Virus record (IMG/VR): IMGVR_UViG_3300043774_001310
Coordinates: 1 to 40,944 of that record
DNA length: 40,944 nucleotides
Origin: a virus
Strand: one strand, 5' to 3'
In this document: positions 1-40,944 of the stretch, in pieces
Layout of the letters: the number at the start of each line of letters is the position of its first letter
How positions within the stretch are numbered: the first letter of the stretch is position 1
Notes under the pieces: generated by a model
What the model was told of the DNA's origin: nothing
The model's database searches: none
What the model saw: only the letters and a program-made list of their open reading frames with translations
Position numbers and translations under genes: made by a program

Positions 1-829
1 ATGTAGGCGGCACTTGAGGAAATATTATTTTTTCAAGGATCTCTAGCAAAGAATATTGAGTTAGGTCCTGGACAGTAGTTCCTTGTGCAATTCCTCTAAA
101 TGCTGCAGGTAAAGCTAAGGTAGGGCTCAGCGTGCTGTTAAACGTAGTTGAAAGAACATTACCAGTTAGGTCTAATCCAGTATTTGCCTCAACTGTCACA
201 GAAGGTCCTCCTCCACCTTGAAGGTTAATCGTCACATCATTTCCTATATTAGTTATTGAAGCTACTCCTTCTCCTGTAAAATTTATTGAGCTAACATTTT
301 GAGTAATAACATCTTCATCCCACTGTATCTCTATAGGATTTCCTCCACCTCCTCCTGACCCATCAGTTAAACTTACCCAACCTCTATCGTCAAAGTATGC
401 AATAAGATCTTCTCCAAATAATTGATTGAATAATTCGCTTTCTGGTACACCAGACATGATTCCTGTGTAAATAATTTCACCAGGTACTCCTACTTCCGGA
501 TAGTCCGGAAAGTCCGTAAATCTCTGACGTTTAGTTTCAGAAACAACTGTCAATATGTCTTTTGCGTCTATTCTACCTGAGTTATCGATAGTTAAGTTAG
601 TTACTCCATTTTGCACAAGCGAAAGCTGTTCTAAAATATCAATTTCATCAAGCGTTGCCTTGAAAAACTGCATGCTATTTAGAGTCTCGCTATAGTTTAT
701 GTTGTCCAATAATTGTAAATTAGCGTCAGCTAGATTGGTTACATTTGAGTTTACTGTACCTACTAATTGAGTTAAGCTAGATCCTGAGATCTTCTTCTTT
801 GCTGCATTTAATTTTGAGTATATTGACAT
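1..829 (-). CDS. Tail fibre/adhesin, N-terminal part (cut by window edge)
   Basis: The frame is open from the ATG at 829 to the window edge (276 codons), so the C-terminus is missing. The first ~150 residues are clearly paralogous to the N-terminus of the adjacent giant adhesin: both contain ETLNS, a block ending RQRF followed by PDYPE and GEIIYTG/GEIIFTG, then DLIAYFDDRGWVSLT/DLIAWFDERGWVSLT and a glycine-rich hinge (SGGGGG). The shared block is probably the part that fixes the fibre to the baseplate or to another fibre, and the part after the hinge would be the exposed shaft. It lies 20 bp downstream of the larger adhesin on the same strand with no promoter between, so the two are probably co-transcribed. 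Phage tail-fibre function is inferred from the paralogue and location; the receptor is unknown. Confidence 0.75.
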   Translation of the reverse strand, partial: MSIYSKLNAAKKKISGSSLTQLVGTVNSNVTNLADANLQLLDNINYSETLNSMQFFKATLDEIDILEQLSLVQNGVTNLTIDNSGRIDAKDILTVVSETKRQRFTDFPDYPEVGVPGEIIYTGIMSGVPESELFNQLFGEDLIAYFDDRGWVSLTDGSGGGGGNPIEIQWDEDVITQNVSSINFTGEGVASITNIGNDVTINLQGGGGPSVTVEANTGLDLTGNVLSTTFNSTLSPTLALPAAFRGIAQGTTVQDLTQYSLLEILEKIIFPQVPPT

Positions 830-849
830 TTTCTATAATTTTTTAATTT

Positions 850-3800
850 TTAGTAACTAGATACGCTCACTTCAGTCATATTAAAGGTCGCTGAGAATCT
901 AATCAAACCATCACCATTCGCGAAAGTAAATCCAGAATTTTGGTAGTAGAATACAAATTTGCCTGGAGCAATATTATCGACAAATACGTATCCTGGGGTA
1001 CTTGCAGCTGTGAAGATTTCTCCAAGCCCATATAGTTCTTTCCAGTCTTGCATAAGTATAGTATCTGCAATCGGATCGTATCTTACTAGTAATTGTGACC
1101 CTAATGATATTGTATCTCCAATATTTAATCCGCTTGTTCCAGGCTGGATGACTACGCCGACTATATTTATAAAAACGCTAAATATTTTTTCAAGAGTAAC
1201 TGCTCCATTCAAATCGCTATGGATGTATACTTGAGCAAGTTCGTGTTTTTGACCACTGTTCATGATATATCCTTCATACGCTCCAGTAAATACGACGTTT
1301 TGTGCATCGCCTGCTCTTTCTATCGATCTGGATGAAAACGTAATTGCTTTATCTGATACTCCAACTGCCTCTGTGCCTAGAGTGATCGAATCTTCAGCTA
1401 GTGCAACACTATTGCTCCCTAGTGTTATTGATCTTCGGCCGATCGCCGCTACATTCTCTCCATGTGAAAATGAACTAGAAAGCTCGCCGGTGTCGTGTCG
1501 TATTTGCATCAAATAGTCCTTTCCATTAATCCATGGATATTCAGAATCCGCGATAACTGTTGTTCTAATTGAAGAGCCATCGTTACTTATTCTGAAAATA
1601 TTGTTGTATCCAACTGTTAGGTCTACTTGATTTATTTTTCCGACACATATTATATCGCCAGTAGAAAGCTCAATCATTCCATATGGAGGATACAGATGTG
1701 ATCCCAAAAGAGTTCCGCCAGTCTCGCATAGCTCCACTCTTAACGCACCATAATGAGTTACGATAACTGTATTATTGCAAGAGATTCCTTGGTACTCAGT
1801 TGTGCCACTATCACCAAGTCCAACCATAAACTCTCCATTTTCCATGAGATTAATAGAGAGGACTCCATTATTCGCCCAACTTCCTGAGTTATTAAAGCCT
1901 TGCCAATTTGATTCTAAACTAAGCGAGTCTGCTGTAACTGAAACTAACGAACTTGATGACGTATTTGAATACGTGTCGGATATGGATGTAAATATTCCAC
2001 CTAAAATCACCTCAGTCTTTGTTCTATTAAAACAAATACTCTTAACTACATCATTACATGCTCCCATCGTAATAGCCGATGTTCCATTTGCATCCATTAG
2101 CCTACAAATTCCCTTAGAAGTTATCAAAGTATTAGTAAACGCATAGTTAGAGTATATCGGCCCATTCATAGCAATATACGTAGTGTTATCATCTCCAACT
2201 AACAAACTAAAATTTTCAGCACTCAGTGGCTCTGCAAAGACTGAGAAATTAATGTTTAATGCACCAGTATTAAAATCAATCTTAGTGAATCCTTTGACGA
2301 TGTTTAGATCACCTTGATATTCATCGAAGTATCCGGAAATTATGAGGTGGCCGTCCTTAGTTTCAGCTACGTCATATATTGCAGGGACGCCGTGGACAGG
2401 ATACGCGTTTGAACTATGAGTAAATCCTTCACCAATTGCTGAGTTAAAGGAATCTACTGGATCATATGATCTGTCAAATTTAGCAACTCCTCTACACTCT
2501 ATGCTGTTAATTTCAGTAAAGGTTCCAACAACAATCAGTGAGCCGTCCTCGCATTCTATTACTTTGTAAATATACGAATTTATCGGATTACCGTTATCAT
2601 CCTGTGTTACGATAGATGGAGTTGCGACAACATTAAAATTATTATCGAGTATTATTAATCCATCGTGTTGAGTACTTCCGTATGTGCTAGAAGTGCCATA
2701 TACTGCAAAATGCAGTCCGTTTTTTAATTTAACACAACCTCGCATAGCAGCCGCAAAGTTCTCTAAACTATCTGAACCAGGCAACAAGACAGTATTTGCA
2801 ACATATCTAGAGTAAACCCGTTCAATGTTTCCATATGTAAAAACTCTCGGAAGTTCTGATGTAGGTTCGCTATATGCTTGGTACGCAGGCAAAGGATCAC
2901 CCACATTAAAATAGCTAGTATAATCATCAGGTAGTTCAAAGACATCGCTCGCTATTGAATACATAACATCTTCCGGCCATACTGAAACTCCTGCAAATGA
3001 CTTTTGTCCGCTTGCCTTAGAGTTTGACTTAGCGGCTATCGTATTCTCACCAGCAGATACTGAATTTTCTCCTATTGCTCTAGTTGAGTTTCCTAAGGAG
3101 AACGAAGCAGGACCATCAGATTCTGTTAAATATCCAGAGGCATGCGAAAACTTTCCAGTTGCTCTAGTTAATCCTCCCTCTGCATGCGAGCCTTCACCGA
3201 ATGCTGAAGTATTTGTGCCATGTACGCTTATTCCAGGCCTTTCGTTCGCTAGTGCAACATGTCTAAATATTAGCTGAACTGCTTGTGATAATTGAGCAGA
3301 TAATCCGCTAACATCCAAAATAATAATAATGTCTTCTCCTACTATAAATGAATCGGTAATCGATGCTGATTCCCAAATATCTATATTTTGTAAGTAATCT
3401 TGATCGTACTGGTCACTAGTAGAAGTAGATTGAGGAATTAGCAAGTATACTTTAGTTATTACTTGAGCCAGTAAGTTTCCATAAAATTCATACTTATTTA
3501 CATTTTTTATTCTAATTGAGTCAGAATATGGAAACGAAAATTCATTCTTTGAATAATATAATTTTTCTCCAGTTACTGAGAAATAGCCTTCTGCTTTTGA
3601 AGAAAGAGTAGATGCGATATTACTTTTACCATATGCAGTCGACCACGTCCCCAAAGCAACAGGCATTGCCACGTCATCTACATATTTTGGAATTATTGAG
3701 TTATATCCATCACCATTTATCCACAAAATATCTGGCTTATTATTAATGTAAGAAACTTCATTAGTATCTGTCTGATTCCAGTCGGCCTGTACTTGATCGA

Positions 3801-5139
3801 TTACCGGATTATTTGGATCCGTGTTGTCTACAATGTTTCCACTCACAGCTCTAACTACTTCTTGAGTATACTGAACTTCTCCGCTAGGTAATATTACTAG
3901 AAAAGTATTTTCTGAAACGTTTGTAACATCGTCTGAAATAGTATCCAAGTATAAAGTATCTCCGATTACAACTGTTGTTCCATCTTGAGTAACATTTGGT
4001 TTATTATTAATATATGAAACTTCACCAGTATCACTTTGAGTCCAATCAGCCTGTACTTGATCAATTACTGGATTGTTAGGATCTGTGTTATCGACGATAT
4101 TTCCGCTAATTGCTCTAACTACCATTTGAGTATACTGAACTTCTCCAGTAGATAATATTACTAAGAATGTATTGTCTGAGACATTCGTCAAATCTTCAGT
4201 AACGCTCGACAAGTGTAAAGTATCACTAACCACGACAGTTGAACCGTCCTGAGAAACGCTTGGCTTATTATTAATGTACGAAACTTCATTAGTATCTGTT
4301 TGATTCCAGTCAGCCTGTACTTGATCAATTACTGGATTGTTAGGATCTGTATTGTCTACAATGTTTCCATCAACTGTTCTAACTACTTGAGAAGTTTTCT
4401 TAAGTATTCCACTACTTGCTGTTCCAATAACCACAAATTCAGTTATAGAATTAGTCCCATCGTTAGGAATATCTGGTAAATAGACATCAGTTTCGATGGT
4501 TACTGAATCTCCATCATCAAGTATGCTGCTATCGTGTAATTCAAGAGTGTCTGTCCATTTTGGAATTCTTCCAATTTCATCACCACCGCCTATCAATGTT
4601 CCAAATCCTCCCTCTACGTCAATTGTTACTTCTCCTATACCGCTCGGTGGAGTGATAGTAACGTATGGAGAAGTAGTTGTGATGCTTGTAACAATTCCGC
4701 CTCCACCTCCTTCATTTCCAGTAGTCAAACTTACCCATCCTCTTTCATCAAACCATGCAATAAGGTCAAGTCCAGTAAATATTATTTCTCCATCAACTCC
4801 AGTCTCCGGATAATCAGGATAACTCACAAACCTCTGTCTTTGCGTTTCAGTAACCTCGAACAGCATAGTGGCTCCTTCAAGTCTGCCCTGATTATCTAGT
4901 AAAAGCTTTGTGATTCCATTATTTTTAACAGCAATAGTGTCTGTTGCAATCAAGTTATCAGCAGTTATTGTGCTTACATATATTGAATTTAGAGTTTCAT
5001 CATACTCAATTGATTGTAAAAATATCTTTACTGCATCTGAAAGAGTAGCAAAATTCAAATTAGTAACATCGATTATTGATGTTAAACTTGAATTAGTTAA
5101 CTTTCTTACTTTATTTAGATTACCGTAGGTGGTTGCCAT
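850..5139 (-). CDS. Giant tail adhesin with internal repeats and beta-propeller
   Basis: This 1429-aa protein is probably a receptor-binding tail fibre. Domains in order: an N-terminal attachment block of ~150 residues shared with the neighbouring adhesin; a Gly5 hinge; three copies of an 88-residue repeat (core GNIVDNTDPNNPVIDQVQADW); YadA/Hia-like head motifs of the type SHAEG, SHASG and ENSVSAG; an inserted region with at least four delta-60-type propeller blades (for example EDGSLIVVGTF and KDGHLIISGYF, each followed by a Lys/Arg-x-Asp strand); a second run of YadA-like motifs (GRRSITLGSNSVAL); and a beta-rich tip. The start is the ATG at 5139; a TTG codon lies just before it but the late promoter spacing and the paralogue favour ATG. 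A TATAAATA promoter sits 25 bp upstream. Adhesin function is inferred from architecture. Confidence 0.85.
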   Translation of the reverse strand: MATTYGNLNKVRKLTNSSLTSIIDVTNLNFATLSDAVKIFLQSIEYDETLNSIYVSTITADNLIATDTIAVKNNGITKLLLDNQGRLEGATMLFEVTETQRQRFVSYPDYPETGVDGEIIFTGLDLIAWFDERGWVSLTTGNEGGGGGIVTSITTTSPYVTITPPSGIGEVTIDVEGGFGTLIGGGDEIGRIPKWTDTLELHDSSILDDGDSVTIETDVYLPDIPNDGTNSITEFVVIGTASSGILKKTSQVVRTVDGNIVDNTDPNNPVIDQVQADWNQTDTNEVSYINNKPSVSQDGSTVVVSDTLHLSSVTEDLTNVSDNTFLVILSTGEVQYTQMVVRAISGNIVDNTDPNNPVIDQVQADWTQSDTGEVSYINNKPNVTQDGTTVVIGDTLYLDTISDDVTNVSENTFLVILPSGEVQYTQEVVRAVSGNIVDNTDPNNPVIDQVQADWNQTDTNEVSYINNKPDILWINGDGYNSIIPKYVDDVAMPVALGTWSTAYGKSNIASTLSSKAEGYFSVTGEKLYYSKNEFSFPYSDSIRIKNVNKYEFYGNLLAQVITKVYLLIPQSTSTSDQYDQDYLQNIDIWESASITDSFIVGEDIIIILDVSGLSAQLSQAVQLIFRHVALANERPGISVHGTNTSAFGEGSHAEGGLTRATGKFSHASGYLTESDGPASFSLGNSTRAIGENSVSAGENTIAAKSNSKASGQKSFAGVSVWPEDVMYSIASDVFELPDDYTSYFNVGDPLPAYQAYSEPTSELPRVFTYGNIERVYSRYVANTVLLPGSDSLENFAAAMRGCVKLKNGLHFAVYGTSSTYGSTQHDGLIILDNNFNVVATPSIVTQDDNGNPINSYIYKVIECEDGSLIVVGTFTEINSIECRGVAKFDRSYDPVDSFNSAIGEGFTHSSNAYPVHGVPAIYDVAETKDGHLIISGYFDEYQGDLNIVKGFTKIDFNTGALNINFSVFAEPLSAENFSLLVGDDNTTYIAMNGPIYSNYAFTNTLITSKGICRLMDANGTSAITMGACNDVVKSICFNRTKTEVILGGIFTSISDTYSNTSSSSLVSVTADSLSLESNWQGFNNSGSWANNGVLSINLMENGEFMVGLGDSGTTEYQGISCNNTVIVTHYGALRVELCETGGTLLGSHLYPPYGMIELSTGDIICVGKINQVDLTVGYNNIFRISNDGSSIRTTVIADSEYPWINGKDYLMQIRHDTGELSSSFSHGENVAAIGRRSITLGSNSVALAEDSITLGTEAVGVSDKAITFSSRSIERAGDAQNVVFTGAYEGYIMNSGQKHELAQVYIHSDLNGAVTLEKIFSVFINIVGVVIQPGTSGLNIGDTISLGSQLLVRYDPIADTILMQDWKELYGLGEIFTAASTPGYVFVDNIAPGKFVFYYQNSGFTFANGDGLIRFSATFNMTEVSVSSY
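3735..4385 (-). repeat. 264-bp tandem repeats inside the adhesin gene
   Basis: A nearly identical ~90-bp block recurs with an exact 264-bp period. The same marker (tgtacttgatc on the plus strand) starts at 3788, 4052 and 4316. It encodes an 88-residue repeat unit present as two full copies plus the conserved part of a third. The period is a multiple of three, so gain or loss of a unit keeps the frame. Confidence 0.9.
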
Positions 5140-5163
5140 CAATATTGCTTTATTTTATAATCT

Positions 5164-5171
5164 TATTTATA
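5164..5171 (-). promoter_or_regulatory. T4-like late promoter of the giant adhesin
   Basis: Read on the minus strand this is TATAAATA, identical to the T4 late promoter core. If the core spans -13 to -6 as in T4, transcription would start near 5158, 19 nt before the adhesin ATG. It overlaps the short gap to the upstream amidoligase-like gene. Confidence 0.7.
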
Positions 5172-5177
5172 CTTTTC

Positions 5178-6482
5178 TCATTCGGATACGAATTTACAAG
5201 AAGTATCTACTGTTGCGTCTATTGAAAAACTTCCGCCAATCACCAAACACTTATCAAAAGATCCCTTCATCACCACCTTTTGGGAATTTGATAAAAAGCT
5301 ATTTTCTATCAAATTACTTGAAGTAGTATATGAACATTCTATTACCTTTGAATCATTGACTCGGTTACTAGTATGTAGTCTGCAGCCCGTCAATTTAGAT
5401 TCTTCTAATGTGCAGTTATCGAATAAGCAGTTTTTCGCGTCAATAGTAAGAACACAATCAAAAAATTCAATATTCTCAATCAATATTCCTCGATCAATCT
5501 TTGCGTTTTTGATCTGTAATATTCCTCTAGACTTGTCATAATTTACTGAGCCCTTTGAGAAGTTTCCATATGCAACTAACTTAAAAAGATCATTTCTTAT
5601 TAAAGAATAAGTAGATTCAATCAAATACTTGTCTGATCTAAGGTCAACGTATATGTCTATTTCTGGAAAAGCTCTTCTAAAGTTTGTAACATTTTTAGTA
5701 GATTCTATTGCTTTTTCATATTTTGAGAACATTTCTTCAATTTTTCTACTTTCAGATACGCTGTATTCTGATGAATTTGATAATGCTGAATACAGACCTT
5801 CGATTATAGAATTCAACGTACTAACTGCTTCTTCCTTCTTTAGAAAATAATCTTTCCCTCCAATGTAACTAGTAATCAATTTTCCTTCGCCCAATTCACT
5901 AAAATCTGTTGCAAAAAAGTCAGACTCTGGAAAACTTAATTCCATATAATTAATTTTTTCCATCATATGAGTCTTTAAAACCGTAGTAAATGGATTTTTA
6001 GGATGAATGAAAGCTAGACGATTTCTCTTGTATTTCTTTTCAGGGTCCCAAGTTTCAAATAACTTTTCTTCGTTTATTCCCACTAAATACTTTAAAATAT
6101 TTAGGTTCTTTAGATTAGGTATTCTGAGCTCCTCTTCATTCAGTTCAATCTTACATATGACTCTGTTCGTATCTAACGCAAAACCTACATCGTTTATAAT
6201 ATTCATAGTTCTTAACATAATATGAACTGCTTCATGATATGGAATTAGCCCAGTTGAGAGAGAAACTGAGTTAAATTTGCTAGAAAGAGTTGGTGCAAGC
6301 TTAAAAATTTCAATAGAAGGCTGCATAGTTTCATTAACGTTTGCAAACCATTTTACTTTTTTACCTAGATTTCTAGCAAATTTAGCAGCAAGCTCATTCT
6401 TCTTTAGCGGAGAGTAGAATTCAAAATTGAAAGCGACTAATGTATTTTCAAAAAGGTCCTTTTTGTTAATTTCTAAAAACAT
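5178..6482 (-). CDS. Amidoligase-like protein, probably degenerate
   Basis: The 434-aa protein follows the layout of phage proteins of the amidoligase family (ATP-grasp/GCS-like fold): an N-terminal FNFEFYSP strand like the usual IELEFFS, then a block beginning GLIPYHEA with a following TNR segment, then YLVGINEEKLFETWDPEKKYKRN resembling the family's Leu-rich, EEKVxxLFPER region, then SYIGGKDY resembling the family's FRYxGGKDY. Residues normally conserved look altered: the His-containing HVNIS-type strand reads CKIEL and the Glu-Phe-Arg before YxGGKDY reads Ile-Thr-Ser. It may therefore bind without catalysing. Residues ~310-430 have short Cys/Asn-rich repeats (FDNCTLEES, LTGCRLHTS) suggestive of a right-handed beta-helix, fitting a fibre-associated or chaperone role next to two adhesins. 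Family assignment is from memory of motifs. Confidence 0.5.
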   Translation of the reverse strand: MFLEINKKDLFENTLVAFNFEFYSPLKKNELAAKFARNLGKKVKWFANVNETMQPSIEIFKLAPTLSSKFNSVSLSTGLIPYHEAVHIMLRTMNIINDVGFALDTNRVICKIELNEEELRIPNLKNLNILKYLVGINEEKLFETWDPEKKYKRNRLAFIHPKNPFTTVLKTHMMEKINYMELSFPESDFFATDFSELGEGKLITSYIGGKDYFLKKEEAVSTLNSIIEGLYSALSNSSEYSVSESRKIEEMFSKYEKAIESTKNVTNFRRAFPEIDIYVDLRSDKYLIESTYSLIRNDLFKLVAYGNFSKGSVNYDKSRGILQIKNAKIDRGILIENIEFFDCVLTIDAKNCLFDNCTLEESKLTGCRLHTSNRVNDSKVIECSYTTSSNLIENSFLSNSQKVVMKGSFDKCLVIGGSFSIDATVDTSCKFVSE

Positions 6483-6498
6483 GCTAAATTCTTTAGAT

Positions 6499-6506
6499 TA
6501 TTTATT
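6499..6506 (-). promoter_or_regulatory. T4-like late promoter of the amidoligase-like gene
   Basis: Minus-strand AATAAATA followed by ATCTAAAG. The predicted start near 6493 gives an 11-nt leader. It is divergent from the promoter at 6563, so one 108-bp gap drives both flanking genes. Confidence 0.6.
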
Positions 6507-6562
6507 TTATCAGTACAGGTAAAGATAGATAGTTTCTCATATCCATATTCTAAATATTCGAT

Positions 6563-6570
6563 AATAAATA
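6563..6570 (+). promoter_or_regulatory. T4-like late promoter of the gp6-like gene
   Basis: AATAAATA followed by an A-rich run (acaaaaag). The predicted start near 6576 leaves a 15-nt leader before the gp6-like ATG. Confidence 0.6.
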
Positions 6571-6590
6571 ACAAAAAGAACTGATTCTGA

Positions 6591-8255
6591 ATGGCAACTG
6601 CTTCTGAGAAGTTTAAGATTCTAAAGACACTCAATATTTTTATTGAAAATATTATGACAGATACTATTCAGTATCTAACCACTCAATTTAATCAGAGCAG
6701 AACGGTTTTTACTGTTGCTTCTCCATTCGGGCAGTTATTGCTAGTAATTGAAAATTTAACGCAGCTTGTCTTTTATTACATCGAGGACTCTATAACTGAA
6801 CTAAACATAAATGAGGCAACTCGACTTACGTCAGTATACTCTTTAGCTAGCTTAGCTGGCCACAATCCTAGTCGTGCAATCTCAGCAGTTGGTGAAATAT
6901 CACTTAGTACAACTTCTGCTGCAATTGATGCTCCATCAGATATTGTGATAATTCCAAATATGACAAAGCTTTCATGCTTGAATAATAGTCTATCATATAT
7001 TTTAGATCTTCCTCAAGATGATATAAAATTTGCATTTAATGGAACAGACAATGGCGTAAAATTTCAAATTAGACAGGGAATTATAGAAACTCAAACCGTT
7101 GTTTCAAAGGGGCAGCCAATGGAAAGTTTTTCAATAGGAAGTCCTCAAAACTTTTATATTGATAATTTTTATGTAAATGTTTATGTGAACGGTGAGAAAT
7201 GGAAAAAGTATGAATCTTTCTTAGATATTCCCAGAGATGCTAAAGGATTTGTAGCAAAAACTGGAATTACATCAGGCCTAGATATTTACTTTGGAAACAC
7301 AAATTTTGGAAAAATTCCTCCAACTGGAGCAACAATACAAGTAGAATATTTGGTAACCGAGGGTGCAAATGGAAATTTAAGAACAAGCGATCCAAAAGCA
7401 TTAAGTTTTCAATTCGTGGATACTGGATTTTCATTATTGGGTGAGGAAATTGATCTTAATAAGTATACTACATTAGTTTGTACAAATGCTCCATATTTTG
7501 GAACAAATCCTGAGGATTCTAGAGTTACTCGACTAGTTGCTCCACATACTTCTAAGAGTTTTGCTTTAGTTAATGAAAAGCATTACGAAATACTGCTAAG
7601 AAAGTTAAACTTATTTTCAATGATTAGAATATTCATTGATAAAATAGACGGACGCTTGCTAAATCTTTTCCTAGTATTGGATTCAAGAAAAGCTTTTAAG
7701 AATAGCTTAGATTATTTTGGAGCAAGCTTAGATAAATTTGTGATGAATGACTACCAAAAGAATAAAATACTTCAATATATTGAAAAATCTGGAAGTAAAC
7801 TCATATCTACTGATATTAGAATATTAGATCCAGTAATAAGCAGATATGTTATAAACGTATCAATAATTGTTTTTGATGATATTGCTACTGAAATCATCAA
7901 GCGTGACATATATTACGCATTAGGTAACTTTTTCATTGAGAATACTCGCAGAGGTAGAATACCTAGAAGTGATCTTATTAAAATAATTGAAGAAATCAAC
8001 GGAGTCGATACTGTTCAAGTTTCTCTAATTAGCGAAAAGAATGAAATTGCTAAACTGATAAACCCAAATGCAGCAACGGTCGGGACTGACGAATTTAATG
8101 ACATTATAATAGAGGATAATGAACTTGCAATAATCCGTGGAGGTTTTTCGGACAGATATGGAAATCAATATGTTGAAGGACTTTCTGATCAAGCATTAGG
8201 TGCAGTAAATATAAACATTAGAGAAATAACACCAAGACCCACATTTTCAATATAA
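6591..8255 (+). CDS. 6: Baseplate wedge protein, T4 gp6 / P2 J-like
   Basis: This 554-aa protein is a probable baseplate wedge subunit, the part that rings the hub and triggers sheath contraction. Supporting features are an N-terminal helical region, a beta-rich middle with the J-like pattern (VQVEYLVTEGANGNLRT type strand-turn near residue 255: GATIQVEYLVTEGANGNL) and a C-terminal domain with IDGRLLNLFLV, a helical VISRYVINVSIIV stretch and RRGRIPRSDLIKIIEEINGVD, typical of the gp6/gpJ C-terminus. T4 gp6 is about 660 aa, so this version is somewhat short. It begins a plus-strand run ending in TerL and overlaps the next start by one base (TAATG). The gp6 identity is inferred from fold-like patterns rather than a search. 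Confidence 0.75.
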   Translation: MATASEKFKILKTLNIFIENIMTDTIQYLTTQFNQSRTVFTVASPFGQLLLVIENLTQLVFYYIEDSITELNINEATRLTSVYSLASLAGHNPSRAISAVGEISLSTTSAAIDAPSDIVIIPNMTKLSCLNNSLSYILDLPQDDIKFAFNGTDNGVKFQIRQGIIETQTVVSKGQPMESFSIGSPQNFYIDNFYVNVYVNGEKWKKYESFLDIPRDAKGFVAKTGITSGLDIYFGNTNFGKIPPTGATIQVEYLVTEGANGNLRTSDPKALSFQFVDTGFSLLGEEIDLNKYTTLVCTNAPYFGTNPEDSRVTRLVAPHTSKSFALVNEKHYEILLRKLNLFSMIRIFIDKIDGRLLNLFLVLDSRKAFKNSLDYFGASLDKFVMNDYQKNKILQYIEKSGSKLISTDIRILDPVISRYVINVSIIVFDDIATEIIKRDIYYALGNFFIENTRRGRIPRSDLIKIIEEINGVDTVQVSLISEKNEIAKLINPNAATVGTDEFNDIIIEDNELAIIRGGFSDRYGNQYVEGLSDQALGAVNINIREITPRPTFSI

Positions 8256-8500
8256 TGGTAAAAGACAGCATATATAGAGCAGCGTACAAACGTAGAGAAA
8301 ATCGTCTACATTTAGGGTACGACTATAAAGGAAAAATTCTTAAGAACACAATTTCTCCTTTCATGTTGAATGTGAATGTTCCCCTAACTACATTCATAAA
8401 TAAATTGGATTCAATCGTATATGATTGGGTCGAGGCTGTGAAGCAAATTAAAATTTTCGCAAATCCTTTTTTAGATAAGTACGAAGACAAGATAAACTAA
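8255..8500 (+). CDS. Small basic protein of unknown function
   Basis: An 81-aa protein with a Lys/Arg-rich N-terminus (YKRRENR) and a hydrophobic, helical C-terminal half containing DSIVYDWVEAVKQIK. Its ATG shares a base with the stop of the gp6-like gene, so the two are translationally coupled. The position suggests a baseplate or assembly role. No family is recognised, and coding status rests on the tight overlap and its place in the operon. Confidence 0.65.
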   Translation: MVKDSIYRAAYKRRENRLHLGYDYKGKILKNTISPFMLNVNVPLTTFINKLDSIVYDWVEAVKQIKIFANPFLDKYEDKIN

Positions 8501-8512
8501 TATTGATATTTT

Positions 8513-9232
8513 ATGTCTAATGGAAAAATGAGTCGAGAGAATCGAAAGCATCTCAAAGACGAAATAGAAAGCTTATTAACTTCAATAAGCACAGGTCCCC
8601 AATCTGATATGGTAGTCGATGACCAAATTGCAGAACAAACAAAGGCTGAAAGCCCTTATGATTTTGAGAAAATTAGTCAAGATCTAACTAATCACGCAAG
8701 AAAGATAACGGATTCTATATACAAGAATTTTGTGGATATTGGAATCTTTGAGAAGAATGATTATCATAAGCACAAGAAAGAATTAGATACTATTCATATT
8801 TCCAACTTATTCTTTCAGTTAAAAACTATTAAGATGACCATCATTCGAGTGATGGAAGAAATAACTGCCGGGAACACTCATCCTAGATTAATTGAGGTAA
8901 TGGGACAGCTTCAAGATAAGATGGCTGCAATAACTAAGATGCAGGCAAATTACATGCTTTTTCTTGAGGAGACTTATAGAAAACTAAACGAGCCTTCTCA
9001 AAACCCAAATGATGTTAATTTGCCAAATAATCCAGAAGAAGGACAATTCTTCGTATCCGTAGGTACTAAGAACGTTATCAAAAATTTGCCAGATGCAAAA
9101 GGAGCTACTGAAAATAGTAGTACACGACTAACTGATCCTTCTTCAAAAGCAGATCTGATGAAAGAACGTAATGTTCAGATCGAGAAAGATCCAGAAGATG
9201 ACGATTTCATTGATCTCACTGAAATAATTTAA
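8513..9232 (+). CDS. Helical protein upstream of TerL; candidate small terminase
   Basis: A 239-aa mostly helical protein. Residues ~45-170 are predicted long helices (IHISNLFFQLKTIKMTIIRVMEE and LQDKMAAITKMQANYM), flanked by polar, probably disordered ends; the C-terminus is acidic (DPEDDDFIDLTEII). It ends 3 bp before the TerL start. In T4 the small terminase gp16 (164 aa, helical, oligomeric) lies directly before gp17, so position and helical make-up make it a candidate TerS. No sequence signature confirms this, and a neck or baseplate factor is possible. Confidence 0.45.
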   Translation: MSNGKMSRENRKHLKDEIESLLTSISTGPQSDMVVDDQIAEQTKAESPYDFEKISQDLTNHARKITDSIYKNFVDIGIFEKNDYHKHKKELDTIHISNLFFQLKTIKMTIIRVMEEITAGNTHPRLIEVMGQLQDKMAAITKMQANYMLFLEETYRKLNEPSQNPNDVNLPNNPEEGQFFVSVGTKNVIKNLPDAKGATENSSTRLTDPSSKADLMKERNVQIEKDPEDDDFIDLTEII

Positions 9233-9235
9233 GAT

Positions 9236-11218
9236 ATGCGAGACATTATGTCAAATAGTGGTGGATTTTCATCCATGAAGCTTTCTAGGCTAAATTCAGA
9301 CGGTGGAGCTGACGATAATTACATATGGAATACTGAAAAGATCAATAAAATTTTAGATGCAATTGAAAATGAGGGTCTGGATGTTAGGACGCTCAGTAAC
9401 ACACCATTTAAAGATAATGATATAACTCAAAAGAAACCTAACTTAGCCTTTGAATACACACCTGAAGAGTTCGAGGAACTTAGAAAGTGTAAAGAAGATG
9501 TTCTATATTTTGCATATAATTACTGTCATATAATGACGAGTAAAGGAGTTAAACTTTTGAAGGATACTGCAGGTCTGCGAGACTATCAGGAAGAAATCTT
9601 AACTTCTTTCTGCAACAATAACTTAAATATCTTAATGGCAAGTCGTCAGATTGGAAAATCTGTGACTTCTGGTATTTTTATTCTATGGTTTCTGTTATTC
9701 AATAATGATAAAACGGCATTAGTTGTTGCTGATAACTCAACGACTACTAAGGAGCTTATTGATAAATTTAAGATAGCGCTTGATAATCTACCATTTTTCA
9801 TAAAGCCAGGAATAAAGAATGGTAATGTGATGTCTCTTAAATTCGATAATGATAGTCGTTTAGTAGGTCGAACTACTACTAAAAAATCAGGTATCGGTCT
9901 CTCGATCAACTTATTATATATGGATGAGTTTGCTCATATCAATGACGCGAACTTGGACGAGTTCTATCGAGCAGTATTCCCAACGGTTACTGCTGACCCT
10001 GATGCAAAAATTATTATCACATCAACACCAAATGGTAAAAATAAATTCTACGATATTTGGACAGACGCCGTTGCTAAAAAGAGTAGTTATGTTCCACTTA
10101 GAGTAGATTGGTGGCAAGTCCCAGGAAGAGATGATGCTTGGAAAATAAAGACGATTGCTGACTTAGGATCAATTGATGACTTTAATCAAGAATATGGACT
10201 CCAGTTCTTTTCATCAGACCAATTAATGTTAGGATCCAAGGATCTAAAGAGACTCTATAATATGATGCAGGACTATCAAGAAAGTAATGTATACTTTGAT
10301 GAAAATAAAGAATTTATTAGAAAGCACTTAAGGTTTCATCCAAAATACGCATCTAGGGAAATTTCAGATTTTAAAAACGATCCGGGCTATTACATATTTA
10401 GCATAGATACTGCTGATGGAATAGGAGGAGATTACTCAGTTCTTAACATATTTAAAGTAGTTTGTTTACCAGTTAAGGAATTGCAAAGAAAGAAGGAAAG
10501 TGTTAGAAATGAATTAGATACTATCTCACTAGTACAAATAGGTACTTTTAGAACAAATGAATTGGACATAAATGCATTTGCGTCAGCCTGCGAACATATA
10601 ATATACAAAATATTCAATCCCGAAAGAACTAGGATTGTTCTGGAGATGAATCATAAAGGCGATATACTACTAAACATGTTTAAAGATAATCCAGAGTACT
10701 GGAGTAGCCAAATGATTCATAGCAAACATACTGAACTTGCAGTAGTCACTAAGCCTGGATTACGACTAGGGCCAACTAACCGAACAAAATATTGTGAAAA
10801 GTTAACATATTTGATAAATTTGAATAAAATAATTCCAAACGACTACTTTACTATAATGGAATTAATGTCATTTGGTAAATCAAGCGGAGGCGTTTATAGA
10901 GGACAAAATGGAAACGACGATCTTGCCATGACTTGTGTAAACCTTTCCTCAGTATTTGACTCTTCTCAATTTTTTGACGTAGCTGTCGATACTTTTGAGA
11001 ATATGGGAGTTGAATATGCGAAGGAGATCGAGCGAGTGTTTTTAAATGTAAATCGATCAGATAATGAGAGATCTATGTACGATTACGGAAAGCTCAGAGA
11101 AATGAATAATGTTGGAGGGAATGACACTCCACAAAATAAAAGCGTTTCCCCTAACGTATTTGATTCTCAATCACTTGAACAATTTGAAAAAATAAAGAGA
11201 CACTTTTTTAAAAGTTAA
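9236..11218 (+). CDS. 17: Terminase large subunit (DNA packaging ATPase-nuclease)
   Basis: The 660-aa protein is the motor that pumps DNA into the prohead and cuts the concatemer. It has a Walker A-type loop SRQIGKS at residues ~136-142, Walker B LLYMDE at ~226-231, and coupling motif STPNG at ~263-267. The RNase H-like nuclease domain starts with SIDTADGIGGDYS (Asp391, equivalent to the first catalytic Asp of T4 gp17), then LEMNHKG (Glu) and NGNDDLA (Asp). Length matches T4 gp17 (610 aa) with a longer N-terminus. The start is the ATG at 9236; a second in-frame ATG at 9248 is equally possible. It begins 3 bp after the previous gene and is followed by a 53-bp gap with an inverted repeat. Confidence 0.97.
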   Translation: MRDIMSNSGGFSSMKLSRLNSDGGADDNYIWNTEKINKILDAIENEGLDVRTLSNTPFKDNDITQKKPNLAFEYTPEEFEELRKCKEDVLYFAYNYCHIMTSKGVKLLKDTAGLRDYQEEILTSFCNNNLNILMASRQIGKSVTSGIFILWFLLFNNDKTALVVADNSTTTKELIDKFKIALDNLPFFIKPGIKNGNVMSLKFDNDSRLVGRTTTKKSGIGLSINLLYMDEFAHINDANLDEFYRAVFPTVTADPDAKIIITSTPNGKNKFYDIWTDAVAKKSSYVPLRVDWWQVPGRDDAWKIKTIADLGSIDDFNQEYGLQFFSSDQLMLGSKDLKRLYNMMQDYQESNVYFDENKEFIRKHLRFHPKYASREISDFKNDPGYYIFSIDTADGIGGDYSVLNIFKVVCLPVKELQRKKESVRNELDTISLVQIGTFRTNELDINAFASACEHIIYKIFNPERTRIVLEMNHKGDILLNMFKDNPEYWSSQMIHSKHTELAVVTKPGLRLGPTNRTKYCEKLTYLINLNKIIPNDYFTIMELMSFGKSSGGVYRGQNGNDDLAMTCVNLSSVFDSSQFFDVAVDTFENMGVEYAKEIERVFLNVNRSDNERSMYDYGKLREMNNVGGNDTPQNKSVSPNVFDSQSLEQFEKIKRHFFKS

Positions 11219-11245
11219 TACTTTTGTAGTACATTATAAAAGTAT
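11218..11245. promoter_or_regulatory. Inverted repeat after TerL
   Basis: ATACTTTT and AAAAGTAT form an 8-bp perfect stem around a 12-base loop. There is no clean T-run, so it is a poor terminator. The left arm includes TACTTTTG, which fits the Bacteroidota -7 promoter element TAnnTTTG, so it could be a host-type promoter or operator for the small gene and sigma factor that follow. No -33 TTG at normal spacing was found. Confidence 0.3.
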
Positions 11246-11271
11246 TTCCAAAAATAAAGATTACACACTAC

Positions 11272-11553
11272 ATGCAGCAGTTAAGATTTAACGGCGATAT
11301 TACGCTGGAACAAGTTTTTCAGGATTATCGAACTGAAGTTTACGATAATTTAGTGAAAGCTATCGCCGAAAATTTAGAAGAAGAAGTAGAGCAAGTCACA
11401 GTATTAGTAGTTGGAATCAATAACATTGACTACACAGTTAATCTAACTAAGGATAAATTTGTGACCAGCTTACGCAGTGCTCTTGCTCATTATGAAAGGC
11501 TGGAGCTGTATGAGAAATGTCAGCAGTGTTTGGATATACTCAATAAACTCTAA
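11272..11553 (+). CDS. Small protein of unknown function upstream of sigma factor
   Basis: A 93-aa acidic protein with a predicted beta-strand stretch (VEQVTVLVVG) and a C-terminal helical part ending YEKCQQCLDILNKL. It sits 15 bp before the sigma-factor gene in the same direction and probably shares its transcript. It could be a transcription co-factor, but nothing in the sequence proves that. No family is recognised. Confidence 0.6.
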   Translation: MQQLRFNGDITLEQVFQDYRTEVYDNLVKAIAENLEEEVEQVTVLVVGINNIDYTVNLTKDKFVTSLRSALAHYERLELYEKCQQCLDILNKL

Positions 11554-11559
11554 AAATAA

Positions 11560-12659
<1,100 letters not shown>

Positions 12660-12661
12660 AA

Positions 12662-12669
12662 AATAAATA
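12662..12669 (+). promoter_or_regulatory. T4-like late promoter with predicted leaderless transcript
   Basis: AATAAATA directly after the stop codon of the preceding gene. With T4 spacing the first transcribed base would be 12675, which is the A of the next ATG. Confidence 0.6.
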
Positions 12670-12674
12670 ATCTT

Positions 12675-12989
12675 ATGAAAAATGTAACTGATTTCTTAAA
12701 AAAGAATGCATGGCAAGCAGCCACTGTCATTTTACTACTTCTTTTCCTAGGAAAGGGATGCACCTCAAACAAAATAAGCAAGCTTGATTCTAAATTTAGC
12801 GAAAGTGAAGCTCGCTTAGAAAAAAAGATAGACTCATTAAATTCAGTGATCACTCAATTTGCGACTGAAAAGCAAGTTAGAGATCAGATGGAAATAACTA
12901 TGTTGAATTATCTAATATATGAAGATGACTTAGACAACGGAAAAACTAGTCTATCTGAAATAAAAAATAAGATAGAATCAAATGACTAA
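12675..12989 (+). CDS. Small membrane-anchored coiled-coil protein
   Basis: A 104-aa protein. Residues ~14-28 (AATVILLLLFLGKGC) are a membrane segment or lipoprotein-like signal ending in Cys29; Lys at -2 makes it an imperfect lipobox. It is followed by a predicted coiled coil (heptads around LDSKFSESEARLEKKIDSLNS). The organisation resembles spanin or accessory-lysis proteins and also simple scaffold anchors. It overlaps the next gene by 8 bp. No family is recognised; a lysis role is only a suggestion from topology and from the adjacent membrane proteins. Confidence 0.6.
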   Translation: MKNVTDFLKKNAWQAATVILLLLFLGKGCTSNKISKLDSKFSESEARLEKKIDSLNSVITQFATEKQVRDQMEITMLNYLIYEDDLDNGKTSLSEIKNKIESND

Positions 12990-13764
12990 TTGGATAAACT
13001 CAAATAAAAAGTCGATCATCAGATCGGCTTTCTTAGTTCCTATACTTTCAGTAGCAGTTATTTCAATATCTCACGTAGTTAGCTGGTACGATCTTGCGAA
13101 TCCGATAAGCTGGGCAATCTACTTGTCAGTCGCTATTGAGATTGCTGCAATGTCATCAATCGCCGCATCATCTGTAAAAATAAAAGGATTTTCAGTATGG
13201 TTCGTTTTCATCATAGTCACTCTCATACAGTTTATAGGAAATATCTATTACTGTTTTTCTGAAATAGATGCAGCGTCGACTCAGTTTAAAAATTGGGTTG
13301 ACCTCACTCAACCTATACTTGAAGCGATGGGTAGTGATTTGACTGATACTTTAGCTCAAAGACGATGGTTAGCTCTTCTAGAAGGAGGATTGCTTCCATT
13401 AATTTCTTTAACTTGCTTGCACTTCTTCATCAAATATGGAGACATTGATGATTCACCAGAAATTCCGCAAGAAAACAAGGAGAATGATGATTTACCTGAA
13501 CCTACTGGAAATCCAGTAAATCCTCAGATTACTGACTCTGTCACTGTCTCCCAGATCGATCCGGAGCCCATTGAGTTTATCCAGGAGCCAGAGATAGTTG
13601 AACCATCACCTAGTAACTTAGATGAACTAGATGAGCCTCAAAGTTCATCTGAAAAATCAGAAATACTTGAGAAAACTAGTTCCAAGAAAAATAAAGCGAT
13701 TCCTCAAACGTCAAGACATAAGCAAGTAATCAAGAATCTTATGAAGTTTGGTGGAAAGTATTAA
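12982..13764 (+). CDS. Polytopic membrane protein with acidic tail
   Basis: A 260-aa protein with about four predicted membrane segments (near residues 12-32, 40-62, 70-92 and 135-152), then a ~100-residue Pro/Glu/Ser-rich acidic region and a basic C-terminal end (SSKKNK to FGGKY). The start overlaps the preceding gene by 8 bp. The hydrophobic N-terminal half with a charged soluble tail would suit a holin-like or host-membrane factor, but no holin family is recognised. Confidence 0.6.
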   Translation: MTNWINSNKKSIIRSAFLVPILSVAVISISHVVSWYDLANPISWAIYLSVAIEIAAMSSIAASSVKIKGFSVWFVFIIVTLIQFIGNIYYCFSEIDAASTQFKNWVDLTQPILEAMGSDLTDTLAQRRWLALLEGGLLPLISLTCLHFFIKYGDIDDSPEIPQENKENDDLPEPTGNPVNPQITDSVTVSQIDPEPIEFIQEPEIVEPSPSNLDELDEPQSSSEKSEILEKTSSKKNKAIPQTSRHKQVIKNLMKFGGKY

Positions 13765-13791
13765 TCCATCGGGAGAATCTCATTTTTCTTC

Positions 13792-13799
13792 AATAAATA
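13792..13799 (+). promoter_or_regulatory. T4-like late promoter
   Basis: AATAAATAATAAAAAG, the most frequent extended form in the window. The predicted start near 13805 gives an 11-nt leader to the ATG at 13816. Confidence 0.65.
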
Positions 13800-13815
13800 A
13801 TAAAAAGATTTATTG

Positions 13816-14355
13816 ATGGCTACTCTAACTTCAATATGTGATTGCTGCGGAAGCTCAAATTCATACGATGTTTTACAGATGTTCAATGACGGATGTCTAA
13901 AAATAGTCGATGGATCAAAAACAACAGATGAATTTTGTTTCACAGATTTTGCTTTTCCAGTAGATGGAAGTACTTGTGCAACCGTTACTCTCAATGAAGA
14001 TGGAGGAACGCATATCGTTTTTGATAACAACATTGTAGGCTTCACAGTTCCTGAGCCAGATGCTAATTTTCCAACTGACTTTATCAAAGCCAGAGGAGTT
14101 ATGATACGTGTTGCGTATCCTACTCTAGATTTGGATGGAGAAACAATACCTATTCAAGACAAGAAAGCACAATTATTAGTAGAAGATGCATACGGCATAA
14201 TAAGTACTCAACCTTTTTACGATTTGTATATGCATTTCGTAAACCCACATAGTAATATTGCAGCTGACGTAATAAATAAAATAACAGTAGTAAACCCTAA
14301 TTCTAATTATAGAATCAAGGTGCATACTTTAGTAATATTAGGTAAATCAGTATGA
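13816..14355 (+). CDS. Probable virion protein of unknown function
   Basis: A 179-aa protein with predicted mixed, mostly beta content. The N-terminus has clustered cysteines (CDCC at residues ~8-11, with further Cys at ~28 and ~42). The start is the ATG at 13816 rather than the TTG three bases upstream. It follows a late promoter and overlaps the next gene (ATGA), so it belongs to the late structural set. A neck or tail-completion role would fit, but no family is recognised. Confidence 0.6.
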   Translation: MATLTSICDCCGSSNSYDVLQMFNDGCLKIVDGSKTTDEFCFTDFAFPVDGSTCATVTLNEDGGTHIVFDNNIVGFTVPEPDANFPTDFIKARGVMIRVAYPTLDLDGETIPIQDKKAQLLVEDAYGIISTQPFYDLYMHFVNPHSNIAADVINKITVVNPNSNYRIKVHTLVILGKSV

Positions 14356-14828
14356 TGAACGATAAAATTTTAAATGAAGGAAGAGCAGCTACATCATTTC
14401 TACAATATAGAAATTTGATGGGCGGTTTGCCTTTTTATGGAACATCCGGCGATTACCAATTTACAACAACTAATCGAAGTCAATTTACTCCAGGTTTTCA
14501 GATAAAACTTACGAATCTGACTGACATGTCATATAATGGAGATCCTGGAATGAGTGATTTTGATAGCATGGTGAATACTGTTAGAAAACACTTTAGGGTA
14601 GGCGATCGAGTTAGAGGACTTATTGTTAATTCACAAATTGAAAACGAAGAAGGTCGATACGCAGTTGGAAGAATAGTAAAATTCGATATAAACTATAGCG
14701 ACAGAACAATTAAAGTAATAATTAAAAATCCGGAAACTCTAGAAACTCAGGAGATTTACTTTGATTCAATGGTTCGATTATATGAGAGCCATAAGATAAT
14801 GAGATTCTCAGAATATTTAAAGTCCTAA
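14352..14828 (+). CDS. Probable virion protein of unknown function
   Basis: A 158-aa protein. The N-terminus reads KILNE-GRAATS, which includes the hydrophobic-x-Glu pattern seen on several other proteins here. Residues ~85-140 look like a small beta-barrel (RVGDRVRGLIVNS, then RIVKFDINYSDRTIKVIIK), and the C-terminus ends MRFSEYLKS. Translationally coupled to the preceding gene by a 4-bp overlap. The SH3/OB-like region suggests a binding role. No family is recognised. Confidence 0.55.
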   Translation: MMNDKILNEGRAATSFLQYRNLMGGLPFYGTSGDYQFTTTNRSQFTPGFQIKLTNLTDMSYNGDPGMSDFDSMVNTVRKHFRVGDRVRGLIVNSQIENEEGRYAVGRIVKFDINYSDRTIKVIIKNPETLETQEIYFDSMVRLYESHKIMRFSEYLKS

Positions 14829-14870
14829 ACCAGTATTCTTTTCTAAGTATAAAAAAGAAAAGACTTTATA

Positions 14871-15860
14871 ATGGTTGATAAAATCAATGAAGAAGATGCT
14901 CTGCGTTTTCTAGAAGAAAAAGATAAAGAGTTTGGAGTCAATAATGTTGAAGATGAGACTGAAGTAAGTGTTGAGCCAGTAAAAAGTTTAGGAACTGCTC
15001 AATTTTATAACGCACCTGAGCTTTCGAAAGCATCAGAATCTCCTTGGAAATCATTAAACTTACTAAATATACCTTCGCAGGGGTTGTTTTATCCAGATGG
15101 AGCAGAAGTTTTATTAAAATCTGCAAAAACCAAAGAAATACGTCATTGGTCAACAATTGACGAGACTGATCCAATCAGTGTTAGGGAAAAGATAAATTTC
15201 ATACTTAATTCTCTAACGAATGTTTCTTTAAAAACTCCAGGTTCAGTTTATTTAGACCTTCTTGAAATAGACAAATTTCATATCTTGTTTAGAATACATG
15301 AATTAACTTTTCCTAATCAAGAAAACAAGCTTTGGGCTAATCTAAAATGTACAAATACTGCGTGTAATCATGTTAATAAAGTGCACGTGACTAGTTCAAA
15401 TCTAACAGGTTTTGTGCTCCCTGAAGAATTACAAAAATGGTATTCTGCTGAAGAGAGGTGTCTAGTAATAGACTCTCCTAAACTTGGAGAAACACTAAAA
15501 TTTTATTTACCTTCAATTGGTATGCAGAACCGGTTTAGGGCAAAACAAAAAACAGATAGAGAAAACAATCAATTAGCTGATGACTTTTTCTATGAAATGG
15601 GTCCATACTTATTCAAAGATTGGAAATCTCTAAGTAACGAAGAGATTTCACGATTAAAAATTGAATCGCAAGACTGGTCAGTTCAGAAGACGACTGTTGT
15701 GTACAAGATAGTAAAAATGCTCAAGGAAAACTCAGTAAATAAAGTAGGTTTTGCTTGCGAAAAATGTAAGACCGTTGGGGAGAGCAGCATTTTTTTGGGA
15801 GGAAGCTTCACTGTCAAAGATATTTTCATTATTTCAGCTGGACTTGATGAACTTATTTGA
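14871..15860 (+). CDS. 26: Baseplate hub protein, T4 gp26-like
   Basis: The 329-aa protein has the opening of the T4 baseplate protein family (gp26-type): IPSQGLFYP at ~67-75 (family pattern LPSkGxxYP), followed by a Lys-rich strand region with TKEIRHWS and a helical stretch PISVREKINFILNSLTNVSL. It also carries two cysteine pairs, C160-x4-C165 and C296-xx-C299, that could form a zinc site. Length exceeds T4 gp26 (208 aa) because of an N-terminal extension and the Cys-containing insert. It overlaps the next small gene by 14 bp. T4 gp26 acts in assembling the central hub of the baseplate. Family call is by motif memory. Confidence 0.6.
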   Translation: MVDKINEEDALRFLEEKDKEFGVNNVEDETEVSVEPVKSLGTAQFYNAPELSKASESPWKSLNLLNIPSQGLFYPDGAEVLLKSAKTKEIRHWSTIDETDPISVREKINFILNSLTNVSLKTPGSVYLDLLEIDKFHILFRIHELTFPNQENKLWANLKCTNTACNHVNKVHVTSSNLTGFVLPEELQKWYSAEERCLVIDSPKLGETLKFYLPSIGMQNRFRAKQKTDRENNQLADDFFYEMGPYLFKDWKSLSNEEISRLKIESQDWSVQKTTVVYKIVKMLKENSVNKVGFACEKCKTVGESSIFLGGSFTVKDIFIISAGLDELI

Positions 15861-16068
15861 GCTTAATGCTCGATTGGCTGTGAAGCTTGGACAATCTTTA
15901 GAGACGCTATATGATCTTGATTATTTTGAATATTCAATGTATTTCAATATAGTTAAGAAGGATATTGAAGATGCTTCTCAAAAACCTGATGACCTATTTA
16001 AGGAAGTTAAAGTAGATCCGAATATTCCATTAAAAGTTAACTTACCCGATAATATTCGATTAAAATAA
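15847..16068 (+). CDS. Small tail-assembly protein, chaperone-like
   Basis: A 73-aa protein starting at the ATG at 15847 (MNLFELNARLAVKL), overlapping the gp26-like gene by 14 bp. The frame is open further upstream, but any longer start would overlap that gene much more. It is helical in its first half (LETLYDLDYFEYSMYFNIVKKDIEDA) with a short polar tail. T4-like phages keep small assembly factors next to gp26 (such as gp51), and many phages have short tape-measure chaperones of this kind. That is a suggestion by position only. Confidence 0.5.
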   Translation: MNLFELNARLAVKLGQSLETLYDLDYFEYSMYFNIVKKDIEDASQKPDDLFKEVKVDPNIPLKVNLPDNIRLK

Positions 16069-16071
16069 ATA
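16064..16071 (+). promoter_or_regulatory. T4-like late promoter overlapping a stop codon
   Basis: AATAAATAATAAG. The TAA of the preceding gene lies inside the motif. The predicted start near 16077 leaves a 12-nt leader to the GTG start at 16089. Confidence 0.6.
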
Positions 16072-16088
16072 ATAAGAAATCGTAAGCT

Positions 16089-17687
16089 GTGAGTATTGCT
16101 AAATTCGTAGAAGGCTTTAATAAAGCGATAGGTGATCGCATAGCAAAGGCAGAGGCTAATGTTGAGGCACATCCATATCCAGTAGAAGAGCTAAAGAAAA
16201 TTAAAGATACTCTTCCTGATTCTGCAATTGCAAAACGGTATGGCGGAGATGGAGTCATTGATAAATCTCCAGAACTAATTGCAGCTTCTTTTGAGCAAGA
16301 TAAAGATCTAGTTAAACGACTAGACGATGGAGAGAAAGCATATGATAAATTCATGGCAGCTCGGAAGCTGAAAAGAGAATCAGATCCTCAAAAATTAATA
16401 ACTAACTTATACTCAAACGTATATTCGCTACTTGCACAATCCCGTGCACTTGGTGCGAATTTTACAATGAAGGAACTTATTGAACTTTCTCCTGAAAAGT
16501 TTGAAGAAACATATAATACTCTTTTAGAAGAAGCGGATGCAACTGATCTAGATCTTCCAGTATCAGTAGACTCTACTCTTATTTTGGATGCATTTAAGGA
16601 GATGCATATGCAGTCGGCTGATGCTGCTGGAAAATCTGCGATAAATGAGGGATCTACTGAACCTAAAAAAGAAGAATCTACAAGTTCTCCAGTAGCTGAA
16701 CCTGAAGGTAAAAAAGAAGAGCCTTCAAATTCTCCTGTTTCTGAACCATCTGGTAAAAAAGTTGAAGAAACTAGTTCAGCGGTTCAGTCGACCACTTCAA
16801 CACCAGCCGAACTGCCTGCTGTTGAAAGTAAGGAGGAAGCAAAACCTCAAACCACTGTAAATGTTAACTTGGAGCAAATACAAACTGAGAGCAAACCAAC
16901 TGAACCTCTTGCTCCTTCTCCAGTAAACGAAAAAGTTGAAACTGCCTCTTCTCAAGGTTCACCTGAGAAAATTGAAGAAACTAAAACTGAGCAAACTTTT
17001 ACTCCAGTTGATGCAAACAGTATATTTTACGGAGGCGGTGATTTTTCAGTAAATAATAAAACAAACGTTTCTCCAATTAATGTCGCGGAAGGAGCTAGTT
17101 CTGAAAATGTTTCAAGTACTAGTCAAAATTCTAGTTACTTAAGCATGTTTGGTGATGTTTCATCAAGTACTAGTGTTTCACAGCAACCTTCAAATATAAG
17201 TTCTACGATAAATGAGAATAGCGGAGAATCTACTAGTAATGTGAGCACTTCAACTTCAGAAAATGTACAAACCACAAATACTTCAAATACCGTAACTTCT
17301 TCCAATTCATACATGGATTTGGTAAGTCAGATGATGGGCGGATCAACTATACCGGACGTGCCGAACGTTCCGACAGTATCTAGTGAAATGCCAAGCATAC
17401 CTAAATCTGAAGTATCTTTTGCGAACTCTGAAAATGTTTCTCAAAATAAATCTGAGAATTCTGGTGTAAATCAGCCTACTCAAAATAATTTAGTTGAGCA
17501 GCCTGCCCAAACTCAAACTAAAACGGAAACTACCCAAGATAAAACAAATCAGTCTACCGTAAGCGAATCTTCAACAAACCAACAGCCTAACCAGTCAACG
17601 ACTGTACAAAATAATGAGGAAGTTGTTGAACGATTGACTAGACTTGAAAGATTGTTATCTGGACCATTAGATGTTAGATTAGTATAA
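16089..17687 (+). CDS. Large protein with Ser/Thr/Pro/Glu-rich disordered region
   Basis: A 532-aa protein starting at GTG (late-promoter spacing fits). Residues 1-190 are helical and folded-looking (MSIAKFVEGFNKAIGDR; LIELSPEKFEETYNTLLEEA). Residues ~190-505 are low complexity: repeated EPKKEES/EPEGKKEEPS-like units, then Ser/Thr/Asn/Gln-rich runs. The last ~25 residues are a short helix (EEVVERLTRLERLLSG). Such a layout suits a scaffold, tape-measure-associated or tail-hub linker that is flexible or degraded during assembly. It is followed 3 bp later by a small coiled-coil gene. No family is recognised. Confidence 0.65.
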   Translation: MSIAKFVEGFNKAIGDRIAKAEANVEAHPYPVEELKKIKDTLPDSAIAKRYGGDGVIDKSPELIAASFEQDKDLVKRLDDGEKAYDKFMAARKLKRESDPQKLITNLYSNVYSLLAQSRALGANFTMKELIELSPEKFEETYNTLLEEADATDLDLPVSVDSTLILDAFKEMHMQSADAAGKSAINEGSTEPKKEESTSSPVAEPEGKKEEPSNSPVSEPSGKKVEETSSAVQSTTSTPAELPAVESKEEAKPQTTVNVNLEQIQTESKPTEPLAPSPVNEKVETASSQGSPEKIEETKTEQTFTPVDANSIFYGGGDFSVNNKTNVSPINVAEGASSENVSSTSQNSSYLSMFGDVSSSTSVSQQPSNISSTINENSGESTSNVSTSTSENVQTTNTSNTVTSSNSYMDLVSQMMGGSTIPDVPNVPTVSSEMPSIPKSEVSFANSENVSQNKSENSGVNQPTQNNLVEQPAQTQTKTETTQDKTNQSTVSESSTNQQPNQSTTVQNNEEVVERLTRLERLLSGPLDVRLV

Positions 17688-17690
17688 AAT

Positions 17691-17924
17691 ATGAACAATT
17701 ATAAAACCGAGTTAAGTACACTAAGCTCTAGATATGTTATCATACACCGAGCTATTTCCTCAGTCTTGGATAGAATCTCTGAACTTGCTATCGAAAAGGA
17801 TATGTTAAGTAAAGAATTATTAGAGATTAGGGAAACTGAGAGAAAGATAATAAATAACTTAGAGAAAGAATTGGGTCGTGATGTGACAGCCGATGATCTT
17901 AGAAAAATAATGCAAGATGCATGA
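17691..17924 (+). CDS. Small coiled-coil protein
   Basis: A 77-aa protein predicted to be almost wholly helical, with heptad-like leucines and isoleucines (ISELAIEKDMLSKELLEIRETERKI). Its stop overlaps the next start (ATGA), coupling it to the membrane-anchored protein that follows. Coding status is supported by this overlap and by the 3-bp gap to the upstream gene. Function unknown. Confidence 0.65.
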   Translation: MNNYKTELSTLSSRYVIIHRAISSVLDRISELAIEKDMLSKELLEIRETERKIINNLEKELGRDVTADDLRKIMQDA

Positions 17925-18799
17925 CAGTAGTATTGAATATCTTCAAGTTTTTAACTGATCCTAAAAATACGAGATTAATAATCTTCGGCGTGTTTGTAAT
18001 CCTTTGCTTGCTGTTAGTGCAGCAGTGCAATCAGACAAATCAACTAAAGGAAGAAGTCGCTCATCAAAAAGATGAAACAACCCGATTAGTAAATAATGAG
18101 GAAGCTAAAAACGCAGTTCTTGTGCAAAAATATTTGAAAGATTCAACATTACGTGGAACTATTCAAGGTTATCGAATAACTCAAGAAGAGCTGATCAATG
18201 AATACTCTCATCTAATGAGCGGATTTGAAGATTTAAAAGGTCAAGCCGCACTAGCTTTAGCAAAAGGTACAATAACGATCAGAGAAACGTTATATGTCCA
18301 AACTCAAGCTAAAATAGATGAATATGGATCAGGTCAATTTACAGCGTCTGACACATTGAGAGTAGACGCAGATAATTATAGAATATTCTCATTTAATTCA
18401 CCTTTCACAAGTAAGTTCTTTCAAAAAACAGATTCATCTGAAGTCGACTTTAAAAATTATGGAATATTTCAACAAGTATATCCTGGCAAAAGTAAAATAG
18501 ACATTCAACAGAGCATGAGTTTAAAAGTTGGACTATTTCAAGATCCAAAAGATAAGAAGGTTTATATTTCAGCTCAAACTAAATATCCTGGAGTTACTTT
18601 CACAAAACTTGAAGGTGCAGATATACTGGCTGATCCAGAATCTAAGAAAACTACAAGATCATTTAGATCTCCTTGGGGATTAGGCGTTCAGCTTGGAGTA
18701 GGACCAACTGTCTCTACTACTGATTTAAGAATATCTCCTGGAATATACTTTGGAATAGGATTAAACTATTCACCGAAAAGATTACAGTGGGGAAAATAA
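17921..18799 (+). CDS. Membrane-anchored coiled-coil protein, candidate unimolecular spanin
   Basis: A 292-aa protein with one membrane segment (residues ~19-36, IIFGVFVILCLLLVQQC), a long helical or coiled-coil stretch (~38-115) and a beta-rich C-terminus ending in two Gly-rich amphipathic strands (GLGVQLGVGP, then IYFGIGLNY). This matches a protein type often seen in Bacteroidota phages (DUF6808-like): inner-membrane anchor, periplasmic helix, outer-membrane-like beta end. A protein spanning both membranes like this is a natural candidate for a spanin, disrupting the outer membrane at lysis. The function is inferred, not shown. Confidence 0.5.
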   Translation: MTVVLNIFKFLTDPKNTRLIIFGVFVILCLLLVQQCNQTNQLKEEVAHQKDETTRLVNNEEAKNAVLVQKYLKDSTLRGTIQGYRITQEELINEYSHLMSGFEDLKGQAALALAKGTITIRETLYVQTQAKIDEYGSGQFTASDTLRVDADNYRIFSFNSPFTSKFFQKTDSSEVDFKNYGIFQQVYPGKSKIDIQQSMSLKVGLFQDPKDKKVYISAQTKYPGVTFTKLEGADILADPESKKTTRSFRSPWGLGVQLGVGPTVSTTDLRISPGIYFGIGLNYSPKRLQWGK

Positions 18800-18809
18800 T
18801 AAGAAATAA

Positions 18810-20831
18810 ATGCCGACACCATCATTTAGTAGATTTGTAAATTTAAGTAATTATTGTGTAGTTGAATATATGTTTGAGCCATTGGGTTCATTGGATTACT
18901 ATACTGACGCTTTTTACGTGCTTAAGAATTCTAACACAGGAACGAATCAGATATACAATACTGATGTGTCTCTCTATTCTACTTCAAATATAAAGGATTT
19001 GACAGTAACTGAGACTCCAAATGGGAGATTTGCATATTTAGATAGTGAAATAAATCCAAACTACACAGAATACGATTCTAATTTAACAGAATCTGTACTT
19101 ACTGGAAATAACGTAGTTATGGATCAAGTCAGATTTCATTTTGTTTCAGGATTTGATTTTAATGACTTTGAAGCTTTAATACTTAACATCACTCATGAGC
19201 AAAATAATGGAGAAAACAATATTTTTGCAAACATTCTTCTTTCTCCTGATACGTATTCAACCCTAATCACATTTAACGACAAGCCTCTTTTTCTATCTAA
19301 CGCATTATATGATAGATATGTTGATATTTGGGTTCCTTCTATTAAGAATATAAATGAGGAATTTGTCACAGCTCCAGTTCAAGCTAATACTTTTGCTGCT
19401 GAAATAACTCCAACTGAGACTTCATATACTGGGCTAGTCTACAATAATCCTTTTTCAATAAAGCTGATTGTTTGTAATAAGAAGCACATATTATATACAA
19501 ATAACACAGAATATGAGACGTTTGAGGCAAATCAAGTATTTGAAGCAACTCTTTCTCAAAGCAATGAATTTGATGGAGTAGGGACAGTTATTCAAGAAGC
19601 GGATACTGGAGATTTTATTGAATTCTTCATGACATTCAATTCAGCTTTTCCTGAAGAACTAATATCTTTGCTTAATAAGAGAAATCCATCTAATGATTGG
19701 ATCATAATACATCAATTAAGCATATTTGAACAAGTTGGAACAAATTTTATTCCAACTGCTCGACAAGTTTTCTTCCAAGAGAGCGGATTTGATGAGCCTA
19801 ACGTATTTAGACCAGTATTAAAATACGCGAATGAAGCAGTTAGCGTTTCAATAGACTATCTAGTTAGATTAACTAACAAGTTAAATGGTGAACAGATAAT
19901 TAGAGAAGGTTCAATAGTCTTAACGAATCCTAAAAAATACGGAAAATCTCTCTTAAATATTCCATTAACTGATCCTCCAACTTCTCATACGGTATACAAT
20001 AAGATAATTAAGAAGGATTTTGAAGCATCTCCTTTATTCGTTGAACCTACTGCTATTGGAGATAGACCTACTCAAACTGGTGGAATTACTGCACCGACTC
20101 CTACGATTACATCGATCATAAAGACAGAGTATGTTCCTATTTTCTTCAGTAACAATAAGATAACTGTTTCAAATAAGAGTGCAATGGTTACATCAACTAG
20201 TGGATTGAAGGAGATAGTATTCGGTCCGAATGCACTCAGATTTATAATTTCGCCCTTTGATAATTTCTTGAAATTTAAGTTTTATACTGAATACAAGACT
20301 GAAACGACGTCGTCTACTGCAAAAATAATTCCGCTTGACTTAAATATCTCAAACACAATATTTAGAATGGTATTTGAAACAGATGCTGGTAAAATTTCAA
20401 TAGATAATATGCAAAGTTCTTTGTATGAAAATCCAGCATCCGGTGAAATTGCATTTAAGATTGCTAAAAAGGATAGTGAAGCAATTATAGCTTCAGTAAA
20501 TAGAACAGTGTATTTCATATCAGTTTCACAAGACGGCACTGAGACTCTTTTATATTCAGGACAATGGAGAAAGCCATCTGAGCAATCCGACGTTGACGCA
20601 GCTGTTGCGGCTGCAAAAGCAGAAGCGGATGAGCGAGATCAATTAGAAAGCAAACTTGAAGAGATAAATCAAAAAATCTCCGATTTAACTGCAAAGTATG
20701 AAAAAGGAAAAGCAATCACACAAACTGTTATTTCTTCAATCAAAGAAGTAGCAGCAGTGCCAGTTGTAAACAAGTTTGGAGTTAAAAAAGCGTCTAAAAT
20801 AAAAACTAACGTAAACAACGCAGGTAAGTAA
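18810..20831 (+). CDS. Large beta-rich virion protein
   Basis: A 673-aa protein predicted to be mainly beta-strand for residues 1-590 with many Phe/Tyr/Asn-rich strands, then a helical, charged tail (VDAAVAAAKAEADERDQLESKLEEIN) with coiled-coil character and a Lys-rich end. Immediately follows the spanin-like gene (10 bp). Length, beta content and a helical attachment end suit a baseplate, neck or fibre-network component. No specific family is recognised. Confidence 0.6.
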   Translation: MPTPSFSRFVNLSNYCVVEYMFEPLGSLDYYTDAFYVLKNSNTGTNQIYNTDVSLYSTSNIKDLTVTETPNGRFAYLDSEINPNYTEYDSNLTESVLTGNNVVMDQVRFHFVSGFDFNDFEALILNITHEQNNGENNIFANILLSPDTYSTLITFNDKPLFLSNALYDRYVDIWVPSIKNINEEFVTAPVQANTFAAEITPTETSYTGLVYNNPFSIKLIVCNKKHILYTNNTEYETFEANQVFEATLSQSNEFDGVGTVIQEADTGDFIEFFMTFNSAFPEELISLLNKRNPSNDWIIIHQLSIFEQVGTNFIPTARQVFFQESGFDEPNVFRPVLKYANEAVSVSIDYLVRLTNKLNGEQIIREGSIVLTNPKKYGKSLLNIPLTDPPTSHTVYNKIIKKDFEASPLFVEPTAIGDRPTQTGGITAPTPTITSIIKTEYVPIFFSNNKITVSNKSAMVTSTSGLKEIVFGPNALRFIISPFDNFLKFKFYTEYKTETTSSTAKIIPLDLNISNTIFRMVFETDAGKISIDNMQSSLYENPASGEIAFKIAKKDSEAIIASVNRTVYFISVSQDGTETLLYSGQWRKPSEQSDVDAAVAAAKAEADERDQLESKLEEINQKISDLTAKYEKGKAITQTVISSIKEVAAVPVVNKFGVKKASKIKTNVNNAGK

Positions 20832-20855
20832 TTCGCATAAAAGTTACTTATTTTT
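20825..20855 (+). terminator. Weak terminator-like hairpin
   Basis: TAAGTAA and TTACTTA form a 7-bp AT-rich stem with a 12-base loop, followed by TTTTT. The stem includes the stop codon of the preceding gene. It lies before the late promoter at 20869. Low stability makes it uncertain. Confidence 0.35.
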
Positions 20856-20868
20856 GAAGTAAAATACA

Positions 20869-20876
20869 GATAAATA
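20869..20876 (+). promoter_or_regulatory. T4-like late promoter
   Basis: GATAAATA followed by a run of nine A. The predicted start near 20882 gives a 13-nt leader to the ATG at 20895. Confidence 0.65.
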
Positions 20877-20894
20877 AAAAAAAAGTAGTACGAA

Positions 20895-22475
20895 ATGAAT
20901 GAATTCGTAAATAAGGTGATCCATGAGCTTAAAACTAATGAATCCATTAAAAATGAGGTTTTAGTTAATGTTATTGCAGAGTCAGCAGTAAAGTCAATGA
21001 GCTTAGGCGAAAATATTTCAAATGTATACGCTGATCTTAAAAACAATTTAAGTAAGCTTAACGAAAATATGAAAGATTCAACTCTTTCAGCCATACTTGA
21101 ACAGTTTAAGCAAAGAGAGTATTCTGATGAGTCAGCAATTGATTTAATAGATAAAGGTGCTAATCTTTCTGCAAAACTAAATGCTATCAAGGAATCTGCT
21201 GGAAATGATCCGATTGTCTTGACTAAGGTTGCACAATTTGAATCTGCTATTTCTTCAGGAACCAAAGAAATTCATCTCTATAATAAATTCATTGAAGTAT
21301 TTGAATCGTACTCGCATAATTCAGCTGCAAAGAAAGCAGTTGCTAATGTTAAAAAATACTTGAATGAAAACCTTTCAAAAGTTTTAGTGATGAATACTAT
21401 TTTTGAAATGGAGAAATTTCCAATGTATGCATCAGCTGTTTCTGAACTTCGTAAGATGGTTATCAATGAGACATATAGCGCAGACATACTTAAAGTTAAA
21501 TTTAATTCTGAAATTCCAGCGATAAATTCTCTAGTTTCAGAATTGAGAGTGTTTGAAGCAAATCAGCTTGGTTACTTTACTTTAGGCGAAGGCAATATTG
21601 ATACTCAAGTTAGAAACGTTATTGCACCAGCACTAAGAACAAACGAAGGTCGCTTAATCGTAATGCATGACAATAGATTTTTAGCTATTTCAGAAGGAAA
21701 GAATCTTGATGGAACTGAGAAAGAAGTTCACGTTAATGAGAACTTTAAGATCGCTACTATTAATCCTGAGCACATTGCATCAACTCATTCTAATTTCTAT
21801 AAAGTCTGTGAATCATACTTCACGTTAGGATTTAAAGCTAATTCTAATGGGACAGGCGTTGAGTCATCAACCATCAAGAATTTTAAGATCGGATTTAGAG
21901 TGAACGAAAGCAAATCAATTGATTTGTACTTAAACGATACTAAAATAGATTCTCCGGAAAAGATTAAATTAGATGAAGCTCTTGCATTAGAGTCAAATGC
22001 TACTAAATCTCACGTATCAAACGTTTTCAATAATCTATCAAGCATCTTTAATTTTGAATTCATCAAGGAAATTTCAAACGATAGAACTTTGGCAGAATCC
22101 TTAGTTTTTAATCTAGGTGATAAGTATTATGTTTGTGAAAAATCAAATGTTTCAGAAAGAATTTGGACTCCAGTTAATGAGCATCAAATGTATGAATTTT
22201 TCATGAGCAAATACCAATACGATATCAGTCCTATTTTCAAAGTTAAGATTGAAGAGTCTGTTGAAAAGATTAAAGCAATTGAAGAGAAGAAGTCTAGCAT
22301 TTTGACAGATGTTGAAAAATTAGAGCAAACTATCTCAAAACTTCAAGAAGCATTATCTAACTCTGAAATTGAACAAGAGGATTACAATAAATTGACTAGC
22401 ATCAAGTCAGGATTAGAAGAAGCAATCGTTGAGATGAAAAATGAATATGTTTCTTTAGAGTTATCTAAAAAGTAA
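20895..22475 (+). CDS. Probable virion protein with C-terminal coiled coil
   Basis: A 526-aa protein: helical N-terminal third (residues 1-190), a mixed alpha/beta middle (~215-330, around YFTLGEGNIDTQVRNVIAPA and LIVMHDNRFLAI) and a long C-terminal coiled coil (~445-526). It has its own late promoter and is followed by a strong terminator, so it is a single-gene late unit. High expression would be expected. A head, core or decoration role is possible, but no family is recognised. Confidence 0.6.
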   Translation: MNEFVNKVIHELKTNESIKNEVLVNVIAESAVKSMSLGENISNVYADLKNNLSKLNENMKDSTLSAILEQFKQREYSDESAIDLIDKGANLSAKLNAIKESAGNDPIVLTKVAQFESAISSGTKEIHLYNKFIEVFESYSHNSAAKKAVANVKKYLNENLSKVLVMNTIFEMEKFPMYASAVSELRKMVINETYSADILKVKFNSEIPAINSLVSELRVFEANQLGYFTLGEGNIDTQVRNVIAPALRTNEGRLIVMHDNRFLAISEGKNLDGTEKEVHVNENFKIATINPEHIASTHSNFYKVCESYFTLGFKANSNGTGVESSTIKNFKIGFRVNESKSIDLYLNDTKIDSPEKIKLDEALALESNATKSHVSNVFNNLSSIFNFEFIKEISNDRTLAESLVFNLGDKYYVCEKSNVSERIWTPVNEHQMYEFFMSKYQYDISPIFKVKIEESVEKIKAIEEKKSSILTDVEKLEQTISKLQEALSNSEIEQEDYNKLTSIKSGLEEAIVEMKNEYVSLELSKK

Positions 22476-22499
22476 TAAACTGCTAATATTTAATAATTT

Positions 22500-22525
22500 A
22501 AAGCTCCCAAATGGGAGCTTTTTTA
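22500..22525 (+). terminator. Strong intrinsic terminator
   Basis: An 8-bp GC-rich stem (AAGCTCCC and GGGAGCTT), four-base loop AAAT, then TTTT. It closes the late unit before the methyltransferase operon. Confidence 0.9.
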
Positions 22526-22538
22526 ATTTAGTAGAAAA

Positions 22539-22560
22539 GTTTAGTATATTTACATCAATC
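22539..22560 (+). promoter_or_regulatory. Possible early/middle promoter of the modification-type operon
   Basis: TTTAGTATATTTACATC lies ~25 bp before the methyltransferase ATG. An almost identical TTTAGTATATTTCTTTC stands before the DNA ligase gene at 36969. TATATTT partly fits the Bacteroidota -7 element TAnnTTTG. No late-promoter core is present here. Confidence 0.45.
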
Positions 22561-22578
22561 GTAAACAAATAAAAGTTA

Positions 22579-23382
22579 ATGGATACTAGACTAGACTTCA
22601 AAACCGCCGAAAAAATTGGCATGCTTGAAAAAATTGATTGGAAAACAAAGTACGGAACTTTCAAGTTCTATGTCAGAAAGGGCATGCAGGAAGTACAATA
22701 CAATGTTGGAACGAATGTTTCAAAAAACCCAAATAGTGGAGAATATGTAAAGCCTTTTACTTCTCCGATGTTTGGAGAACCGCTCAATGTAAATGAGGTC
22801 CTGGATCAAGAGGATACATGGTTAGACATCGGTGGACATATGGGATTCTTTGCTGCGCGTATGTTGAAACAGTTCCCTAAAATTAAGAAGATTTACGCAT
22901 ACGAGGCCCTTCCCCATAACATGAGCTTTGGGATACAGAACATTAAAGAAAATGGAATGGAAGGGTCCTGCGAGTTCATCCAAAAGGCGATCGTTCCTGA
23001 TAATCAGGACAATGTTGAGTTCTTTATTTCAACTGACTCTGGCAAGCATTCAATTGTTCCTATTCGAGGTAGAGAAAAAATCAATGTTCCAGCTATCAAC
23101 ATAAATGAAGCTATCAAGAAGCACAATATTACTGCTTTTAAGATGGATGTTGAAGGAGCGGAATATGAGTTGATTAAAGCGATTGAAGATTGGTCAAATA
23201 TTCGAATCGCAGTAGTTGAATGGCACTTTATGTATCGCCCAAATAAGAACAACAGAGTTCCTCGTTTTCAGGAGATGATGGAAATATTTAATGCAAATTT
23301 CGATACTGTTCGAGTAATTCCAAATGTTGAACATGGAAAGTACTTCATCACTCATTTCGTCGGAATTAAGACTGGAAAATAG
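22579..23382 (+). CDS. FkbM-type SAM-dependent methyltransferase
   Basis: A 267-aa protein with a Rossmann methyltransferase core: motif I LDIGGHMGFF (~82-91), the acidic end of strand 2 in YAYEALPHN (~107-114) and KMDVEGAE (~188-195), which is the hallmark of FkbM-family enzymes. FkbM proteins usually methylate hydroxyls of sugars or polyketides. In a phage the target might be a glycan, a modified base or a lipid. It heads an operon in which the DNA glycosylase start lies inside its 3' end (59-bp overlap). It is preceded by a terminator and a non-late promoter, so it is probably expressed earlier than its structural neighbours. Confidence 0.85.
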   Translation: MDTRLDFKTAEKIGMLEKIDWKTKYGTFKFYVRKGMQEVQYNVGTNVSKNPNSGEYVKPFTSPMFGEPLNVNEVLDQEDTWLDIGGHMGFFAARMLKQFPKIKKIYAYEALPHNMSFGIQNIKENGMEGSCEFIQKAIVPDNQDNVEFFISTDSGKHSIVPIRGREKINVPAININEAIKKHNITAFKMDVEGAEYELIKAIEDWSNIRIAVVEWHFMYRPNKNNRVPRFQEMMEIFNANFDTVRVIPNVEHGKYFITHFVGIKTGK

Positions 23383-23782
23383 TCCATACCTTCTTCTGCA
23401 GGAGATTTATAGAGATGATCCTTGGAAGATGCTGATATGCTGCATCTTTCTAAATTGTACTAAACGCTCACAGGTTGATGCAATTCGAGATCAATTCTTC
23501 TCAAAGTATCCTAATGCGCACGCAGCTGAAAATGCAGAAGCTAGTGAAATCGCTGAATTGATAAGCTCCTTAGGTTTTAAGAATCGAAGGACTCGATCAA
23601 TTCAGCGATTTTCTACAGATTGGATCGATAGAAAAAGTGACGATGTGTCACAGTTGTATGGAATTGGAAAATACGCTAATGATTCATGGCAAATATTTCA
23701 ATTGGGCAATCTGCAAGTTGAACCTACTGATGGTGTTCTTAAGAAGTATTTAGAATGGGCAAAAACAAAAGTTAACACTTGA
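23324..23782 (+). CDS. MBD4-like HhH-GPD DNA glycosylase
   Basis: A 152-aa helix-hairpin-helix glycosylase domain standing alone. Residues 33-45 (PWKMLICCIFLNC) match the first helix of MBD4's catalytic domain (PWKLLVATIFLNR), the hairpin LYGIGKYANDSWQIF (111-125) matches LYGIGKYGNDSYRIF, and Asp136 in EPTDGVLKKYLEW matches the catalytic Asp in HPEDHKLNKYHDW. MBD4 removes T or 5-substituted uracils opposite G, so this enzyme probably excises a thymine-like or modified pyrimidine. There is no Fe-S cluster cysteine set, unlike EndoIII or MutY. ATG at 23324 is used (23333 is an alternative); no start exists after the methyltransferase stop that keeps the first helix. Homology recalled by eye. 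Confidence 0.82.
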   Translation: MLNMESTSSLISSELRLENSPYLLLQEIYRDDPWKMLICCIFLNCTKRSQVDAIRDQFFSKYPNAHAAENAEASEIAELISSLGFKNRRTRSIQRFSTDWIDRKSDDVSQLYGIGKYANDSWQIFQLGNLQVEPTDGVLKKYLEWAKTKVNT

Positions 23783-23794
23783 GTATAATATATT

Positions 23795-24829
23795 ATGAAA
23801 GCTCTATACGCATATTTTGGATTACTTGATTTACATAAAGTAGATTCTCCAGGTCACAGTTTCTATCAACTTGGATTACTAGATCAAATCAAGTACAACT
23901 TCATGGATGATGACACAAAGTTTGACTTCTTCTCATACTATCCAGAAGTATTACAAACCAGCGAATTCCCAAAATATCCAAATACTGCACTCGGAGAAGT
24001 GTTTAACAGATATGCAGAATCCCTTTTAAATCAATACTGCATACCGCTTACGAATATGATCGATGCGATTGAAAATAGAGAGTATGATACTCTTTTTTTA
24101 AAAGCTAGATTTAGAAATCTCTCAACTTTAACTAAGAAGTGGAAAGATACTCATATATTTGAAACAATTATTGAGACGGCGCTCAATGCTGGTAATACTA
24201 AAGATAAGATAGTGGTCTTAGACACAGACATGTCGCTATCTCAGGATTTTTCAGAACGATATTCAAAATACTGCACAATCCAATTAGCTAGCGTCGCATG
24301 TAGCGAAAGGTTCATATTAGATTGCGCAAAGGTCCACCTGTCATCAATTGATGATAGAAAAACAGCATCAGTGTTTTATGGAAATGTTGATACTTCGAAC
24401 TATAAAGCAGGTAATGAAAAGAGCAAAATACTTACAGAAATATTAGTTAGGACTACTGATTTTTCAGATCTTTCAATAATTGTAAAAGAAGGAAGCGTTC
24501 CGATTAAATCAGAAGATATTGAATATATTGCTAGAAACAATCGATCACATATTTGGGAAACTCTTGAGAATTCAAGAATAATGATCAATGTGAGCAAAGA
24601 TAAGTATGATTCTGAGAAATTTATTCCAGCTAGAGTATATGAAGCTCTGATATTTGGAATGATTCCTGTTTCCTATAAATTTGAATGGCTATGCGAAACT
24701 TTTTCATTCTCTAATGAGCTCGACTATATTGAAATACTAAAGTATCTTATTGAAATAGATTCTGAAGATTTCAAAAAAGCTTATAAATTCTACATAAATA
24801 AATTTATAGAGAATGTATATGGCACCTGA
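23795..24829 (+). CDS. GT-B-like glycosyltransferase
   Basis: A 344-aa protein with a C-terminal nucleotide-sugar-binding motif typical of GT-B enzymes (EKFIPARVYEALIFGMIPVSY, near residues 270-292, with the Glu-Ala-Leu turn) after a region NSRIMINVSKDKY; the N-terminus MKALYAYFGLLDLHKV with DSPGHS is a Rossmann-like start. It may transfer a sugar to DNA bases, as T4 alpha- and beta-glucosyltransferases do, or to a host glycan. It sits 12 bp after the glycosylase gene and overlaps the next small gene. The DNA-modifying reading depends on the neighbours and is inference. Confidence 0.6.
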   Translation: MKALYAYFGLLDLHKVDSPGHSFYQLGLLDQIKYNFMDDDTKFDFFSYYPEVLQTSEFPKYPNTALGEVFNRYAESLLNQYCIPLTNMIDAIENREYDTLFLKARFRNLSTLTKKWKDTHIFETIIETALNAGNTKDKIVVLDTDMSLSQDFSERYSKYCTIQLASVACSERFILDCAKVHLSSIDDRKTASVFYGNVDTSNYKAGNEKSKILTEILVRTTDFSDLSIIVKEGSVPIKSEDIEYIARNNRSHIWETLENSRIMINVSKDKYDSEKFIPARVYEALIFGMIPVSYKFEWLCETFSFSNELDYIEILKYLIEIDSEDFKKAYKFYINKFIENVYGT

Positions 24830-25031
24830 GTTGAACGAATTGATTTTTTACTATATCCGACTTTATGAAAAGGCGGAAAGAGTTATACTGAGTTGTAAAT
24901 CGCTAGCTCATGTAAAAGCAGCTAAGAGATACTGCCATTTATACTTTAAAGTAACTGGCGATTTTGAATCATTCACTGAACTATATCATAAATTGCTAGG
25001 CGTAGAATCAAAGATCGTGTCTCCCAATTAA
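24813..25031 (+). CDS. Small helical protein of unknown function
   Basis: A 72-aa protein overlapping the glycosyltransferase stop by 17 bp (or 11 if the second ATG at 24819 is used). It is helical with aromatic residues (LIFYYIRLYEKAERVILSCK, then CHLYFKVTGDFESFTELYHKLL). It is the last gene of the methyltransferase operon and precedes a late promoter. A partner of the upstream enzymes is possible; no family is recognised. Confidence 0.6.
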   Translation: MYMAPELNELIFYYIRLYEKAERVILSCKSLAHVKAAKRYCHLYFKVTGDFESFTELYHKLLGVESKIVSPN

Positions 25032-25052
25032 TTTAAGAGTGTGCAACATTTA

Positions 25053-25060
25053 GATAAATA
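25053..25060 (+). promoter_or_regulatory. T4-like late promoter, near-leaderless
   Basis: GATAAATAATAAAA runs straight into the ATG at 25067. With T4 spacing transcription would start at 25066, giving a one-base leader. Confidence 0.65.
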
Positions 25061-25066
25061 ATAAAA

Positions 25067-27010
25067 ATGTTGTCACAAAAAATGAAGTACGTAAAGCCGT
25101 ATCTTTCTGAGTTAGATAGTTTTTCTATTATAAATTCTGCACTTTCTGAGCATGCTCTAAAAATAGAGGAAAGTTTAGATTTCTCTAATTTCATGAGAGA
25201 AATAAATCTTCTTGATAAAATAGAAAAAGCTATTCCAGAAGCGCTACGTTTCGATTTAGAATTAGATTTAGTTCTATCTAGACAATCGAATAAGATTACA
25301 GAGTATTATAAAAGTCTACAAAGCGGAAGAAATTCTCTTTTAGAGAGTGCACAAGCTAAAGTAAATTCTACTCAGATTCAAGAAGCTATTACAAAATTAA
25401 AAAAATTAGCTTCTTCTGGACAACTAAATGAAAGTATTTGGGATATTAAAGTACCTAAACAACCTGAAGTTGCAACTGCATCTGTGCCTGCAGAAACGGC
25501 TGATATTAAAACAGCAAGCGCAGATGCGAGTCATTTTGACGCAGCAGTCAACAGTGATGCAGGTCTTAGTGGAGAATCAGGTGGTCTTTGGGGATCAATT
25601 AAATCCTTGCTATCTGCTTTAACTGAGGGAGGTTCTCCAATCGGAATAGTTCACTTAATTTTAGATCTGGTCGGTCTTTTTGGAGATTTCTTGGGACCAG
25701 CTCTACCTATTGGGCTTATCGCAGACATACTTAATGGATTGATCTATTTGTATAGAGCGTATACTGCCGAAGACGAAGAAAAGAAGACTGAACGCTATAT
25801 ACTTGCTGCAATATCGTTGATAGCGGCAGTTATACCAGTAGCTGGAGACGTTCTTAAAGGATTTAAGGGAGTAGCATCACCTGCAGGTAAAGTATTATAT
25901 GCTTCTGCAAAAGGAGCTAAGGTTGAAGAAGAGGCATTGAAGGTAATGGCAACTCTTCCAGGCAAACAAAAGAATTTGTTTGCAAGATTTATGGAATACT
26001 TAGCTAAAACAATAGGGCCAGCCTTAGCTAAAATCTCTTCTCTTCTTGAAATGTTTTTTAAGAATTTTTTAGGAAAGATTACATCATATATTCCAATTAT
26101 TGGAGGACCGTTAAGTAAATTTTTTGACAATATTGCGGCCGCTTGTGCAAAATTCACAAAGCAAATGGATCCTATTAAAGGATTAGGAAATTTAACAGAA
26201 GCAGCAGCTGAACTTTCTGTTAAAAATGCTGAGCAATTTATGAAATCTGCGTCAAAAGCAATGGACGAAGGCGCTGAAATAATAAAAAGCGGTGATTCGA
26301 TTATTATTAAGAATGCGGACGGTTCTATTGAGAAGTTTGCAATAGAGGATTTCGCAAATGCCGCTGCATACAGCAAGAAATTTCCAGATGGTCCAATGGC
26401 CGACTATTTTAAGAAGGGAGGAGCTGGAGAAGCAGCGGCTGCTGATTATTATATCAATCTGTCTAAACTATCAAAGGGAGCAGGCGCAGGAAATATTGTT
26501 GGAAAAACTATAAATTTTGGAATAGCAAGTTTAGTGTTTAGCCAAAAAGGAATAGCATTTTTAGCAAAGCAGATAGTAAAACTAATGTTTTCAAAAGAAC
26601 TTGCAGAAGCTACTGGAGAAACTGAAAGCTCTACTTTTGCAGGAACAGCCGTTCAAGATCTAATGGATAAACGCTTTAAAGAGATGCGAGAAAAAAATCC
26701 AGATTTTAGATATGGTCCAGTTCTAATAGAAGACGGCCTTCGAGATGATGAGTTTTATAAAGCATTAGTCGATCAACAGAATTATTACGCAGATAGGACA
26801 GGATTACCTCATATCATCCCAGTTGCATACTTTAATGGAAAAGAAGCTGGTGAAGATATACCAGAAGATGTAGATCTGTTGATGTCTACTATGTACTCTC
26901 CAATTGAAATTGAAAAGATGGAGGAAACCATGAATAAAACTCGTAGTAATACATCTGAAAGCGTATCGTTCAAGAGAATATTAAGCTACGCTGATTTTTT
27001 AAAGAAATAA
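25067..27010 (+). CDS. Large virion-type protein with pretoxin-like hydrophobic region
   Basis: A 647-aa protein. Residues 1-125 are helical and charged, with SGQLNES at 118-123, a hydrophobic-Asn-Glu site like the presumed processing sites on neighbouring proteins. Residues ~130-180 are Ala/Ser-rich. Residues ~190-230 and 244-270 are strongly hydrophobic helices ending IPVAGDVLKGFKG, similar in style to the membrane-like segment that precedes toxin domains in polymorphic toxins. The rest is helical with a C-terminus reading SFKRILSYADFLKK. This could be a head-carried protein that crosses or forms a pore in the host membrane during injection. That is inference; no family is recognised. Confidence 0.5.
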   Translation: MLSQKMKYVKPYLSELDSFSIINSALSEHALKIEESLDFSNFMREINLLDKIEKAIPEALRFDLELDLVLSRQSNKITEYYKSLQSGRNSLLESAQAKVNSTQIQEAITKLKKLASSGQLNESIWDIKVPKQPEVATASVPAETADIKTASADASHFDAAVNSDAGLSGESGGLWGSIKSLLSALTEGGSPIGIVHLILDLVGLFGDFLGPALPIGLIADILNGLIYLYRAYTAEDEEKKTERYILAAISLIAAVIPVAGDVLKGFKGVASPAGKVLYASAKGAKVEEEALKVMATLPGKQKNLFARFMEYLAKTIGPALAKISSLLEMFFKNFLGKITSYIPIIGGPLSKFFDNIAAACAKFTKQMDPIKGLGNLTEAAAELSVKNAEQFMKSASKAMDEGAEIIKSGDSIIIKNADGSIEKFAIEDFANAAAYSKKFPDGPMADYFKKGGAGEAAAADYYINLSKLSKGAGAGNIVGKTINFGIASLVFSQKGIAFLAKQIVKLMFSKELAEATGETESSTFAGTAVQDLMDKRFKEMREKNPDFRYGPVLIEDGLRDDEFYKALVDQQNYYADRTGLPHIIPVAYFNGKEAGEDIPEDVDLLMSTMYSPIEIEKMEETMNKTRSNTSESVSFKRILSYADFLKK

Positions 27011-27011
27011 T

Positions 27012-27314
27012 ATGAAACTGACTTCGGAATTTCAGCCTATTCGTGATTGGGCTGAAGAAAAGGGCATCTATTTAAGAGGAGATGCAAAAACTCAATTTGT
27101 TAAACTACTTGAGGAAGTTGGAGAACTTTCTCAATCCATCTTAAAGCAAAATGATCTTGAATTCAAGGATGCAATAGGAGACTGTGTAGTTGTTTTAACA
27201 AACCTTGCAAAGCTGAATGGGTACAACATCGAAGACTGCATAAATTCAGCGTATGAAGTTATAGAAAAAAGAAAAGGTTCCATGAAAAACGGAACCTTTG
27301 TCAAAGAAGAATAA
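27012..27314 (+). CDS. MazG-type nucleotide pyrophosphohydrolase
   Basis: A 100-aa protein of the all-alpha NTP-PPase fold: EEVGE at residues ~34-38 is the metal-binding Glu-Glu-x-x-Glu helix and DAIGDCVVVL at ~53-62 supplies the second acidic pair. These enzymes hydrolyse (d)NTPs or alarmone-type nucleotides to monophosphates, and many phages carry one to reshape nucleotide pools or starvation signalling. It starts 1 bp after the preceding gene and ends exactly where a convergent small gene ends (27315). Confidence 0.9.
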   Translation: MKLTSEFQPIRDWAEEKGIYLRGDAKTQFVKLLEEVGELSQSILKQNDLEFKDAIGDCVVVLTNLAKLNGYNIEDCINSAYEVIEKRKGSMKNGTFVKEE

Positions 27315-27491
27315 TTACTTCTTCTTTCTTCTAGTATATTTTCTCTTTTTAGGCTTTTTGCTATCTTCAATAGACTTGATGAGAAATGCTAATGCTTCAG
27401 GTGAAGGTCGTTCTGCATAATTTGAAAAATCCGAGTCATTCTCTTCTTTTTTAAATAAACTCTTTATCTTTTTCCAAATTAAGGTTAACAT
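27315..27491 (-). CDS. Small very basic protein
   Basis: A 58-aa minus-strand protein starting at ATG 27491, 3 bp after the stop of the 508-aa gene, and ending one base from the MazG stop. Its N-terminus is MLTLIWKKIKSLFKKEEND and its C-terminus is very basic (KKPKKRKYTRRKKK). The tight spacing on both sides supports it being real. The basic tail would suit DNA binding inside the head, but no family is recognised. Confidence 0.6.
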   Translation of the reverse strand: MLTLIWKKIKSLFKKEENDSDFSNYAERPSPEALAFLIKSIEDSKKPKKRKYTRRKKK

Positions 27492-27494
27492 ATA

Positions 27495-29021
27495 TTATGC
27501 AGTTTTTATTCTAGCGTAAACTTGATCAACTTTTTGAGCAATACTGTCTTGACCTAAACCTAAAGTAGCGTGAAGATATGCTTTTACGAAATATCCCATA
27601 ACATCCTCAAGTTCATCATCAACCATCGCATACAAATCCATTCCAGCTAATTTAGTAAATTGAGCGTTTACTTCATTTGCCATTATAGGATTCATGTACA
27701 TGAGCATCAAACTAATTGCAAGTTCTTCCTGATCAGTAGTATTTCCAAATAATCCTGAGCCATCTTTATAATTCTTTAATTGCTGGGCAATATCCTTTGG
27801 AACGCTCATCTGTTTTACGGAATTCACGAATTTATTTGGATCTGCTGCCATCGCATCATAATATCCTAAAAACTCTAGCGTATCTTCAGCTGCATTTCCT
27901 TGGAAAGTTAAATCGCTAACATCGCCAGCCGCATCAGTTCGGTTTGCAAGTTCAGCTGCACTAATTGCTGTGATTCCAGCGGCATTTAAAGCGTTTGCTT
28001 GGAATGGAGCTCCTGATAGTCGCATCATCTCGTCCGCACCATATGTTAAAACATTAGTTCCTCCGACTTCTCCTAATTTGAATGTTCCAGTTGCTTTATC
28101 AAAGCTTTGAACAGCATATTGCTTTCCAGACTTAGCTACCCATTTTCCTCCATTTTGTGCAAGAGCTTTTTCAACAGCAACGCCTTTAGACGCAGTCGAC
28201 ATTTTATAGAATGAACCTAATCCTTGAGAAATAAGTTCTAGCGCTTTACCTGCACCTTGAACAACTTTACCTGCACCTTGGGCTACTTTTCCTCCCTTTG
28301 CTGCAATATTTGCTCCTTTTGCTGCTAAGTTTGCTCCAGCTACTGCGCCTTTTGCGCTTAGTTGTGCAGCATAACTTCCTCCAAAAGTAACGGCAGCTAA
28401 TGTTACATCAACTAATATTTGTCCCCAGTTATCAGTAATTCCTCGCATTACGCTAGACTCAATAGGTAATTGAAATGCACCTAGTGCGGTAACTTCAGCT
28501 CTCCCTGAAAAATCACCTTCTATTGCTGTAGTTAGCGACTCTCCTCCAGATACACTAGAGTAGCTAGAAGATAATTTTTCAAAGTATCTAATTGGATCTA
28601 TTGCATTTTCATTAGCGATCTTAATAAATGCACCAGCAACTGCTGCAACCATTTCTTCATCTGTTCCCATTCCTTCAATCGCATCTTTGATTATATTAGA
28701 TGCTACTGAGAAATCGACGCTTCCGAAAAGAATTTTTTCGTTTTCTAGCCACATTATGAATTTCGGCGAATCTGGATTAATTTTATCTACTTTAAGTATG
28801 ATGTTATCTTCTGAATTTATTCCATACTTTTCTTTATCGATGGTTAACGTTATAGTTTTTCCATTTTCAGCAGTGGTCAGTATAGGAATTAATTCCTTAA
28901 GCAAGTCATCATTATCTAAATACTCAGCAATTCTTTTCTGAGGATCCTCAGACAAAGTAGCAGCAGACTCGTACATGTATCGAGTTGCGTAATTTCTATA
29001 AAAGTTGCTATTAATATACAT
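27495..29021 (-). CDS. Large virion-type protein with annexin-like motif
   Basis: A 508-aa protein. The N-terminus includes RYMYESAATL, a hydrophobic-x-Glu pattern at residue 18 as on other proteins of this region. Near residues 110-135 IIKDAIEGMGTDEEMV resembles the GTDE repeat of annexins, but the rest of an annexin fold is not evident. Residues ~200-270 are Ala/Gly-rich with repeated AAKGAN/AKGGKVAQGAGKVVQGAGK units, which look like a fibrous or membrane-interacting segment. It lies between two minus-strand genes with short gaps (13 bp and 3 bp). A head-internal or tail-associated role is inferred from context. Confidence 0.55.
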   Translation of the reverse strand: MYINSNFYRNYATRYMYESAATLSEDPQKRIAEYLDNDDLLKELIPILTTAENGKTITLTIDKEKYGINSEDNIILKVDKINPDSPKFIMWLENEKILFGSVDFSVASNIIKDAIEGMGTDEEMVAAVAGAFIKIANENAIDPIRYFEKLSSSYSSVSGGESLTTAIEGDFSGRAEVTALGAFQLPIESSVMRGITDNWGQILVDVTLAAVTFGGSYAAQLSAKGAVAGANLAAKGANIAAKGGKVAQGAGKVVQGAGKALELISQGLGSFYKMSTASKGVAVEKALAQNGGKWVAKSGKQYAVQSFDKATGTFKLGEVGGTNVLTYGADEMMRLSGAPFQANALNAAGITAISAAELANRTDAAGDVSDLTFQGNAAEDTLEFLGYYDAMAADPNKFVNSVKQMSVPKDIAQQLKNYKDGSGLFGNTTDQEELAISLMLMYMNPIMANEVNAQFTKLAGMDLYAMVDDELEDVMGYFVKAYLHATLGLGQDSIAQKVDQVYARIKTA

Positions 29022-29034
29022 TGTCTATATTATT

Positions 29035-30138
29035 TTAAATAGTGTTTGGTGTTTCTAAACCAGTTGTAGTAATATTTGAAGCATCTGTCGTTGTAGATTG
29101 AGTAGTTGCTCCAAATAAGTTCTTTAAACCTGCAGTTAAAGCATCTGCACTGATTCCTTGATCTGGAGCATTTGTAGTTGCGCCAGTAGAATCAACCGTA
29201 GGCTCAGGCGCAGCTTCTGCGAAAATTAAAGAACCGCTTCTATGATACAACATTTTCTTAATGCTAGTTTCATTAATTTCAGAATTTCCATACTTTGCGA
29301 TGTATTCATCAAGTACTTTTTTTCTAAATGCTTCATCTGTGAACATTTTTTTCAAAAAGTTCTTATCATATCCGTTAGTTATAACAGTGTCACTTTTTAA
29401 AACATCTAAAAGGTTTAGGGAACCTTCTTCTGCGTTCCATGGCAAAGTATCTGATTTTTGATCATAGCTAACGTCTCCATCAGTTCCACCAACTTTATTT
29501 GCTTTAGCGGCTATCTTCTTAAAGTCAGGAGTAAATTCCATCAAATACTCAACGTTATTGGTTCGCATCAAGTATATGAATTTTCTTGAACTTTTTTCAT
29601 CATCGCTAACTTTTACAGGTTCTTTGTCCTGTTCCTCTTTTTTCTTATCATCGTCAGTATCTATTACTACTGGCTCTTCATCGTCATCATCAGGTTGAAT
29701 AACAATAGGTTCCTCTTCTGGTTTTAAATATTGATTCACAGTGTTTGAATCTACGAAATTTACATTTGCAGGTAAACCTGGATATTCTGATCGTGAAAGC
29801 ATTTTAAACTGTACTTTATCTCGATTGTCAGTATTCTTAACAATAGTATAGACAAAGAACGCACTTTTAAAAAATTCAGGAGTCAAAGAGTGAAACATTT
29901 TAACAAATTCCTGTTCACTATTTAGATTCTTAGTGATGAATTCAATTGCGTCAGGCGTTAAGTTACCATTGCCATCAATAAAGTTTGGCATCCTAATCAA
30001 CTTAACTAGAAATGATGAATTATCCTGAACCTTCCAAACCATTTTTTGACGAACGTTTGATTTTGAGTCATGTGCTATGACTGACCCTCTACCAAAAAGT
30101 TCATTGATTTGCGTCCAGCTGCTAAAGGATTTAACCAT
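29035..30138 (-). CDS. Probable virion protein with acidic linker
   Basis: A 367-aa protein. N-terminal MVKSFSSWTQINE-L carries the hydrophobic-Asn-Glu pattern at residue 13. Residues ~20-135 form one domain, then a highly acidic linker (~143-185, with DDDDEEP and DTDDDKKKEEQDKE), then a second domain (~188-310), and a Thr/Ala-rich C-terminus. It is the first gene of a three-gene minus-strand unit driven by a late promoter that is divergent from that of the plus-strand gene at 30191. No family is recognised. Confidence 0.6.
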   Translation of the reverse strand: MVKSFSSWTQINELFGRGSVIAHDSKSNVRQKMVWKVQDNSSFLVKLIRMPNFIDGNGNLTPDAIEFITKNLNSEQEFVKMFHSLTPEFFKSAFFVYTIVKNTDNRDKVQFKMLSRSEYPGLPANVNFVDSNTVNQYLKPEEEPIVIQPDDDDEEPVVIDTDDDKKKEEQDKEPVKVSDDEKSSRKFIYLMRTNNVEYLMEFTPDFKKIAAKANKVGGTDGDVSYDQKSDTLPWNAEEGSLNLLDVLKSDTVITNGYDKNFLKKMFTDEAFRKKVLDEYIAKYGNSEINETSIKKMLYHRSGSLIFAEAAPEPTVDSTGATTNAPDQGISADALTAGLKNLFGATTQSTTTDASNITTTGLETPNTI

Positions 30139-30159
30139 GAAATTATTCAGCTTTTTTGT

Positions 30160-30167
30160 TATTTATT
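30160..30167 (-). promoter_or_regulatory. T4-like late promoter (minus), divergent pair
   Basis: Minus-strand AATAAATAACAAAAAAG. The predicted start near 30154 leaves a 16-nt leader. Its upstream edge lies only 5 bp from the plus-strand motif at 30173. Confidence 0.65.
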
Positions 30168-30172
30168 CTTAC

Positions 30173-30180
30173 GATAAATA
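30173..30180 (+). promoter_or_regulatory. T4-like late promoter (plus), divergent pair
   Basis: GATAAATAATAAAAAG; predicted start near 30186, a 5-nt leader before ATG 30191. Confidence 0.65.
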
Positions 30181-30190
30181 ATAAAAAGTG

Positions 30191-31015
30191 ATGGCTTTGA
30201 ACCTACGTAAATTTAATGAATATGAATTAAAGTTTTCAAAGGATCCTGAAAAATTTAAGAAGAGAATCGGACTAACTTGTGAAAGTTTAGATATTTTCGA
30301 TTCACAGTTCAATAGTGCTCCACTAGTTCGATGGGGAAAATCAGACGTGTTTGAAGAAAATTCAGCTTCAAATACTTCTAGGATCTATAATAGAACACCG
30401 TTGCCAACACTAAATCAACTTTATTCTGATTTGTCGTCAGAATCATTTGTTCCAAAGTCAGTAATGGACAGATCTCTAGTAAAAAAGATGAACTTTCCTA
30501 TTGTTGCTATGAATGAAACTGAGACTGAAGAATTTAAAACATATGGGAAATATAAGAAAAGCAAAAAGAATTGGCTAGCATTTACTGAAAAACCAAAGCC
30601 TCAAGTTAGAATGAAAGCACTAGCTTTCAGAGATAAACTAATTCATCTTGAGGAAAAGGTAGGAGGCTTTATATTTGATGTTAGACCGACTTATGATGCA
30701 TCAGATATTTCAAAAATTTTAGAATCAATCTACAACGTAAGCTGCCCTGATTTCTACGAGATTGATGTTGAACTTACTGAATCTGGATGGAAGTTATGTG
30801 GAATAGGTCACAGCGACGAATTAAATCCTCTTAAACAGATTAAAATATACGAATGTGCATATCGCGATGCATATTCATTTTCTCTTCCAAATTGGTTTAA
30901 ATCGCAAATTAGAAAAGAACATCTAAAACCTTATTACTCTGGAAAAATACTGGAAGAACGCGTAGTAAAACCGAAATATTCAATTGATTATAAAAAGGAA
31001 GCAGATAAATGTTAA
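30191..31015 (+). CDS. Protein of unknown function, first gene of the bS21 unit
   Basis: A 274-aa protein beginning MALNLRKFNEYELKF, somewhat like the aromatic N-termini of neighbouring proteins but without a clear hydrophobic-x-Glu site. The start is ATG 30191; the GTG directly before it is less likely. The middle holds a basic helix (TYGKYKKSKKNWLAF) and the C-terminal third has alternating strands (FYEIDVELTESGWKLCGIG). It overlaps the bS21 start by 7 bp, and its last codons contain the Shine-Dalgarno sequence of bS21, so the two are linked at translation. No family is recognised. Confidence 0.6.
   Translation: MALNLRKFNEYELKFSKDPEKFKKRIGLTCESLDIFDSQFNSAPLVRWGKSDVFEENSASNTSRIYNRTPLPTLNQLYSDLSSESFVPKSVMDRSLVKKMNFPIVAMNETETEEFKTYGKYKKSKKNWLAFTEKPKPQVRMKALAFRDKLIHLEEKVGGFIFDVRPTYDASDISKILESIYNVSCPDFYEIDVELTESGWKLCGIGHSDELNPLKQIKIYECAYRDAYSFSLPNWFKSQIRKEHLKPYYSGKILEERVVKPKYSIDYKKEADKC
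30994..31003 (+). promoter_or_regulatory. Shine-Dalgarno sequence of bS21
   Basis: AAAAAGGAAG lies just upstream of the bS21 ATG at 31009. AAAGGA is complementary to the TCCTTT part of the 16S 3' end, with about 8 bases to the ATG. No other start in the window has a comparable match at good spacing (the AAGGA before 39352 is only about 3 bases from its ATG). Confidence 0.7.
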
Positions 31016-31203
31016 TAGTTGATCAAATTCGCTCAAATAAAATAGAACAAGCTCTAAAATCTCTGAGAAAGAAGGTTGAGAAAACTAAACAATTGGATGA
31101 ACTTAGAAATAGAAGGACGTATAAAAAAAGGTCTACTGCAAAGAGGGAAGAACTAAATAAAGCGAAATACGTTCAAAAGAAATTTGGTGATTCAAAATAT
31201 TAA
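31009..31203 (+). CDS. rpsU: Ribosomal protein bS21 homologue
   Basis: A 64-aa very basic protein with the bS21 pattern: an N-terminal strand, then helices with ALKSLRKKVEKTKQLDELRNRR (residues ~15-36) and a Lys/Arg-rich end. The C-terminal extension KAKYVQKKF resembles flavobacterial bS21 (KAAYIQ), with Tyr at position 54, the residue I recall contacting the anti-Shine-Dalgarno in Flavobacterium. bS21 sits at the 30S platform near the 16S 3' end. Phage copies could replace the host protein on ribosomes and bias start-site choice. The gene overlaps its upstream neighbour by 7 bp and is the only one in the window with a good Shine-Dalgarno. Confidence 0.88.
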   Translation: MLIVDQIRSNKIEQALKSLRKKVEKTKQLDELRNRRTYKKRSTAKREELNKAKYVQKKFGDSKY

Positions 31204-31209
31204 AGAATT

Positions 31210-31698
31210 ATGCTAAAATTTAATGATTTTATAGAAAAGTCCGACGTGCGTAGTGATGCTGCTGCCGGAGTTGCAGTAATTTGGAATAATTCAATTTTAC
31301 TAGTTCATCCAGCCAATTCTAGTTGGGTGAGACCAACTTGTGGAATCCCTAAGGGCGGAGTTGAACCTGGAGAAGAGATTATTGATGCTGCTCTTAGAGA
31401 ATTAAAGGAAGAGACCGGAGTAATCTTATCAAAATCTGACCTAGATCCAGAGCAGCACCATGTAACAATGTATTCTAAAAACGGAAAAGTTAAATGGACC
31501 CTGTTTTACTATGTGTGCATCATAAATGATCCGTCTGAAATAGGTCTCTCTTCATATAAAGTTCCATCTTCAAATTTACAACTTGAAGAAATTGATTGGG
31601 CTGCATTCGTACCAGTAGAAAAAGCATATTCTATGGTAAATCAGGGACAGTTAATAATTTTAGATCGACATCTTGAGATAAGAGGACGACTTCTATAA
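31210..31698 (+). CDS. NUDIX hydrolase with capsid-targeting-like N-terminus
   Basis: A 162-aa protein with a complete Nudix box at residues 49-71 (Gly49, Glu55, Arg63-Glu64, Glu67-Glu68, Gly70), which binds metal and cleaves a nucleoside diphosphate linked to another moiety. Candidate substrates include oxidised dNTPs, Ap4A, NAD-type caps or ADP-ribose; the sequence does not decide. The domain proper starts near residue 16; before it is MLKFNDFIEKSD, resembling the N-terminal peptides on nearby presumed head proteins. It starts 6 bp after bS21. Confidence 0.93.
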   Translation: MLKFNDFIEKSDVRSDAAAGVAVIWNNSILLVHPANSSWVRPTCGIPKGGVEPGEEIIDAALRELKEETGVILSKSDLDPEQHHVTMYSKNGKVKWTLFYYVCIINDPSEIGLSSYKVPSSNLQLEEIDWAAFVPVEKAYSMVNQGQLIILDRHLEIRGRLL

Positions 31699-31699
31699 A

Positions 31700-31742
31700 A
31701 CCTTTTTACATATTTTGATATAATACTGCAAATATTAATATC
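31700..31742 (+). promoter_or_regulatory. Sigma-70-like promoter candidate
   Basis: The gap contains TTTTGATATAATACTG, with a TATAAT-like hexamer (ATATAATA) about 20 bp before the next ATG. No late core is present. The call is weak because AT-rich DNA gives such matches easily. Confidence 0.35.
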
Positions 31743-32234
31743 ATGGAAGAAAAAGAAACACTTACCGAAGAAACTGTAGTTATTCCTGAGCCAGTTAAAG
31801 ATGAGCCAACTGACACAGTTCAACAACCAATGACGCTTGAGGAGCAATTAGAAGAATTAGTTAAGTTACGTACAGGTAACCTTAATGTAAAAGCGGATGT
31901 ATCCGAATTAAAGTATTTGAAGAATTCTTTGAACAGCCGAGTTGAATGGAAAGGCCCAAATGAGGCATATCTTGCAATAATTTCAAATCTTGCATTATCT
32001 CAAGCTCTTTCGGAAATTTCTACAAAATCAGGAGAAGTAACTGTTTCATTACCTTCATCTGTCATAGAATCTTTGAATTTTTTCCTAAATAGAGTTAGTG
32101 GTACTGGATTGGATGCCGCTCAAAAATTATTTAGTGCAGCTATGGTGTTAAGACAGCAAGTAGAATACTTGAAAAAGTTGGACACTGAAATTCAAACTAT
32201 TCAAAATGAGATCGAGATAAAATCTCAAAAATAA
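31743..32234 (+). CDS. Helical protein of unknown function
   Basis: A 163-aa protein. The N-terminal ~35 residues are acidic and Pro/Thr-rich (disordered), followed by predicted helices, a middle region (SLPSSVIESLNFFLNRVSG) and a C-terminal coiled coil (LRQQVEYLKKLDTEIQTIQNEI). It stands apart from its neighbours, with its own possible promoter. No family is recognised. Confidence 0.6.
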   Translation: MEEKETLTEETVVIPEPVKDEPTDTVQQPMTLEEQLEELVKLRTGNLNVKADVSELKYLKNSLNSRVEWKGPNEAYLAIISNLALSQALSEISTKSGEVTVSLPSSVIESLNFFLNRVSGTGLDAAQKLFSAAMVLRQQVEYLKKLDTEIQTIQNEIEIKSQK

Positions 32235-32246
32235 TAGCAGCCGCTA

Positions 32247-32254
32247 GATAAATA
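32247..32254 (+). promoter_or_regulatory. T4-like late promoter
   Basis: GATAAATAATAAAAAAA; predicted start near 32260, a 14-nt leader to ATG 32274. Confidence 0.65.
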
Positions 32255-32273
32255 ATAAAAAAATTGAATAAAA

Positions 32274-32666
32274 ATGAGAGTAAAGAACTTTGCAGGCTTT
32301 ATGAAATCTCGCGGTGTTAATGAGAATTACTCAACTGGTTATAATCCGATGGATGACGAAGCTAATGAGTACGTAGACGATCCTTCTTTGCATCAAGAGG
32401 ATGGATATTACGGGTATGGCGCTAATCCAGAAGATGAGGATATGCCAGAAGATGATGATGCAGCTGACGAAAATGCAGAAGATTCTGATGAAAAAGAAGA
32501 GATCACTCTTGAGGATCTTAAGGCTACATTAGATGACCTAGTTGCTAGAGTTGAAAAACTTGAAGGCGGTGATGAAAACGCTGACGAAAACGCGGATGAG
32601 AACGCTGAAGAAAACGCGGATGAGAACGCTGACGAAAACGCTGACGAAGGACAAGAAGAAGCATAA
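32274..32666 (+). CDS. Acidic repeat protein, candidate prohead-core protein
   Basis: A 130-aa, strongly acidic protein. The N-terminus MRVKNFAGFMKSRGVNE-NYS has the aromatic targeting-like peptide with the hydrophobic-Asn-Glu site at residue 17. A short helix at ~82-97 (TLEDLKATLDDLVARVEKL) precedes six copies of Asp/Glu-Glu-Asn-Ala. T4 has comparably small, acidic prohead-core proteins (gp67) that are cut to peptides by the head protease, so an analogous role is plausible. It has its own late promoter and is closed by a strong terminator. Confidence 0.6.
   Translation: MRVKNFAGFMKSRGVNENYSTGYNPMDDEANEYVDDPSLHQEDGYYGYGANPEDEDMPEDDDAADENAEDSDEKEEITLEDLKATLDDLVARVEKLEGGDENADENADENAEENADENADENADEGQEEA
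32571..32642 (+). repeat. Six 12-bp tandem repeats (DENA units)
   Basis: Six consecutive 12-bp units of the type GAYGARAACGCK encode (D/E)ENA. The unit length keeps the frame, so replication slippage would change only the length of the acidic tail. Confidence 0.9.
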
Positions 32667-32688
32667 TTTACTCAATTACACATATTTT

Positions 32689-32714
32689 AAAGAGGGCAAT
32701 TGCCCTCTTTTTTT
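32689..32714 (+). terminator. Strong intrinsic terminator
   Basis: A perfect 22-bp palindrome (AAAGAGGGCAA and its complement) followed by a T-run. The next late promoter begins within 2 bp of its end. Confidence 0.9.
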
Positions 32715-32715
32715 G

Positions 32716-32723
32716 TATAAATA
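32716..32723 (+). promoter_or_regulatory. T4-like late promoter, near-leaderless
   Basis: TATAAATAATCAAG, exact T4 core. The predicted start at 32729 gives a 2-nt leader to ATG 32731. It lies directly behind the terminator. Confidence 0.7.
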
Positions 32724-32730
32724 ATCAAGT

Positions 32731-33024
32731 ATGATTCTAAATTTTAAACAATTCACAAAGGGTAGGCTAAATGAGGATGTATTTAGCTCCACCTATTCTC
32801 CTGATGAATACGATTATGCATACGATCCTGGAGATACTACTGACGCTAATCGTGATCAATTACCAGTAGGAATAGGCGACGGTGAAGAAGAAGAGAATTT
32901 TGATTTTAGCGATCATGAAAAAGATGAACTTCGTCAAATAGAAGTATCATTGGCTGACATAAAAAGAACAGTTGATACTATCTCAGATAGAATTTCTAAC
33001 TTGGAGAGTAAATTATTAAAATAA
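32731..33024 (+). CDS. Acidic coiled-coil protein with targeting-like N-terminus
   Basis: A 97-aa protein. The N-terminus MILNFKQFTKGRLNE-DVF carries the aromatic peptide and hydrophobic-Asn-Glu site at residue 15. Residues ~20-60 are acidic and Tyr/Asp-rich (YSPDEYDYAYDPGD), and residues ~62-97 form a coiled coil (LRQIEVSLADIKRTVDTISDRI). Same design as the preceding acidic protein, so possibly a paralogue or a second core component. The late promoter of the next gene overlaps its stop. Confidence 0.6.
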   Translation: MILNFKQFTKGRLNEDVFSSTYSPDEYDYAYDPGDTTDANRDQLPVGIGDGEEEENFDFSDHEKDELRQIEVSLADIKRTVDTISDRISNLESKLLK

Positions 33025-33027
33025 ATA
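33020..33027 (+). promoter_or_regulatory. T4-like late promoter with predicted leaderless transcript
   Basis: AATAAATA overlapping the stop codon of the preceding gene. With T4 spacing the first base of the RNA is 33033, the A of the next ATG. Confidence 0.6.
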
Positions 33028-33032
33028 GTATT

Positions 33033-33296
33033 ATGGGAAAACGTATAAAATCAATTTATGAGTTCATGATGGCAGAGCCTAAGACCGCTCCTACTAGAAC
33101 TACACCTGCGCCTACGACAACACCAAGTCGTCCAGCACCAGGACCAATTCGTCGAGACAAACCTTCAACTCAACCTAGACCTGCAGCAACTGCTAAAGAG
33201 CTGGTTGATGAATTTGTTAGCATCTTACGAGATGGCGAAGCTCCAAAAAATTTCGATATTAAAAAATTTAGAAGCAGATATGGCAAACGTGCGTAA
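33033..33296 (+). CDS. Small Pro/Thr-rich protein with targeting-like N-terminus
   Basis: An 87-aa protein. MGKRIKSIYEFMMAE-PKT has the aromatic peptide with hydrophobic-Ala-Glu at residue 15. Residues ~16-52 are Pro/Thr/Arg-rich and basic, and the end is a basic helix (AKELVDEFVSILRDG, then FDIKKFRSRYGKRA). A basic, disordered head-internal protein would suit DNA condensation or injection. It overlaps the next gene by 17 bp. Confidence 0.6.
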   Translation: MGKRIKSIYEFMMAEPKTAPTRTTPAPTTTPSRPAPGPIRRDKPSTQPRPAATAKELVDEFVSILRDGEAPKNFDIKKFRSRYGKRA

Positions 33297-36200
33297 TTTT
33301 TCAGATTTCATGAATGAAGCCTCTTTTCAAGGAAACGCTGGAATTCCTGGCGAGGAAGGAGAAAATAAACCATCATACTTAAAAAGAGTTGAGAGAGCAG
33401 CTGCTGAACGTGGACAAGAATTTGCTAGAAATAATCGTCAAGATATTTCTGGATTCATGGGTCTTGTTATGCAAGCGAGAAGATTACAAGAAGGCAAGGA
33501 AGAAGCGTTAGAAGCACTTGCTGAAAAAACAGTTAGAGATTTATTCGGTTCAATATTAGATGGAGTCACTCTAAACATAAAGTTTGCAAAGGGAGATGAA
33601 ATTAAAAATATGATGGAAGAATCTCCAGATGAGTCAGCCTCTCTTCCTGAAATAGAAGAATTAAAGGATGCTGATATTATTTCAGCAGTACAAGTTAGAA
33701 AGCTATCCAATGCTATAATGCAAGGTAGTGCAAAGAATACAAAGCTTTGCTTAAATTTAGATGATACTTTTGAAGGACTTGTTGAGATCTTTGGTGAAGA
33801 AGATGCAGAAAAGATGAGAGACCTTCTAACTAGAATCACAAATGTTGCAGATTTCTATGATTGGAACATTCCTATGGAAGTTCAAAAGGAAATGTGGAAA
33901 ACACGCAATGGTTTTTCAGGTAGCGTCCAGGTTGAATGGGAAGAAAGCAATGAGGAGACTGAAGATCTTGCAAAGAAAGTGCTAGATGATTTAGCTAGCG
34001 GAGAAGATATTGTAGACAATCCTGAAGTTGAAGAGTTATTTAACGAAACTACACCTACCGTTAATGCATTAGGAACTGATTTTGCAATGCTATTGCATGA
34101 GGGAGTTAAGGGAGTTTATATGTTGATTGCTGCGCTAAGCATTCCAGAAGATGAGGAAGCTAGCAGCATAGTCGTTGGAAATACTGATTCATTAGCCGAT
34201 GAAATTGAAGACTTACGATATGGGCCTCAAATTGAAGCAGATTTCAGAGATTTTGTAAATGAGTTGGACACTTCACGTTTGCCAGATAATCCACAAGCTA
34301 GAGTATTTGGAAAGCTTTTGGAAATTTCTCAAGATCTTGGAGAAAAGAAGAAATTCTTAAGAATATTCAATGGAATTCTTTTGTCTAGATTTGATGAATC
34401 TGAATTGACAGAAGAGCAAAAAAATGAAGTTAAAAAAGTATATGATTTTTGTCAAAAATTAGTAGATTCAATTGCTGACGAACTAGAGGAATATTACTCA
34501 CAAACTCAAAATCAATCTGAGTACGAACCTGGAGAATATATTATTCCAAATGAACCTGAAGAGAAGTCGGAGTATTCTGAGAAAGAATTACTTAAGATGG
34601 CAGATGATGCCTTGGATCGAGGAGACATGGAAGAGTTTAAGAGAATATCTGCGATTCTAGCAAACATGAGCGAAGCTTTTACATATACTATGAGATATCG
34701 CACTTTCCTAAATGAAAGTGTCGATGCTGGTAAAAAGTATGTAGTTAAGAAAGCAGTTGAAGATAAACTTGCTCGAGAATATCGAAATGACACTGAAGAA
34801 GAGTTAGAACAGCGAGTTAAGGATTATATCAGAACCATGGCTCCTGAAGAAGAAAAGCAAATCCTAGATAGTGATAAGGATTTTCAGGAAATTAAGAACA
34901 TGCTTGTTAAAAATCCTGGCTTAATGGTTCCTTTCTTGAAATGGAAAAAAGAAGAAGGAGCAACTATTGAATTTTTAAAAAATCAATTAGATAGCTACAC
35001 AGGTTTAAATCAATTAACTTCTAAAGTATCTGCAGATGAATATACAAATATTCCTAGATACCTTCTAATTAAAGTGAGAGACTGTGAAAATAAAAAATCA
35101 GTTACTGGAAAAACATTCAAGTTTACTTACTTAACTGATCTTTCTGATGAGTCATCTGTGTTCTTAGTTAAGGACAAGCAAACTGATCAAACGCCTAGTC
35201 TAAACGTAAAGGATGCTTTTGTATCTGAACTTTCAAAAGCAATCAGTTGTCCTATTGAAAACATCTCATTTGTTAGAATCAAAGAATATAATAGAGACAT
35301 TGAATCACTAGCTCAAAAAGCTGAGACGATGCAGCATATTCCAGGCTATGAAAGATTTGGAGATAAAGTTAGAAATATCGAGAAACTTAGAAAAGGAGAC
35401 TGGCTTAGAAAATCTTTACCTACTTCGGCAGGTAGAATTCTAGGAAAGAATGTGAATTTAAAGAAATTATTTGATGAATCTCCTGAAAGTTTTAAGGAGA
35501 GTATGTTGAACGATGCAGCAACTCTTGCGGATTATCCGGAAATGATCAAAATATTCAATAAAAAGATCAGTGCTATTACTAGCATGGAGGAATTACGTGA
35601 ATATTTAACACGTCGACTTAACGCGTTGGGATCAAGCGCTGAGAAGCTTTTACAAGATGTTGAACGACTTTCACCTGGAGTTGAATGTTTATATGATGAC
35701 GATAATTACGTATTAATATCATTAAGATCAGAAGAAGCTCAAAAAGCATTATGCTCTGCTGCTAACTGGTGTATTAATCGTGGACAATTTTGGAATTATG
35801 CAAAAGGACGTCTACAATTTACAATATACAACTTTCAATGGCCGCAGACTGATGACAAGTACATGTTAGGCTTTACTTGCGATGCTGACGGTACTGTATA
35901 CGCTGCTCACAATACATCAGATGATTCAGTAAGAGGAAACAGTAACGAAAAATATCAGGAGCTATTGCGCCGTCTTGGATTTCCAAAATCTATTATTGCT
36001 GCGTTAGATCAAATGTTTAAAGTTGAAGCCAGTATAAAAGGGGTTACTGACTCATTGTATAGTGGTGGATCTAAAAGTGTTGATCGAATAAAAGTAATTA
36101 TAGATAATTCATTGAAACAATATTTGACAGCAACTAAAAGCGATGATTTATTACCAGCTTATCAAGCATCTTCAAGAATAGCTCTAAGAATATTAGTTGA

Positions 36201-36531
36201 TGATTTCTTAAGAGAACCTTTAAGAGAATCTGAATATTCAGAGATTCTAAACAGTTTAAAAAATTTAGGAATAGTCATAGATCAAACTTATCTGATATTT
36301 AAAGCAATATTTCCAAAGCCTAGCGAAGAAATAGTATCATCTGTTCTTGCTGCAACAAATCGACAAATTTCTAGAATCAATGAAGCTGTTATAAAATTGA
36401 GAAAAGAAGGTAATAAAACTTCTGAAACTGCTAGAAAAATTTCAAGGGCAACTGACTTAGTCAAAGCCATCGAAGCGACTATTTTACCTAAACTTAATAC
36501 TGATCTAGAAAACGCTAGAAAAAATGCCTAA
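33280..36531 (+). CDS. 1083-aa protein, possible two-part head-internal protein
   Basis: The start is the ATG at 33280 (MANVRNFSDFMNE-ASF), which places a targeting-like peptide at the N-terminus; the frame is open a further 25 codons upstream but that region lies inside the preceding gene. Residues 1-460 are helical and acidic, and a second peptide of the same kind, MRYRTFLNE-SVD, begins at Met471. Residues ~480-1083 hold a mixed domain with ANWCINRGQFWNYAK followed by strands (LQFTIYNFQW) and DADGTVYAAHN, a motif I associate with a phage protein family but cannot name. The C-terminus is helical. Head-internal location is inferred from the peptides. Confidence 0.55.
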   Translation: MANVRNFSDFMNEASFQGNAGIPGEEGENKPSYLKRVERAAAERGQEFARNNRQDISGFMGLVMQARRLQEGKEEALEALAEKTVRDLFGSILDGVTLNIKFAKGDEIKNMMEESPDESASLPEIEELKDADIISAVQVRKLSNAIMQGSAKNTKLCLNLDDTFEGLVEIFGEEDAEKMRDLLTRITNVADFYDWNIPMEVQKEMWKTRNGFSGSVQVEWEESNEETEDLAKKVLDDLASGEDIVDNPEVEELFNETTPTVNALGTDFAMLLHEGVKGVYMLIAALSIPEDEEASSIVVGNTDSLADEIEDLRYGPQIEADFRDFVNELDTSRLPDNPQARVFGKLLEISQDLGEKKKFLRIFNGILLSRFDESELTEEQKNEVKKVYDFCQKLVDSIADELEEYYSQTQNQSEYEPGEYIIPNEPEEKSEYSEKELLKMADDALDRGDMEEFKRISAILANMSEAFTYTMRYRTFLNESVDAGKKYVVKKAVEDKLAREYRNDTEEELEQRVKDYIRTMAPEEEKQILDSDKDFQEIKNMLVKNPGLMVPFLKWKKEEGATIEFLKNQLDSYTGLNQLTSKVSADEYTNIPRYLLIKVRDCENKKSVTGKTFKFTYLTDLSDESSVFLVKDKQTDQTPSLNVKDAFVSELSKAISCPIENISFVRIKEYNRDIESLAQKAETMQHIPGYERFGDKVRNIEKLRKGDWLRKSLPTSAGRILGKNVNLKKLFDESPESFKESMLNDAATLADYPEMIKIFNKKISAITSMEELREYLTRRLNALGSSAEKLLQDVERLSPGVECLYDDDNYVLISLRSEEAQKALCSAANWCINRGQFWNYAKGRLQFTIYNFQWPQTDDKYMLGFTCDADGTVYAAHNTSDDSVRGNSNEKYQELLRRLGFPKSIIAALDQMFKVEASIKGVTDSLYSGGSKSVDRIKVIIDNSLKQYLTATKSDDLLPAYQASSRIALRILVDDFLREPLRESEYSEILNSLKNLGIVIDQTYLIFKAIFPKPSEEIVSSVLAATNRQISRINEAVIKLRKEGNKTSETARKISRATDLVKAIEATILPKLNTDLENARKNA

Positions 36532-36946
36532 TTATAGACAATTTGAAAAGCTTCCATTATTCGAATCATTCTGTAAAAAGAATGAAGTAGATAGGGTAAA
36601 AATTTCTGGAAAAATAGGAGATGTTGATTTAAAATTGACTTGCTTAACTACTCCAGAGAGTCAAATGGAAGGTTTTTCAAAATATTCACCTACTGAAAAT
36701 CATGGGTTGCTCTTCATCTATACTGAGGAGCAACCTCTTAATTTTTGGATGAAGGGCGTTGATTTTCCACTAGATATTATGTACTTCGATGCTGACCGTA
36801 ATTTAATTGAATTTCATAATATGCAGCCGGAAGAAGAACCCAAAACTATTTACACAAGTAAGCAGCCTGCAATGTTTGCAGTAGAGGTTCCTGAAGGTTG
36901 GTGTGAAGCTAATTCAATAAAAGTAGGTTCAAAGTTAAATTTTTAA
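36524..36946 (+). CDS. DUF192-family protein
   Basis: A 140-aa protein with the DUF192 pattern: MEGFSKYSP, then GLLFIYTEEQPLNFWMKGVDFPLDIMYFD (Trp-Met-Lys followed by Pro-Leu-Asp), a Pro-containing loop, and a closing FAVEVPEGWCEANSIKVGSKL. In DUF192 proteins this fold is a small beta-barrel of unproven function. Most bacterial members are exported; this one lacks a signal peptide and instead begins MPNYRQFEKLPLFESF. It overlaps the 1083-aa gene by 8 bp. Confidence 0.85.
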   Translation: MPNYRQFEKLPLFESFCKKNEVDRVKISGKIGDVDLKLTCLTTPESQMEGFSKYSPTENHGLLFIYTEEQPLNFWMKGVDFPLDIMYFDADRNLIEFHNMQPEEEPKTIYTSKQPAMFAVEVPEGWCEANSIKVGSKLNF

Positions 36947-36968
36947 GATTATTTAGTATATTTCTTTC
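36945..36968 (+). promoter_or_regulatory. Possible early/middle promoter of the ligase operon
   Basis: TTTAGTATATTTCTTTC shortly before the ligase ATG, almost the same as the element at 22539 before the methyltransferase operon. It is unlike the late core. Confidence 0.45.
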
Positions 36969-38249
36969 ATGGAAAGATTACTAAATTTTATTGAGGAGAT
37001 GAACTCCTCAAATTCTACTAACCATAAGGTTGAGATCCTTACTAAGTATAAGGAAGACGAGTTTATTAAGAAAGTTCTTCACTATACTTACTCTCCATAC
37101 AAACAGTATCACATTACTTCTGCAAATCTTAAGAAACGATCTGATCTTTCACAAGATCTTTATCACGATCTTTTTGGTCTACTTGATGATCTTAACGAGA
37201 GATTGATCACTGGCCACGCCGCAATTGCGGCAGCGAATGGTTTTATTGAAAAATTACCAGAGGCCCACCGTGACCTTTTCTATTCAATAATTGATAGAAA
37301 CATAGAAACTAGAGCAACTGCTACTCTGATTAACCGGGTGATCCCAGGATTAATCCCAACGTTTGATGTTGCATTAGCATTTGACGCAAGCAAAGTAAAG
37401 AACGTTGATTTACTTTGTGGAGACTGGATGGTTTCCAGAAAATTAGATGGAATCAGATGCCTTTGCATCATTCGTGAGAATGGAGACGTTAAGTTCTTTT
37501 CAAGAAACGGAAAGGAATTTGAGACCCTTGATGTTCTGAAGCAAGAGATTGTTAGATTAGATCTTAAAAACTGCGTTCTTGATGGAGAGATATGCGTGTC
37601 TAATTCAACTGGTGAGGATGACTTTCAGGGAATTCTTAAGCAGATACAGCGTAAAGACCATACGATTCCTAATCCAAAATATTGGGTATTTGACATACTT
37701 ACCCTTGACGAGTTTGAATCAGGCACAGGTAGACATACGCTAACTGAGAGATTGGGAAGAGCAGAATCGTTAAAAATATCTCATTCTAAGATAGTGTCAA
37801 TTCTTCCGCAAATTCGCATAGTAAATGAGGAGACGCTAGTTGCACTAAAGACTGCATCGAAAGATGCTAACTGGGAAGGTTTAATCGCACGACGTGATGT
37901 ATTTTATGAAGGAACTCGCACCAAGAATATGCTCAAGCTTAAGGAGTTTTATGATTCTGAGTATATAGCAGTTGATGTGATCATGGGACCTCAGAGAATC
38001 ATTGAGAATGGTCAGGAAAGATCCGAAGATATGCTAAGTGCAGTAATCATCAATCATATGGGAAATGCGGTAAACGTAGGTAGCGGTTTTACTTTACAGG
38101 AACGTAGAGATTACTACTTGAATCCTGAGAAGATAATTGGAAAGGCGATAACTGTGCAGTACTTTGAGGAAACTGTTGATCAAAATGGCAATCATTCCCT
38201 AAGATTTCCAGTATTTAAGTGGAACCATGGAGAATCTCGTAGTATATAA
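36969..38249 (+). CDS. ATP-dependent DNA ligase
   Basis: A 426-aa ligase that seals nicks in replicating phage DNA. Motif I RKLDGIR contains the adenylated Lys158; motif III-type FSRNGKEF and the acidic VLDGEICV follow; EGLIAR (motif IV) and LKLK (motif V) come near residues 310-330, and the C-terminal OB-fold carries FPVFKWNHGE. The N-terminal ~130 residues are a helical domain as in T4-type ligases. Codon use looks slightly more GC-rich than the structural genes. It heads a run of small genes, probably early or middle expressed. Confidence 0.95.
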   Translation: MERLLNFIEEMNSSNSTNHKVEILTKYKEDEFIKKVLHYTYSPYKQYHITSANLKKRSDLSQDLYHDLFGLLDDLNERLITGHAAIAAANGFIEKLPEAHRDLFYSIIDRNIETRATATLINRVIPGLIPTFDVALAFDASKVKNVDLLCGDWMVSRKLDGIRCLCIIRENGDVKFFSRNGKEFETLDVLKQEIVRLDLKNCVLDGEICVSNSTGEDDFQGILKQIQRKDHTIPNPKYWVFDILTLDEFESGTGRHTLTERLGRAESLKISHSKIVSILPQIRIVNEETLVALKTASKDANWEGLIARRDVFYEGTRTKNMLKLKEFYDSEYIAVDVIMGPQRIIENGQERSEDMLSAVIINHMGNAVNVGSGFTLQERRDYYLNPEKIIGKAITVQYFEETVDQNGNHSLRFPVFKWNHGESRSI

Positions 38250-38254
38250 TCAGT

Positions 38255-38425
38255 ATGGGATTCAATAAAAAATTCGTTCAACCATTGGACAAAGTCATGG
38301 AAGAATTTGAAGAAATGGGAGAGAAAGAATTCGTTAGAAGATATTCTAAAGTCGATTCATTCGTTGGTCCCACTGAGTCAATTCAATTTATAAACACCAA
38401 AATAACTAATTTTTACAAATTATGA
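38255..38425 (+). CDS. Small protein of unknown function
   Basis: A 56-aa protein starting at ATG 38255, 5 bp after the ligase stop, and overlapping the next start (ATGA). Its sequence begins MGFNKKFVQPLDKVMEEFEEM and ends TNFYKL; amphipathic, helical and charged. The neat spacing on both sides supports a real gene. No family is recognised. Confidence 0.65.
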   Translation: MGFNKKFVQPLDKVMEEFEEMGEKEFVRRYSKVDSFVGPTESIQFINTKITNFYKL

Positions 38426-38628
38426 ACATGTATTACATTGCAAAAGTAAAGTTCGAGACGACCGATGAACGTACTGGACGTGCTAAAAAATTGTATGAAC
38501 AGTATTTAGTAGAGGCAGATTCTATCTCTGATGCTGAAGAGAAATTGAAAGAAAAATTCAAGGATGCTCTTGCTGATTTCGCAGTAGTTAGCGTACAAGA
38601 ATCAAAAATCATGGGAATTATCAAGTAA
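38422..38628 (+). CDS. DUF4494-like small protein
   Basis: A 68-aa protein with the DUF4494 layout: a strand MYYIAKVKFET, a Lys-rich turn, YLVEADSISDAEEKLKEKF and a closing strand FAVVSVQESKIMGII. DUF4494 is known mainly from Bacteroidota and their phages; function unknown. This supports the host assignment. Coupled by ATGA overlap to the preceding small gene. Confidence 0.6.
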   Translation: MNMYYIAKVKFETTDERTGRAKKLYEQYLVEADSISDAEEKLKEKFKDALADFAVVSVQESKIMGIIK

Positions 38629-38633
38629 GACGT

Positions 38634-38936
38634 ATGAAATGGTTTTCAACAAAGACTGCTGAAAAATTATACGATATTTTAATGAAATACTCAGAAGCTA
38701 ATCCCGGTTATTATAGCCGGGAGCTTTTTGTTTTTCATTATGGAGTATGCAGCAATACTTCGAGAAAATTTAGATTAAATTGCTTGGATGGAGCAAACAG
38801 AACGTTTGTGGTCGAAGATGATTATCCAAAAGTAATAGGAAAAGGTGCTGCTCGAACAAATGCGATAATTAAGAATTTCATGCAGCCTGAAATAAAGGAA
38901 ATAGAGGAATTTACAGTAGTCGTTCGTGAATTTTAA
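38634..38936 (+). CDS. Small protein of unknown function containing a terminator-like hairpin
   Basis: A 100-aa frame from ATG 38634 overlapping the next gene by 11 bp, with strands in its second half (RTFVVEDDYPKVIGKG, EEFTVVVREF). It is odd because a strong hairpin followed by T-runs lies inside codons ~24-35. The protein may still be made by read-through. No family is recognised. Confidence 0.5.
   Translation: MKWFSTKTAEKLYDILMKYSEANPGYYSRELFVFHYGVCSNTSRKFRLNCLDGANRTFVVEDDYPKVIGKGAARTNAIIKNFMQPEIKEIEEFTVVVREF
38695..38735 (+). terminator. Terminator-like hairpin inside a coding frame
   Basis: CCCGG and CCGGG form a stem that extends with further pairs around a 3-base loop (38703-38721). 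Outer arms AAGCT and AGCTT extend it, then TTTTTGTTTTT follows. It looks like the other two strong terminators here but lies inside the frame 38634-38936. Confidence 0.65.
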
Positions 38937-39345
38937 AGTTCCAATAAAGAAACCTGCAGAATATGCAATGGACGTCTTTAATTTATTATCGACGAACTTG
39001 CAGGAACTTGCCATGGAATATGGAAAGTGGCCAGATCAAATAATTTTTTCAGGTGTTCTTGGAAAGGAAATATACGATATGCTCCTTGAAAAAGGTTGGG
39101 ACTTAATGAAATTCGGACCTCAATATAATGGCGGAGCTGTGAACTCAATAACCTTCAAATATTCTAAAAGAATAGATAAGGTTGAGAATCATGGAATGAT
39201 GCCATCTTCGATAGAGAATTCAGTAGTCAATTCCATAATTACTCCTGAGAAAATGGAAGCAATACTTAGATCCAAAGTACAATTAATGTACACATTGGAG
39301 AGAAGAATGGAACCTAAGATAATAATACACCTATCTAGAAATTAA
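38926..39345 (+). CDS. Protein of unknown function
   Basis: A 139-aa protein probably starting at GTG 38926 (an in-frame ATG 14 codons on is an alternative). Residues ~14-60 look like a helix-strand fold (MDVFNLLSTNLQELAMEYGKW, then QIIFSGVLGKEIYDMLLEKG), and the C-terminal part is helical (TPEKMEAILRSKVQLMYTLERRM). It lies in the small-gene run between ligase and macrodomain. No family is recognised. Confidence 0.6.
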   Translation: MNFKVPIKKPAEYAMDVFNLLSTNLQELAMEYGKWPDQIIFSGVLGKEIYDMLLEKGWDLMKFGPQYNGGAVNSITFKYSKRIDKVENHGMMPSSIENSVVNSIITPEKMEAILRSKVQLMYTLERRMEPKIIIHLSRN

Positions 39346-39351
39346 GGAAAA

Positions 39352-39864
39352 ATGAACTATGTGAACGGAGATCTAATTAAACTTGCAAAGGAAGCAATCT
39401 TTGATGTTATAGTGCATGGCTGCAATTGTCATAGTACTATGGGCGCTGGAATTGCACCGCAAATGGCAAAGGCGTTTGGTTGCGACAGATTTGAAATGGA
39501 ACTATGGGGATCTGACATAAATAAGTTAGGTAACATTGACTATCAAACGGTAGTTCTCGGTGAAAACACTATTTGGTCGTTGACTGACTGCAAGAATAAT
39601 CGTAATGAACCTGAATTGACTGTCGTGAATGCTTACACGCAATTTAACTATGGAAGAAATCATGCGGATGGCGATCTTCGACCATTTGACTATGAAGCCT
39701 TCACAATCTGCATGCGAAAGCTAAACTCCGAGTTTGCTGGTAAACATATTGGAATGCCTAAGATCGGTGCCGGCCTTGCCGGTGGCAACTGGAATCGTAT
39801 TGAAACGATTATAGAAACTGAACTTAGAGATTGCAAAGTAACAATCGTAAACTATAAACCTTGA
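39352..39864 (+). CDS. Macrodomain protein (ADP-ribose-processing)
   Basis: A 170-aa macrodomain close to Poa1p/ADP-ribose-1''-phosphatase types. VNGDLI (~4-9) holds the Asp that binds adenine, GCNCHSTMGAGIA (~23-35) is the first phosphate loop, and GMPKIGAGLAGGNW (~138-151) is the second. Such proteins bind or hydrolyse ADP-ribose derivatives, for example products of RNA ligation or of ADP-ribosylation. In T4-like phages they probably recycle ADP-ribose-1''-phosphate or counter host NAD-based signals. AAGGA lies only 3 bases from its ATG. Confidence 0.92.
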   Translation: MNYVNGDLIKLAKEAIFDVIVHGCNCHSTMGAGIAPQMAKAFGCDRFEMELWGSDINKLGNIDYQTVVLGENTIWSLTDCKNNRNEPELTVVNAYTQFNYGRNHADGDLRPFDYEAFTICMRKLNSEFAGKHIGMPKIGAGLAGGNWNRIETIIETELRDCKVTIVNYKP

Positions 39865-39868
39865 AGTA

Positions 39869-40111
39869 ATGGCAAAAATAATACTAGAATTTGATGGCTA
39901 CGAAGAAGCAGAAGATGCTAAGTTAGCACTACAAGCCAGTGATTGGAAGCATGCTATGTGGAAACTGGATCAGGAACTACGTAAGGTCACACGGTATGGA
40001 GGAAGTATCATCAAGCAAGGAGAAGCGAGTAAAATGGAGATTAAGATAGCTCAGAAGGTACGCGAGTCAATTCGAGAAATATTAGCTTCTAAAAACCTAG
40101 ATTTAGAATAA
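39869..40111 (+). CDS. Small conserved phage-type protein
   Basis: An 80-aa protein starting 4 bp after the macrodomain gene. MAKIILEFDGYEEAEDAKLA then WKHAMWKLDQELRKVTRYGG follows a pattern (strand, acidic helix, then a helix with Asp-Gln-x-Leu-Arg) that I recall from many unrelated phages as a hypothetical protein. Function unknown. Confidence 0.65.
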   Translation: MAKIILEFDGYEEAEDAKLALQASDWKHAMWKLDQELRKVTRYGGSIIKQGEASKMEIKIAQKVRESIREILASKNLDLE

Positions 40112-40120
40112 AATAACAAT

Positions 40121-40522
40121 ATGGAACAACATTTTGACGTTAGTCGAATCATCGGCATTAAAATTATAGATAAGAGGTTATCTAGCTATAAATGGTTGCC
40201 TGAAAAACAAAAGACAACTTTCTTTGGACTAATTAAACGCAACTCATATCATTCAGAAGGTTATTATAGCAATGGTCATTATCAAGAATGCTATGAAAGC
40301 GGATGCTGGGACGCATGTCCTTCAAGTAGAGTAGACGTTCTTCGATCAGGTTACCTAATCGACAGTAATAACGTTGTTTGGCATAGACCGTATGCAACAG
40401 TTTATCTTGAATCCGATTGTCGAGTAGATAAGAACTTCACTACATTTGAGGAGGCAATACAATGGGCCGAAGAGTTAAAGCAGACGAGTGGTAAAACTTT
40501 TGAAATTGTGAAATATGACTAA
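40121..40522 (+). CDS. Protein of unknown function, Tyr/Cys-rich middle
   Basis: A 133-aa protein. Its centre (~45-72) is rich in Tyr, His, Ser and Cys (YYSNGHYQECYESGCWDACPS), which could bind a metal; the N-terminus has strand VSRIIGIKIIDKR and the C-terminus a strand-helix EEAIQWAEEL. It overlaps the next gene by 8 bp. No family is recognised. Confidence 0.6.
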   Translation: MEQHFDVSRIIGIKIIDKRLSSYKWLPEKQKTTFFGLIKRNSYHSEGYYSNGHYQECYESGCWDACPSSRVDVLRSGYLIDSNNVVWHRPYATVYLESDCRVDKNFTTFEEAIQWAEELKQTSGKTFEIVKYD

Positions 40523-40944
40523 GCTTAGCTTGATAAACTACGAAGGCGACTGCCTTCATGCAAAAAAGGAAAATGGAAAGATCTTAGTGATAGATCAATG
40601 GGGAAAAACTGTTGAGACACTAACAACTAAGGATCTCCTGGAATTTGTATTTGGCGCGATTGATATAGAGGACAGTCGAGGAAAATCATGGAATTTTCAA
40701 AAAGAAAGCAGTGATGCCACACCTTCCTTACAAAAAGTGTATGAGTTCATAACTTACAACGAAAAAGCTATGTCGACTAGAGAATTAACTTGGGAGGAGC
40801 AAGTGCAATGGGTCATGAAGAACACCGATGTTGAATTGGAGAACGTCTACATAGTTGAGGAAATCGCCAAACCCACAACGCCGACTCACATTGCAGTATT
40901 TGAACTAGACGGGGTCAAGTTGAGCGTGTATCAATGGAAAGCGT
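40515..40944 (+). CDS. Unknown protein, C-terminus beyond window edge
   Basis: An open frame of 143 codons from ATG 40515 to the end of the window, overlapping the preceding stop by 8 bp. It begins MTKLSLINYEGDCLHAKKE, with a strand-rich first 60 residues, then YNEKAMSTRELTWEEQVQWV and strands near the cut edge. No family is recognised; the length of the full protein cannot be known from this window. Confidence 0.6.
   Translation, partial: MTKLSLINYEGDCLHAKKENGKILVIDQWGKTVETLTTKDLLEFVFGAIDIEDSRGKSWNFQKESSDATPSLQKVYEFITYNEKAMSTRELTWEEQVQWVMKNTDVELENVYIVEEIAKPTTPTHIAVFELDGVKLSVYQWKA

Follow-up and report, generated by a model that had tools for sequence, protein, structure and literature searches.

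A phage-encoded bS21 of the Bacteroidia type with Tyr54, its ATP-grasp/bS21/NUDIX gene neighbourhood, and its contrast with host rpsU in Shine-Dalgarno strength

Among the ribosomal proteins that phages encode, bS21 is the most frequent. The stretch of DNA analysed here, referred to below as the window, is a viral record of 40,944 bases (IMG/VR record IMGVR_UViG_3300043774_001310, positions 1 to 40,944) that holds one bS21 copy. The window also contains genes for a T4-like terminase large subunit (TerL), a baseplate wedge protein, a sigma factor, a DNA ligase, a NUDIX hydrolase and macro-domain proteins; the TerL gene lies about 20 kb upstream of bS21 on the same strand. The features referred to in the text are the following.

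9236-11218, plus strand: terminase large subunit (TerL), the marker for finding relatives (PHROG 5989, E 2.5e-47)
11569-12195, plus strand: sigma-factor-like gene, a candidate late sigma factor (PHROG 1740, E 1.1e-13)
30174-30182, plus strand: ATAAATAAT, putative late promoter of T4 type in front of the cassette, from its enrichment and its position before gene starts
30188-31015, plus strand: 275-aa open reading frame, predicted ATP-grasp-like fold (AlphaFold, Foldseek, VIA)
30994-30999, plus strand: AAAGGA, a weak 6-bp Shine-Dalgarno (SD)-like match 9 nt before the bS21 start (pairing -6.6 kcal/mol)
31009-31203, plus strand: rpsU-like gene for a 64-aa bS21 (PF01165 match, ungapped alignment to 7jil, AlphaFold and Foldseek)
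31168-31170, plus strand: TAC codon of Tyr54, a residue with a predicted stacking contact to A1534 in the 16S 3' tail (column conservation; PMC9976891)
31210-31698, plus strand: NUDIX hydrolase, third gene of the cassette (PF00293, E 1.6e-14; cassette conservation)

The product of 31009-31203 is a genuine 64-aa bS21. It exceeds the cut-off of Pfam PF01165 (Ribosomal_S21; E 9.1e-8, 32.1 bits, cut-off 27) and matches PHROG 21469 'ribosomal protein S21' (E 8.8e-5); with NCBIfam TIGR00030 it scores 28.2 bits, narrowly below the cut-off of 28.95. One frame read on the opposite strand of the gene contains several stops. An AlphaFold model built from 23 window and locus sequences (pLDDT 83) has helices at residues 12-26, 28-34 and 41-59, and all seven PDB chains that Foldseek matched to it are bS21s, with Z only about 4. 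The best ribosomal matches of phmmer among solved structures are the Bacteroidia-like bS21s of 9i5v and 7jil (F. johnsoniae). Residues 2-57 align to the 7jil protein, as to that of 9i5v, without a gap, with KAKYVQ over KAAYIQ and Tyr54, which falls in the last helix of the model, over the Tyr54 reported to stack on A1534 (PMC9976891). The first-pass annotation had proposed the bS21 identity, the C-terminal match and the tyrosine at position 54, and all three hold. It had also called the protein flavobacterial, of which a Bacteroidia type with Tyr54 stands; the nearest cellular bS21s found are those of Bacteroidales (47% identity), with Flavobacterium at 36%-39% and F. johnsoniae at 38%, and judged by these identities 'Bacteroidia-type' is the better name.

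A Bacteroidota host, which this earlier reading implied, is indicated by two lines of evidence. The structural protein encoded at 14871 has relatives that come almost exclusively from phages of Prevotella, Tenacibaculum, Chryseobacterium and Flavobacterium; the exceptions are phage PAU, whose recorded host is a Sphingomonas, and huge phages that are uncultured. The window genes are, moreover, SD-poor, with a median pairing to the 16S tail of -1.8 kcal/mol versus -2.9 kcal/mol at random window positions. No DNA-level relative of the window was found in the phage collection; relatives of its TerL show 62%-69% identity, plus one partial match at 99%. The macro-domain protein of 39352-39864 (best PHROG 'phosphatase') and the DUF192 protein of 36524-36946 share one region.

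The stop codon of the 275-aa open reading frame (31015) overlaps the bS21 start (31009). The TerL relatives were searched whole for bS21, and the same order recurs in the five that carry it. There bS21 shares the strand of TerL at a distance of about 17-22 kb and lies between a 275-285-aa open reading frame and a NUDIX hydrolase, with overlapping or adjacent start and stop codons. An alignment-based scan with the upstream protein yielded 17 loci, which together with the window make 18 cassettes, including several loci from records already reached via TerL and some near-copies. bS21 is present in 14 of the 18 and cleanly absent from four (L186, L189, L196 and L197), in which the flanking genes are direct neighbours; bS21 is therefore dispensable, and the idea of the ATP-grasp gene as its obligate partner is weakened. 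Two cassettes (L194 and L195) carry a strongly diverged bS21, with 22% identity to the window protein and the tyrosine kept, that Pfam does not detect. Taken as a whole, bS21 is the central gene of a cassette that is translationally coupled and probably late, with an ATP-grasp-fold protein before it and a NUDIX hydrolase after it.

No Pfam family was found for the upstream 275-aa protein, and tblastn found no ATP-grasp homologs in the phage collection. Its assignment comes from an only moderately confident AlphaFold model (pLDDT 72, from 6 sequences), which matches ATP-grasp ligases in Foldseek (E about 1e-6) and reaches Z 10-11 to LysX, ArgX and RimK in VIA, with an rmsd of 3-4 Å over about 170-185 residues. 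The E-x-N metal-binding motif expected near the end is not evident in the sequence alignment. Three proteins form the anti-Shine-Dalgarno (ASD) pocket, and one of them, bS6, is modified by RimK. A tie between the modelled upstream protein and RimK/bS6 is only suggestive, because many ligases have this fold and the alignment does not clearly show the usual catalytic residues.

The motif ATAAATAAT occurs eight times in the window against 2.3 expected, a number reached in 0 of 100 shuffles, and all eight copies lie 12-26 nt upstream of a gene start, the one at 30174 preceding the cassette. We take it to resemble the T4 late promoter. Its distance to the start is mostly 23-27 nt in relatives, and it is 23 in the window cassette if the start is placed at TTG 30197; this spacing and the fit of the alignment make TTG 30197 the probable true start of the 275-aa open reading frame. 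The leaderless phage mRNAs invoked by the first-pass annotation did not find support, as the motif spacing in relatives makes short leaders likely and the bS21 start overlaps an upstream stop within the operon. A leaderless mRNA for the bS21 gene itself was rejected, the gene being coupled to the upstream open reading frame. At L049, L050, L053 and their relatives, the element GGAGG(G/A)AGATATATGTA(G/A)TATATG stands directly upstream of bS21; its ATG, which either is in frame or is followed by a stop, has SD-like spacing to the bS21 start, and the element may be a promoter or a start-stop element.

A separate observation concerns protein termini. The N-terminus of the NUDIX hydrolase, MLKFNDFIEK (31210-31240), resembles the capsid-targeting sequence of T4 internal proteins, in which residues 4 and 7 are the most important for targeting (PMC9026906). 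The pattern M-x(2-6)-[FY]-x2-[FY]-[mostly hydrophobic] begins 30 of 144 genes versus 1.8% at internal sites, figures obtained with a pattern chosen after looking and with homologs counted repeatedly. It is found at 31210-31240, 32274, 32731, 33283 (in the open reading frame at 33205) and 36524, as well as in the relatives L186-L201 and, as MMNFNEFINE, in L107; bS21 itself lacks it. From this resemblance, the NUDIX hydrolase and its neighbours may be packaged and injected. Similar aromatic motifs at protein C-termini, HKIMRFSEYLKS and KRILSYADFLKK (14352-14828 and 25067-27010), are perhaps a C-terminal version of such a signal.

An alignment of 23 diverse bS21s from phages and hosts has only four invariant columns, M1, L16, R46 and Y54. 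Tyr54 was part of the patterns that retrieved the host loci and the first phage set, so a fair view of this residue, the one contact to the 16S 3' tail that was scored, comes from the cassette family and from the loci retrieved with N-terminal patterns. Tyr54 is present in all ten other distinct bS21s of the cassette family, which were reached via TerL or the ATP-grasp gene and not via bS21. The 30 further distinct loci from N-terminal patterns have an aromatic residue at position 54 throughout (Tyr in 26, His in 2, Trp in 2), one of them, L239 with His54, being a cellular gene copy. L239, 77% identical to the F. johnsoniae protein, had been considered a recent phage capture; its upstream sequence equals that of the bacterial locus L350, and it was therefore treated as cellular.

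Host and phage genes differ in the sequence upstream of them. Among 41 distinct upstream regions of canonical Bacteroidota host rpsU genes, the median pairing is -18.5 kcal/mol and 36 reach -11 or lower. A phylum-wide host sample that includes lineages without Tyr54 has a median of -15.1 kcal/mol (33 of 49 that strong), whereas phage bS21 genes have -2.4 kcal/mol (3 of 65). The phage genes differ from the phylum-wide sample with a Fisher p of 2e-13, to be read with upstream regions that are related within clades and thus not independent. Contiguous pairing of at least 9 bp within reach of the start was found for 35 of 41 host versus 2 of 66 phage genes, one of the two lying 13 nt away. The absence of an SD extends over the window family (a strong SD in 0 of 10) and the large phage clade, and also over those phage proteins that are more like the host's and all but one of the four huge phages. 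Some host lineages are also without one, namely Porphyromonas and second-copy paralogs, and in the phylum sample only 6 of the 12 host genes with Met1 and Tyr54 have a strong SD. The L049-type clade has strong G-rich sites (AGGAGGG), which were not counted as well placed SDs, being variable and at least 13 nt from the start.

The AAAGGA of the window spans 6 bp, short of the at least 9 bp of the extended SD of autoregulated Bacteroidia rpsU, and a short SD (AGGA) had virtually no effect in the work of McNutt 2023 (PMC9976891). It is absent from the nine other distinct upstream regions of the family, where pairing ranges from -3.0 to +0.1 kcal/mol, and its interpretation as a retained host SD was rejected for its weakness and this absence. 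The rare phage bS21 genes with an 8-9-bp SD at normal spacing are L308 and L203 (LR756501), and L308 has His54 instead of Tyr together with a 9-bp SD before its own gene. Several Flavobacteriaceae (L221-L238, in Algibacter, Wocania, Seonamhaeicola, Mangrovimonas and Robertkochia genomes) carry two to three bS21 genes, with the extended SD before the canonical copy only. The other copies, most containing ...RKHRNIKVMQNL..., are without an SD and apparently represent a second, feedback-free bS21 in cellular genomes.

F. johnsoniae ribosomes depleted of bS21 prefer rpsU with its extended SD, which lets ribosomes lacking bS21 translate the gene, and the Y54A substitution raises rpsU about 3-fold (PMC9976891). 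The SD contrast suggests that the phage copy sits outside this autoregulatory loop; the loss of the SD could also be neutral, as a phage gene needs no feedback. We consider it reasonably probable that the window encodes a functional, phage-adapted Bacteroidia-type bS21 which is made outside host feedback, replaces host bS21 and keeps the ASD hidden. The gene would be transcribed, probably late, within the ATP-grasp/bS21/NUDIX operon and translated without an SD, and its product would enter host 30S subunits and displace host bS21. Its third helix and Tyr54 would keep the 16S 3' tail tucked away, so that these ribosomes would remain in the SD-less initiation mode needed by phage mRNAs. As host rpsU is best translated by ribosomes lacking bS21, a phage protein that occupies the site and is not made from an extended SD would leave fewer bS21-free ribosomes and starve host bS21 synthesis, making the replacement self-reinforcing. 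Phage bS21 transcripts are late in the data of Chen 2022 (PMC9723584), and a pelagiphage bS21 enters E. coli ribosomes (PMC6375957). The first-pass annotation had left two options, namely that the phage protein keeps the ASD hidden or that it modifies that state; hiding appears the better one, because the window genes are SD-poor and Tyr54 is invariant.

The same protein may act in other ways. In vitro, the pelagiphage protein had a strongly impairing effect on E. coli ribosomes (PMC6375957), and a phage bS21 therefore need not act like the host's. Residue 23 is Phe in all but one of 39 canonical hosts, but V, I, A, S, M or T in three phage groups, namely the window, the family around it and the large phage clade. 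The same three lack the K-[DE]-G motif that every host has at positions 7-9, and both the window and the large clade have K or R in place of Gly27. These consistent differences lie near the mRNA side, in line with the proposal of Chen 2022 (PMC9723584) that the divergent N-terminus and first helix of a phage bS21 replacing the host's would alter mRNA choice toward phage transcripts, the hiding of the ASD being incidental. However, apart from the promoter-like ATAAATAAT, phage genes showed no phage-specific leader element upstream, and the divergence may be drift under relaxed constraint; we regard this explanation as possible but doubtful.

A thinned tree, of low resolution since it has only 64 columns and no outgroup, places the window, its family and the large phage clade on one side of a branch (99/95). 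The window bS21 was also considered a xenolog from the large clade; the first tree placed it there with weak support (96/28), the thinned tree put it with its own family (95/75), and the AU test did not reject a placement in the large clade (p 0.19). The phage-only grouping and the shared signature point to a distinct role and so speak against a simple supplement of gene dosage, in which the phage makes up for host bS21 that infection removes or dilutes and does not affect regulation. Host autoregulation of rpsU should, in addition, already refill bS21 (PMC9976891). Such a supplement would agree with the retained 3'-tail contact, with the dispensability of the gene in 4 of 18 cassettes and with the displacement of native bS21 by a viral one in ribosomes (PMC6375957), but on balance it is improbable. 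That phage bS21 loosens the hiding and favours SD-bearing mRNAs is very hard to credit for the window despite the His or Trp that replaces Tyr54 in a few phages (L308, L276, L285) and the 9-bp SD of L308, because the window has Tyr54 and SD-poor genes, whose mRNAs an exposed ASD would not benefit.

Hiding of the ASD by phage bS21 is not a new idea (PMC9723584, PMC9976891). Bacteroidetes-phage bS21 with a conserved aromatic residue 54 (Tyr54) was described by Chen 2022 (PMC9723584), and McNutt 2023 (PMC9976891) considered what it means, made the connection to the ASD and speculated on autoregulation as a host defence. The lake-phage proteins of Chen 2022 share with the window the Bacteroidia type, the aromatic residue 54, Bacteroidota hosts, sequences apart from bacterial ones and a late structural gene region. 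Their genes lie, however, on the reverse strand among capsid genes, and their clades are defined by this strand and by conserved genes near TerL, portal and MCP, whereas the window gene lies outside that definition, on the TerL strand about 20 kb off in the ATP-grasp/bS21/NUDIX operon. Host bS21s (F. johnsoniae, Bacteroidales) share the helix layout, Tyr54 and a 56-residue ungapped alignment, but at 38%-47% identity, and the phage version is without Phe23, the K-D/E-G motif and the extended autoregulatory SD. Four huge uncultured phages (LR756501, LR745206, LR756502 and LR756504; 635-735 kb) encode bS21s with Tyr54 and 43%-48% identity to the window, and three of them have a related TerL (33%-37%); unlike the window, their bS21s fall among host sequences in the tree, no ATP-grasp gene accompanies them, and LR756501 has an 8-bp SD. 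The bS21 of pelagiphage HTVC008M (Mizuno 2019, PMC6375957) is likewise phage-encoded and was shown to enter ribosomes, but is of the alphaproteobacterial type, in which the ASD is not known to be hidden. The text of Chen 2022 (PMC9723584) does not mention ATP-grasp, NUDIX or promoters, and a search covering part of the literature found no earlier description of the cassette or the SD contrast.

With an extended SD before host rpsU and almost never one before phage rpsU, the question of why phages carry bS21 becomes a specific one, whether phage bS21 turns the host gene off, and F. johnsoniae, for which reporters and rpsU mutants exist, is suited to it. We tentatively propose that Bacteroidota phages have repeatedly uncoupled bS21 from the ribosome-sensing feedback, and that the Tyr54 protein made from an SD-less copy refills ribosomes, hides the ASD and in this way switches off host rpsU. 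If this is true, the control loop of the host itself would convert its ribosomes into ones that carry phage bS21.
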